Source: Gammaproteobacteria bacterium (lineage in GTDB: Bacteria > Pseudomonadota > Gammaproteobacteria > Pseudomonadales > Pseudomonadaceae). From it: a stretch of DNA of 54,436 bases. How positions within the stretch are numbered: the stretch's first letter is position 1; each line of letters begins with the position of its first letter. The notes beneath the pieces are model-generated. The model had not been told where the DNA came from, searched no databases, and was given only the letters and a program-made list of their open reading frames with translations. The stretch covers positions 1 through 54,436 of the forward strand of contig CAJCIO010000010.1 in NCBI GenBank assembly GCA_903970465.1, written 5' to 3'. Positions 1-54,436 of this stretch are shown piece by piece. A program made the position numbers and the translations under genes.

Positions 1-1340
1 GACCAGCCTTCGATATTGCGCTGACGGGCGCGAGCGACAGCCAGCTGGTTCTCCGGTACATCCTGGGTAATGGTCGAACCCGCCGCTGTGGTAGCCCCCG
101 CAGAGATATCCACAGGTGCCACTAGTGAGTTGTTCGAGCCGATGAATACATCCTCGCCCATGGTGGTACGCCACTTATTCACACCGTCGTAGTTACAGGT
201 GATGGTGCCGGCTCCGATATTGGTGCGCGCGCCGATATCGGCATCGCCCAGGTAGCTGAGGTGACCCGCCTTGGCGCCCTCCCCCAGCACGGCATTCTTC
301 AGCTCGACAAAGTTACCCACATGGGCACGCGCGCCTAGCACAGTACCTGGACGCAGTCGCGCGAACGGGCCGGCATCGCTACCCTCGCCCATTACCGCGC
401 CATCCAGATGGCTGTTGGCTTTGACCACTGCGCCTTTGCGCAAGGTACTGTCCTTGATGGTGCAGTTAGCGCCGATCACCACGTCGTCCTCGATGATCAC
501 GCGCCCTTCGAGTACCACGTTGACGTCGATCAGAACGTCACGGCCCACGGTCAATTCGCCACGCACATCGAAGCGTGCCGGGTCGCGCAGGGTCACGCCC
601 GCCGCCATCACGCGCCGCGCTTCACGCCACTGGTAGTGACGCTCGAGTTCGGCGAGCTGCTTGCGATCGTTGGCGCCCTGCACTTCCATCGGGTCTTGGG
701 CGGTCTCCGTAGCGACCACCAGACCATCGGCCACGGCCATGGCTATCACGTCGGTGAGGTAGTACTCGCCCTGGGCGTTATGGTTCGACAGGCTGTTCAG
801 CCACTGCGCCAGACGCGCGGCGGGTACAGCAAGAATCCCGGTGTTGCCCTCGCAGATCGCCCTTTGCGCCTCGGTAGCGTCCTTGTGCTCGACGATCGCC
901 TGCACGCTGCCCTGAGTATCCCGCACGATACGGCCATACCCAGTGGGGTCGGGCAGGTTGACCGTCAACAGGCCCAGTTGATCCGGCGTGACCTTGGTCA
1001 GCAAACGCTGCAAGGTCGCCACCTCGATCAGCGGCACATCGCCATAGAGAATCAGCACGGTATCGGCGGTCAGGTTCGGCAGCGCCTGCGCCACGGCATG
1101 ACCGGTGCCCAGTTGCTGGTCCTGCAGCACGAAGTTCAAGTCATCGGCCGCCAGGCGTTCACGGACTTGCTCGGCACCGTGACCAATGACCACATGGATG
1201 CCCTGTGGATCGAGCTGGCGGGCGCTGTGGATAACATGGCCGAGCATCGAGTTGCCAGCCACGGGGTGCAACACCTTCGGCAAGGCCGAGCGCATCCGCG
1301 TGCCTTGGCCTGCGGCGAGAATGACGATATCAAGGGACAT
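1..1340 (-). CDS. glmU: GlmU, bifunctional UDP-GlcNAc pyrophosphorylase / GlcN-1-P acetyltransferase (3' end cut)
   Basis: Cytoplasmic bifunctional enzyme that acetylates glucosamine-1-phosphate and then uridylates it to UDP-GlcNAc, the precursor of peptidoglycan and LPS. The minus-strand translation from 1340 begins [18 protein letters not shown], the nucleotidyltransferase signature (LAAGxGTRM), followed by YGDVPL. The part nearest coordinate 1 reads as the hexapeptide-repeat left-handed beta-helix of the acetyltransferase domain. About 446 codons are present against the usual ~455, so only the last few residues lie outside the window. It follows the atp operon in the same direction, the usual Pseudomonas order, but a strong terminator separates it from atpC. 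It also contains a perfect DnaA box at 1226-1234 (see findings). Confidence 0.95.
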
Positions 1341-1403
1341 TGACGAGCTACCAATCCTGAGCGGCCAGCGGACGTGACCGATGAATGAAGGGGCGGAAAA
1401 AGA

Positions 1404-1429
1404 AAAAGGGTAGCCGAGGCTACCCTTTT
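1404..1429 (-). terminator. Rho-independent terminator of the atp operon
   Basis: A perfect 12-bp stem (AAAAGGGTAGCC / GGCTACCCTTTT) with a 2-nt centre lies between the atpC stop (1455) and the glmU start (1340). Read on the minus strand it is followed by a T-rich stretch, as expected for intrinsic termination after atpC. The A-rich left flank could also let it work in the other direction. Confidence 0.9.
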
Positions 1430-1454
1430 ACTCAATCGTGCACAAAGCGCAGCC

Positions 1455-1883
1455 TTAGTGGCCGTACTTTTTGCGGATCTGCTGGACGGTGCGCAGCTGA
1501 GCTGTCGCCTCGGCCAGACGTGCAGCAGCAGCGCCGTAGTCGAAATCAGCGCCCTGTTCATTCAGCGCTTTTTGCGCTTCTTGAACAGCCAGCTGAGAAG
1601 CGGCTTCGTCCAAGTCGGCAGCACGTTGCACGGTGTCGGCAAGAACCTTGACCATGTTCGGCTGAACCTCGAGGAAACCACCCGAGATGTAGAACACCTC
1701 TTCTTCTGCGCCGTCCTGCTTGATCAGGCGGATAGGGCCTGGCTTCAAGCTGGTGATCAGCGGCGCGTGGCCAAGAGTGATACCGAGATCACCCAGAGCA
1801 CCGTGCGCAATCACCATCTCCACCTGACCGGAAAAGATTTCTCCTTCCGCGCTGACGATGTCGCAATGGACTGTCATAGCCAT
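1455..1883 (-). CDS. atpC: F1Fo ATP synthase epsilon subunit
   Basis: Central-stalk subunit of F1 that couples gamma rotation to the c-ring and can inhibit ATP hydrolysis. The 142-aa product starts [19 protein letters not shown] and has the N-terminal beta-sandwich ([12 protein letters not shown]) followed by the two-helix C-terminal domain (AALRLAEA-type helix ending in KKYGH). The length is typical. It is the last gene of the atp operon, 44 nt after atpD, and is followed by the terminator at 1404-1429. Confidence 0.97.
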
Positions 1884-1927
1884 CTGCTTGCCTCAACCTG
1901 ATGAGCGCCCGTTGCCGGGCGCCGAAA

Positions 1928-3334
<1,407 letters not shown>

Positions 3335-4195
3335 TTAAACCGCGGCAGCGCCGCCGACGATTTCCGAGATCTCTTGGGTGATCGCAGCCTGACGCGCCTT
3401 GTTGTAAATCAACTGGAGGTCCTTGATCAGGTCTCCGGCGTTGTCGGTTGCATTCTTCATTGCGATCATCCGCGCAGCTTGTTCAGCAGCGTTGTTCTCG
3501 ACCACCGCCTGGTACACCTGCGATTCCACGTAACGCACCATCAGGCCGTCAAGCAGCTCTTTGGCGTCGGGTTCGTAGAGGTAATCCCAGTGGTGCTTGA
3601 GATCCTGATCCGGGGTTGCCACCAACGGGATCAACTGCTCCACCGTCGGTTTTTGCGTCATGGTGTTGATGAACTTGTTGGATACCACGGACAGGCGATC
3701 GATACGGCCTTCCAGGTAAGCATCCAGCATGACCTTGACGCTGCCGATCAAGTCATTGATCGACGGCTCTTCACCCAGGTGGCTGATAGCAGCGACGACG
3801 TTGCCGCCGAAGTTGCGGAAAAACGCCGCACCTTTGCTGCCGACCACACACAGGTCGATCTCTACGCCATTTTCGCGGTTTACCGCCATGTCCTTGACCA
3901 AGGCCTTGAACAGGTTGGTATTCAAGCCGCCGCACAGACCACGGTCACTGCTCACTACTACATAACCGACCCGCTTTACTTCGCGATCGATCATGAAAGA
4001 GTGGCGGTATTCCGGGTTGGCGTTGGCGAGATGCCCAATCACCTGGCGGATACGCTCCGCGTAAGGACGGCTGGCTGCCATGCGCATTTGTGCCTTGCGC
4101 ATTTTGCTGACCGCCACTTTCTCCATGGCGCTGGTAATCTTTTGCGTGCTTTTGATGCTCGCAATCTTACTGCGAATCTCTTTTGCGCCTGCCAT
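3335..4195 (-). CDS. atpG: F1Fo ATP synthase gamma subunit
   Basis: Rotating central stalk of F1. The 286-aa product starts [21 protein letters not shown], the conserved N-terminal coiled-coil helix, and ends with the matching C-terminal helix ([20 protein letters not shown]). The central Rossmann-like region contains [11 protein letters not shown]. Length is typical. It lies between atpA and atpD in the standard operon order. Confidence 0.97.
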
Positions 4196-4245
4196 GTAAC
4201 ACCTATCAGGTTAGCAAGCGGAGGCCTTGCGGCCCCCGCTGCGGC

Positions 4246-5790
4246 TTACCAGGTTTGGGTGGCCTTGAACTTCTCGATACCGGCTTTCATGCCAGCGTCG
4301 ATTTCGTCATTGAAGTCACCCTTCACGTTGATCTTCGCCATCAATTCGGCGTGATCGCGGTTGAAGAAAGCAATCAGCGCTTGTTCGAAGCTGCCGATCT
4401 TGGTGATTTCAACGTCAGTCAGGAACCCACGCTCAGCGGCATACAGCGACAGCGCCATGTCAGCGATCGACATTGGTGCGTATTGCTTCTGCTTCATCAG
4501 CTCGGTAACGCGTTGACCATGCTCAAGTTGCTTGCGGGTCGCTTCGTCCAGGTCAGAAGCGAACTGGGCGAATGCCGCCAGTTCACGGTACTGAGCCAGA
4601 GCGGTACGGATACCACCGGAAAGCTTCTTGATGATTTTGGTCTGAGCGGCACCACCCACACGGGATACCGAAACACCGGCGTTCACTGCTGGGCGGATAC
4701 CCGAGTTGAACATGGCCGATTCCAGGAAGATCTGACCGTCAGTGATGGAAATCACGTTGGTCGGAACGAACGCGGAAACGTCGCCAGCCTGAGTTTCGAT
4801 GATCGGCAGTGCGGTCAGCGAACCGGTTTTGCCGGTCACTGCGCCGTTGGTGAACTTCTCTACGTATTCTTCCGAAACACGCGATGCGCGCTCCAGCAGA
4901 CGGGAGTGGAGATAGAACACGTCGCCTGGGTAAGCTTCACGACCTGGTGGACGGCGCAGCAGCAGGGAAATCTGGCGGTAAGCCACTGCTTGCTTGGACA
5001 GATCGTCATAAACGATCAGCGCGTCTTCACCGCGGTCGCGGAAGTATTCGCCCATGGTGCAACCGGAGTACGGAGCCAGGAACTGCAGTGCAGCAGATTC
5101 CGAAGCGCTCGCGGCAACGACGATGGTGTTAGCCAGCGCGCCGTTTTCTTCCAGCTTGCGAACCACGTTGGCGATGGTCGATTGCTTCTGACCGATTGCC
5201 ACGTACACGCAGAAAATGCCGCTGTCTTTCTGGTTGATGATCGCGTCGATCGCCAGAGCGGTTTTACCGATCTGACGGTCACCGATGATCAGCTCGCGCT
5301 GGCCACGGCCGACAGGGATCATGGCATCGACAGCCTTGTAGCCAGTCTGTACAGGCTGGTCTACCGACTTACGCCAGATCACGCCTGGAGCAACTTTCTC
5401 GACCGCGTCGGTCTCGGTGTTGTTCAGCGGACCTTTGCCATCGACAGGGTTGCCCAGTGCGTCGACGACGCGACCCAGCAGTTCCTTGCCAACAGGAACT
5501 TCCAGGACGCGGCCGGTGCACTTGGCGCGCATGCCTTCAGCCAGCGACTGATAGGAGCCCAGTACCACGGCGCCTACGGAGTCTTGCTCCAGGTTGAGCG
5601 CCATACCGTAGACACCGCCTGGAAACTCGATCATTTCGCCGTACATGACGTCGGCCAGACCGTGAATCCGTACGATACCGTCAGACACGCTGACGACAGT
5701 GCCTTCGTTACGGGCTTGAGAGGTCACATCGAGCTTTTCGATGCGGCCCTTGATGATTTCACTTATTTCGGAAGGATTGAGTTGCTGCAT
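4246..5790 (-). CDS. atpA: F1Fo ATP synthase alpha subunit
   Basis: Non-catalytic nucleotide-binding F1 subunit. The 514-aa product starts [17 protein letters not shown], has the P-loop GDRQIGKT at residues 170-177, and the [19 protein letters not shown] segment typical of alpha chains. Length is standard (~514). It follows atpH by 21 nt. A long antisense open frame here is a GC-composition shadow. Confidence 0.98.
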
Positions 5791-5811
5791 TGCTCTGCTG
5801 CCCCTTCAAAC

Positions 5812-6348
5812 TCAAGATTTCAATGCTTCAGCAAGTTTCGCGATTTTGCCGCGAATCGAGCCATCGATAACCAGGTCGCCGGCACGGATGACGACACCAC
5901 CAATCAGGGCAGCGTCCTCCGCAACTTGCAGGCGCACTTCCCGGTTGAGTCGTGCACTGAGAACCTTGGCGAGTTTGTCTTGCTGTTCTTGGTTCAACGC
6001 GAAGGCACTGGTGACTTCCACATCGATCGTTTTCTCTTGCTCGGCCTTGTACAGCTCGAACAGGGCGGCTATCTCTGGAAGAATCGAGAGACGGTCGTTT
6101 TCAGCAACGATGTGAATGAAATTTTGTGCCTGGGCATCGAACTTGTCACCGCACACGTCAATAAACGTGGCGGCCTTGTCTGCGCTCGTCAGTCGCGGGG
6201 CCTTGAGTACGCGCTGCATGGTGTCATCTTGTGACACCGCTGCAGCCAGGCCGAGCATGGCTGACCAATTGGCCAGTTGCTGGTGGGCCTGAGCGTGCTC
6301 GAAGGCCGCCTTAGCGTAAGGTCGGGCCAACGTGGTCAGTTCTGCCAT
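5812..6348 (-). CDS. atpH: F1Fo ATP synthase delta subunit
   Basis: Peripheral-stalk subunit that joins the b dimer to the top of F1. The 178-aa product starts [19 protein letters not shown] (conserved N-terminal helical bundle, RPYAKAAF) and ends with the C-terminal signature [20 protein letters not shown]. It lies between atpF and atpA, 12 and 21 nt from its neighbours. Confidence 0.97.
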
Positions 6349-6360
6349 GATCGCCCTCGC

Positions 6361-6831
6361 TTAAATTTCAGTAGCCAGTTTGTTAACCAGCTCCGCGTGC
6401 GCGTTTTGATCGATTGTGGCACCCAGGATCTTCTCGGCGCCGCCGACTGCCAGCAAGCCCACTTGGGCACGCAGCGCGTCTTTGAGGCCATTCAGTTCCT
6501 GCTCGATCTCGGCCTGAGCCTGGACCTTCACACGGTCAGCGTCGACACGGGCCTTTTCAACGGCCTCTTCGACAATCTGGTTACCGCGTTTCTTGGCCTG
6601 CTCAATGATTTCAGCTGCTTGAGCCTTCGCATCGCGCAGTTGTTGACCCGCTTTCTCTTGGGCCAACTCCAGGTCGCGAGCTGCTCGGCTGGCAGCGTCC
6701 AATCCATCAGCGATCTTCTTCTGACGTTCGTGCAAAGCCGCGATGACCGGAGGCCACACGAACTTCATGCAGAACAGCACAAAGATGAAGAACGCAACGG
6801 ACTGGCCAATCAGGGTTGCATTAATGTTCAC
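6361..6831 (-). CDS. atpF: F1Fo ATP synthase b subunit
   Basis: Peripheral-stalk subunit. The 156-aa product has one N-terminal membrane helix (about residues 5-27, rich in Phe/Ile/Val, ending FVWPPV) followed by a long charged, Ala/Glu/Gln-rich helix typical of the b-dimer coiled coil. Length equals that of E. coli AtpF. It lies between atpE and atpH; a hairpin (6868-6889) sits in the atpE-atpF spacer. Confidence 0.97.
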
Positions 6832-6867
6832 GCCAACACCTCGCTCGTTCTTTGTCCATCACACCAC

Positions 6868-6888
6868 ATCACTCGAAAATTCGAGTGA

Positions 6889-6889
<1 letters not shown>
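6868..6889 (-). promoter_or_regulatory. Intercistronic hairpin right after atpE
   Basis: A perfect 10-bp inverted repeat (ATCACTCGAA / TTCGAGTGAT) with a 2-nt centre starts at the atpE stop codon and lies in the atpE-atpF spacer. It has no T-tract, so a terminator is unlikely. Its position suggests an mRNA-stability element that protects the atpE part of the polycistronic message. That role is inference. Confidence 0.5.
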
Positions 6890-7212
<323 letters not shown>

Positions 7213-7239
7213 TTACATCAAGCAGCGCCGAGGCGACAC

Positions 7240-8533
<1,294 letters not shown>

Positions 8534-8611
8534 CGTGTTGGCTCCTGTTGGGTCGGCGTGCCGTAAATCAATGACTTGGCATAAATTGTGCCGACAAAAT
8601 GCGCGCAGAGT

Positions 8612-8633
8612 ATAGGGGCGGTTAAGCCCCTAT
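8612..8633 (-). terminator. Candidate transcription terminator after parB
   Basis: An 8-bp perfect stem (ATAGGGGC / GCCCCTAT) with a 6-nt loop lies about 50 nt beyond the parB stop and before atpI. There is no T-tract on the minus strand, so it may be a weak terminator or an mRNA 3' stabiliser. Confidence 0.4.
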
Positions 8634-8682
8634 TCAACTGCTGGGTAGTGATTTCCGACTGGCCGCTACAAACTCAATTGTT

Positions 8683-9555
8683 TCAACGGATGTGCGCGAG
8701 CACTCCCTGAAGCTCATCGAGCGAGTTGTATTTGATCACCAATTGGCCTTTACCCTTCTGTCCGTGGCGGATCTGCACCGCAGAGCCTAGGCGTTCGGCC
8801 AGCTTCTGCTCGAGGCGAGTGATATCCGGGTCGGATTTTGCAGCTTCCACTGGCTGCGGTTTGCCACTCAACCACTGGCGCACCAATGCTTCAGTCTGAC
8901 GAACTGTAAGGCCTCGTGCGACAACGTGTCGCGCCCCTTCGACCTGCTGTTCTTCGGGCAGACCGAGCAAAGCGCGAGCGTGCCCCATTTCAAGATCGCC
9001 ATGGGCCAGCATGGTCTTGATGACCTCCGGCAAGGCGATCAAGCGCATCAGGTTGGCCACCGTCACGCGGGATTTGCCCACCACGTCGGCGACCTGCTGC
9101 TGCGTCAGGTTGAATTCCTGCTGCAGGCGCGCCAGGGCGTTCGCTTCTTCGACCGGGTTGAGGTCTTCGCGCTGGATGTTCTCGATCAGCGCCATGGCGA
9201 TGGCGGTTTCGTCCGGGACATCGCGAACCATGGCCGGGATGGTTTCCATCCCGGCCTGCTGGCTGGCACGCCAGCGGCGTTCACCGGCGATGATCTCGAA
9301 TCGATCGCCAGCGATCGGGCGGACCACGATGGGCTGCATCACACCCTGGCTTTTGATCGAGTGCGCCAGTTCTTCGAGCGCCTGCGGGTCCATGTCGCGG
9401 CGTGGCTGGTACTTGCCACGCTGGATCACGTCCAAGGGCAGGTGCTGGAGTTCTTTCTGATCGATCTGCACCGCTTGTTCTTCAAGCGAGCTGACGGTCG
9501 GGCCACTCAGCAGCGCATCCAATCCGCGTCCCAGACCTCGTTTCTTGACGGCCAT
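8683..9555 (-). CDS. parB: Chromosome partitioning protein ParB
   Basis: CTP-dependent DNA-clamp protein that loads at parS and spreads to form the origin segregation complex. The 290-aa product has the CTPase/ParB box GERRWRA, the ENIQREDLNP segment, and a helix-turn-helix (LTQQQVADVVGKSRVTVANL) for parS recognition, then a C-terminal dimerisation domain. It is 9 nt downstream of parA. Likely cognate parS sites are in this window at 28692, 29322 and 48141. Confidence 0.97.
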   Translation of the reverse strand: MAVKKRGLGRGLDALLSGPTVSSLEEQAVQIDQKELQHLPLDVIQRGKYQPRRDMDPQALEELAHSIKSQGVMQPIVVRPIAGDRFEIIAGERRWRASQQAGMETIPAMVRDVPDETAIAMALIENIQREDLNPVEEANALARLQQEFNLTQQQVADVVGKSRVTVANLMRLIALPEVIKTMLAHGDLEMGHARALLGLPEEQQVEGARHVVARGLTVRQTEALVRQWLSGKPQPVEAAKSDPDITRLEQKLAERLGSAVQIRHGQKGKGQLVIKYNSLDELQGVLAHIR

Positions 9556-9564
9556 GTGGATTCC

Positions 9565-10356
9565 TTAAAGTGCCGCGACGGGGCGTGACGGGCGGCGTTG
9601 ACGGCGGACCATCTCGCCAGCGAGGGCCAGATAGGCCAGCGCACCCCGGGATTGTTTGTCGTAGGCCAATGCGGGCATCCCGAAACTCGGGGCCTCAGCC
9701 AGGCGAATGTTGCGCGGAATGACCGTGTCGTACAGCTGTTCGCCGAAGTGCGCCTTGAGTTGCGCGGACACATCGTTGATCAGGCTCAGCCGCGGATCGT
9801 ACATGGTCCGCAGCAAGCCCTCGATTTTCAGTTCGGGGTTGAGCAGTTCGGCGATGCGCTTGATGTTATCCACAAGGTCGCTGAGCCCTTCGAGGGCAAA
9901 GTACTCGCACTGCATGGGGATGATCACGCCATCGGCGGCCACCAGCGCGTTGAGGGTCAGCATCGACAGCGACGGCGGGCAGTCGATGAGGATGTAATCG
10001 TAGTTTTCCCGCACCGGCGCCAGGGCCGTACGCAGACGACTTTCTTTCATCTGCATTTCGAGCAGGACGACTTCAGCGGCAGTCAGGTCGCGGTTGGCCG
10101 GCAGCAGTTGATAACCACCGTGCTCAGAGAACTGCATGGCCTCCTGCAGATCGCATTCGCCGATCAGCAGGTCGTACACGGAGTTTTCCAGATTGTGTTT
10201 ATCCACACCGCTGCCCATGGTGGCGTTGCCCTGTGGATCGAGGTCGATCAACAGCACACGACGCTTGGTCGCAACCAGCGATGCGGCGAGGTTGATGCAG
10301 GTGGTGGTCTTGCCCACACCGCCTTTCTGGTTCGCGATTGCTAATACCTTAGCCAT
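9565..10356 (-). CDS. parA: Chromosome partitioning ATPase ParA (Soj)
   Basis: ATPase that drives segregation of the origin region with ParB. With the start at the ATG at 10356 the product is 263 aa, beginning MAKVLAIANQKGGVGKTTT; the deviant Walker A KGGVGKTT is at residues 11-18. Further motifs are YDYILIDCPPSL (Walker B) and the PRNIRLAEAPSFG segment typical of chromosomal ParA. An in-frame TTG six codons upstream (10374) abuts the rsmG stop, but the ATG gives the family-standard N-terminus. The gene carries two perfect DnaA boxes (9866 and 10199). Confidence 0.96.
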   Translation of the reverse strand: MAKVLAIANQKGGVGKTTTCINLAASLVATKRRVLLIDLDPQGNATMGSGVDKHNLENSVYDLLIGECDLQEAMQFSEHGGYQLLPANRDLTAAEVVLLEMQMKESRLRTALAPVRENYDYILIDCPPSLSMLTLNALVAADGVIIPMQCEYFALEGLSDLVDNIKRIAELLNPELKIEGLLRTMYDPRLSLINDVSAQLKAHFGEQLYDTVIPRNIRLAEAPSFGMPALAYDKQSRGALAYLALAGEMVRRQRRPSRPVAAL

Positions 10357-10374
10357 TCTTGCTTGTGTTCCCAA

Positions 10375-11022
10375 TCATGCCGTGCGGCGCAGTATCAGCA
10401 GATGGCGTTGGCCTTGGCAACCCGGTACGGCCAAGGCGTTTTCGCTATCGAGGTGGAAGTCTGCCGGCAATGCTACCAGTTCGTCGGCAGGATGCAGCCC
10501 TTTCATTGCCAACCAGCGCGTTTGCCCGTCGCCGAGGTGGCGAGTCCAATTGGCGAAGTCTTCCAGGCTGCTGAAAGCGCGGGAGACGATGCCGGCGAAC
10601 GGCTGAGCCGGCTGAAAGTTTTCGGCGCGGCTGTGGACAACTTGCAGATTATCGAGCTTGAGCTCGAGTTTGACCTGAGTCTGGAAGCGGGTTTTCTTGC
10701 CGTTGCTGTCCAGCGTGGTCACTTGTTTCTCGGGAAACATGATGGCCAGCGGGATACCTGGCATGCCGCCACCACTGCCGACGTCCAGCCAGCTTGGGCT
10801 GTCGCCGATGTGCGGGAGGATGCTTAGGCTGTCGAGCAAATGCCGCGAGACCATTTCGTCCGGATTGCGCACAGCCGTGAGGTTGTAGGCCTTGTTCCAT
10901 TTTATCAACAGGGCCAGGTAGGCCAGTAACTGCGCGTGCTGCTGCTCGCTGAGGTCGATGCCCAGCGTGCGAGCGCCTGTGGATAACTCTTCTGCGTGTT
11001 GCTCGGTGACCAGAGAACTCAA
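10375..11022 (-). CDS. rsmG: 16S rRNA (guanine527-N7)-methyltransferase RsmG (GidB)
   Basis: Methylates G527 of 16S rRNA using S-adenosylmethionine. The 215-aa product contains the SAM-binding segment [15 protein letters not shown] and the family segment [18 protein letters not shown]. The start is a TTG that overlaps the mnmG stop (TTGA), with a GGAG about 8 nt upstream, so translation is coupled to mnmG. A near-parS palindrome (10724-10739) lies inside the gene, and a perfect DnaA box at 10978-10986. Confidence 0.95.
10724..10739. repeat. Degenerate parS-like palindrome inside rsmG
   Basis: The sequence TGTTTCTCGGGAAACA differs at two central positions from the general parS consensus TGTTTCACGTGAAACA and at more from the Pseudomonas form. 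It lies in codons for the MFPEKQV segment of RsmG. Whether ParB binds it is unknown; the loss of the central CACGTG argues against strong binding. Confidence 0.3.
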
Positions 11023-12920
11023 GCGGTTTGCTCCAACGCACGACCGGCGCCGCGTTTTTTCAGGTGGATCAGCAGCAACGAGATGGCCGCCGGGGTGACG
11101 CCGGGAATGCGCGAGGCCTGGCCCAGGGTCTCGGGACGGGTGTTGCCGAGCTTGCCCTGGATTTCCTTCGACAACCCGGAAATCGTCGTGTAGTCGATAT
11201 CCACAGGCAGACGGGTATTTTCGCTAGCGCGCAGGCGAGCAATCTCGTCCTGTTGCCGATCGATGTAGCCCGCGTACTTGGTCTTGATCTCGACCTGCTC
11301 GGCGACCTGTGGATCGATTGCACCGTTGCCGGTGATATCCACAAGGCCGACGTAGTCGATTTCGGGACGGCTGAGCAGGTTGAGCAAGTTGTATTCGTGG
11401 GTCAGCGGCGTACCGAAACGCTCGGCGATCGAATCGCCCAGCTCGGTACCCGGGCGTACCCAGGTGTTTTTCAGGCGTTGCTCTTCCTGCGTGATGGCTT
11501 CGCGCTTGGTGCAGAACGCCGCCCAACGCGCGTCATCGACCAGGCCCAGCTCGCGGCCTTTTTCGGTCAGGCGCAGGTCGGCGTTGTCTTCACGCAAGAT
11601 CAAGCGGTATTCGGCCCGGGAAGTGAACATCCGGTACGGTTCCTGAGTGCCCAGGGTGATCAGGTCGTCGACCAGCACGCCGATGTACGCCTCGTCGCGA
11701 CGCGGACACCAGCTTTCGCGGCCCTGCGCACGCAATGCGGCGTTGGCACCAGCCAGCAGACCTTGCGCGCCCGCCTCTTCGTAACCGGTGGTGCCGTTGA
11801 TCTGCCCGGCGAAGAACAGCCCGGCGATCACCTTGGTTTCGAGGCTGTATTTCAGGTCCCGCGGGTCGAAGTAGTCGTATTCGATGGCATAGCCGGGCCG
11901 CACGATGTGGGCGTTTTCCATACCGCGAATCGACCGCACGATCTGCAATTGCACGTCGAACGGCAAGGACGTTGAAATGCCGTTGGGATACAGCTCATGG
12001 GTGGTCAGGCCTTCCGGCTCGATGAACACCTGATGGCTTTCCTTGTCGGCAAAGCGGTGGATCTTGTCTTCGATCGACGGGCAATAACGCGGGCCGATGC
12101 CTTCGATTTCGCCAGCAGCCGAGTACATCGGCGAGCGATCAAGGTTGGCCGCGATGATTTCGTGGGTCCGAGCGTTGGTATGAGTGATCCAGCAGCTGAC
12201 CTGGCGTGGGTGCTGCTCCTTGGAGCCCATGAACGACATCACCGGAATCGGCGTATCGCCCGGTTGTTCGGTCATCACCGAGAAATCCACCGATTTGCCG
12301 TCGATGCGCGGTGGTGTGCCGGTCTTCAGGCGCCCCACCCGTAATGGCAACTCGCGCAGCCGATGTGCGAGGGCAATCGAAGGCGGATCACCCGCACGGC
12401 CGCCGGAATGGTTCTGCAAACCGATATGGATGAGGCCGCCGAGGAAAGTCCCGACGGTCAGTACCACGGAATCGGCCAGGAAACGCAGGCCCATCTGGGT
12501 CACTACGCCTTTGACTTCATCCTGCTCGACGATCAGGTCATCACAGGCTTGCTGGAATATCCACAGATTGGGCTGGTTCTCGAGGATCTCGCGAATGGCA
12601 GCCTTGTACAGGATGCGGTCGGCCTGAGCCCGAGTAGCCCGCACGGCAGGGCCTTTGCGCCCGTTCAATACGCGGAACTGGATACCGCCCTTGTCGGTGG
12701 CCAGCGCCATGGCACCGCCGAGCGCATCGATCTCTTTGACCAGATGGCTTTTACCGATGCCACCGATCGCGGGATTGCAGCTCATCTGCCCGAGCGTTTC
12801 CACGTTATGGGTCAGCAGCAGGGTTTTAGCGCCCATGCGTGCTGACGCAAGTGCGGCCTCGGTACCGGCATGACCGCCGCCGATGACGATCACTTCAAAA
12901 CGGGAAGGGAAATCCACCAC
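11019..12920 (-). CDS. mnmG: tRNA uridine-5-carboxymethylaminomethyl modification enzyme MnmG (GidA)
   Basis: FAD protein that with MnmE installs the cmnm5 group at wobble uridine 34 of certain tRNAs. The 633-aa product has the FAD-binding motif [10 protein letters not shown] near the N-terminus, the conserved [12 protein letters not shown] segment, and [15 protein letters not shown]. Two adjacent GTG codons (12920 and 12917) could start it; a GAGG lies 6 nt before the second, which may therefore be the real start (632 aa). It faces away from the DnaA-box-rich gap 12921-13373 and is coupled to rsmG. Its usual partner mnmE lies 8 kb away here. Confidence 0.96.
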
Positions 12921-13373
12921 GCACCTCGTGCCTGTCTCTGTGGGTAATTGGGATAGCCGACAAGTATAGGGCTTGGTACCGGTCTAAGGAACCCGTCTGC
13001 ACAAAAAATAACCAACTGTGGATAATCGAGAGTAATAGAAATTAAAAAGAAAGAGATTTATTAAAGCTTTGTTTTTATGTTTATTTATACACAGGTCGTT
13101 TTCTGTGGATAGATCTACACAGACCTTTAGATACGTGCTGTACAGAGATTCAAAAGGTTGTGGTCATGTGCCAATGAGCCTTTGGGATAAGCGCCATGAA
13201 CCTGTGGATGAAATGGGTGGTTATGCACAGGAGTAGACATCCACAGCCAGGAACCCTTGTTATCACCAGAGCTTAGACGTGGTTTTCCACAGGGCTTAAT
13301 CCACAGATTTGGCAATTCGGAGGGTATAACGAGGGAGGCGTGCCCCCGAAAAGATGTTCGGGGGCGATGCAGA
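12921..13373. other. Second origin-like region upstream of mnmG: DnaA-box cluster with AT-rich segment
   Basis: This 453-bp gap holds no convincing gene. Matches to the relaxed DnaA box TTWTNCACA are at 13017-13025 (minus orientation, perfect TTATCCACA), 13085-13093 (TTATACACA), 13221-13229 (TTATGCACA) and 13283-13291 (TTTTCCACA). One-mismatch boxes are at 13104-13112, 13203-13211 and 13297-13305. An almost pure A/T stretch at about 13030-13088 resembles a DNA unwinding element. The gidA-side intergenic region has been reported to support autonomous replication in pseudomonads; here the main origin is more likely the rpmH-dnaA gap. The mnmG promoter must also lie here, and the msrA hairpin lies at its right end. 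Confidence 0.65.
13342..13365 (-). terminator. Candidate terminator after msrA
   Basis: A GC-rich 9-bp perfect stem (GCCCCCGAA / TTCGGGGGC) with a 6-nt loop begins about 9 nt beyond the msrA stop. No T-tract follows on the minus strand, so its strength is uncertain, but it would shield the DnaA-box region from msrA transcription. Confidence 0.55.
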
Positions 13374-14081
13374 TCAGGGATTTACCAGTACCGGCTTGTC
13401 GCGATAACGGTCTTTGAACGTGGACTCGAGGGCGGCCACCTTCGGCTGGTCGTTGATCATGATGTAGGGGCTGTAGGGATGCTGGGTCAGGTAATCCTGG
13501 TGATAACCCTCGGCCGGATAGAAGCCCTTGAGGTCCTCGACCGTGGTCGCCAGCGGTTTGGACCAGGCCTTGGCGCCATTGAGCTGGGTGATATAGGCCT
13601 CGGCGATCTGCCGTTGGCCGGCATCGCTGGCGAATACCGTGGAGCGATACTGGGTGCCGCTGTCAGGGCCCTGACGATTCAGTTCGGTAGGGTCGTGGAC
13701 CACCGAGAAGTAGATCTGCAACAGTTGTCCATAGGTGACCTGGGTCGGATCGTAGGTCACCTGTACCGACTCGGCATGCCCTGTTTCGCCGCTGCCGACC
13801 TCTTCATAGTGAGCCGTCTGCGCCTGGCCGCCCGCATAGCCGGACACCGCCTGGGTCACGCCATTGACGTGCTGGAAGACACCCTGCACGCCCCAGAAGC
13901 AGCCGCCGGCAAACACGGCGGTCTCACTGTGGACGGTTTTGCCTGGGGTCTCGTCCTGCACTGGAGCAGGGATGATGACCGCTTGTTCAGCATGGGCAAT
14001 AGAGGCGCCCAGCAGCGCGGTGGCGAGGGCGCTCCATTGCAAGGGTTTGCGTAAACGGCGCCAGTTGCGGGCCAGATTCAT
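13374..14081 (-). CDS. msrA: Exported peptide-methionine (S)-S-oxide reductase MsrA
   Basis: Repairs methionine-S-sulfoxide in proteins. The catalytic GGCFWG motif is present (FAGGCFWGVQGVF), as are the conserved Tyr/Glu positions of YAGGQ and SGETGHAESV, and the QYRSTVF and EGYHQDYL signatures. The ATG at 14081 has a GGAGA about 9 nt upstream and gives a 235-aa protein with an N-terminal signal peptide (RRLRK, hydrophobic core, ASIAHA cleavage region). The enzyme should therefore act in the periplasm, unlike the usual cytoplasmic MsrA. It lies downstream of, and in the same direction as, the methionine-rich repeat protein at 14218-14493, a likely substrate. Electron supply in the periplasm is not explained by neighbouring genes. 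Confidence 0.9.
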   Translation of the reverse strand: MNLARNWRRLRKPLQWSALATALLGASIAHAEQAVIIPAPVQDETPGKTVHSETAVFAGGCFWGVQGVFQHVNGVTQAVSGYAGGQAQTAHYEEVGSGETGHAESVQVTYDPTQVTYGQLLQIYFSVVHDPTELNRQGPDSGTQYRSTVFASDAGQRQIAEAYITQLNGAKAWSKPLATTVEDLKGFYPAEGYHQDYLTQHPYSPYIMINDQPKVAALESTFKDRYRDKPVLVNP

Positions 14082-14129
14082 GATGTTGATCTCCAAGCGA
14101 CGAAGGGTGGTGATCTTGCGAACGTTATC

Positions 14130-14197
14130 GCGGCCAGAGCCCGCGCCCACAGCTGCGCGCTTCCTCCAGTGGGGGCGGCTCTGCCCGCGAAGAGGCC
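14130..14197. repeat. Degenerate REP-like palindrome between msrA and the MxKDx gene
   Basis: Imperfect inverted repeat with an AGAGCCCGCGCCCAC left arm and a GTGGGGGCGGCTCT right arm, followed by CCCGCGAAGAGGCC. Composition and the GCGAAGAGGCC end resemble the Pseudomonas extragenic palindromes seen at 44064, 46421 and 50241. It could attenuate transcription between the two genes. Confidence 0.45.
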
Positions 14198-14217
14198 CGT
14201 AGACGTTGAGCAACTGA

Positions 14218-14493
14218 TTACTGGGTCATGCCATCTTTAGGCATAGCATCTTTTTTCATACTGCCCTGGCTCTTAGAATCAGGGCTCATGGTGGTGTCTT
14301 TTTTCATGGCACCTTTGCTCATGGTGTCCTTGTGCATCGCATCTTTGGACATCGCATCCTTGGACATGCTGCCGCTGTCTTTGCTCATGCTGCCCTGCGG
14401 CGTGGCGTCCTTGCTCATGGCATCGGCGGCAAAAACGCTCGCGGTGCCCATGGCCAGGAACAGGGTCAATGCGGTAGTCGTCAGCTTGTTCAT
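14218..14493 (-). CDS. Exported methionine-rich pentapeptide MxKDx repeat protein
   Basis: A 91-aa protein starting at the ATG at 14493 (MNKLTTTALTLFLAMG...), with a clear signal peptide ending near SVFAA. The mature ~70 residues are about ten imperfect pentapeptides of the form [AST]-M-[SKHP]-K-[DG], with eleven methionines (about 16%), many Lys and Asp, and no Cys. This matches the family known as MXKDX pentapeptide repeat proteins, whose biochemical function is not firmly established. Methionine-rich periplasmic peptides such as MrpX of Azospira act as sacrificial oxidant sinks that are recycled by methionine sulfoxide reductase. The exported MsrA next door supports the same role here, which is inference. 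The 15-bp repeat structure suggests growth by tandem duplication. Confidence 0.85.
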   Translation of the reverse strand: MNKLTTTALTLFLAMGTASVFAADAMSKDATPQGSMSKDSGSMSKDAMSKDAMHKDTMSKGAMKKDTTMSPDSKSQGSMKKDAMPKDGMTQ

Positions 14494-14648
14494 TTTTTTC
14501 TCCGAAGGGTAGATGGCGCCAGGTGGCGTGCAGCTATAGTCGCCGCACGCCGCTCGCCAAATCCTCACGCAGAGTTAAATTAAATGTGATAACTCCCAGG
14601 GCCGTTCTTGGCCACAATGGACTTTTCAAAGAGGCGGGAATCAGTCGA

Positions 14649-15386
14649 ATGGACCGGACCAAGCGGGTACTGATCGTAGAAGACGATGCACACATCGCCG
14701 ACTTGCTGCGCCTGCACCTCAAGGACGAAGGTTACGAGGTGGAACACGCCAGCGACGGCAATAAAGGGATGCAGCTGCTGGAACAGCAGAGTTGGGACGC
14801 GCTGGTGCTGGACTTGATGCTGCCCGGTGTCGATGGCCTGGAGATCTGCAAGCGCGCCCGGGCCATGGCCAGCTACACGCCGATCATCATTATCAGTGCC
14901 CGCTCCAGTGAAGTGCACCGCATCCTCGGCCTGGAACTGGGCGCGGACGATTACCAGGCCAAGCCGTTTTCCATGCTCGAACTGGTGGCCAGGGTACGCG
15001 CCCTGTTGCGCCGCACCGATGCCTTGGCCCGTAACGCCCGGCTGGAATCCGGCCTGCTGGAAAGCCACGGCGTGGCCATCGATCCGCTGGCCCGCGAGTC
15101 CTTCCTGCATGGCAAGGCACTGGGTCTGACGCCGCGGGAGTTCGATCTGTTGTACTTCTTTGCCCGGCACCCTGACAAAGTCTTCTCGCGCATGGATCTG
15201 CTCAATGAGGTGTGGGGTTATCAGCACGATGGTTACGAGCACACAGTGAATACCCACATCAACCGGCTACGCACCAAGATCGAAGCCGACCCAGCCAACC
15301 CTCAGCGAATCCTCACGGTTTGGGGTCGGGGCTACAAATTCAGCGCCAACCCTGCGGTTGGCGTACATCCCGAGGTCCTGTCGTGA
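14649..15386 (+). CDS. OmpR-family two-component response regulator
   Basis: A 245-aa DNA-binding response regulator. The receiver domain starts MDRTKRVLIVEDDAH, with acidic pocket Glu11/Asp12/Asp13, phosphoacceptor Asp55 in LVLDLMLPGVDG, and the conserved Lys in ADDYQAKPFS. The C-terminal winged helix ends in VNTHINRLRTKIE ... TVWGRGYKF, typical of OmpR/PhoB regulators. The ATG at 14649 gives the standard N-terminus; longer in-frame starts lack family similarity. It is divergent from the MxKDx gene across 155 bp, which makes that gene and msrA plausible targets. It overlaps the downstream kinase gene. Confidence 0.93.
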   Translation: MDRTKRVLIVEDDAHIADLLRLHLKDEGYEVEHASDGNKGMQLLEQQSWDALVLDLMLPGVDGLEICKRARAMASYTPIIIISARSSEVHRILGLELGADDYQAKPFSMLELVARVRALLRRTDALARNARLESGLLESHGVAIDPLARESFLHGKALGLTPREFDLLYFFARHPDKVFSRMDLLNEVWGYQHDGYEHTVNTHINRLRTKIEADPANPQRILTVWGRGYKFSANPAVGVHPEVLS

Positions 15387-16846
15387 AACACCTGAGCCTG
15401 ACACAGCGGCTATCGCTGGTGTTTGCTGTGCTGTTGATTGCCTGCAGCGGCGTCTCGGTGTGGTTGCAGATCAACGCCAACAAGCGCCATGAACAAGAGG
15501 TCGTCCAAGCGTTATCCACAGGCCTGGCGGGTCATATCGCGGCCACTGCTCAGTTGATGGACATCGACGGCTGGCGGCCCGATGCGGTGCGCCAGTTGTT
15601 CGATAAACTGATGGCCGTGAATCCCTCCGTCGAGGTGTACCTGCTGTCCGGCGACGGCAGGATTGTCGGCAACGCCGCCCCTGAAGGGCGTCTGCAACTG
15701 CAGCGGGTCGACCTTGCGCCTATCAAACGCTTGCTCGGTGGTGCCCCTTTGCCGGTACTGGGCGACGACCCGCGTAATCCACAGGCGCAGAAAGTCTTCA
15801 GCGCGGCACCAGTGACGGTTGCCGGGCGCGAAGCGGGTTACGTGTATGTGGTCCTGCAGGGCGAAGCACGCGAGGCTTTGGCTGCGGCTTTATCCACAGA
15901 CTCGGTACTGCGGGCGACGCTCTGGGCCATGGCGCTGATGGCGCTGTTCACTTTGATCATGGGCTTGGTTGCCTTCCGTTTGATCACGCGCCCATTGCGC
16001 CAGCTGACCCAGGCTGTGGGTAACTTCGATCCTCATGGCGAGGCGGCCGCCGCACTGGTGGACAACCGCGAGCAATTTGTCCACAGGGACGAAATAGGTA
16101 CGCTGCGCGGTGCCTTCGCGTTGATGGGGCAGCGCCTCACGCAGCAATGGCGGGAATTATCTGCGCAGGATCAGCAGCGCCGGGACATGGTCGCCAACAT
16201 CTCCCACGACCTGCGCACCCCGCTTACCTCCCTGCACGGCTATCTGGAAACCTTGCGCCTCAAGGACCAGACCCTCAGCCTTGAAGAACGTCGTCATTAT
16301 CTGGATATCGCCCTGGGCCAAAGCAGCAAGGTCGGACGCCTGGCCCAGGAATTGTTCGAGCTGGCACGCCTTGAGTCCGGCTTGGTGCACCCTGAACTCG
16401 AACCTTTCGCCCTGCCCGATCTGGTGCAGGACGTGATGCAGAAGTTCGAGTTGGCGGCCGAGGCACGGCAGCAACGCCTTTCAGTGGAAATGCCACCCGC
16501 GCTTCCAGCGGTGCGCGCCGACCTGGGCATGATAGAGCGGGTGCTGACCAACCTGCTCGACAACGCCATCCGCCATAACCCGGCCGGCACGCATATTCGG
16601 GTGCGCATGCAGGCGCAGTTGCCGATGGTTCGGGTCGAAGTGGCCGACAGCGGCCAAGGCCTGTCACCCCAAGTGCGCAAAGGGCTGTTCACCAGGGCCT
16701 CGGCCTTGCAGCGGATACCCGGAGAGAGCGGCGGCCTGGGGCTGATCATCGTCCAGCGGATGCTGCAATTGCATGGCAGTGAAGTTCAGTTGGTCGAGGC
16801 CGTTCAGCCGGGGACGGTATTCCGCTTTCATCTGCAGGCCGCCTGA
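15383..16846 (+). CDS. Two-component sensor histidine kinase
   Basis: A 487-aa inner-membrane kinase, partner of the upstream regulator; the GTG start overlaps that gene's stop (GTGA) and has a GAGG upstream. The layout is TM1 (about 8-28), a periplasmic sensor region (about 29-175), TM2 (about 179-199), HAMP, then HisKA with phosphoacceptor His275 in NISHDLRTP. The HATPase domain has N-box LLDNAIRHNP (Asn394), DSGQGL and GGLGL. The signal is unknown; the periplasmic sensor plus the neighbouring exported MsrA and Met-rich protein suggest an envelope oxidant or redox cue, which is inference. The gene carries two perfect DnaA boxes (15512 and 15890). Confidence 0.93.
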   Translation: MKHLSLTQRLSLVFAVLLIACSGVSVWLQINANKRHEQEVVQALSTGLAGHIAATAQLMDIDGWRPDAVRQLFDKLMAVNPSVEVYLLSGDGRIVGNAAPEGRLQLQRVDLAPIKRLLGGAPLPVLGDDPRNPQAQKVFSAAPVTVAGREAGYVYVVLQGEAREALAAALSTDSVLRATLWAMALMALFTLIMGLVAFRLITRPLRQLTQAVGNFDPHGEAAAALVDNREQFVHRDEIGTLRGAFALMGQRLTQQWRELSAQDQQRRDMVANISHDLRTPLTSLHGYLETLRLKDQTLSLEERRHYLDIALGQSSKVGRLAQELFELARLESGLVHPELEPFALPDLVQDVMQKFELAAEARQQRLSVEMPPALPAVRADLGMIERVLTNLLDNAIRHNPAGTHIRVRMQAQLPMVRVEVADSGQGLSPQVRKGLFTRASALQRIPGESGGLGLIIVQRMLQLHGSEVQLVEAVQPGTVFRFHLQAA

Positions 16847-16886
16847 GGGGGTTTGATCGGGGGTATTGTGAGATGTGTAAACAAAA

Positions 16887-16911
16887 GCTAATAATAGGCA
16901 TTATCATTAGC
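16887..16911. promoter_or_regulatory. Fur box upstream of the ECF sigma gene
   Basis: The 19-mer at 16887-16905 (GCTAATAATAGGCATTATC) matches the classic Fur consensus GATAATGATAATCATTATC at 15 of 19 positions. The 25-bp segment is itself a strong dyad, so an overlapping second register on the other strand is equally good. It ends 15 nt before the sigma start codon, the position expected for iron-dependent repression. Confidence 0.8.
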
Positions 16912-16925
16912 GCATCCTCATCTCC

Positions 16926-17432
16926 ATGCCCTCACTCCCCCATACCGACGCTGTCCAGCGCATCTACCACCAGCACCATCACTGGTTGCAGGGGTGGCTG
17001 AGGGGGCGATTGTCGTGCGCCAGCGATGCCGCCGATGTCGCCCACGATACATTCGTGCGGATGCTCAGCTCGCGCAGTGCCGATCAGATCCGCGAGCCGC
17101 GGGATTATCTGGCCACCGTCGCTCGGGGTCTGGTGATCGACCGTTATCGCCGGCGCGCGATTGAGTCGGCCTATTTGCAGAGCCTTGCCGCTCGCCCGGA
17201 ACAAGTGGCCCCTAGTGAAGAAGACAAAGCCATCATTCTCGACACGCTGGTCGCTGTGGATAAAGCCTTGGCGATGCTCGGTGCCCGCACGCAGCGGATT
17301 TTCCTGCTGTCGCAGCTTGACGGCCTGACTTATCAACAGATCGCCGCGCAGCTCGACGTCTCCTTGACGACGGTCAAGAAACACATGGTCCGCGCTTTCA
17401 CCGAGTGCACGCTGATCATGGCGGCGGCCTGA
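16926..17432 (+). CDS. FecI-type ECF sigma factor
   Basis: A 168-aa iron-starvation sigma factor. Region 2 contains ASDAADVAHDTFVRML, and region 4 the helix-turn-helix LDGLTYQQIAAQLDVSLTTVKKHM. With the FecR-like regulator directly after it and the TonB receptor with an N-terminal signalling domain downstream, it forms a cell-surface signalling cassette for ferric siderophore uptake. A Fur box overlaps its promoter region. A perfect DnaA box lies at 17255-17263. It should direct RNA polymerase to the receptor promoter when the ligand is bound. Confidence 0.93.
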   Translation: MPSLPHTDAVQRIYHQHHHWLQGWLRGRLSCASDAADVAHDTFVRMLSSRSADQIREPRDYLATVARGLVIDRYRRRAIESAYLQSLAARPEQVAPSEEDKAIILDTLVAVDKALAMLGARTQRIFLLSQLDGLTYQQIAAQLDVSLTTVKKHMVRAFTECTLIMAAA

Positions 17433-18377
17433 ATGGTCAGCCTGCCACAGCGCAAGATCGTTGAAGCGGCCGCGACCTGGTACGTGCAGTTCCAAAGCGA
17501 AGCGCCCAGCGACCGGCAGCGCGAAGCCTGGCAACGCTGGCTCGACAGCGACCCGGAGCATCGTCTGGCTTGGGAGCAAATGGAACGCATGCAGCGCCAA
17601 CTCGGCGCCCTGCCCCGCGAGGCCAGCCGTCGGGCGTTGTCGGCTGGTCAGCAGCGCCGCCAGGTGCTCAAGCTGCTCGCCCTGGCGGGCGCCACGGGTT
17701 ACCTGGGCTGGAGCGTGCAGGGTCGCATCAGCCCCTCGGCGTTGTGGGCCGACTACCGCACCGCAGTGGGCGCGCACCGCTCGATCGAATTGGCCGATGG
17801 CACCCGGGTCGAATTGAATACCGATACGGCTGTGGATATCTCCTATGATCCGCAACAACGGCTGATCAGATTGCTGCAGGGTGAAATTCTGGTCAGCACT
17901 GGCAAGCGCGGCGATCAACGCCCGCTCTATGTGGCCACACGCGAAGGACGAGTCCAGGCGTTGGGGACAGTTTTTTCCGTCCGGCAGTTATCCACAGCCA
18001 CCCGGGTCGGCGTGCTTGAAGACCAAGTGCGTCTGTTCCCACAGGATGCCTCTGCAGACGATCAACGCCTGAAAGCCGGTGAGAGCGCAGAGTTCGACCG
18101 CCAGCATGTTTCCCCTCACCAGACCTATGCCGCTTCCCAGACGGCCTGGGTCGTCGGCCAGTTGATCGTGCTGGATGCCACGCTTGGTGAAGTTGCCGCA
18201 GAGCTGGACCGCTATCGTCCGGGCTCGTTGCGCTGTGAGCCGCAGGCTGCCCGGCTGCGGGTATCGGGGACCTTCAAGGTGAATGACAGCGATGCGGTAC
18301 TGAGCAATCTGCAGGCGACATTGCCGATCAGCGTCAGCTATTTCACCCGTTATTGGGTCACCATCACGCATCGCTAA
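17433..18377 (+). CDS. FecR-type transmembrane anti-sigma regulator
   Basis: A 314-aa protein that relays ligand occupancy of the receptor to the sigma factor. The cytoplasmic N-terminal part has AATWYVQFQSEAPSDRQREAWQRWLDSDPEHRLAWEQME, here split as the AATWYV and WLDSDPEHR motifs of the FecR N-domain. A membrane helix follows (LLALAGATGYLGWSV), then the periplasmic FecR domain (ELADGTRVELNTDTAV ... QGEILV) and a C-terminal receptor-contact domain. Its ATG directly abuts the sigma stop, so translation is coupled. A perfect DnaA box lies at 17988-17996. Confidence 0.92.
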   Translation: MVSLPQRKIVEAAATWYVQFQSEAPSDRQREAWQRWLDSDPEHRLAWEQMERMQRQLGALPREASRRALSAGQQRRQVLKLLALAGATGYLGWSVQGRISPSALWADYRTAVGAHRSIELADGTRVELNTDTAVDISYDPQQRLIRLLQGEILVSTGKRGDQRPLYVATREGRVQALGTVFSVRQLSTATRVGVLEDQVRLFPQDASADDQRLKAGESAEFDRQHVSPHQTYAASQTAWVVGQLIVLDATLGEVAAELDRYRPGSLRCEPQAARLRVSGTFKVNDSDAVLSNLQATLPISVSYFTRYWVTITHR

Positions 18378-18551
18378 AGATGCCCGCTCCCACACAAATG
18401 GCGCTCACCCTGTCAGACCGGGCCCTGCCCAAGGATCTCTGGATCCAGAAATAATCCACAGGCCGGTTATCTTTTTCAAAGCTGGCGCGGCCCTACAGAT
18501 AACCGCGAATAAACGCGAACGTCTGTCACCTTTCCAGAGCCGAAAAACACC

Positions 18552-20999
18552 ATGCGCTTTCCCCCAGTGACTTTGTCTGCCCGCCGGCATCTTTCGCGAC
18601 ACTGCGTTGCCTATGCCCTGCTGATCAGCAGTACCAGCCTGTTGCCGCTGCTCAGCAGCGGTGCCTACGCCGCGAGTGCCACGCAAAGTTACACCATCGC
18701 CGCCGGCCCGCTGGACAAGGCCTTGAGCCAGTTTGCCGCCTCGGCTGACGTGATGCTTTCGTTCGCGCCCGGGCAGACAGCCAATCGCCGTACCTCAGGG
18801 TTGCAGGGGAGCTATTCGCTGGATCAGGGTTTCGCCACGCTCCTGCAAGGCTCCGGTTTGCAGGCCGTCAGCCAGGCGCCGGGGAGCTATGTATTACAGG
18901 CCGTGCCTGCCAGTGACACGATCAATCTCGCGCCGACCCGTATCGAATCTTCCGCGCCGGGTATACAGGGGCAATACGCCGAGCCTGATGTGGGCTACAA
19001 GGCCGACCGCAGCCGCGCCGCTACCAAGACCAGTACGGCCCTGTCGGAGACTCCACGTTCGGTCTCGGTAGTTACCGCGCAGCGCATGAAGGACCAAAAA
19101 TCCCAGAGCCTCACTGAAGTGCTCGGCTATGTGCCAGGTATCTTCGCGCCGCCCTTCGCGGCTGGCGACAGCCTGGCCGGTGACCTGTTCTTTATCCGCG
19201 GCTTCAACGCCACCGACTACGGTTACGGCCTGCTACGCGATGGCCTGCGAGTGCAAGGCAACCGCTATGACACCACCACCGAACCCTATGGTCTGGAGCG
19301 GGTCGAGATCTTCCGCGGTCCGTCGTCCATTCTCTATGGCGAAAACGCCCCGGGCGGATTGGTCAACCTGGTCAGCAAACGGCCGACCGCCGAGCCCCAG
19401 GGCGAGGTGCAACTGGGCTACGGCAGCAACAATCGCCGCCAGTTGGGTATCGATGTGTCCGGGCCGCTGAACGATAGCGGCACTGTGCTAGGGCGGATGG
19501 TGATGTTCGGTCGTGAATCCGACACCCAGACCGATCACGTACCGGACGATCGCCTGTACGTGGCGCCGTCGATGACCCTCAACTTCGACGACTACAACAG
19601 CCTGACTTTGCTGGCCAACTACCAGAAGGACCACACCAATCTCGAGCTGGGGCTGCCGGCCGCAGGCACCCTGCTGGACAACCCCAATGGCAAGCTGAGC
19701 AAGCACACCATGCTGGGCGATCCGGACTGGAACCACTTCAAGCGCGAGACCTGGAGCGGCGGATACGAATTTATCCACAGTTTCAATGACGATTGGCAGT
19801 TCCGCCAGAACTCGCGGTTCATGGAATCGCGCATCGATCGTCACGAAACCTGGCCAACCGCCCTGAACAACGGTGGCTATGGCACCAACGTAACCATGAC
19901 CGCCTATGATCGGGATAACGAGTCGACGGTTTACTCTGTGGATAACCAGCTGGAAGGCAAGTTCGCCCTCGGACCTGTGGATAACACTTTGTTGCTCGGC
20001 GCCAGCCATGACCGCACTGCGTTCAATCAGGACTGGGACGCAGGGTTTGGGGGTGTCATCAATGTCTTCAACCCTGTGTATACGCGCACGCCAACGACAC
20101 CGGTGCACGTGCAGAACACACTCCTCGATCAGGAGATGAACGGGGTTTATGCACAGCTCCACAGCAAGTATGACCACTGGATCATGCTGTTGGGTGGGCG
20201 CCAGGACTGGGTCGACAGTGATTTTCGCGACAAGGTCAGCCCGGCCAGCGACATCAGTTCCACCGATCAGAAGTTCACCTATCAGGGCGGCTTGATGTAC
20301 GCCTTTGATAACGGTGTCACGCCGTATATCAGCTATTCGACGGCGTTCGTGCCCGTGCAGCAGATCTCCAATGCCGGCGCGCCGCTCAATCCGATCACCA
20401 GCCGCCAGTACGAAGTCGGGATGAAGATCGAGCCGATTGGCTGGGACACCTCGATCACCGCATCCGTGTACGATCTGTTGAAGAAAGACGACACCTATCT
20501 GGATTCAACCACCAATACTTATCGCCAGGTCGGCCAAAGCCGTTCCAAGGGCATGGAGTTGGAAGTCAACAGCGACATCACCGCTCACCTCAACCTAGTG
20601 GCCTCTTACAGCTACACCGATGCGCGCATCACCAAGGACAAGGCCGGCTCGATCGTCGAAGGCAAGCAGATGACCGGCGTGCCGCGCAACCAAGCCTCGG
20701 TCTGGGCCAAATACCGCTTCCTCGATGGCTACCTCAATGGCCTGCATGTCGGCGCCGGGGTGCGCTATTTCGACAGCACCTTCTCGTACACCGGCTCGAG
20801 CCTGTACGGCAAGCTCGATGCCGGCGACGTGACGCTGGTGGACGCCAACGTCGGCTACCGCATCGACCCGCACTGGTCGGTGGACCTGAACGCGAAGAAC
20901 CTCTTCAACAAGGACTATGTGTCCGGTTGCAACGACGCCGGGCGATGCTACTGGGGCGACACTCGGACCCTGTTGGGGACGGTTTCCTACAACTGGTGA
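18552..20999 (+). CDS. TonB-dependent siderophore receptor with signalling (STN) domain
   Basis: An 815-aa outer-membrane receptor. A signal peptide (about residues 1-40) is followed by the secretin/TonB short N-terminal domain (about 47-115: YTIAAGPLDKALSQFA ... SYVLQ), which contacts FecR. The plug domain contains RSVSVVTAQRM and ILYGENAPGGLVNLVSKRP, and a 22-strand barrel ends in the aromatic residue of TVSYNW. Features match the FpvA/FoxA/FhuE siderophore-receptor class; the ligand cannot be read from the sequence. No siderophore biosynthesis gene is nearby, so the ligand may be a foreign siderophore. Three perfect DnaA boxes fall inside the gene (19771, 19937, 19976). Confidence 0.93.
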   Translation: MRFPPVTLSARRHLSRHCVAYALLISSTSLLPLLSSGAYAASATQSYTIAAGPLDKALSQFAASADVMLSFAPGQTANRRTSGLQGSYSLDQGFATLLQGSGLQAVSQAPGSYVLQAVPASDTINLAPTRIESSAPGIQGQYAEPDVGYKADRSRAATKTSTALSETPRSVSVVTAQRMKDQKSQSLTEVLGYVPGIFAPPFAAGDSLAGDLFFIRGFNATDYGYGLLRDGLRVQGNRYDTTTEPYGLERVEIFRGPSSILYGENAPGGLVNLVSKRPTAEPQGEVQLGYGSNNRRQLGIDVSGPLNDSGTVLGRMVMFGRESDTQTDHVPDDRLYVAPSMTLNFDDYNSLTLLANYQKDHTNLELGLPAAGTLLDNPNGKLSKHTMLGDPDWNHFKRETWSGGYEFIHSFNDDWQFRQNSRFMESRIDRHETWPTALNNGGYGTNVTMTAYDRDNESTVYSVDNQLEGKFALGPVDNTLLLGASHDRTAFNQDWDAGFGGVINVFNPVYTRTPTTPVHVQNTLLDQEMNGVYAQLHSKYDHWIMLLGGRQDWVDSDFRDKVSPASDISSTDQKFTYQGGLMYAFDNGVTPYISYSTAFVPVQQISNAGAPLNPITSRQYEVGMKIEPIGWDTSITASVYDLLKKDDTYLDSTTNTYRQVGQSRSKGMELEVNSDITAHLNLVASYSYTDARITKDKAGSIVEGKQMTGVPRNQASVWAKYRFLDGYLNGLHVGAGVRYFDSTFSYTGSSLYGKLDAGDVTLVDANVGYRIDPHWSVDLNAKNLFNKDYVSGCNDAGRCYWGDTRTLLGTVSYNW

Positions 21000-21014
21000 T
21001 GCATCACATACCCG

Positions 21015-21032
21015 GTGGGAGTCCTCTCCCAC
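21015..21032. terminator. Candidate hairpin between convergent TonB-receptor and mnmE genes
   Basis: A 7-bp perfect stem (GTGGGAG / CTCCCAC) with a TCCT loop lies 15 nt after the receptor stop, in the 56-bp convergent gap. It has no T-tract on either strand. The adjacent perfect DnaA box is at 21046-21054. Confidence 0.35.
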
Positions 21033-21055
21033 ACTGGAATCCAGGTGTGGATAAC

Positions 21056-22426
21056 TCATTTACCGATACAAAAGCTCGAAAAAATCCGCCCCAACAAATC
21101 ATCGGAGCTGAATGCCCCGGTGATTTCCCCCAGCGCCTGCTGGGCATGGCGCAAATCTTCAGCCAACAGCTCGCCGGCCCCCGCCAGGGTCAGCTGTTCG
21201 CGACCATGGTCTAGATATCCACAGGCCTGACGCAGCGCCTCCAGATGGCGGCGCCGCGCACTGAAACTGCTTTCGGCGGTCTGTTCATATCCCATGCATG
21301 CCTTGAGGTGCTCACGCAGCAGTTCCAGGCCCGCCCCTTCGGTCTTGGCGCTAAGGCTGATGGTAACGTGGCCATCAGCGCTGGTGGTCATGCTGATGGG
21401 CTCTGCACTGAGGTCCGCCTTGTTGCGGATCAGCGTGACTTTGGCCGGATCGGGGCGCTGTTCGAGGAATTCCGGCCACAAGGCGAAGGGATCATCAGCC
21501 TCTGGCGCGGTAGCATCGACCACCAGCAGCACGCGGTCGGCCTCGCCGATGGCCTTGAGAGCACGTTCCACACCGATCTTTTCCACGTGGTCGTCGGTGT
21601 CACGCAAGCCGGCGGTATCCACCACGTGCAGCGGCATGCCATCGATGTGGATATGTTCGCGCAGCACATCACGGGTGGTGCCGGCGATATCGGTGACGAT
21701 TGCTGCTTCGCGCCCCGCCAGCAGGTTCAACAGGCTCGATTTGCCGGCGTTTGGACGGCCGGCAATCACCACGTTCATGCCATCACGTAACAAGGCACCC
21801 TGCCCTGCCTCCTTGAGCACTGTGGATAACTCCGCGCGGACTTTATCTACCATGGCGAGGACATGGCCGTCGGCGAGGAAGTCGATTTCTTCCTCGGGAA
21901 AATCAATCGCAGCCTCAACGTAGATGCGCAGGCTGATCAGTTTTTCAGTCAGGTCGTTGACCCGCAGCGAAAACGCTCCCTGCAGGGAGCGCAGGGCATT
22001 GCGTGCAGCCTGTGCAGAACTCGCCTCGATCAGGTCGGCGATTGCCTCGGCCTGGGCCAGGTCGAGTTTGTCGTTAAGGAATGCTCGCTCGCTGAATTCC
22101 CCTGGCCGCGCCAGACGACAGCCGAGTTGGACACAGCGCTGCAAGAGCATATCGAGTACCACCGGGCCACCATGGCCCTGCAGTTCGAGCACATCTTCAC
22201 CGGTGAACGAGTTGGGCCCGGGGAAATACAGCGCCAGGCCTTCATCGATCACGTCGCCTTCAGCATCGCGAAAAGCGCCGTAATGCGCATAGCGCGGCGT
22301 CAACGCGCGCGCGGTGATCGCTTGTGCGGCACTGCTGGCCAGAGGTCCGGAAATACGCACGATGCCGACCCCGCCGCGCCCTTGAGCTGTGGCGATGGCG
22401 GCGATGGTGTCGCGGGGGATGTTCAT
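21056..22426 (-). CDS. mnmE: tRNA modification GTPase MnmE (TrmE)
   Basis: GTPase partner of MnmG in wobble-uridine modification. The 456-aa product starts [27 protein letters not shown] (folate-binding domain start). It has the G1 loop GRPNAGKSS, the DIAGTTRD switch, DTAGLRDT (G3) and NKAD (G4), and ends in FCIGK, with the catalytic cysteine in the invariant C-terminus. A perfect DnaA box lies at 21821-21829. Its distance from mnmG (8 kb) is caused by the accessory block 13.4-21.0 kb. Confidence 0.97.
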
Positions 22427-22460
22427 GGCTCAGGCCTCTCGACAGATATACACAGATAGC

Positions 22461-22486
22461 AAAACGCCCCACGATGGGGGCGTTTT
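22461..22486. terminator. Bidirectional-looking terminator between mnmE and yidC
   Basis: A perfect 10-bp stem (AAAACGCCCC / GGGGCGTTTT) with a 6-nt loop. Because the arms end in A and T runs it can act as an intrinsic terminator on either strand; for these genes it would end yidC transcription before mnmE. A perfect DnaA box at 22485-22493 overlaps its right edge. Confidence 0.8.
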
Positions 22487-22510
22487 ATCCACAGATCAAA
22501 CCTTGATCTG

Positions 22511-24199
22511 TCAGGCGGCGGCTTTAGCGGCGTTGGCCCGTTCGATGCTGCGGGTAATGTACCACTGCTGCAGAATCGACAGCGTGTTGTTGGTCACCCA
22601 GTACATGACCAGACCAGCCGGGAACCACAGGAAGAAGAAGGTGAACACGATCGGCATCAGCTTCATCACCTTGGCCTGCATCGGATCCGGCGGTGTCGGG
22701 TTCAAGCGCTGCTGGATAAACATGGTCGCGCCCATGATGATCGGCAGGATGAAGAACGGATCCTTGATCGACAGGTCGGTTATCCACAGCAGCCAAGGCG
22801 CCTGGCGCATTTCTACGCTTTCGAGCAGTACCCAGTACAGCGACAGGAAGACCGGCATCTGCACCACGATCGGCAAGCAGCCGCCCAGTGGGTTGATCTT
22901 CTCTTTCTTGTACAGCTCCATCATCGACTGCGACATTTTCTGGCGGTCGTCACCGTGCTGCTCTTTCAGCGCAGCCAGTTTCGGCGCTACGGCACGCATG
23001 CGCGCCATCGACTTGTAGCTGGCGGCAGACAGCGGGAAGAACAGCAGCTTGATGAGGACGGTCAAGCAGATGATCGAGAAGCCCCAGTTACCGAGGATCG
23101 CGTGGATGTGCTTGAGCAGCCAGAAAATCGGTTGAGCGATGAACCACAGAATGCCGTAGTCGACCGTCAACTCCAGACCCGGAGACAGCGCTTTCAGGCG
23201 ATCCTGGGTTTTCGGGCCAGCGTACAGGGTAGCGGTGGTTTCAGCCTTGGCACCCGGCGCGACGGTAATGGTCGGGCCGGTGAAGCCAATGATGTAGTTA
23301 CCCTGGCTGTCCTTGCGAGTGGTGACGTTGTTGCTGTCGTCCTTCGCAGGAATCCACGCCGTCACGAAATAGTGCTGCAGCCAGGCAACCCAGCCACCTT
23401 GCACGGTTTCTTTCAGGTTGCCCTTGTCGATATCTTTCATCGACACTTTTTTGTACGGCTCGTTACTTGTCCACATGGCCGCACCCAGGTAGGTGGCGGT
23501 GCTGGTGGCGGTACTGGCCGAAGGGTCATCGCTGTGGTCGCGTTTGAGCTGGGCGAACAGGTTGCCGTTCCACGCTTGCGCGCTCTGGTTGTCGATCAGG
23601 TACGTGACCTTGAGGTCGTACTCGCCGCGGTCCAGGGTGAAGCGCTTGATGTAATTGACGCCGTTGTCGCTGAACTTCAGATCGACGACCAGTTGATCCT
23701 GACCGTCAGCCAACTGGTAGTTCGGTTGCGCGGATGCATACAACGGGCGACCGGCAGCACGGACGTCCGGGCCATTGGCACCGGTCAGGCCGCTTTGCGC
23801 CAGATAGGTACGTTCGCCACCATCATCGAACAGCTGGAACGGGATTTCGGGATGGTCCTGACGACGCGGGAATTTTGGCAGCGTCAGCTGGACGACATCG
23901 CCGCCTTTTGGATCGATAGCCAGGTCGAGGACGTCGGTCTTGACGCGGATCAGGTTGCTGCTGGTAGCGACCGGCGCGATGGCAGGTGCTGCGGCAGTAC
24001 CGTCGGTTCCGGCGTTAGGGACATCGGCGCTGGCAGCTGCGCTGGTACCGGCAGGCACGTCAGGCAGTTCCGAAGCACGGGTGGCGGCAGCATTCTGATT
24101 CGGCGGTGGAGTCTGGCCGTAGTCCTGGTTCCACTTGAAAACCATGACGTAGGCGACGACTGCCAGGGCGACGATCAGGATCGTGCGTTTAATATCCAT
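22511..24199 (-). CDS. yidC: Membrane protein insertase YidC
   Basis: Inserts and folds inner-membrane proteins, alone or with SecYEG; ATP synthase c subunit is a known client type. The ATG at 24199 gives 562 aa starting MDIKRTILIVALAVVAYVMV (TM1). A large periplasmic beta-domain (about 60-340) follows, then the conserved C-terminal five-helix core (GNWGFSIICLTVLIK, LGGCLPIVVQMPVFLSLYWVL, and the final FFFLWFPAGLVMYW segment). It is 2 nt downstream of yidD, in the rpmH-rnpA-yidD-yidC cluster. A perfect DnaA box is at 22780-22788. Confidence 0.96.
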   Translation of the reverse strand: MDIKRTILIVALAVVAYVMVFKWNQDYGQTPPPNQNAAATRASELPDVPAGTSAAASADVPNAGTDGTAAAPAIAPVATSSNLIRVKTDVLDLAIDPKGGDVVQLTLPKFPRRQDHPEIPFQLFDDGGERTYLAQSGLTGANGPDVRAAGRPLYASAQPNYQLADGQDQLVVDLKFSDNGVNYIKRFTLDRGEYDLKVTYLIDNQSAQAWNGNLFAQLKRDHSDDPSASTATSTATYLGAAMWTSNEPYKKVSMKDIDKGNLKETVQGGWVAWLQHYFVTAWIPAKDDSNNVTTRKDSQGNYIIGFTGPTITVAPGAKAETTATLYAGPKTQDRLKALSPGLELTVDYGILWFIAQPIFWLLKHIHAILGNWGFSIICLTVLIKLLFFPLSAASYKSMARMRAVAPKLAALKEQHGDDRQKMSQSMMELYKKEKINPLGGCLPIVVQMPVFLSLYWVLLESVEMRQAPWLLWITDLSIKDPFFILPIIMGATMFIQQRLNPTPPDPMQAKVMKLMPIVFTFFFLWFPAGLVMYWVTNNTLSILQQWYITRSIERANAAKAAA

Positions 24200-24201
24200 G
24201 A

Positions 24202-24447
24202 TTACTCGGCTATCGAAGAAATACGGGGAGAGTGGGCAGGCGGAACAGGGTCGAAACCACCGGTGTTCCAAGGATGACAGCGACCCAGACGACGAGCTGC
24301 CAACCAGCCACCACGCAATACGCCATGCTGTTCAATGGCTTCGATCGCGTAGCAGGAGCAACTGGGGTAGAAGCGACAGTGGTCTGCCATCAATGGACTG
24401 ATGGCATAGCGATAGAACTGGATCGGTACGAGTGCCAGTTTACGCAT
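24202..24447 (-). CDS. yidD: Membrane protein insertion efficiency factor YidD
   Basis: An 81-aa small protein starting [19 protein letters not shown], with the conserved cysteine motif [11 protein letters not shown] and the [15 protein letters not shown] segment. YidD homologues aid YidC-dependent insertion. The ATG at 24447 is chosen because it gives the family N-terminus; the frame stays open for 20 more codons upstream. The gene overlaps the end of rnpA by 8 nt, so the two are coupled. Confidence 0.93.
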
Positions 24448-24841
24448 CTTGACTGTCCACCCCTTCAGGTTCGGTGCTGGCCGCTGGAGCAGGCCGGCTC
24501 CGAGCAAGGCGTTTCCAGAGCTTGCCCAAATGTTGATGCAGTTCCGGATTTTCCATGTCGCCCAAACCCTTGCGAGCCACGATCACTATGTCCCATCCGG
24601 CCAGGAGTTCCTGGTGCAGACGGAATGAATCGCGCATCACACGTTTGAGGCGGTTGCGCTGAACGGAGAGCTTGACGCTCTTCTTCCCGATCACCAGCCC
24701 GAGACGGGGGTGTTCGAAATCGTTTTCGCGCGCAAGGAGCAGCAGGTTTTTCCCTGGAACCTTGCCGGTTGGGGAGTCGAAGACTGTCTTGAAATGCCGG
24801 GGTGTAAGCAGACGCTTATCCCGATTGAAGTCCTGACTCAC
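24440..24841 (-). CDS. rnpA: Ribonuclease P protein component
   Basis: Basic protein cofactor of the RNase P ribozyme that trims tRNA 5' ends. A GTG at 24841 gives the usual Pseudomonas product of 133 aa ([18 protein letters not shown]...). The family signature [13 protein letters not shown] is present, as are [15 protein letters not shown] and VIVARKG. The frame remains open upstream but runs into rpmH, so the GTG is preferred. It follows rpmH by 16 nt. Confidence 0.94.
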
Positions 24842-24857
24842 CCCCTGTGCCGGAGAA

Positions 24858-24992
24858 TCAAACGGCCAGACGCGCACGGCCTTTGGCGCGGCGACGCGAC
24901 AGTACGGCACGGCCGTTCTTGGTGGCCATGCGAGCACGGAAACCGTGGGTGCGGGCGCGTTTGATGGTGCTGGGTTGGAAAGTACGTTTCAT
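24858..24992 (-). CDS. rpmH: 50S ribosomal protein L34
   Basis: A 44-aa highly basic ribosomal protein: [19 protein letters not shown], then [21 protein letters not shown], ending RLAV. It is read directly from the minus strand between 24992 (ATG) and the stop at 24858-24860. Length and sequence are standard. It heads the rpmH-rnpA-yidD-yidC cluster, and its promoter lies in the oriC gap. Confidence 0.97.
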
Positions 24993-25596
24993 GGCGTGCT
25001 ACCTGGTTGTTCGACTACGGGCCGGAATGGCCCCCGTTTTAAGAGACCGGCGATTCTAGTGGCTGCGACGTCGCAGGTCAATTTCCAACCAGCTTTTCCT
25101 TCAAATCGGCATGACCGCCCGTCTGTCTGACCTTCCGTTCATCTTTCAACCTGAGTGGCGCTTTTGGCGTGAGCTCGTCCTGCTTGAAATAGAAATAAAG
25201 AAGGGACTTATTTTAAAGCTCTTTTGTAATGCTTACTGATGTTAAGCAGGCACTTTTTTGTGGATAACCTATTTCAAGCCCGTAAATTCGGGCCCTGCAG
25301 CGTTTCACAAGTCTGTCCGCAAGCGGTGCCGTTCCTGTGCTGCGCCCGCGTACAACCTGTGCATGAAATGGCCACTTGTCCACAGGCTAGTTATCCACAG
25401 ATTTCAACCCCGACTTGTGCAAAGGCCTTGGGTAGGGTTATCCACAGATCTTAGGTGTGGCATTTCGAGCGCGGGAAAACCCCTAAGATGCTGATTTATT
25501 GTGGGCCTTGGGGCCTCTCCATGTGGATAAGTGTCACGGTGGCCGGTACAATGGCCGCTGTTTTTGCCTCAGCTGTGCTCAAATCAGGGGATATCC
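24993..25596. other. Presumed chromosomal origin oriC (rpmH-dnaA intergenic region)
   Basis: A 604-bp gap between divergent rpmH and dnaA. Perfect DnaA boxes TTATCCACA are at 25259-25267 (minus), 25391-25399 (plus), 25438-25446 (plus) and 25522-25530 (minus); a one-mismatch box TTGTCCACA is at 25376-25384. An AT-rich stretch at about 25186-25258 directly abuts the first box and is the likely unwinding element. Gene direction flips here, consistent with bidirectional replication. The region must also hold the rpmH and dnaA promoters; box 25522 lies about 65 nt before the dnaA start and could mediate autoregulation. Short open frames inside it have no family resemblance. Confidence 0.9.
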
Positions 25597-27111
25597 GTGT
25601 CAGTGGAACTTTGGCAGCAGTGCGTAGAGCTTCTGCGCGATGAACTGCCTGCCCAGCAATTCAACACCTGGATCCGTCCACTACAGGTCGAAGCCGAAGG
25701 CGACGAGTTGCGCGTCTATGCGCCTAATCGGTTCGTGCTCGACTGGGTCAACGAGAAATACCTGAGCCGTTTGCTCGAGTTGCTCGGTGAGCACGGCAAC
25801 GGCATGGCGCCTGCGCTTTCCTTATTGATAGGCAGCCGTCGCAGTTCGGCAGCGCGTGCGGCACCCAATGCGCCGCTTGCAGCCGCAGCGGCTGCATCGC
25901 AAGCCGCCAGCGCGCCCGCTCCGGAACCCGTTACCGCCGCCGCCCCTGCGGTCGTAGCGGCCACCGTGGTCGCCGCCGCAGAGGACGAGCCCTCCCGACA
26001 TAGTTTCGATTCCATGGCCGGTGCCAGTTCGCAGCCGGCGCCTGTGCGTGCCGAGCAGCGTACCGTTCAGGTAGAAGGTGGCCTCAAGCACACCAGTTAT
26101 CTGAACCGCACTTTCACCTTCGAAAATTTCGTCGAAGGTAAATCCAACCAGCTGGCCCGCGCGGCAGCCTGGCAGGTCGCCGATAATCCCAAGCACGGTT
26201 ACAACCCGCTCTTCCTTTATGGTGGTGTCGGCCTGGGTAAGACTCACTTGATGCACGCTGTGGGTAACCACCTGCTGAAGAAAAACCCCAACGCCAAGGT
26301 GGTGTACCTGCACTCCGAGCGTTTCGTGGCCGACATGGTCAAGGCGTTGCAGCTCAATGCAATCAACGAGTTCAAGCGCTTCTACCGTTCGGTGGACGCC
26401 TTGCTTATCGATGACATTCAGTTCTTCGCCCGCAAGGAGCGTTCCCAGGAAGAGTTCTTCCATACCTTCAACGCCTTGCTCGAAGGTGGCCAGCAGGTCA
26501 TCCTTACCAGCGACCGCTACCCGAAGGAAATCGAAGGCCTTGAAGAGCGTCTCAAGTCGCGCTTCGGCTGGGGCCTGACGGTTGCCGTCGAGCCGCCAGA
26601 GCTGGAAACTCGCGTTGCCATCCTGATGAAAAAGGCCGATCAGGCCAAAGTCGAACTGCCTCACGACGCGGCGTTCTTTATTGCCCAGCGCATCCGTTCC
26701 AACGTGCGCGAGCTCGAAGGTGCGTTGAAGCGCGTGATCGCGCACTCCCACTTCATGGGCCGAGACATTACCATCGAGCTGATTCGCGAATCGCTCAAGG
26801 ACTTGTTGGCGCTGCAGGACAAGCTGGTCAGTGTGGATAACATCCAGCGGACGGTGGCCGAGTATTACAAGATCAAGATTTCCGATCTCCTGTCCAAGCG
26901 TCGGTCGCGCTCGGTGGCGCGCCCCCGCCAGGTAGCGATGGCCTTGTCCAAAGAACTGACCAACCACAGTCTTCCTGAAATCGGCGACGTATTTGGCGGA
27001 CGCGACCACACGACTGTGTTGCACGCCTGCCGCAAGATCAACGAACTCAAAGAATCCGACGCGGACATCCGCGAGGATTACAAGAACCTGCTGCGGACGC
27101 TAACGACGTGA
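25597..27111 (+). CDS. dnaA: Chromosomal replication initiator DnaA
   Basis: AAA+ initiator that binds DnaA boxes and melts oriC. The GTG at 25597, preceded by AGGGG, gives 504 aa beginning (V)[17 protein letters not shown], the standard domain I. Domain II is a long Ala/Pro-rich linker. Domain III has Walker A GGVGLGKT (residues 209-216) and Walker B LLIDDIQF. Domain IV carries the DnaA-box recognition signature [18 protein letters not shown]. It heads the dnaA-dnaN-recF-gyrB cluster. It contains one perfect DnaA box (26832-26840). Confidence 0.98.
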
Positions 27112-27149
27112 TCCGCTCAGCGCAGCTCATCAAGGCAAGGGACTAGACC

Positions 27150-28253
27150 ATGCATTTCACCATTCAACGCGAAGCCCTGTTGAAACCTCTGCAACTGGTC
27201 GCAGGGGTTGTCGAGCGCCGTCAGACCTTGCCGGTCCTGTCGAACGTATTACTCGTCGTCGAGGGTCAACAACTGTCGCTCACTGGTACTGACCTTGAGG
27301 TCGAACTGGTGGGTCGCGTGCAGTTGGAAGAGCCCGCCGAGCCAGGCGAAATCACCGTTCCAGCGCGCAAGCTGATGGATATCTGCAAGAGCTTGCCCAA
27401 CGACGTGCTGATCGACATCAAACTCGACGAACAAAAACTCGTGGTCAAGGCCGGTCGAAGCCGCTTCACCCTGTCGACCTTGCCCGCCAACGACTTCCCG
27501 ACTGTCGAGGAAGGCCCTGGCTCGCTGACCTGTAGCCTGGCGCAAAGCCGCCTGCGTCGCTTGATCGAACGCACCAGCTTCGCCATGGCTCAACAGGACG
27601 TGCGCTATTACCTCAATGGTATGTTGCTGGAAGTATCTGCCGGCGTGATGCGTGCTGTTGCCACCGACGGTCACCGTTTGGCCATGTGCTCGATGCAGGC
27701 CGATATCGGTCAGCCGGATCGCCACCAGGTCATCGTGCCGCGCAAAGGTATTCTTGAACTCGCGCGCTTGCTGACCGAACCGGATGGGATGGTCAGCATC
27801 GTACTGGGTCAACACCATATCCGTGCCACCACTGGCGAGTTTACCTTCACCTCTAAACTGGTCGATGGCAAGTTCCCGGATTACGAGCGCGTACTGCCTA
27901 AAGGCGGCGACAAGCTGGTGCTCGGTGATCGTCAGGCGCTGCGTGAAGCGTTCAGCCGTACCGCCATTCTGTCGAACGAAAAGTACCGCGGTATCCGTCT
28001 GCAATTGGCCAATGGTCAGTTGAAGATTCAGGCCAACAACCCTGAGCAGGAAGAAGCGGAAGAAGAAGTGGGCGTCGACTACAACGGCGGCTCCCTGGAA
28101 ATTGGTTTCAACGTCAGCTATTTGCTGGACGTGCTGGGCGTCATGACGACTGAACAAGTGCGCTTGATCCTGTCCGATTCCAACAGCAGTGCGCTGCTGC
28201 AGGAATCCGACAACGATGACTCTGCGTACGTTGTCATGCCCATGCGTTTGTAA
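27150..28253 (+). CDS. dnaN: DNA polymerase III beta sliding clamp
   Basis: Ring-shaped processivity clamp. The 367-aa product starts MHFTIQREALLKPLQLVAGVVERRQTLP, the canonical clamp N-terminus (split here: MHFTIQREALLKPL and VVERRQTLPVLSN). It has the three-fold clamp domains and ends in YVVMPMRL, the conserved C-terminus that lines the partner-binding pocket. It lies 38 nt after dnaA and 17 nt before recF. Confidence 0.98.
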   Translation: MHFTIQREALLKPLQLVAGVVERRQTLPVLSNVLLVVEGQQLSLTGTDLEVELVGRVQLEEPAEPGEITVPARKLMDICKSLPNDVLIDIKLDEQKLVVKAGRSRFTLSTLPANDFPTVEEGPGSLTCSLAQSRLRRLIERTSFAMAQQDVRYYLNGMLLEVSAGVMRAVATDGHRLAMCSMQADIGQPDRHQVIVPRKGILELARLLTEPDGMVSIVLGQHHIRATTGEFTFTSKLVDGKFPDYERVLPKGGDKLVLGDRQALREAFSRTAILSNEKYRGIRLQLANGQLKIQANNPEQEEAEEEVGVDYNGGSLEIGFNVSYLLDVLGVMTTEQVRLILSDSNSSALLQESDNDDSAYVVMPMRL

Positions 28254-28270
28254 TGCTCAGCACAGACTAG

Positions 28271-31796
<3,526 letters not shown>

Positions 31797-31875
31797 GGTC
31801 ACTCAAAAGCTGCGTTTTTCCGCAAATAGACGACTGGCCGAGTCAGGACGACGATAAAGGCCAGCTACAAAAAAG

Positions 31876-31901
31876 AGGCCCGCATAAGCGGGCCTTTTTT
31901 T
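31876..31901 (+). terminator. Rho-independent terminator after gyrB
   Basis: An 8-bp stem AGGCCCGC / GCGGGCCT with loop ATAA, followed by a run of seven T, about 80 nt after the gyrB stop. An A-run on the left means it may also stop transcription coming from the convergent cif gene. Confidence 0.92.
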
Positions 31902-31935
31902 GTGCGTGGATCGCTACCCAATCCCGAGCATTGAG

Positions 31936-32886
31936 TCATTCATTCAAGAATTTGACTACCAGCGGGTTTAACTGAGCAGAGCACTCTTCCGGCAACCAGT
32001 GCCCGCAGCCTGGCAAAACCTTGCCCTGTACATTGGTCGCGTACTGGTTCATCTGGTCTAGTTGAAACTGCCCCATTCCGCCATGCCCTCCTCCGCCGAT
32101 TGCAAGAACCGGCATGGTCAGGGAGGTTTTCCGTAGCTCGTCGTTTTGGGCTATCGATTTATTGATCGATCGGTAGTACTCAAATGACGCATTCAACGTG
32201 TGCGGCTTGGTGTATGACTTGGCGTAAAGATCAAGCAACGCGGGGGTAAAGACGTCCTTGTTGGTCGCATGCTCCTTGATGAAGTGCGTGAGGAAGAACT
32301 TCTCATGACCAGTGATCAAGGTTTCCGCTAAATGGTTGCCAGCGGAAAAGAAGCTGAAGTGCCAGACCAGTGACTCACCCTGGGGTGAGAATGCTGGAAA
32401 ATCGTACATACGCTTATCGGGTATAGGTGCCTCCATGTACACCAGCTTCTTGATTTGGCTTTGATGAGTCACTGCCATGGGATAGGTGTTCCATATACCG
32501 ATGTCGTGCGCAACGAGGTCGAATGGCTGATTACCGCTGAACTGCGTAGCGAGGTCGAAGAGATACTTCGACACGTCAGCGCCGGTGTAACTGGTCTTCG
32601 GCGGTTCAGACTCACCCAATCCCGGTAAATCCACCGCCACTACGGTGTGATTCTTCGCGAGTTCTGGCATCAAATGGTGCCACTCATACCAGGCCTGACC
32701 AAACCCGTGAACGAGGTAGACCAAGGGCCCGGAACCACCTTTCACGTAGTGAAGCTTGACGCCGTCTACCGTTCTGAACTCACTCTTGAACCCCGCTGGG
32801 ACGGGAAACTCTGTCGCTTGAGCGAAGAGCGGTAAAGCCAGGGTGAGTGCTGCTGTGGCGAAAGCCAATTGCATGCGCTTTTTCAT
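31936..32886 (-). CDS. cif: Cif-like exported epoxide hydrolase (alpha/beta hydrolase)
   Basis: A 316-aa secreted alpha/beta hydrolase closely resembling Cif (CFTR inhibitory factor) of P. aeruginosa, a secreted epoxide hydrolase. A signal peptide ends near FAQA. The full Cif active-site set can be read, each one residue earlier than published Cif numbering: nucleophile Asp128 (AHDIG), Glu152 (YMEAP), ring-opening pair His176 (VWHFSFF) and Tyr238 (FEYYR), and charge-relay His296 ([10 protein letters not shown]). The two cysteines of the Cif disulfide (294 and 302) are kept. It lies 60 nt behind an MFS gene, which is divergent from a TetR regulator, the arrangement known for cif. The natural substrate is unknown; plant or fatty-acid epoxides are possible. 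Confidence 0.9.
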
Positions 32887-32946
32887 TCTATTTATCCATT
32901 TTGAGATGGCGCAGAGGTACGCCTATGAGTACGTGCTAATTGCGGA

Positions 32947-34152
32947 TCAGTGACCGACAACCGTGTGAGCGGTATTGCGGTGGCCCTGTGGAAAACCATG
33001 CCCCCGTGCTTGGAACGCAATAGCCAGGCTGAGTAACAGCAACGCCACCAACACGCTTGGGAATGCACTGACCCCCCATTGGCCGAGCAACACTCCACCC
33101 AGCAGTCCGCCGCCGGCGATGGCGCTGTTCCAGACCACAACGTTCATGGAGAGCGCCACGTCGGCCCCCTTGCCTGCGGCGTCGGCGAGCGCTGTTTGCA
33201 GAAGCGTTGCCGCGCCACCAAAAGTCAGGCCCCAGATAAAAACGCCGGCGTAGATAGCCCAGGCCGAGTTTGAAAACAATCCGAAGAAAATCGAAACGGC
33301 GGCGAAGGTTGCCAGGCTGGCCAGTACGGCCGTTCGTAGATGCCGGTCGACCAGTCGCCCGGTAAGCCAGATACCGCCCAGTGCTGCCACGCCAAATGCG
33401 AGCAGTACCAAATCCACATCACTGGCAAGTCCAGCCTTGGAGACAAAGGGCGCGACATAGGTGTAAAGAAGGTTATGAGCCAGCATCCAGGTGAAGACAA
33501 CGCCCAGTACTGAGCGTACGCCGGGTGTAAAGAAGACCTGACGCAATGCCATGCGCTGTGAGGATGATTGGCCAGGGTAATCTGGCACTTTGATCATCAC
33601 CCAGGCGATTAACCCCATCGTCAGACCGGACATCAATCCAAAGGCCATACGCCAGCCCATGAATCCGCCCAGCCAGGTCCCCAACGGCACGCCCAGCGAC
33701 AAAGCGATGGGCGTTCCCACCATTGCCACTGCCAGAGCGCGCCCCTGCAACTGGGGAACAACCATGCGCCGCGCATAGCCCGCGATAAGGCTCCAGGCTA
33801 GGCCCGCTGAAACCCCCGCGAAAAATCGCGCAACCAGCGTCAGCCAGTACTGGGAAGATAGCGCCGTGATGGAATTGAATACCAGGAAGCCGACAACCGT
33901 TAACAGAAGCACTGTCCTGCGGCGCCAGCTCTGCGTAGCAATGGTCAGTGGGATGGCTGCCAGCAAGGACCCCAACGCATAGACCGTCACCATCTGCCCT
34001 GCCAGGGATGCCGAGATACCCAGGCCACTGCCGATCTCTGGCAGCAAGCCGGCCGGCAATGTCTCGGTAACGATGCAAATGAAACCCGTCATCGCCAGCG
34101 CAAGTAATGCCCCGAGCGGAAGTTTTTCGCCTTGCCGCTTATCTATGATCAC
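32947..34152 (-). CDS. MFS transporter of the cif locus
   Basis: A 401-aa, 12-helix major facilitator (DHA1/arabinose-efflux-like: TETLPAGLLPEIGSGLG in TM1, FAGVSAGLAWSLIAGYARRMV after TM4). The start is GTG (34152) with an AGGAGGTG about 4 nt before it. P. aeruginosa has a major-facilitator gene just upstream of cif, so this is probably its counterpart. Substrate unknown; export of an epoxide or its diol is a reasonable guess. It is transcribed away from the TetR gene across two operator-like palindromes and probably forms an operon with cif. The flavin reductase gene morB found first in the P. aeruginosa operon is absent. Confidence 0.85.
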   Translation of the reverse strand: MIIDKRQGEKLPLGALLALAMTGFICIVTETLPAGLLPEIGSGLGISASLAGQMVTVYALGSLLAAIPLTIATQSWRRRTVLLLTVVGFLVFNSITALSSQYWLTLVARFFAGVSAGLAWSLIAGYARRMVVPQLQGRALAVAMVGTPIALSLGVPLGTWLGGFMGWRMAFGLMSGLTMGLIAWVMIKVPDYPGQSSSQRMALRQVFFTPGVRSVLGVVFTWMLAHNLLYTYVAPFVSKAGLASDVDLVLLAFGVAALGGIWLTGRLVDRHLRTAVLASLATFAAVSIFFGLFSNSAWAIYAGVFIWGLTFGGAATLLQTALADAAGKGADVALSMNVVVWNSAIAGGGLLGGVLLGQWGVSAFPSVLVALLLLSLAIAFQARGHGFPQGHRNTAHTVVGH

Positions 34153-34170
34153 TCGACACCTCCTATTAAT

Positions 34171-34184
34171 ATACTGATCGGTAT
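34171..34184. promoter_or_regulatory. Operator palindrome 1 in the MFS-TetR divergent gap
   Basis: ATACTGATCGGTAT, a near-perfect dyad about 19 nt upstream of the MFS start. The reverse complement of the second palindrome (34223-34236) matches it at 11 of 14 positions. The pair is well placed for a TetR repressor that controls both divergent units. Confidence 0.65.
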
Positions 34185-34222
34185 AAATATAGGGATGAGC
34201 AGATGGCTAGTCAACGAATTAT

Positions 34223-34236
34223 GTATCGATTAGTAT
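34223..34236. promoter_or_regulatory. Operator palindrome 2 in the MFS-TetR divergent gap
   Basis: GTATCGATTAGTAT, a dyad related to operator 1 and 26 nt upstream of the TetR ATG. The centre-to-centre distance to operator 1 is 52 bp, close to five helical turns, so two dimers could bind the same face of the DNA. Confidence 0.6.
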
Positions 34237-34261
34237 CTATGTGACTCGAGAGGAGGTTCAT

Positions 34262-34909
34262 ATGGCACAGATGGGACGTCCGCGCACCTTTGACCGTGAC
34301 GTGGCAATCACTCAGGCAATGCATTTGTTCTGGGAACGCGGCTACGATGCCACGTCGCTCAGCCAGCTCAAGGCCGACATTGGTGGAGGTATCACCGCGC
34401 CCAGCTTCTACGCTGCTTTCGGCTCAAAGCAGGCGCTGTTCAAAGAAGTGATGGAGCGTTATCTGAATACCCATGGCAGGGTGATGGATAGCCTTTTTGA
34501 TACGACGCTCCCTCCTAGGGAGGCCATCGAGCTTACGCTCCGGCGCTCAGCGAAAATGCAGTGCGAGCCGGACCATCCCTCAGGGTGCCTGGTGGCTCTC
34601 GGGCTTTTGAGTGCGTGCTCTGATGAGAGCAAGGTCATATCCGAACCCCTGTTTCGAGCACGATCGTTGAACCGTATCGGCATAGTGGCTTGTGTCGAAC
34701 GAGCCATTGCGGTCGGTGACCTGCAGGCGACTGTTGTGCCGGATGCATTGGCTACCGTGTTCGACAGCTTTCTGTTGGGGATTTCGGTCCAGGCCAGGGA
34801 TGGGGTGTCCTTCGAGAAGATAGACGCCGCGGTGACGCAAATTATGACCTTATGGGATGCAGTGCGTGTCCCGGGTCCGGCTTCAAAGGACGTCAGGCAC
34901 GATGGTTGA
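34262..34909 (+). CDS. TetR-family regulator of the cif locus (CifR-like)
   Basis: A 215-aa repressor. The ATG at 34262 with a strong AGGAGG upstream is preferred over an in-frame GTG at 34241. The N-terminus MAQMGRPRTFDRDVAITQAMHLFWERGYDATS is a typical TetR DNA-binding domain (shown here as the GRPRTFDRD and FWERGYDATS motifs), with the recognition helix around APSFYAAFGSKQALF. CifR of P. aeruginosa is an epoxide-responsive TetR repressor divergent from the cif operon, and the gene arrangement here is the same. Direct identity with CifR is inferred from context. Confidence 0.85.
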   Translation: MAQMGRPRTFDRDVAITQAMHLFWERGYDATSLSQLKADIGGGITAPSFYAAFGSKQALFKEVMERYLNTHGRVMDSLFDTTLPPREAIELTLRRSAKMQCEPDHPSGCLVALGLLSACSDESKVISEPLFRARSLNRIGIVACVERAIAVGDLQATVVPDALATVFDSFLLGISVQARDGVSFEKIDAAVTQIMTLWDAVRVPGPASKDVRHDG

Positions 34910-34926
34910 ATAACCGTACACTTGAA

Positions 34927-34947
34927 TCAGCCGGCACCGCCGGCTGA
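34927..34947. terminator. Hairpin in the TetR / LysR convergent junction
   Basis: A 9-bp perfect stem (TCAGCCGGC / GCCGGCTGA) with an ACC loop begins at the LysR stop codon. No T-tract follows. It may serve as a compact bidirectional terminator, but the arms also code for the end of the LysR protein. Confidence 0.4.
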
Positions 34948-35874
34948 CTGGCCGACCAATGAGGGCTCCGACGCGGCCAGCTTCGCCACCAGAAAATCCC
35001 GGAACACCCCCACCGCCGCCGGCAATGTCCTGCCCGCCATACTCTGCAACTCCACCCGGCGTTGTTGCATCTCGCCATCGGCAATTGCGATCGCTTGGAC
35101 ATCCCGGTGCACCACCCGGTTATGTAATGTCAGCTCCCCCGCCAGGCTGATCCCGCCGCCATCCATCACGAATTGATACATCGCGCCAAAGTAGTTGCTC
35201 GTCAGCGCCGGCTCGAAGTACAGGCCCTGCACGCTGCAGCAGATATCGAATAATTGGCGAAGGGTGGTGTTCGGCATTGGCAAGGCAATGGGGTATGGCT
35301 GTAGCTCGGCCAGGGTCACTTGCGCCCTCCCCGCCAGCGGATGATGGTTGGCGACGATAGCCTTGATGATGCCGAGAAACGCGTGCTCGACCTTGATCTC
35401 TCGCTCGGGTGACAGGCTGAACGTCAATGCCAGATCGACCTCCCCGGTGCGCACCTTCTCGGTGGCGACGGTTGGGGGGAACACCTCCAAGGTGAAATGG
35501 ATACCCTCGTACTCGCGCCGGAATTCCGCGATGGCCCCCGGCAGGAACTCCATGGCGAAGCCTTCGGAGCAGCCAATCTTCACCACCCCACGTTGCAGCC
35601 CCTGCAGGTCGCGGATCTCCGCAATCACTTCGCGGGCTTCCAGTTCAGCCTTGCGTGCATAGGCCGCAAGGCGCGCGCCGGCATCGCTTAGCAACATGCC
35701 CCGGGCGCGGCGTTCGAACAGCACGCAGTTCATGTCGCGTTCGAGCTTGGCGATCTGTCGGCTGACGGCCGAAGCGGCGACATTGAGGTGTTCGGAGGCC
35801 TCACTGATCGATCCGCAGCGGGCTACCTCAAGGAAATGCCGCAAGGCGATGGATTGCACACCGTAGAGCTGCAT
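34927..35874 (-). CDS. LysR-family transcriptional regulator
   Basis: A 315-aa regulator; the ATG at 35874 has GGAGGTGAC directly upstream. The winged helix-turn-helix is at about residues 7-65 (LRHFLEVARCGSISEASEHLNVAASAVSRQIAKLE, seen as SISEASEHLNVAASAVSRQI), followed by the periplasmic-binding-like effector domain. It is divergent from the peptide ABC operon across a 202-bp gap (35875-36076) and is its likely regulator. The effector is unknown; a peptide or amino-acid derivative fits the neighbours. Confidence 0.9.
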   Translation of the reverse strand: MQLYGVQSIALRHFLEVARCGSISEASEHLNVAASAVSRQIAKLERDMNCVLFERRARGMLLSDAGARLAAYARKAELEAREVIAEIRDLQGLQRGVVKIGCSEGFAMEFLPGAIAEFRREYEGIHFTLEVFPPTVATEKVRTGEVDLALTFSLSPEREIKVEHAFLGIIKAIVANHHPLAGRAQVTLAELQPYPIALPMPNTTLRQLFDICCSVQGLYFEPALTSNYFGAMYQFVMDGGGISLAGELTLHNRVVHRDVQAIAIADGEMQQRRVELQSMAGRTLPAAVGVFRDFLVAKLAASEPSLVGQSAGGAG

Positions 35875-36076
35875 GTCACCTCCAGAAGGGTTTGCCTTTA
35901 AGGCAACGAAGACTTCGAAACAATATGCTTGTGGCATTGATACGCTATGCATAGGATCAAGTCGAGCCCTGCCGTGGCTCGCCGCTAAAGCGTTTTCCAT
36001 AAGAAAAACAGCTGCGCCCTCTACCCTATTGCGATCCCTGCCCTTTGACACACTCACTCGCCACGGAGACGACGGC
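35875..36076. promoter_or_regulatory. Divergent promoter region between LysR and peptide-transport operon
   Basis: A 202-bp gap with no gene of its own. It contains the 10-bp perfect palindrome CTATGCATAG (35945-35954) and the imperfect dyad TGCTTGTGGCA (about 35928), either of which could be a LysR contact site. Exact promoters were not assigned. Confidence 0.4.
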
Positions 36077-37597
36077 ATGGGCATCAAAGGTTTCGCCTGC
36101 AGTGCAGCACTGCTGGCCTTGTTCTGCACCACCCCGGTATTCGCCAACAAAGCCAACGACACGTTGGTTTACGCGTCAGACAGCGAGCCTGAAAACATCA
36201 GCCCTTATCACAACGACTTGCGCGAAGGCGTGGTATTGGCGCGTTTGGCCTGGGACAACCTGATCTATCGCGACCCCGACACCGGCGAGTACAAACCCAT
36301 GCTCGCGCAGAGTTGGAAACAGGTCGACGACACCACTCTCGATTTCACCCTGCGCCAGGACGTGAAGTTTCACGACGGCACGCCGATGACCGCCGACGAC
36401 GTGGTGTTCACCCTCAACTGGGTGGTGTCGCCGGATTCCAAAGTGGTGACCGTACAAAACGTCGACTGGATCGCCAGCGCCGAGAAGCTGGGCGACTACC
36501 AGGTGCGCTTGCACATGAAGAAGCCCTTCCCGCCCGCGCTGGAGTACCTGTCCAATGCGGTGCCGATTTTCCCCAAGGCCTATTTCGAGAAAGTCGGGTT
36601 GGCGGGCTTCGCCAAACAGCCGATCGGTACCGGGCCTTACAAGGTTGTATCGGTGACCCCAGGGGTCGGCGTGACCATGGTGCGTAACGACGATTACTTC
36701 AAGGAAAGCCCCCAAGGCCCGGCACACATCAAAAACCTGCAGTTTCGGGTGATCCCTGATGCCGAAACCCGCACGGCAGAACTGATGACCGGTGGCGTGG
36801 ACTGGATCTGGCGAGTGGCGCCGGACCAGGCCGAGCAGCTCAAGACAATGCCCAATCTGACGGTGGTCAGTGGCGCCACGATGCGTATCGGCTTCTTGAT
36901 CCTCGATGCCCGCGGTACTTCCAGCGACAACTCGCCAATGAAGAACCTCAAGGTGCGTCAGGCCATCAACTACGCCATCAACCGCGAGGCGCTGGCCTCA
37001 CAGCTGGTCGGCGGCGAGAGCAAGCCGCTGCAGGTCGCCTGCTACCCCGCGCAGTTCGGTTGCGACACCAGCGTGGCCACGCAATACAACTATGATCCGG
37101 CCAAGGCCAAGGAACTGCTCAAGGAAGCAGGTTATCCACAGGGGTTCGAAACCGAGATCTACGCCTATCGGGATCGTGACTACGCCGAAGCCATCATCGG
37201 CAACCTGCGCGCCGTGGGTATCAACGCCAAATTGCGTTACCTCAAGTATGCCGCTCTGCGCGACCAGCAACGCGGCGGACACGTGCCGATGTCGTTCCAG
37301 GCCTGGGGTTCGTTCTCGATCCTCGACACCTCGGCGTCGGCCGGCACCTGGTTCAAGGGCAATCCGGATGACAACATCAAAGACCCGGATGTCCAGAAGT
37401 GGCTCCAGACCGCCGACAACGCTCTCGACCCACAGGTGCGCAAGGAGAACTACAGCAAGGCGCTCAAGCGCATCAGCGAACAGGCCTACTGGGCGCCGCT
37501 GTTCAACTACTCGCTGAACTACGCCTTCAATCAGGACCTGCAGTTCAAGCCGTATCCGGACGAGCTGCCACGCTTCGTTCTTTCTCGCTGGAAATGA
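36077..37597 (+). CDS. Periplasmic peptide-binding protein of ABC transporter
   Basis: A 506-aa solute-binding protein of the dipeptide/oligopeptide family (SBP_bac_5). A signal peptide (MGIKGFACSAALLALFCTT, cleavage near VFA) precedes NDTLVYASDSEPENISPYH. The family segments KFHDGTPMTADDVVFTL, GTGPYKVV and RQAINYAINREAL are present. Start chosen at the ATG at 36077, preceded by GGAG. It is the first gene of a seven-gene operon with two permeases, two ATPases and two M20 peptidases. A perfect DnaA box is at 37132-37140. Confidence 0.93.
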   Translation: MGIKGFACSAALLALFCTTPVFANKANDTLVYASDSEPENISPYHNDLREGVVLARLAWDNLIYRDPDTGEYKPMLAQSWKQVDDTTLDFTLRQDVKFHDGTPMTADDVVFTLNWVVSPDSKVVTVQNVDWIASAEKLGDYQVRLHMKKPFPPALEYLSNAVPIFPKAYFEKVGLAGFAKQPIGTGPYKVVSVTPGVGVTMVRNDDYFKESPQGPAHIKNLQFRVIPDAETRTAELMTGGVDWIWRVAPDQAEQLKTMPNLTVVSGATMRIGFLILDARGTSSDNSPMKNLKVRQAINYAINREALASQLVGGESKPLQVACYPAQFGCDTSVATQYNYDPAKAKELLKEAGYPQGFETEIYAYRDRDYAEAIIGNLRAVGINAKLRYLKYAALRDQQRGGHVPMSFQAWGSFSILDTSASAGTWFKGNPDDNIKDPDVQKWLQTADNALDPQVRKENYSKALKRISEQAYWAPLFNYSLNYAFNQDLQFKPYPDELPRFVLSRWK

Positions 37598-37655
37598 CCC
37601 CCGTGGCCAGCCGGGTCTCGGACCCGCTGGCCTTCACGTGATCAGGATATCGGCC

Positions 37656-38573
37656 ATGTTGGGATTTCTCTTGCGGCGTCTGGGCATTGCCCTGTGCGTT
37701 GCCATCACCGTCTCGATCATCAGCTTTTCGTTGCTGCATCTGTCTGGCGACCTGGCCACGGCCATCGGCGGGCCCGAGGCCAGCAGCGAACAGATCGAGC
37801 AGATTCGAGTGCAATACGGCTTGAACAAGCCGCTGGCCGCCCAGTACTTCAGCTGGCTCGGCGACCTGGCGCATCTGGACCTCGGCAACTCGTTCTTCTT
37901 CCAGGAGTCGGTGTACAACCTGATCGCCGCGCGGCTGCCGATCACCCTCGGGCTCGGTGCCATGGCACTGGCGGTCGCCTTGCTGGTGGCCATCCCGTTG
38001 GGCGTGCTGGCGGCGGTCAAGCGGGACACCTGGATTGATCGCCTGGCGCTGAGCATCGCGGTGCTGGGGCAGGCGATGCCGAGTTTCTGGTTCGCGCTGA
38101 TGCTGATCGTGCTGTTCGCCGTCTCCCTGCACTGGCTGCCAGTGTCCGGCAATTCCACCTGGCAGCATTTTGTGATGCCCGCAATCGCGCTGGGCTATTA
38201 CGCCACGCCGGCGATCATGCGCCTGACCCGCGCTGGCATGCTCGACGTGCTGGCTGCGGACTACATCCGTACTGCACGGGCGAAGGGCTTGCGGCCCGGG
38301 CGGGTGTTGTTCAAGCACGCACTGCGCAACGCACTGATCCCAGTGGTCGCGCTGGCGGCAGTGGAGTTCGGTTTCATGCTCGGCGGTTCGGTGGTCATCG
38401 AAACGGTATTTTCGCTGCAGGGCGTGGGCCAGTTGGCCTGGGATGCCATCGCCCGCGACGACTTCCCGGTGGTGCAAGCCGTGGTGCTGCTGATTGCCCT
38501 GATCTACATCGTCCTCACGCTGCTGGCCGACCTGCTTAACGCAGTCCTCGACCCGCGCATTCGCGTGCGCTAG
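37656..38573 (+). CDS. Peptide ABC transporter permease 1 (DppB-like)
   Basis: A 305-aa inner-membrane permease: MLGFLLRRLGIALCVAITVSIISF is TM1, and DYIRTARAKGLRPGRVLFKHALRNALIPV is the EAA loop that contacts the ATPases. ATG 37656 is preferred to an upstream in-frame GTG (37638) because of AGGA spacing and family length. It pairs with the second permease 8 nt downstream. Confidence 0.93.
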   Translation: MLGFLLRRLGIALCVAITVSIISFSLLHLSGDLATAIGGPEASSEQIEQIRVQYGLNKPLAAQYFSWLGDLAHLDLGNSFFFQESVYNLIAARLPITLGLGAMALAVALLVAIPLGVLAAVKRDTWIDRLALSIAVLGQAMPSFWFALMLIVLFAVSLHWLPVSGNSTWQHFVMPAIALGYYATPAIMRLTRAGMLDVLAADYIRTARAKGLRPGRVLFKHALRNALIPVVALAAVEFGFMLGGSVVIETVFSLQGVGQLAWDAIARDDFPVVQAVVLLIALIYIVLTLLADLLNAVLDPRIRVR

Positions 38574-38581
38574 GAGGTCTC

Positions 38582-39484
38582 ATGACGACTGTCACAACCT
38601 TGGCTCTGAACGAGCCCGCCCTGCCCGTTACCGGCCTGCGCCGCGCCCTGCGCAAGTGCCTGCGCCACAAGGGTTTCACCTTGGGCGCCGTGTTGTTGCT
38701 GATGATTGTCCTGGCGGCGTTGTTCGCGCCGTTGCTGGCGCCCCACGACCCCTACGCCCAGGACGTCGTGCAGCGCATGAAACCACCGGTATGGATGGCC
38801 AAAGGCACTTGGGAGAACATTCTCGGCACCGACAAACTAGGTCGCGATTACCTGTCCCGCCTGTTGTTCGGCGCGCGGATTTCACTGTTCATCGGCTTTG
38901 CCGCCGCCATCATCTCTGGTGTCATCGGTACGGTGATGGGCCTGGTGGCTGGCTACTTTGGCGGCAAGACCGACGCCGTCATCAGCTATCTGATCACCAC
39001 CCGCCTGGCGATGCCGGTGGTCATGGTCGCGCTGGCCTCGGCATCGCTGCTGGGGGGCTCGCTCAAAGTGGTCATCATCCTGCTTGGTTGCTTGCTGTGG
39101 GATCGCTTTGCCGTGGTGGTGCGGGCGGCGGTGCAGCAGATTCGCGACGCGGAGTACGTGGCCTCGGCACAAGCACTGGGCTGCTCGACCTTGCGCATTC
39201 TCGCCAGCGAAATCCTGCCCAACGTGCTTGGCGCGTTGATCGTGGTGGCCACGCTGGAGATGGCCCACGCGATCCTGCTGGAGTCGGCGTTGTCGTTCCT
39301 CGGCGTAGGCGTGCAGCCGCCGATCCCGTCCTGGGGGCTGATGATCGCCGAAGGCAAACCCTACATGTTCTTTTCCCCTTGGGTGATCGCCATTCCCGGT
39401 ATCGCGTTGATGGTGCTGGTGCTGGCGATCAATCTGCTGGGTGACGGCATCCGTGACCTTATCCTGCCTGACGGCCGCAACTAG
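38582..39484 (+). CDS. Peptide ABC transporter permease 2 (DppC-like)
   Basis: A 300-aa permease with the N-terminal cytoplasmic tail and TM1 (GFTLGAVLLLMIVLAALFAPLLAPHDPY) of the DppC/OppC group. GTDKLGRDYLSRLLFGARISL and the EAA loop EYVASAQALGCSTLRILASEILPN follow. It is 8 nt after permease 1 and 12 nt before the first ATPase. Confidence 0.93.
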   Translation: MTTVTTLALNEPALPVTGLRRALRKCLRHKGFTLGAVLLLMIVLAALFAPLLAPHDPYAQDVVQRMKPPVWMAKGTWENILGTDKLGRDYLSRLLFGARISLFIGFAAAIISGVIGTVMGLVAGYFGGKTDAVISYLITTRLAMPVVMVALASASLLGGSLKVVIILLGCLLWDRFAVVVRAAVQQIRDAEYVASAQALGCSTLRILASEILPNVLGALIVVATLEMAHAILLESALSFLGVGVQPPIPSWGLMIAEGKPYMFFSPWVIAIPGIALMVLVLAINLLGDGIRDLILPDGRN

Positions 39485-39496
39485 GAGGCTCGCGCC

Positions 39497-40510
39497 ATGG
39501 CACTTCTGCATGTTGAAAACCTGCGCGTCGATATCCCTCTGGAGCACGGCATGCTGCATGCCGTCCGGGGGTTGGACCTGCACCTGGAGCGCGGCGAGAT
39601 GCTGTGCATCGTCGGTGAATCCGGCTGCGGTAAATCCCTTACCTCGCTGGCCCTGATGGACTTGCTGCCCGGCAAGGCACAGCGCACCGCCACGAGCTTG
39701 ACCCTCGACGGCATGGACCTGCTGGCGCACAGCGAACGGGCCATGTGCGATGTGCGCGGCAATCGCATGGCGATGATCTTTCAGGAGCCGATGACCTCGC
39801 TCAACCCCGCCTACAGCATTGGCGATCAATTGGCCGAGGTGCTGCGCCAGCACCGCAAGGTGTCCTACAAAGAGGCGTTGGTGCGAGCCGGGCAGATGCT
39901 CGAAAAAGTCGGTATCAGCAATCCTGTGGAACGCTTGCGGCAGTTCCCGCACCAGCTGTCCGGTGGCCTGCGCCAAAGGGTGGTGATCGCCATGGCACTG
40001 ATGTGCGAACCGGACCTGATCATCGCCGATGAACCGACCACTGCGCTGGACGTGACCGTGCAGGCGCAAATTCTGCGACTGCTGCGCGACATTCAGAAAG
40101 AGACCGGCACCGCCGTGATCTTCATCACCCACGACCTTGGTCTGGTGGCGCGCATTGCCGACCGAGTCGCGGTGATGTACGCCGGCGAGGTGGTGGAGTC
40201 GGCCAGCGCCGCGCAACTGTTCGGCAATCCACAACACCCCTATACCCGCGGGCTGCTGGAAAGCATTCCGATCCCGGGCCGTACTCGTCCGGGTCAGCCG
40301 TTGGGCTCGATTCCGGGGCTGGTGCCCAGCCTGGTAGGCGAGCAGCAAGGCTGTGCGTTTCGCAACCGCTGCAGCCAGGCCGAGCAAGCCTGCCTGGAGG
40401 CCGCACCGAAACATGCCAGTGGCGGCCACAGCGTACGTTGCCATTTCGCTACGCCCCCCGAAGCTCTCCCCCATGAACAAACGCTGCATCGCAACGGAGG
40501 TGTGCAATGA
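39497..40510 (+). CDS. Peptide ABC transporter ATPase 1 (DppD-like)
   Basis: A 337-aa ABC ATPase. It has Walker A GESGCGKS, the signature LSGGLRQRV, Walker [13 protein letters not shown] and the H-loop THD. The C-terminal oligopeptide/dipeptide ATPase extension contains the cysteine motif [14 protein letters not shown], which may bind an Fe-S cluster as in related ATPases. Its stop overlaps the next start (ATGA). Confidence 0.94.
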
Positions 40511-41496
40511 GCCGCGATATCGCTCTGGAGCTATGCGACATCCGCCGTGAATTCACTATCGGTCGCGGCCTGTTCAAAGCGCCCGCCACCCTCAAAGCCG
40601 TGGACGGTGTGTCCTTGCGCTTGATGCGCGGCGAAACCCTGGGCCTGGTGGGCGAGTCCGGTTGCGGCAAGAGCACCCTGGCGAAAATGCTTCTGGGGCT
40701 GCTGCCGCCGACCAGCGGCGATGTGCTGGTCGGCGGCAAGCACCTGACCGCAGCCGACCGACGGCAGATGGCCCGGCACATTCAGCCGATCTTCCAGGAC
40801 CCTTACTCTTCGTTGAACCCGCGCAAGACGCTGCGCCAGATCGTCACCCTGCCGTTGATCGTGCACGACATCGACAGCCCCGAAGAGCGCCGCAAAAAAG
40901 TCGAAGCCATGTTCGACGTCGTCGGTCTGCCCAAGCGGGTGATCGACAGCTACCCGGCGCAACTGTCCGGCGGCCAGCGCCAGCGCGTCGCCATCGCCAG
41001 GGCCTTGATCATGCGTCCGGATGTATTGATTTGCGACGAGCCCACCTCGGCGCTGGACGTCTCGGTACAGGCGCAGATCCTCAACCTGCTGCTCGAACTG
41101 AAAAAGGAATTCGGCCTGACCTATCTGCTGATCAGCCACAACCTGGCGGTGATCGAGCACTTGGCCGATCGCGTGGCGGTCATGTACCTGGGGCGCATCG
41201 TTGAAGAGCGCGAGCGCGAAGCCGTGTTCAGCCGCCCCGCTCATCCCTATACCCGCGCGTTGCTGGACTCGGTACTGACTCCGGACCCGTCTCTGGGCAT
41301 TCCCGATATCGGTCTGCGCGGCAGCTTCCCCAACCCGATCAATCCGCCCACCGGCTGCGCCTTCCACCCGCGCTGCCCGAAAGCCTTGCCGATGTGCAGC
41401 ACCGTGCCTGTGGATAAAAGCGCCGTCGACGGCGGTTCGGTCGCCTGCCATCTGAACGCCCAGCCCTCCCATCCTTTGGAGTTGATAGCCTCATGA
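40507..41496 (+). CDS. Peptide ABC transporter ATPase 2 (DppF-like)
   Basis: A 329-aa ABC ATPase with Walker [10 protein letters not shown], signature LSGGQRQRV, Walker [12 protein letters not shown] and H-loop SHN. The cysteine-containing C-terminal extension is [14 protein letters not shown]. Start and end both overlap neighbours by 4 nt. A perfect DnaA box is at 41409-41417. Confidence 0.94.
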
Positions 41497-42899
41497 GTCG
41501 TGCCCTGGCCATTGATTACGCGAGTGAACACTTCGATAACGGCGACTTTCTCGCCCTGCTGCAGCGCAGCGTCGCCCATCCCACCGAAAGTCAGGAGCCC
41601 GAGCAACTGCCCGAGCTGTACCGCTACCTCGAAAGCTTTATCACCCCGCACTTGCGGGCATTGGGTTTCGAAACGTCGATCCACGACAATCCGGTCAAAG
41701 GTCGCGGGCCGTTCCTGATCGCCTCGCGCATCGAAGACCCGGCCCTGCCGACCCTGCTCAGCTATGGTCACGGAGACGTGGTGCGTGGCTATGCGGCACA
41801 GTGGCGCGAAGGCTTGTCGCCGTGGGAAGTGGTGGTCGATGGCGACCGCTGGTACGGCCGTGGCACCGCCGATAACAAGGGCCAGCACCTGATCAACATT
41901 ACCGCGCTCGAGCAGGTGATCAAGGCGCGTGGCGGCAAGCTTGGCTTCAACACCAAACTGCTGCTGGAGATGGGCGAAGAAGACGGCTCCCCGGGCCTCG
42001 GCAAATTCTGCGCGGCGCACCAGGACGAGCTGGCCGCCGATATTTTTATCGCCTCTGATGGCCCGCGCTTGGCGGCGGCGCGCCCGACGTTGTTCCTTGG
42101 TTCGCGCGGCGTGTTCAATTTCGAGCTGACCGTCGACCTGCGCGAAGGCGCCCATCACTCTGGCAACTGGGGCGGCCTGCTGGCCAACCCCGGTATCGTG
42201 CTGGCCAATGCCATTGCCTCGCTGGTCGACAAGCAAGGACGTGTGCAGGTGCCGGGGCTCAAGCCGCAAAAACTCCCGGATAACGTCCGGGCCGCGTTGG
42301 TCGATATTGAAGTGGGCTCAGGCCCGGGCGACCCCGAGATCGATCATCAATGGGGCGAGCCTGGGCTCAGCGCCAGCGAAAAGGTCTTCGGCTGGAATAC
42401 CCTCGATGTGCTGGCCTTCAAGACCGGCAACCCGCAAGCGCCGGTGCATGCGATTCCGGGTAGCGCCTGGGCGCTGTGCCATATCCGCTTCACTGTCGAC
42501 AGCGATTACCGCACCTTTATCGACGCCATTCGCACCCATCTGGATGCCCACGGCTTTGACACGGTCAAGGTCGCGCAGACACGCATGGACGTGATGCACG
42601 CCACCCGCCTCGACCCGGCCAGCCCCTGGGTCGGCTGGGCACTGGACTCGCTCAAGCGCACTACCGACAAATCCCCGGCCTTGTTGCCCAACCTCGGTGG
42701 TTCGCTGCCCAACGATGTGTTTTCCGAAATCCTCGGTCTGCCCACCGTATGGATTCCGCATTCCTACCCGGCGTGCTCGCAACATGCCCCTAACGAGCAC
42801 CTGCTGGCGCCCGTGGTACGCGAAAGCTTGCAGATCATGGCCGGTATTTTCTGGGATCTGGGCGATGAAGGTTCGCGCCTGGTCAGGGAGGCAAGCTGA
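41493..42899 (+). CDS. M20-family metallopeptidase 1
   Basis: A 468-aa dizinc peptidase of the M20 clan. Likely metal ligands and catalytic residues are in YGHGDVV (His, Asp), GRGTADNKGQ (bridging Asp), MGEEDGSPG (general base Glu-Glu), SDGPR, and a late His in PNEHL. No signal peptide is seen, so it is probably cytoplasmic. It sits in an operon with a peptide importer (ATGA overlap upstream, 1-nt overlap downstream), which suggests it cleaves the imported peptide. The substrate is unknown. Confidence 0.9.
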   Translation: MSRALAIDYASEHFDNGDFLALLQRSVAHPTESQEPEQLPELYRYLESFITPHLRALGFETSIHDNPVKGRGPFLIASRIEDPALPTLLSYGHGDVVRGYAAQWREGLSPWEVVVDGDRWYGRGTADNKGQHLINITALEQVIKARGGKLGFNTKLLLEMGEEDGSPGLGKFCAAHQDELAADIFIASDGPRLAAARPTLFLGSRGVFNFELTVDLREGAHHSGNWGGLLANPGIVLANAIASLVDKQGRVQVPGLKPQKLPDNVRAALVDIEVGSGPGDPEIDHQWGEPGLSASEKVFGWNTLDVLAFKTGNPQAPVHAIPGSAWALCHIRFTVDSDYRTFIDAIRTHLDAHGFDTVKVAQTRMDVMHATRLDPASPWVGWALDSLKRTTDKSPALLPNLGGSLPNDVFSEILGLPTVWIPHSYPACSQHAPNEHLLAPVVRESLQIMAGIFWDLGDEGSRLVREAS

Positions 42900-44047
42900 T
42901 GAACGACGCGATTGCCTGGTTAGCCAAGCAGCAGGAGCCAATGCAAGACCTGTTGCGCAGCCTCGTTGATACCGACTCCAACAGCTATGACAAGGCCGGC
43001 GTCGATGCCGTCGGTGCGCATTTGATCGCAGCGCTGGAGCAAGGCGGGATCAAGGTGCAGCGCACGGCGGTGGAAGGTTTCGGCGACTTGCTGCTGGCCG
43101 AATTGCCCGGCGGTTCGCAGCCGCCGGTGCTGTTGCTCGGGCACCGGGATACGGTGTTCCCCAAGGGCACCGCGCCGACACGCGGCTATACCACCGACGG
43201 CACCTTGGCGTTCGGGCCAGGTGTGGCGGACATGAAAGGTGGACTGGTACTCAACTGCTTTGCGCTACTGGCCTTGCAGCGCCTGGCGCCGCTGCCCTTC
43301 CCCGTCAGGGTGCTGTTTACCGGCGACGAGGAAATCGGTTCTGGTACTGCACGTGGCCATATCGAGCAGGTCGCCCGAGGCGTACAGGCGGTACTCAACA
43401 CCGAACCCGGTCGTGTCAGCGGCAACGTGGTTAGCGCGCGCAAAGGGGGTGTGCGTTTGTTGATCGAAGTCACTGGCCGCGCGGCGCATTCGGGCGTCAA
43501 CCATGCCGACGGTGCCAGCGCGATCGAAGCCTTGGCGCGCAAGGTGGTCAAGCTGCACGCGCTGACTGACTACGGCCGCGGAATCACCACCAACGTCGGT
43601 TTGATGAGCGGCGGGACCTCCAGCAATACCGTGGCGCCCGCAGCGACGGCGGAGCTGGATATCCGCTTTGTCGAAGTGGCGCAGTGGGCGGCGATCAAGG
43701 CTGCGATCGTGGCCATTGTCGAAGAGCAGGAGGTGCCGGGTACTCAGGCGGTATTGACTGAGTGCGCGGTGTTCATGCCGATGGAGGGGCGCCATAGCCT
43801 CGACTTGCTGGATATTTATCGGGGCCAGGCGTTGGAATTGGAGTTCAGTGTGGAAGGTGAATTTACCGGTGGGTGTGCGGATTCCGGCTTTACCGCCAGT
43901 TTGGGGATTCCTACGCTTTGTGGCCTGGGGCCGGTAGGTGGCAAGGTGCACACGGATCGCGAGTATCTGGAGCTGGATACGCTGGTGCCGCGGGCGCAGG
44001 CGCTGGTAGGTACGATCCTGCAACTGGCCAAGCGCGGACAAAGCTGA
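42899..44047 (+). CDS. M20-family metallopeptidase 2 (glutamate carboxypeptidase-like)
   Basis: A 382-aa M20 hydrolase closest in motif to carboxypeptidase G2 / ArgE-type enzymes. It has LLGHRDTVFP (His, Asp), GVADMKGG (bridging Asp), TGDEEIGSG (catalytic Glu), LNTEPGR (Glu ligand), GRAAHSG and KVHTDREYLEL (last His ligand). It is the terminal gene of the operon and is followed by a REP-like palindrome. Together with the first M20 enzyme it suggests stepwise hydrolysis of an imported peptide or acyl-amino acid. Confidence 0.9.
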   Translation: MNDAIAWLAKQQEPMQDLLRSLVDTDSNSYDKAGVDAVGAHLIAALEQGGIKVQRTAVEGFGDLLLAELPGGSQPPVLLLGHRDTVFPKGTAPTRGYTTDGTLAFGPGVADMKGGLVLNCFALLALQRLAPLPFPVRVLFTGDEEIGSGTARGHIEQVARGVQAVLNTEPGRVSGNVVSARKGGVRLLIEVTGRAAHSGVNHADGASAIEALARKVVKLHALTDYGRGITTNVGLMSGGTSSNTVAPAATAELDIRFVEVAQWAAIKAAIVAIVEEQEVPGTQAVLTECAVFMPMEGRHSLDLLDIYRGQALELEFSVEGEFTGGCADSGFTASLGIPTLCGLGPVGGKVHTDREYLELDTLVPRAQALVGTILQLAKRGQS

Positions 44048-44063
44048 TTTTTGTGCCTTATTC

Positions 44064-44141
44064 GCTGGCCTCTTCGCGGGCATGCCTTGCTCCCACGGAT
44101 GTACACCTGTGGGAACAAGGCTGGTCTTCGAAGAGGCCAGC
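44064..44141. repeat. REP-like extragenic palindrome
   Basis: Outer arms GCTGGCCTCTTCG and CGAAGAGGCCAGC are a perfect 13-bp inverted repeat. Inner arms CCTTGCTCCCAC and GTGGGAACAAGG match at 11 of 12. The segment lies between convergent genes and is typical of Pseudomonas REP doublets. It may act as a shared transcription stop. Confidence 0.75.
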
Positions 44142-44175
44142 CGCCTCACTGCGAATCCAGCAGCCCGATCACCTC

Positions 44176-45192
44176 TCAACCATTCCGGAAAATAAAGCTG
44201 TAAGCACTCAACGCCGGCACGCCACCAAGGTGGGCATACAGCACCTTCGAGCCTTCAGGAAACTCGCCGTTACGTACCATATCGATCATCCCGTGCATCG
44301 ATTTACCTTCGTACACCGGGTCGGTCAGTACACCTTCCAGCCGCGCGCACAGGCGTATGGCTTCCAGCGTGCCCTCGCTCGGCAAGCCATATTCCGGCCC
44401 GCCGTAACGGGTATCCAGCACCACATCCTCATCGGTAATCGGCCGTCCCAGGTCGACGATTTCCGCCGTATGACGGGCAATACGCAGCACCTGCTCGCGG
44501 GTTTTTTCCGGCTTGGCGGAGGCGTCGATACCGATCACCTTGTTCGCCCGACCATCCGCAGCGAAACCCACCACCATGCCCGCATGGGTACTGCCGGTCA
44601 CCGAGCAGACGACGATGTAATCGAACTTGAAGCCCAGCGCTTTCTCCTGCTCGCGCACTTCTTCGGCAAAGGCCACGAAACCGATGCCACCATAAGGGTG
44701 CTCGGAACAACCCGCCGGAATCGGGAAGGGCTTGCCGCCGCTCTCCCGCACGTCGCTCATGGCCTGTTCCCAGCTCGGCCGGATGCCGATGTCGAAGCCT
44801 GCAGCATCCAGGCGTACATCGGCGCCCATGATGCGTGACATCTCGATGTTGCCGACTCGGTCATACACGGCGTCGGAGTAGTTGACCCAGTTCTCCTGAA
44901 CAAGCACGCACTTCATGCCCAGATGCGCTGCCACGGCCGCGACCTGGCGCGTCTGGTTGGACTGAATGCCGCCGATCGATACCAAGGTATCGCAGCCCTG
45001 CTCCAAGGCTTCCGGGATCAGGTATTCCAGCTTGCGGGTCTTGTTGCCGCCGAACGCCAGCCCGCTGTTGCAGTCCTCACGCTTGGCGTACAGCTCGACT
45101 TTGCCACCCAGATGCTCGCTCAGTCGCTTGAGCGGCATGATTGGCGAAGGGCCAAAGGTGAGTGGATAGCGCTTGAATTTCTCTAGATTCAT
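44176..45192 (-). CDS. acdS: 1-aminocyclopropane-1-carboxylate (ACC) deaminase
   Basis: PLP enzyme that cleaves ACC, the ethylene precursor of plants, to 2-oxobutanoate and ammonia; a marker of plant-associated bacteria. The ATG at 45192 gives exactly 338 aa ([18 protein letters not shown]...), the usual AcdS length. PLP Lys51 ([10 protein letters not shown]), Ser78 (GGIQSNQ), Tyr294 and Glu295 (DPVYEGK) and Leu322 (YAHLGG) are all present. Glu295 and Leu322 are the residues that separate true ACC deaminases from D-cysteine desulfhydrases. It is divergent from acdR across 166 bp. Confidence 0.95.
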
Positions 45193-45358
45193 GCTGTGTC
45201 TCCTGATTCGAAAGGTATCCGGGTGGCGCAAAAGGCTGCGCGGCAACCACAACAGGTTATGAGAAACGGCAAAAAAGCGGGTTGCGATTACTGGCCTGTT
45301 TTTCGCATTTAATTAACTAGAATCTGTAAATAACGTCTTTTGTTCAGCGGGTGGTCGA
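45193..45358. promoter_or_regulatory. acdS-acdR divergent promoter region
   Basis: A 166-bp gap containing an AT-rich stretch (about 45290-45335) and the RBS regions of both genes. In related strains the acdS promoter is controlled by the Lrp-like AcdR and other factors. I could not define the binding sites here. Confidence 0.5.
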
Positions 45359-45868
45359 TTGAAAGCAATAAATGAAAGTGCTCGTGCCGCTGGCCCAAAC
45401 ACGGCGGGCCTTGAGCTGGACCGCATCGATCGGGCGATTCTCAAGACCCTGCAGAAGGACGCGTCCATCTCCAATGTGGCCCTGGCCGAGAAGGTCAAGC
45501 TCAGCCCACCCGCCTGCTTGCGCCGGGTCGAACGCTTGAAGGAAGCGGGACTGATCAGGGGTATCGTCGCGTTGCTCGACCCTCAGGCGCTGGATGTCGG
45601 CATGGTGATCCTGATCGGCGTGGTGCTGGATCGCTCGACGCCGCAGTCCTTCGCGGACTTCGAAACCGCAGCGCAGAAGGTTTCCGGCTGCATGGAACTG
45701 CACGTGGTAACGGGGGAGTTCGACTACTTCATGCTGTTGCGTACCCGCGACAGTGCCAGCTTCAACCGTCTGCATGCCGAGCAGTTGCTGTATCTGCCGG
45801 GGGTGCGGCAGATCCGTTCGTTCATGGGCTTGCGCCAGGTGTTATCGACGACCTTGCTGCCGATCTGA
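45359..45868 (+). CDS. acdR: Lrp-family regulator of ACC deaminase
   Basis: A 169-aa Lrp/AsnC regulator divergent from acdS, the known acdR position. The helix-turn-helix is in RIDRAILKTLQKDASISNVALAEKVKLSPPACLRRV (seen as LAEKVKLSPPACLRRVERL), followed by the RAM effector domain with GVVLDRSTPQSFADFE. The frame has no ATG; a TTG at 45359 is the best start, with a weak upstream RBS. A second regulator 0.7 kb away (46606-47076) shares the VVLDRSTP-SFA-FE segment almost exactly, which marks the two as recent paralogues. Confidence 0.88.
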   Translation: MKAINESARAAGPNTAGLELDRIDRAILKTLQKDASISNVALAEKVKLSPPACLRRVERLKEAGLIRGIVALLDPQALDVGMVILIGVVLDRSTPQSFADFETAAQKVSGCMELHVVTGEFDYFMLLRTRDSASFNRLHAEQLLYLPGVRQIRSFMGLRQVLSTTLLPI

Positions 45869-45869
45869 A

Positions 45870-46322
45870 TCAGCACATCGAGAAGTGATCCTGAAGTTGG
45901 TGTTTAACCAACTCCCGCGCGGTGTCGAGGATGCGCTGCAACTGTGCAGCCTCCTCGGTAACGCCCGATTGCAGTTCGATAAAGCGCAGGGAATGCCCGC
46001 AGACCGAACCGAGCCAGGCCAGTTGCCCGCCGTTGTCCTGTTCGAGGTCCAGCAATACGCAGTTGTGTGGCAAGGCCTTGAGCATCGTGCCGATCTCGCA
46101 GGTCGAGTCGAACCCGACACGCTGGTTTTCGGCATTTAGCCAGTCGCGCTGCAGGCCTTGGGCGTCACTGATGTGCAGGTAGGCCACCTGTTCCCAGCCG
46201 ACGATAGCGTCGTGCAGCGCCGAGGCCAGCGACTGAGGCATACGGTTGCCCTCGATGAGCACCAAGGCGACGTTAGTGCTTGGGGTTTTGATCCACTGTG
46301 ATTTGAGCGCTGCAATCGACAT
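45870..46322 (-). CDS. Unknown 150-aa protein between two Lrp-type regulators
   Basis: I do not recognise this family. The start (ATG at 46322) has a good GGAGG at 6 nt, so the gene is likely real. The predicted protein is soluble, with no signal peptide or membrane helix, and mixed alpha/beta in appearance: VALVLIEGN, VAYLHISDA and NCVLLDLEQ look like strands, followed by a final helix rich in Gln/Leu and a C-terminal Cys. It is convergent with acdR with only 1 nt between stop codons, and divergent from the second Lrp gene, whose operator region it may share. A role linked to those regulators is only a guess. Confidence 0.65.
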   Translation of the reverse strand: MSIAALKSQWIKTPSTNVALVLIEGNRMPQSLASALHDAIVGWEQVAYLHISDAQGLQRDWLNAENQRVGFDSTCEIGTMLKALPHNCVLLDLEQDNGGQLAWLGSVCGHSLRFIELQSGVTEEAAQLQRILDTARELVKHQLQDHFSMC

Positions 46323-46420
46323 GCTGAACCTCCGAATGGGCTGCCCTGAAATTACGCAAAGGCCAAAAGAATTTCATACCTTTAATGGCGCTGGGTTCGG
46401 GAGGTTGTTCTCGGTGTGGC

Positions 46421-46524
46421 TGCTGGTCTCTTCGCCGCCGGACGCGCACCCTTGCTCCCACGGCGTTGGCAGGTCGATCGGTCTACGCTTGTGGGCGCAA
46501 GGCTCGCGCGCGAAGAGGCCAGTG
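46421..46524. repeat. REP-like extragenic palindrome
   Basis: The arms CTGGTCTCTTCG and CGAAGAGGCCAG, with inner CCTTGCTCCCAC / GTGGGCGCAAGG, match the element at 44064. It lies in the 283-bp gap (46323-46605) between the unknown gene and the second Lrp gene, which otherwise holds only their promoters. Confidence 0.65.
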
Positions 46525-46605
46525 GCAGCACCTTAGATCAACGCTCACCCGGCAAGATCATTGCAAGCAACTCCGCACCTGCCCGGCCGATCAGGATCGA
46601 CTGCC

Positions 46606-47076
46606 ATGACCCAAACCAGCGACCTTAACCCCTACGAACGGAAGATTCTTCGCGCGCTGCAAGCCGACGGCAGGATGAGCAACGCTGAACTCGCCAAGCA
46701 AGTCGGCCTGAGCACTACGGCCTGTTGGAACTACACACGCCGTCTGTTCGATAACGGCGTGATCAAAAGTGTGCACGCCCTGATCGACCCCAATGCAGTG
46801 GAACAAGGCACGGTGGTATTGATCGGCGTCGTGCTGGATCGCTCGACGCCGGACAGCTTCGCGGCCTTCGAAGCCGCCGCACGCACCTTGCCCCAAGTGC
46901 TCGAGTGCTGGCTGGTGGCCGGCGACGTGGATTACTTCATGAAGCTCAGGGTGCGCGACCTTCCGGCCTTCAATCAACTGCACAATGCACAGATCATTGC
47001 CTTGCCGGGGGTTCGCCAGGTGCGCACGTTTTTCGTCCTCAACGAAGTGAAGAGTGACGGCTTGCTGGATTTCTAG
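46606..47076 (+). CDS. Second Lrp/AsnC-family regulator, paralogue of AcdR
   Basis: A 156-aa regulator. ATG 46606 is chosen because it has AGGA upstream and gives the usual N-terminus (MTQTSDLNPYERKILRALQADGR). The helix-turn-helix is ELAKQVGLSTTACWNYTRRL, and the RAM domain follows (VVLIGVVLDRSTPDSFAAFEAA). The RAM domain is close to that of AcdR, suggesting duplication and a related effector. It ends 3 nt from the convergent dehydrogenase stop. The target is unknown. Confidence 0.88.
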   Translation: MTQTSDLNPYERKILRALQADGRMSNAELAKQVGLSTTACWNYTRRLFDNGVIKSVHALIDPNAVEQGTVVLIGVVLDRSTPDSFAAFEAAARTLPQVLECWLVAGDVDYFMKLRVRDLPAFNQLHNAQIIALPGVRQVRTFFVLNEVKSDGLLDF

Positions 47077-47079
47077 TGT

Positions 47080-48093
47080 TTACCACTCGACCACGATCTT
47101 GCCGAAGTGCCCGGCGCTCTCCTGATAGCGGAATGCATCCGCGAGTTTTTCCAGTGAAAAGCTTTTATCCACAACCGGACGAATCTTCGCCTGGTTCAGC
47201 GCCGCGACGTATTCCTGCTGCTGGCGCCGGGTGCCGACGATCAGCCCCTGCAATCGCGCTTGCTTGGCCATCAACAACGACGTCGGGACTTCGCCCCCGC
47301 GACCCGTCAGCACGCCTATCAAGGAGATGTGCCCGCCTACACGTACGGCCTTGATCGATTGCCCCAAGGTGCCGGGGCCGCTCAGCTCGATGACATGGTC
47401 GACCCCTTTGCCACCGGTCAGCTTGAGTACCTCGTCAGCCCAGTCCGGAACCTGCTTGTAGTTGATGCCGTGGTCGGCACCCAAGGCTTTGGCCTTCGCA
47501 AGTTTCTCATCCGATGAGGAGGTGATGATGACCGTGGCGCCGAACAACTTTGCGATCTGCAGCGCTGCAATAGAGACACCGCCGGTGCCTAGAGTGAGCA
47601 CCGTGTCTCCCGCTTTCAGCTGGCCATCGCCGACCAATGCCCGCCATGCGGTCAGCCCTGCTGTCGTGATAGTCGATGCTTCGGCATGGGTCCAGCCTTC
47701 GGGCGCCAAGGTGAAGTCCGTGGCCGCGCGGACTGTGAACTCGGTGGCATAGCCGTCGATGCCATCACCGGGAGTGCCGGCGAAGTTGCCGGCGGACGAG
47801 GTCGGCAATCCATCCAGCCAGTGGGGGAAGAAGGTGGAGACGACCGAGTCGCCCACCTTGAATTCATTGACGCCCTCACCTACCGCTTCTACCACGCCCG
47901 CGCCATCGGCCATCAGCAGGCGCGGCTCTTGTTTAGGCGTTCCGCCTTTAGCCACCAACAAGTCATGGTAGTTGAGCGAGGTCGCATGAAGGGCAACGCG
48001 AATCTGCCCCGCGCCAGGTTGGCCTGGATCGGGAATATCACGGATTTCAAGATTGTCCAGCCCACCGGGGCCATTGACGTAAACAGCTTTCAT
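47080..48093 (-). CDS. Medium-chain NAD(P)-dependent alcohol dehydrogenase / quinone oxidoreductase
   Basis: A 337-aa MDR enzyme with the N-terminal GroES-like fold (SLNYHDLL, DGAGVVEAVGEGV) and the nucleotide-binding GTGGVS motif (TLGTGGVSIAALQIAK). The usual cluster of four structural zinc cysteines is absent, which fits the zinc-independent quinone reductase branch. The substrate is not evident. It is downstream of the Lrp gene at 48167-48655, with a parS site in between; the two may be co-transcribed. A perfect DnaA box is at 47165-47173. Confidence 0.88.
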   Translation of the reverse strand: MKAVYVNGPGGLDNLEIRDIPDPGQPGAGQIRVALHATSLNYHDLLVAKGGTPKQEPRLLMADGAGVVEAVGEGVNEFKVGDSVVSTFFPHWLDGLPTSSAGNFAGTPGDGIDGYATEFTVRAATDFTLAPEGWTHAEASTITTAGLTAWRALVGDGQLKAGDTVLTLGTGGVSIAALQIAKLFGATVIITSSSDEKLAKAKALGADHGINYKQVPDWADEVLKLTGGKGVDHVIELSGPGTLGQSIKAVRVGGHISLIGVLTGRGGEVPTSLLMAKQARLQGLIVGTRRQQQEYVAALNQAKIRPVVDKSFSLEKLADAFRYQESAGHFGKIVVEW

Positions 48094-48140
48094 CGAGTGT
48101 TCTCCTGGCTGAGGACGGCGCGCCGTCGATCTCGCAAAGG

Positions 48141-48156
48141 TGTTCCACGTGGAACA
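48141..48156. other. parS site 3 (intergenic, right arm)
   Basis: TGTTCCACGTGGAACA, a perfect 16-bp parS palindrome in the 73-bp gap between the Lrp and dehydrogenase genes. It lies about 22.5 kb from the dnaA start, still within the origin domain. Confidence 0.92.
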
Positions 48157-48166
48157 GAGTAAAAAA

Positions 48167-48655
48167 TCAGTCGCCTATTACCAGCCCATTGGGCGGTAGC
48201 GGCAATGCAGTTTTGTACCGAACCTGTTTGAGGGCAAAACTGGAACGGATGTTCGCAACGTCGGGAAATTTGGTCAGGTGATCGAGGATGAAGCGCTCCA
48301 GTGACTGGATATTCGGCACCAGTACCCTGATCAGATAATCCGCATCCCCGGACATCAAGTAGCACTCCATCACTTCTGGTCGGTCTGCGATGGCGTCTTC
48401 AAATCGTTGCAGCGCACCTTCTACCTGCTTCTCCAAACTGACGTGGATGAAGACGTTAACGTGCAACCCCAATACATCCGGTTCGAGCAACGTGACCTGA
48501 CGCTTGATCACGCCCAGCTCCTCCATCGCCTTGACGCGATTGAAGCAGGGGGTGGGGGACAGATTGACGGAGCGGGCCAGGTCAGCGTTGGTGATCCTGG
48601 CGTTTTCCTGGAGTGAATTGAGAATCCCGATGTCAGTGCGGTCGAGTTTTTTCAT
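48167..48655 (-). CDS. Third Lrp/AsnC-family regulator
   Basis: A 162-aa regulator: [37 protein letters not shown] is the AsnC-type helix-turn-helix (motif [17 protein letters not shown]), then the RAM domain ([19 protein letters not shown]). It is more like general Lrp-type regulators than AcdR. It is divergent from the MHS transporter gene at 48899 across 243 bp and is its likely regulator, together with the dehydrogenase downstream. Confidence 0.9.
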
Positions 48656-48898
48656 CAGTCATTCATTCTTGTTTTGGCCCTGAATAGGGTCAGATTAACT
48701 GCAATTGCGCGTTTGTGCCCGCCAATGATGCAAGGCCTGAGCGGCCTGATGCGGTGAAGCATGCGTGCGGCCGAATGGCACGGATCGTGCGCGCCATTGA
48801 GTATGTGGATGCCGGTATCTGGCATCTGCGCTTGAGGGCTGTGCCGATAATCGAATGAGCCTTTATTCATTCTCAATCATCCGGACGTCGAGGTCAGC
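48656..48898. promoter_or_regulatory. Divergent region between Lrp regulator and MFS transporter
   Basis: A 243-bp gap. It holds an inverted repeat GAATGA-N8-TCATTC (48853-48872) close to the transporter start, and a further ATTCATTCT at 48661-48669 near the regulator start. These are candidate Lrp-family sites. A short open frame across the gap has no coding support. Confidence 0.4.
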
Positions 48899-50239
48899 AT
48901 GACGAATATCGCAGAACAGCAGGTCGATCCCGCGACCCTAAAACGGGTGATATGCGCCGCCGCTATCGGTAATTTCGTCGAGTGGTTCGACTTCGCGGTC
49001 TATGGTTTTCTTGCGACGGTTATCGCCGCGCAGTTCTTTCCCAGCGGTGACCCTAGTGTGGCGCTGTTGAAGACATTCGCAGTGTTTGCAGTGGCCTTCG
49101 CGTTTCGGCCGCTGGGCGGTATTTTCTTCGGCATGCTGGGCGACCGTATCGGCCGCAAGCGGGTGCTGTCGACGACCATTCTATTGATGGCCGGGGCGAC
49201 CACCCTCATTGGCCTGTTGCCGAGTTATGCACAGATCGGCCTGTTTGCGCCCTTGCTGTTGACCATCATCCGATGCACCCAAGGCTTTTCGGCCGGTGGC
49301 GAATACGCCGGCGCCTGCGCCTACCTGATGGAGCACGCGCCGCGCACCAAGCGAGCCTGGTATGGCAGCTTCGTGCCGGTATCGACCTTCACCGCGTTCG
49401 CCTGCGCGGCGGTGATCGCCTACGCGCTGGACGCCTCACTGGCGCCTGAGTCCATGGCCAGTTGGGGCTGGCGGGTACCATTCCTGATTGCGGCCCCCAT
49501 GGGCATCGTCGGGCTGTACCTGCGCTTGCGGTTGGATGAAACGCCCGCCTTCCAGGCAGTCGCCAACGAGCACGCGGTGGCCCACTCGCCCCTGCGGGAA
49601 ACCCTCAAGACCCAAGGTGGCGCGATCTGCTGCCTGGGGGCGTTCGTCTCTCTGACTGCCCTGTCCTTCTATACCTTTACCACGTACTTCACCACTTACC
49701 TTCAGGTGGCCGGAGGCCTGAGCCGTGCGACCGCACTGTTGATATCGGTGATCGCTTTGGTATTCGCCGCGTTGATGTGCCCGGTGGCGGGCGCCTATTC
49801 CGATAAGGTCGGACGGCGGGCGACCATTCTTACTACAGGGGTGGGCTTGATCGTTGTGGTGTATCCGGCCTTCATGTTGGCCAGTTCCGGCTCGTTCGCC
49901 GCGTCCATCGTTGGTGTGATGTTGCTGGCGCTGGGGGCGGTGCTCAGTGGCGTGGTGACCGCCGCGCTGTTGTCGGAAGTGTTCCCGACCCGCACGCGTT
50001 ATACCGCCTCGGCAATTACCTACAACATGGCGTACACCATCTTTGGTGGCACCGCGCCGTTGATGGCGACGTGGTTGATTGGCATGACCGGCAGCAACCT
50101 GGCGCCGGCTTACTATCTGATCGCGATTTCGCTGCTGGCGTTGGCGGGTGGGCTAGCGTTGCCGGAGACGTCGAAGATTTCGTTGCACAGTCCGTTGCCC
50201 GATGCGGATGAGGGGGCGTTGGCAGGGTCGGTTGGTTGA
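48899..50239 (+). CDS. MFS transporter, metabolite:H+ symporter (MHS) type
   Basis: A 446-aa, 12-helix transporter: IGNFVEWFDFAVYGFLATVIA in TM1, GDRIGRKRVL in loop 2-3, and GFSAGGEYAGACAYLMEHAP at TM4-5. These features match the MHS group that imports carboxylates, betaines or similar solutes. It is divergent from an Lrp-type regulator and is followed by a GMC oxidoreductase and a second MHS transporter, so its substrate may feed that enzyme. The exact substrate is unknown. Confidence 0.9.
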   Translation: MTNIAEQQVDPATLKRVICAAAIGNFVEWFDFAVYGFLATVIAAQFFPSGDPSVALLKTFAVFAVAFAFRPLGGIFFGMLGDRIGRKRVLSTTILLMAGATTLIGLLPSYAQIGLFAPLLLTIIRCTQGFSAGGEYAGACAYLMEHAPRTKRAWYGSFVPVSTFTAFACAAVIAYALDASLAPESMASWGWRVPFLIAAPMGIVGLYLRLRLDETPAFQAVANEHAVAHSPLRETLKTQGGAICCLGAFVSLTALSFYTFTTYFTTYLQVAGGLSRATALLISVIALVFAALMCPVAGAYSDKVGRRATILTTGVGLIVVVYPAFMLASSGSFAASIVGVMLLALGAVLSGVVTAALLSEVFPTRTRYTASAITYNMAYTIFGGTAPLMATWLIGMTGSNLAPAYYLIAISLLALAGGLALPETSKISLHSPLPDADEGALAGSVG

Positions 50240-50240
50240 T

Positions 50241-50346
50241 TGGCCGCACCGGCGTCTTCGCCGCCGAGCGCGCACCCTTGCTCCCACAGGTGCAGGACGC
50301 AGGACCTGCCTGCAGTGTGGGCAAGGCTTGGCCGCGAAGGGGCCAT
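50241..50346. repeat. REP-like extragenic palindrome
   Basis: Contains TGGCCGCACCGGCGTCTTCG on the left and GCGAAGGGGCCA on the right, with inner CCTTGCTCCCACAGGT and GTGTGGGCAAGGC. It is related to the elements at 44064 and 46421. It lies just after the transporter stop, within the 223-bp gap before the GMC gene. Confidence 0.65.
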
Positions 50347-50462
50347 CAGCCGCGCCGGAGAACTAGATAAAAACGCACATCCGATGGGTAAAAATCATCC
50401 GCCACGTTTCCCGTACAAGGGTCTAGGATTAAGGGGTAAAAAAATAATAAAAGAGGCGTTCA

Positions 50463-52127
50463 ATGCCATCTTCCACCCCGTACGACTTTATCGTGGTCGG
50501 CGCCGGGCCTGCAGGGGCTCTGCTCGCCAATCGTCTATCGGCAGACCCCGCAAAGCGGGTGCTCCTGCTCGAAGCCGGAGGCCAGGACAACTACGCCTGG
50601 ATTCACATGCCTGTCGGCTATCTGTTCTGTATCGGTAACCCCCGTACTGACTGGTGTTTCAAGACCGAGGCGCAGCCCGGCCTGCAAGGCCGTGCCCTGA
50701 GTTATCCGAGAGGCAAGGTGCTGGGCGGCTGTTCATCCATCAACGGCATGATCTACATGCGCGGTCAGGCGGCGGACTACGATGGCTGGGCTGCCGAGGG
50801 CAACCGTGGCTGGGGTTGGGAGGATGTGCTGCCGCTGTTCAAGAAAAGCGAAAACCATTATCAGGGCAACTCTGATTTCCACAGCGCCGCCGGTGAGTGG
50901 CGAGTCGAGAACCAGCGGTATCGATGGCCGATTCTCAACTCCTTTCAATTGGCCGCCGAGCAATCGGGCATCGCCAGCATCGACGATTTCAACACGGGCG
51001 ATAACGAAGGCTGCAGTTACTTCCAGGTCAATCAGCGTTCAGGTGTGCGCTGGAACTCCGCCAAAGCTTTCCTGCGGCCCATTCTCAAACGTCCCAACCT
51101 CACCTTGTTGACGGGCGTCGAGGTGACTAAGGTCGTGCTCGAGCAAGGTCGCGCGGTGGCCGTAAGCGCCCGCTGGCAACAAGCGCAGCATCGCTTTGAA
51201 TGCCGCGGCGAGATCATCCTCTGCGCGGGCGCCATTGGCTCGCCCAATATTCTGCAACGCTCCGGCATCGGCCCGCGGCCATTGCTCGAACGCCTGGGCA
51301 TCCCCGTCCAGGTCGAGCGGCCCGCCGTCGGCGGCAACCTGCAGGATCACCTGCAACTGCGGCTGATCTATCAGGTTGACAACGTGCAGACACTCAACCA
51401 GGTTGCCAACAGCCTGTGGGGCAAGCTCGGCATGGGCCTGCGCTATCTCTATGATCGCAGCGGCCCGCTGGCCATGGCGCCAAGCCAGCTGGGCGCCTTC
51501 GTCCGCTCCGGCCCGGAGCAGACCCGGGCAAATCTGGAATACCACGTGCAACCGCTATCGCTGGAGCGCTTTGGTGAACCGTTGCACCGCTTCCCCGCGT
51601 TCACGGCCTCGGTGTGCAACCTGCGGCCGATGAGCCGCGGGTGGGTCGATATCGTCTCGGCCGAAGCGGATCACGCCCCCACCATCGACCCCCGTTACCT
51701 CAGCCACCCGGACGACCTGCGCGTCGCCGCCGATTCCATCCGTCTCACCCGCCGGATCATCAGCGCCCCTGCCCTGGCCCCTTTCAACCCCAAGGAGTAT
51801 CTGCCCGGCCCTGCGTTGCAAAGCGAAGAGCAACTGCACGAGGCGGCAGCGCGAATCGGTACCACGATTTTCCATCCGGTGGGTACCTGCCGCATGGGCA
51901 ACGACGCCGATGCGGTAGTGGACGACCAGTTACGCGTGCGCGGCGTGCAAGGGCTGCGAGTCGCCGACGCTTCTATCATGCCCAGCATCACCTCCGGCAA
52001 CACCTGCTCGCCCACCTTGATGATCGCTGAAAAGGCCGCGCAAATGCTCGCGGCCCAACGCCCCCCTTCCGTTCGGATAGATGCAGGTACGTCCCAGAAA
52101 AGAGAGGCAGCACCCTTGGAAACGTGA
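50463..52127 (+). CDS. GMC-family FAD oxidoreductase (choline / alcohol dehydrogenase-like)
   Basis: A 554-aa flavoenzyme. The N-terminal dinucleotide motif VVGAGPAGALLANRL is present, as are GMC signature 1 (GKVLGGCSSINGMIYMRGQ) and signature 2 (GAIGSPNILQRSGIGP). The C-terminal active-site region HPVGTCRMG ... SGNTCSPTLMIAEKAA contains the conserved His and Asn. The family oxidises choline, aliphatic or aromatic alcohols and polyols; no aldehyde dehydrogenase (betB) is adjacent, so a pure choline pathway is less likely. It lies between two MHS transporters. Confidence 0.92.
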   Translation: MPSSTPYDFIVVGAGPAGALLANRLSADPAKRVLLLEAGGQDNYAWIHMPVGYLFCIGNPRTDWCFKTEAQPGLQGRALSYPRGKVLGGCSSINGMIYMRGQAADYDGWAAEGNRGWGWEDVLPLFKKSENHYQGNSDFHSAAGEWRVENQRYRWPILNSFQLAAEQSGIASIDDFNTGDNEGCSYFQVNQRSGVRWNSAKAFLRPILKRPNLTLLTGVEVTKVVLEQGRAVAVSARWQQAQHRFECRGEIILCAGAIGSPNILQRSGIGPRPLLERLGIPVQVERPAVGGNLQDHLQLRLIYQVDNVQTLNQVANSLWGKLGMGLRYLYDRSGPLAMAPSQLGAFVRSGPEQTRANLEYHVQPLSLERFGEPLHRFPAFTASVCNLRPMSRGWVDIVSAEADHAPTIDPRYLSHPDDLRVAADSIRLTRRIISAPALAPFNPKEYLPGPALQSEEQLHEAAARIGTTIFHPVGTCRMGNDADAVVDDQLRVRGVQGLRVADASIMPSITSGNTCSPTLMIAEKAAQMLAAQRPPSVRIDAGTSQKREAAPLET

Positions 52128-52225
52128 ACACGCGCGCTGTGATTTTGACTCGGGGCCGTTAAGCACCCAGTCGACAGTGGACAACAACAATAAGCACTGT
52201 GCCCTCGGGCCGAAGGAAATCACCT

Positions 52226-53857
52226 ATGTCGGACTACCTCCACAAGAACCCGGCCATGGCCGCACCCGACCCTGCGGCAGCGGGTCGGGAAGAAAGAAAG
52301 ATTATTTTCGCGTCATCCCTTGGGACTGTTTTCGAGTGGTATGACTTTTTTCTCTATGGCGCCTTGGCGGCGATCATCAGCAAGCAGTTCTTTGCCGGGG
52401 TCAACGATACCACTGCGTTCATCTTCGCCTTGATGGCCTTCGCCGCCGGCTTCCTGGTACGCCCTTTCGGCGCGCTGGTGTTCGGACGCTTGGGCGACAT
52501 GATCGGGCGCAAATACACCTTTCTGATGACCATCGTGTTGATGGGCCTGTCGACATTCGCAGTCGGCCTGTTGCCGACTTACGGCACCATCGGGATTGCC
52601 GCGCCGGTCATGCTGGTGTGTTTGCGCATGCTGCAGGGCCTGGCGCTGGGCGGCGAGTATGGCGGCGCTGCCACCTATGTGGCGGAACATGCGCCACCCG
52701 GCAAACGCGGGCATCACACCGGCTGGATTCAATCCACCGCGACCCTGGGTCTGTTGCTCTCGCTGTTGGTCGTGCTGGCTTGCCGCTACCTGACTGGCGA
52801 CCAGTTTGAGGTCTGGGGCTGGCGCCTGCCCTTCCTGTTGTCGGTGGTGTTGCTGGGCATCTCGACCTGGATTCGCATGAGCCTGCACGAGTCACCGTCG
52901 TTCAGCAAAATGAAAGCCGAGGGCAAGACCAGCAAATCACCGATCCGCGAATCGTTCGGCTCGTGGCCCAATCTGAAGATCGTCCTCATCGCGCTGTTCA
53001 GTATCAACGCCGGTCAGGCGGTGACTTTCTACGCCGCGCAGTTCTACGTGCTGTTCTTCCTTACCCAGATCCTCAAGATGGACGCCGCCCAGGCCAACAC
53101 CTTGCTGATCATCAGCGTCGTGATCGGGGCGCCGTTCTTCGTGTTTTTCGGGTGGTTGTCGGATCGCATCGGTCGCAAACCGATTCTGTTGATGGGCCTG
53201 CTGCTGGCGACGGTGTTGTACTTCCCGCTGTTCAAGGCGCTGAGCCATTACGCCAACCCGCAGATCGACGCGGCCAGCCGCCAATCGCCGATTACCGTGA
53301 TGGCTGATCCTGCGACCTGTACCTTCCAGTTCGACCCGGTGGGCAAGGCCAAATTCGACAGCCCTTGCGACAAGGTCAAAACCTTCCTGGTCAAGGCGGG
53401 CCTGCCGTACAGCACCGAGAAAGTCGCCGCAGGTACCAATGTGGCAGTGACCATCGGCGACAAGCGCATCGATGGCTATGACGAGGCAGCCATGCGCGCC
53501 GCAGTGACCACCGCGGGCTATCCCGCCAAGGCTGATGCCAGCCAGGTCAATCAGCCCATGGTGGTGTTGATCATCGTCGCGCTGATCCTGATTGCGACCA
53601 TGACCTACGGGCCACTGGCGGCGGTGATGGTAGAACTGTTTCCGACGCGCATCCGCTACACCTCGATGTCCCTGCCCTACCATATCGGCAACGGCTGGTT
53701 TGGCGGTTTCCTGCCAACGGTGTCGTTCGCCCTGGTGGTGTACACCGGGGATATTTTCTACGGGCTCTGGTATCCGGTCATCGTCACTGCAGTGAGCCTG
53801 GTGGTGAATATTTTCTTCCTCAAGGAGACCAAAGACGTGGACTTGGATAACGCCTGA
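52226..53857 (+). CDS. MHS-type MFS transporter with extra periplasmic-loop domain
   Basis: A 543-aa transporter. ATG 52226 is preceded by AAGGAAA. The core resembles the transporter at 48899 (FEWYDFFLYGALAAI, GDMIGRKYTF, GGEYGGAATYVAEHAPPGKRG). It differs by an insert of about 100 residues (roughly 340-445) after the loop 8-9 motif SDRIGRKP and the next helix, which places it in a periplasmic loop. The insert has two cysteines 17 residues apart that could form a disulfide. The insert's function is unknown. It is 98 nt after the GMC gene. Confidence 0.9.
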   Translation: MSDYLHKNPAMAAPDPAAAGREERKIIFASSLGTVFEWYDFFLYGALAAIISKQFFAGVNDTTAFIFALMAFAAGFLVRPFGALVFGRLGDMIGRKYTFLMTIVLMGLSTFAVGLLPTYGTIGIAAPVMLVCLRMLQGLALGGEYGGAATYVAEHAPPGKRGHHTGWIQSTATLGLLLSLLVVLACRYLTGDQFEVWGWRLPFLLSVVLLGISTWIRMSLHESPSFSKMKAEGKTSKSPIRESFGSWPNLKIVLIALFSINAGQAVTFYAAQFYVLFFLTQILKMDAAQANTLLIISVVIGAPFFVFFGWLSDRIGRKPILLMGLLLATVLYFPLFKALSHYANPQIDAASRQSPITVMADPATCTFQFDPVGKAKFDSPCDKVKTFLVKAGLPYSTEKVAAGTNVAVTIGDKRIDGYDEAAMRAAVTTAGYPAKADASQVNQPMVVLIIVALILIATMTYGPLAAVMVELFPTRIRYTSMSLPYHIGNGWFGGFLPTVSFALVVYTGDIFYGLWYPVIVTAVSLVVNIFFLKETKDVDLDNA

Positions 53858-53876
53858 TAAAAGACTGGCGACAATA

Positions 53877-53910
53877 AAAAAACCGGCCCCTGTCAGGGTG
53901 CCGGTTTTTT
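53877..53910. terminator. Rho-independent terminator after the MHS transporter
   Basis: A stem of A-run plus ACCGGC paired with GCCGGT plus T-run, with an inner CCCT / AGGG stem. The arms end in A and T runs, so it can serve both the upstream transporter and the convergent acyltransferase. The rest of the gap to 54042 is AT-rich with a perfect DnaA box at 54025-54033. Confidence 0.88.
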
Positions 53911-54042
53911 GTTGTGCAAAAAAACTTATGCACGTTTTTCGGTTTTTTAGACCACTCAGAAATAACGTTTTAAATCAGGTGTTTAGATGAAAATAATGAT
54001 TTTTATCAAAAAACTGTTCACAACTTATCCACAGATGGACCG

Positions 54043-54436
54043 CTACACCGTGCTGGTGTTTTCGACCACCTGTGGCACGTCAGGCAGAGAGCCCATTTGT
54101 CGCTGGGTTTCCCGGTTCCAGGCGAAGGCGCGATCGTTCAGCGCGGCGATGGCGCGAGGCCCTGTGCCTTCAGCGTACATCGGCGCGCCGATAACCAATT
54201 CGATGGTGCCGGGGTGCTTGCCCCAGCCTTCGCGCGGCCAGTATTTGCCCGCGTTGTGGGCGATCGGCAGCACCGGCAGTCCGGCATTCACCGCAAGCGC
54301 CGTACCGCTACGGGAGAATTTGCCGATCTGCCCATAGGGCGTGCGCGTGCCTTCGGGGAAGATCAGCACCCACACGCCATCCTTCAGCAGCGGGTCGCCC
54401 TTGGAGGCCACTTGCTTGAGCGCTGCCTTCGGATTG
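54043..54436 (-). CDS. PlsC-type 1-acyl-glycerol-3-phosphate acyltransferase (5' part outside window)
   Basis: The C-terminal part of a lysophosphatidic acid acyltransferase-like protein; the start lies beyond the right edge. The acyltransferase block III motif FPEGTRTPYG is visible (VWVLIFPEGTR), followed by the block IV region VLPIAHNAGKYWP. The active-site HX4D motif would be in the missing part. About 130 codons are present. It probably makes phosphatidic acid for phospholipid synthesis at the inner membrane. Confidence 0.88.
   Translation of the reverse strand, partial: NPKAALKQVASKGDPLLKDGVWVLIFPEGTRTPYGQIGKFSRSGTALAVNAGLPVLPIAHNAGKYWPREGWGKHPGTIELVIGAPMYAEGTGPRAIAALNDRAFAWNRETQRQMGSLPDVPQVVENTSTV

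Follow-up and report, generated by a model that had tools for sequence, protein, structure and literature searches.

Two forms of methionine repair are known in the periplasm: one relies on a molybdoenzyme (MsrPQ), the other on Msr proteins of the thiol type. The closest described relative of the locus presented here is E. coli OrhK/OrhR (C3564/C3565), which is reported to respond to H2O2 and to drive, through OrhR, a Met-rich peptide along with a cytochrome b and a molybdoenzyme resembling MsrP, with the repeat TCACA-N15-TGTGA and an operon, c3566-c3568, that runs on into the hemolysin operon (PMC8550376); the pair is also the topic of a review (PMC12846084). The window, meaning the whole stretch of 54,436 nucleotides that was analysed, likewise carries a divergent OmpR-type two-component system (TCS), a small Met-rich gene and a near-identical inverted repeat. 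However, the reductase described for OrhK/OrhR is the cytochrome b-molybdoenzyme pair, whereas the window has an exported-type MsrA, and in its genome the repeat (hereafter the box) also stands at msrB and dipZ. The initial annotation knew of no described system of exactly this make-up, but OrhK/OrhR is a described relative; what is new is that the predicted regulon also takes in a thiol branch (MsrA, MsrB and DipZ), and that the molybdoenzyme beside the MXKDX gene is lost, both in the window's genome and in one close relative out of four.

Azospira MrpX (Melnyk 2015) is reported to combine, like the window, a Met-rich periplasmic protein with a sulfoxide reductase, but that reductase is MsrP/MsrQ, where the window has MsrA (with MsrB and DipZ) and a TCS. 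Brucella BcrS/AbcS with bcrXQP (PMC8315932) shares the Met-rich MXKDX protein, there in an oxidant-induced reductase operon, and is unlike the window in its ECF sigma/anti-sigma control and its MsrP/MsrQ-type reductase. Assignment of the MXKDX locus to the MrpX/MsrPQ or BcrXQP systems was rejected, there being no MsrP/MsrQ at the locus. E. coli HprSR with msrPQ (PMC10151825) also places a TCS over periplasmic Met repair, with other target enzymes, and the window's regulator was not accepted as HprR, scoring 153.6 bits against an NCBIfam cut-off of 353. MsrA/MsrB fusions with a thioredoxin part and mycobacterial DipZ are further examples of thiol chemistry in Met repair, with a thioredoxin-like protein as electron carrier; in contrast to the fusions, the window's genome has three separate genes at three loci that share one box. 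A search of open-access literature found no work joining MsrA, MsrB, DipZ and the periplasm; DipZ together with methionine sulfoxide reductase came up there in a single paper, on Salmonella CpxR.

The features of the locus are as follows.
13374 to 14081, minus strand: msrA, a predicted exported peptide-methionine (S)-S-oxide reductase of 235 aa, with its single Cys inside GCFWG
14082 to 14217, no strand: intergenic gap of 136 bp between the MXKDX gene and msrA, containing a REP-like inverted pair
14218 to 14493, minus strand: MXKDX gene, encoding a protein of 91 aa
14536 to 14541, minus strand: predicted -10 element GACTAT, at a conserved spacing to the box
14562 to 14592, minus strand: box predicted to be the operator, TTATCACATTTAATTTAACTCTGCGTGAGGA, with its core TCACA-N15-CGTGA spanning 14565-14589
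14649 to 15386, plus strand: response regulator of the OmpR family, OrhR-like
15383 to 16846, plus strand: sensor histidine kinase, OrhK-like, with a GTG start and a 4-base overlap with the regulator gene

The MXKDX gene, msrA and the TCS lie where they had initially been placed, and the divergent gap between the MXKDX gene and the regulator gene does span 155 bp (14494-14648). A simple scan of 13250-14700 detected no promoter of the sigma-70 consensus type, nor did it find a minus-strand terminator in the gap separating msrA from the MXKDX gene; the two genes are likely co-transcribed. The MXKDX protein belongs to TIGR02953 (penta_MxKDx; 61.4 bits against a curated cut-off of 41), and its predicted mature part, the 69 residues past residue 22, holds 11 Met, in agreement with the earlier count of eleven in about 70, and neither Cys nor aromatic residues. 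Met makes up 2.24% of 19 other genes in the window, with a maximum of 7 per 69-residue stretch, and the enrichment corresponds to a binomial tail of 4e-7. MsrA likewise passes its family cut-off (TIGR00401, 172.2 bits against 108.1; PF01625, 195 bits), its catalytic motif GCFWG recurs in all 50 relatives read, and its closest solved structure is 3bqg, an msrA/msrB protein. Read by eye, both proteins begin with export-type N-terminal segments, MNKLTTTALTLFLAMGTASVFA-AD in MXKDX and ...LATALLGASIAHA-EQ in MsrA, where the segment is hydrophobic. The closest solved structures to DipZ are 5cyy and 2hyx, with 199 bits to M. tuberculosis DipZ (5cyy) and 39 bits to CcdA (5vkv).

Homology of the TCS to OrhR/OrhK is apparent from a chromosomal locus of E. 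coli ATCC 25922, equated with c3564-c3568 by gene order, chromosomal place and repeat, in which the regulator is 60% and the kinase 45% identical to those of the window. The gene order is the same, the small Met-rich gene encodes 12 Met of 80, and the box has two mismatches to our pattern, its arms being exactly the published ones; the core of the window is one arm base off that repeat. A further E. coli relative, of a form confined to plasmids, shows 67% (regulator) and 47% (kinase) identity and a box with two mismatches. The window thus shares with OrhR/OrhK the regulator, the kinase and the Met-rich peptide in the divergent operon, but not the cytochrome b and molybdoenzyme there, which are present in G027, G051, G086 and three Variovorax loci. 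Assignment of the regulator to PhoB failed as well, its score being below the cut-off.

We consider it reasonably probable (about 0.7) that an OrhR/OrhK-like TCS turns on a predicted periplasmic set, comprising MXKDX, MsrA, MsrB and DipZ, which would reduce Met sulfoxides and recycle MXKDX, thereby serving as a sink for oxidants. What the genomes show directly is that these genes are present and co-occur, that they share a box at fixed spacing to a conserved A and T of a predicted -10 element, and that msrB and dipZ with a box are scattered in the window's clade; the mechanism would run as follows. The kinase would sense an envelope oxidant, for which hypochlorite, brought up in the initial annotation, is no more than a candidate beside the H2O2 reported for the E. 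coli relative. Sensing would perhaps be by Met77, with Cys21 relaying the signal, as reported for two Met and one membrane Cys of HprS (PMC10151825). Met77, in the predicted periplasmic part, is found in 52 of 52 kinases (and, when a larger set overlapping with these is taken, in 92 of 92), and Cys21, which falls within the first of the predicted membrane helices, is conserved; a structural model (mean pLDDT 74, pTM 0.44) suggests, with moderate confidence in this region, that the periplasmic part mixes helices and strands, Met77 lying close to a helix end. Such an invariant Met makes it possible to test directly whether oxidant sensing through Met extends beyond HprS. The phosphorylated regulator would then activate transcription by occupying the box at the -35 region, and MXKDX, as a small Met-rich exported protein, would take oxidation in place of other envelope proteins. 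MsrA would reduce the S and MsrB the R sulfoxides, in MXKDX as well as in other proteins, and DipZ, with a CcdA-like membrane part and a thioredoxin part, would pass electrons outward to both; it is in this sense that we infer recycling of MXKDX by MsrA.

The link among these genes was surveyed in 149 genomes of the window's genus, with co-occurrence counts that ignore kinship. MsrA of the window type (E <= 2.9e-83, the next match being 1.4e-46) and this response regulator (E <= 1e-80) occupy an identical set of 51 genomes, which also takes in every one of the 24 genomes whose MXKDX match exceeds the cut-off (Fisher 7e-14, kinship uncorrected), three weaker matches (G015, G089 and G126) having been excluded ahead of counting. 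The proposed linkage of MXKDX, exported-type MsrA and TCS is therefore upheld. Since the remaining 27 of the 51 genomes possess TCS and MsrA without MXKDX, repair does not need MXKDX.

Control of MXKDX-msrA by the TCS, also proposed at the outset, is made likely by a predicted operator shared between the divergent gap and distant loci. The core TCACR-N15-YGTGA stands in the TCS/target gap and, among the 19 distant operons composed of cytochrome b, molybdoenzyme and MXKDX, precedes 16, the exceptions being L089 (6 mismatches), L093 and L100 (none found). At up to two mismatches the pattern has 66 matches in 46 of the 149 genomes, all 46 inside the TCS set: 45 in TCS/target gaps, 16 before cytochrome b-molybdoenzyme-MXKDX operons and 5 before relocated msrB or dipZ. 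The first two classes are expected by construction because the pattern was made from them; the independent tests are the five extra sites and the 98 genomes without the TCS, in which no box occurs at this threshold. The reversed pattern, used as a control, gave no match in the 149 genomes. Because every one of the 66 matches sits at a Met-repair or MXKDX locus, sequence alone is enough to read off the regulon. In the window's genome the box shows 0, 1 and 3 mismatches at MXKDX-msrA, msrB and dipZ, respectively, compared with 0/2/2 in G023, 1/5/2 in G051 and 0/4/2 in G086. Among 80 named MsrA loci, the box (up to 4 mismatches) is found at 40 of the 41 with the TCS and at 2 of the 39 without it, both in genomes that carry the regulator elsewhere; as a point against this control, the two Burkholderia genomes whose regulator is unlinked show no box within about 1.5 kb of it. 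Moreover, all 67 aligned promoters have, at constant spacing from the box, the A and the T that form bases 2 and 6 of the predicted -10 element; the alignment includes L089 and leaves out L093, L099 and L100. The lack of a sigma-70 consensus promoter in the simple scan speaks against this element. In a class-wide sample of 369 genomes the box (up to one mismatch) appeared solely in the window's genome, which says little beyond rarity as few genomes per family were drawn. Since one conserved box is common to all, the TCS likely switches on MXKDX and the three repair proteins, each of the four being predicted to be exported or membrane-bound; MsrA, at first suggested as the reductase of the module, is not alone, for the predicted regulon also includes an MsrB of exported type and, as electron carrier, DipZ. 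One regulator and one operator appear to unite molybdoenzyme and thiol chemistries in Pseudomonas and Burkholderiales.

Which enzyme recycles MXKDX is where the main competing explanation enters. The TCS and box could stand while MXKDX is no client of MsrA, so that MsrA, MsrB and DipZ serve general envelope repair and either a molybdoenzyme elsewhere in the genome or nothing recycles MXKDX; we judge this unlikely, but deserving of weight. In 22 of the 24 MXKDX genomes a cytochrome b and a molybdopterin oxidoreductase (merely a 50-bit match to structure 1xdq in the relatives) adjoin MXKDX, which makes the molybdoenzyme probably its usual partner, whereas MXKDX directly adjoins msrA in only 4 and is separated from it by msrB in a fifth. 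The genomes with TCS and MsrA but no MXKDX are also compatible with this alternative, as is a separate molybdoenzyme-cytochrome b pair (60%/55%) in the window's genome (G000:C145), an enzyme that could act on MXKDX. Against it, the 10.5-kb contig of this paralogue (L107) has no box at up to 6 mismatches and the pair lies beside another TCS (regulator 37%), and the window's genome and G023, the only two of the 24 without the adjacent pair, keep MXKDX beside msrA and behind the box. The earlier idea of MsrA in place of the molybdoenzyme would fit these two genomes as an exception and fails as a rule. With its usual neighbours, molybdoenzyme and cytochrome b, both missing at the locus in the window's genome, MXKDX would there be recycled by the thiol-type enzymes. 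A fuller proposal, which we hold tentatively and at slightly under even odds, is that the recycler changed in the window's lineage, thiol MsrA/MsrB with DipZ replacing the molybdoenzyme, while an OrhRK-type kinase reads an invariant periplasmic Met and a single operator unites the genes. The window's genome offers a natural case of a sink protein kept without its usual adjacent reductase, and this survival makes the question of who recycles the sink testable.

A metal-related role, in which MXKDX would bind Cu(I) by its methionines and the TCS would be a metal sensor, seems improbable. The kinase has some similarity to the CzcS/SilS/CopS type (TIGR01386, 151.9 bits) and the regulator to TIGR01387 (167 bits), and E. 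coli under copper stress is reported to repair Met in its periplasm (PMC9302797); yet both scores lie far under the cut-offs of 292.55 and 279.2, no box site falls outside Met-repair or MXKDX loci, and mature MXKDX proteins contain 0-2 His, the window's copy having no Cys as well. A chance neighbourhood of MXKDX, msrA and TCS, to which the position of MXKDX far from msrA in 19 of 24 genomes might point, is hardly credible given the identical genome sets of MsrA and TCS and the same box before 16 of those 19 distant operons.

Full-length DipZ is missing in seven TCS genomes, six of them with MXKDX; a tie between DipZ loss and MXKDX was dropped as too weak (Fisher 0.042, kinship uncorrected). 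A tree of 93 rows, built by a quick method, rooted for drawing only and with the window's row among the long ones, groups the five loci of the window type as a single clade (99) and leaves unsettled which layout is ancestral. The neighbouring fecI-fecR-receptor genes were rejected as module members, since they are iron-type by family and, in the three relatives that likewise have the TCS at mnmE, it is mnmE that directly adjoins the kinase gene.

The window is a chromosomal replication-origin region, with atp genes, parAB, rsmG and mnmG followed at a distance by mnmE, yidC, rnpA, dnaA, dnaN, recF and gyrB (ORFs called). Between mnmG and mnmE, msrA and the gene for the Met-rich protein MXKDX lie on the minus strand, and an OrhR-like response regulator and OrhK-like histidine kinase (together TCS) are divergent from them across 155 bp, the divergent placement being as the initial annotation had described. 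The two proteins pass the family profile cut-offs of TIGR00401 (MsrA) and TIGR02953 (MXKDX), and the claimed Met richness of mature MXKDX is borne out, with 11 Met in 69 predicted mature residues vs. 2.24% over 19 other window genes. Two further features lie within this interval:

14082-14217, gap separating msrA from the MXKDX gene, with a REP-like inverted pair
16926-20999, fecI-like sigma factor, fecR-like regulator and TonB-dependent siderophore receptor, between TCS and mnmE

Three other genomes with TCS at the same site (G023, G051, G086) have mnmE directly beside the kinase gene, unlike the window, where the fec-type genes intervene.

Of 149 genomes surveyed in the genus, one identical set of 51 holds both exported-type MsrA (E <= 2.9e-83) and the regulator (E <= 1e-80). 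In 50 of these both lie inside one stretch of at most 12.5 kb, the exception being G140, where each sits close to a contig end, on two separate contigs. At E <= 0.001, 27 genomes gave an MXKDX match, three of which were below the family cut-off and left out of the counts; the remaining 24 all fall inside the 51-genome set, as do all 44 genomes that carry long DipZ (67% identity or more, in some of them as two pieces). These co-occurrences are raw genome counts that ignore kinship. The survey upholds the proposed association, and the MXKDX-msrA-TCS module is real and conserved, beyond mere adjacency. Seven TCS genomes lack full-length DipZ, and six of them (G027, G038, G058, G088, G128, G131) possess MXKDX, cytochrome b and the molybdoenzyme (Fisher 0.042, kinship ignored).

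TCS stands opposite msrB-dipZ-msrA in 39 of the 51 genomes (one split over two contigs) and opposite msrB-msrA in five; msrB was undetected in two of the 51. MXKDX belongs to the TCS cluster in only five genomes: G051 and G086 have the order TCS, cytochrome b, molybdoenzyme, MXKDX, msrA, a layout repeated at three Variovorax loci, G027 adds msrB ahead of msrA, and the window and G023 have just MXKDX-msrA in the cluster. The other 19 MXKDX genomes carry a distant cytochrome b-molybdoenzyme-MXKDX operon (MXKDX of G079 assigned by family match), and thus the molybdoenzyme adjoins MXKDX in 22 of 24 genomes. MsrA instead of the molybdoenzyme, as the initial annotation read the locus, is the exception among the 24, seen beside MXKDX in the window and G023, and the adjacent molybdoenzyme has apparently been lost from MXKDX in the window lineage. 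The window genome retains this enzyme only as a paralogue on another contig (C145, 4334-8671), in a second molybdoenzyme-cytochrome b pair (60% and 55% identical) near a different TCS (regulator 37%, kinase 28% identical), and a box search of that locus, allowing up to 6 mismatches, found none.

The TCS/target gaps have in common a box, the predicted operator, close to GTTATCACRNWTNRTTTAACTNNNCGTGAGGATTTGG, which also precedes 16 of the 19 distant MXKDX operons. In an alignment of 67 sites (51 gaps and 16 operons, weak L089 included; L093, L099 and L100 left out), an A and a T follow the box at a fixed distance in every site and are predicted to be positions 2 and 6 of a -10 element. A search pattern built from the box, allowing up to two mismatches, gave 66 matches in 46 of the 149 genomes, all 46 among the 51 with TCS; the 98 TCS-free genomes gave none, nor did the reversed pattern in all 149. 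Of these matches, 61 were at loci used to make the pattern (45 gaps, 16 operons); the five new ones each directly precede an msrB or dipZ gene outside the TCS cluster.

Box copies before msrB or dipZ outside the TCS cluster
New sites, up to 2 mismatches: G000 (the window genome) msrB; G023 msrB; G023 dipZ; G051 dipZ; G086 dipZ
Weaker candidates: G000 dipZ, 3 mismatches; G051 msrB, 5; G086 msrB, 4

The five TCS genomes missed at two mismatches carry a variant box with 3 to 5 mismatches. Three distant MXKDX operons count against a shared box, L089 having a 6-mismatch site only and L093 and L100 none in the search. In G119 (L012 and L093) a different kinase (30% identical) adjoins the box-less distant operon, perhaps reflecting a change of regulator. 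The box-bearing msrB of the window genome is interrupted by a contig break (C45 end, C8 start).

A published relative exists in OrhK/OrhR of E. coli CFT073, for which H2O2 is the reported signal (PMC8550376). There, c3566-c3568, encoding cytochrome b, an MsrP-like protein and a Met-rich peptide, depend on OrhK/OrhR, gel shift showed OrhR binding to a 260-nt piece of the c3566 promoter, and inverted repeats TCACA-N15-TGTGA are named just upstream of the -35 box (PMC8550376). Our comparison used the chromosomal locus of ATCC 25922, which has the same gene order as reported for CFT073: its regulator and kinase are 60% and 45% identical to those of the window, its molybdoenzyme and cytochrome b 58% and 54% (partial) to those of G027, its small gene has 12 Met in 80 residues and a 37.5% match to MXKDX, and its box (2 mismatches) has arms of exactly TCACA-N15-TGTGA. 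Since this relative is already published, the window module, for whose exact make-up the initial annotation knew of no described system, is a variant of it; its new features are the apparent loss of the adjacent molybdoenzyme and a thiol branch (MsrA, MsrB, DipZ), which sequence predicts to belong to an OrhRK-type regulon. E. coli has a second, plasmid form of the locus (73% identical in DNA to the chromosomal form to which ATCC 25922-like loci belong), present in 72 of 5426 genomes, with the box and with regulator and kinase 67% and 47% identical to those of the window. Annotation of the plasmid record (L109) gives the regulator gene (1840-2562) an internal stop, and that of ATCC 25922 (L207) marks the cytochrome b gene (1076-1674) as frameshifted.

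In the mechanism we propose, an envelope oxidant would be sensed by the kinase, in which Met77 is invariant (52/52; 92/92 in a wider overlapping set) and Cys21, which falls within the first of the predicted membrane helices, is kept in 51 of 52. According to a review, HprS senses through two periplasmic Met and passes the signal on through a membrane Cys (PMC10151825), and the kinase residues may be set beside these by analogy, without implying site correspondence. The next step would be binding of the regulator to the box, over the -35 region; a scan of the window locus found no sigma-70 consensus promoter, which fits such binding, although an error in the predicted -10 may also explain it. 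Oxidant would be taken up by MXKDX, and MsrA and MsrB would reduce oxidised MXKDX and other proteins, recycling of MXKDX by MsrA being putative, with electrons brought by DipZ, one part of which matches CcdA and another the M. tuberculosis DipZ domain. The single Cys of window MsrA, counted by reading the sequence, would fit direct reduction by a DipZ-like donor; 31 of 50 MsrA relatives have 2 or 3, N-terminal segment included.

Outside the genus, among the best 80 of at least 587 named MsrA loci, TCS is present at 41, 40 of which have a box within 4 mismatches and one (L142) a box with 6. Only two of the 39 loci without TCS have the box, both in Burkholderia genomes with a regulator elsewhere (77% identical), and no box was found within about 1.5 kb of that unlinked regulator in either. 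A TCS-msrB-dipZ-msrA locus (L193) also occurs in a record titled Bacillus subtilis, an assembly that is likely contaminated or mislabelled.
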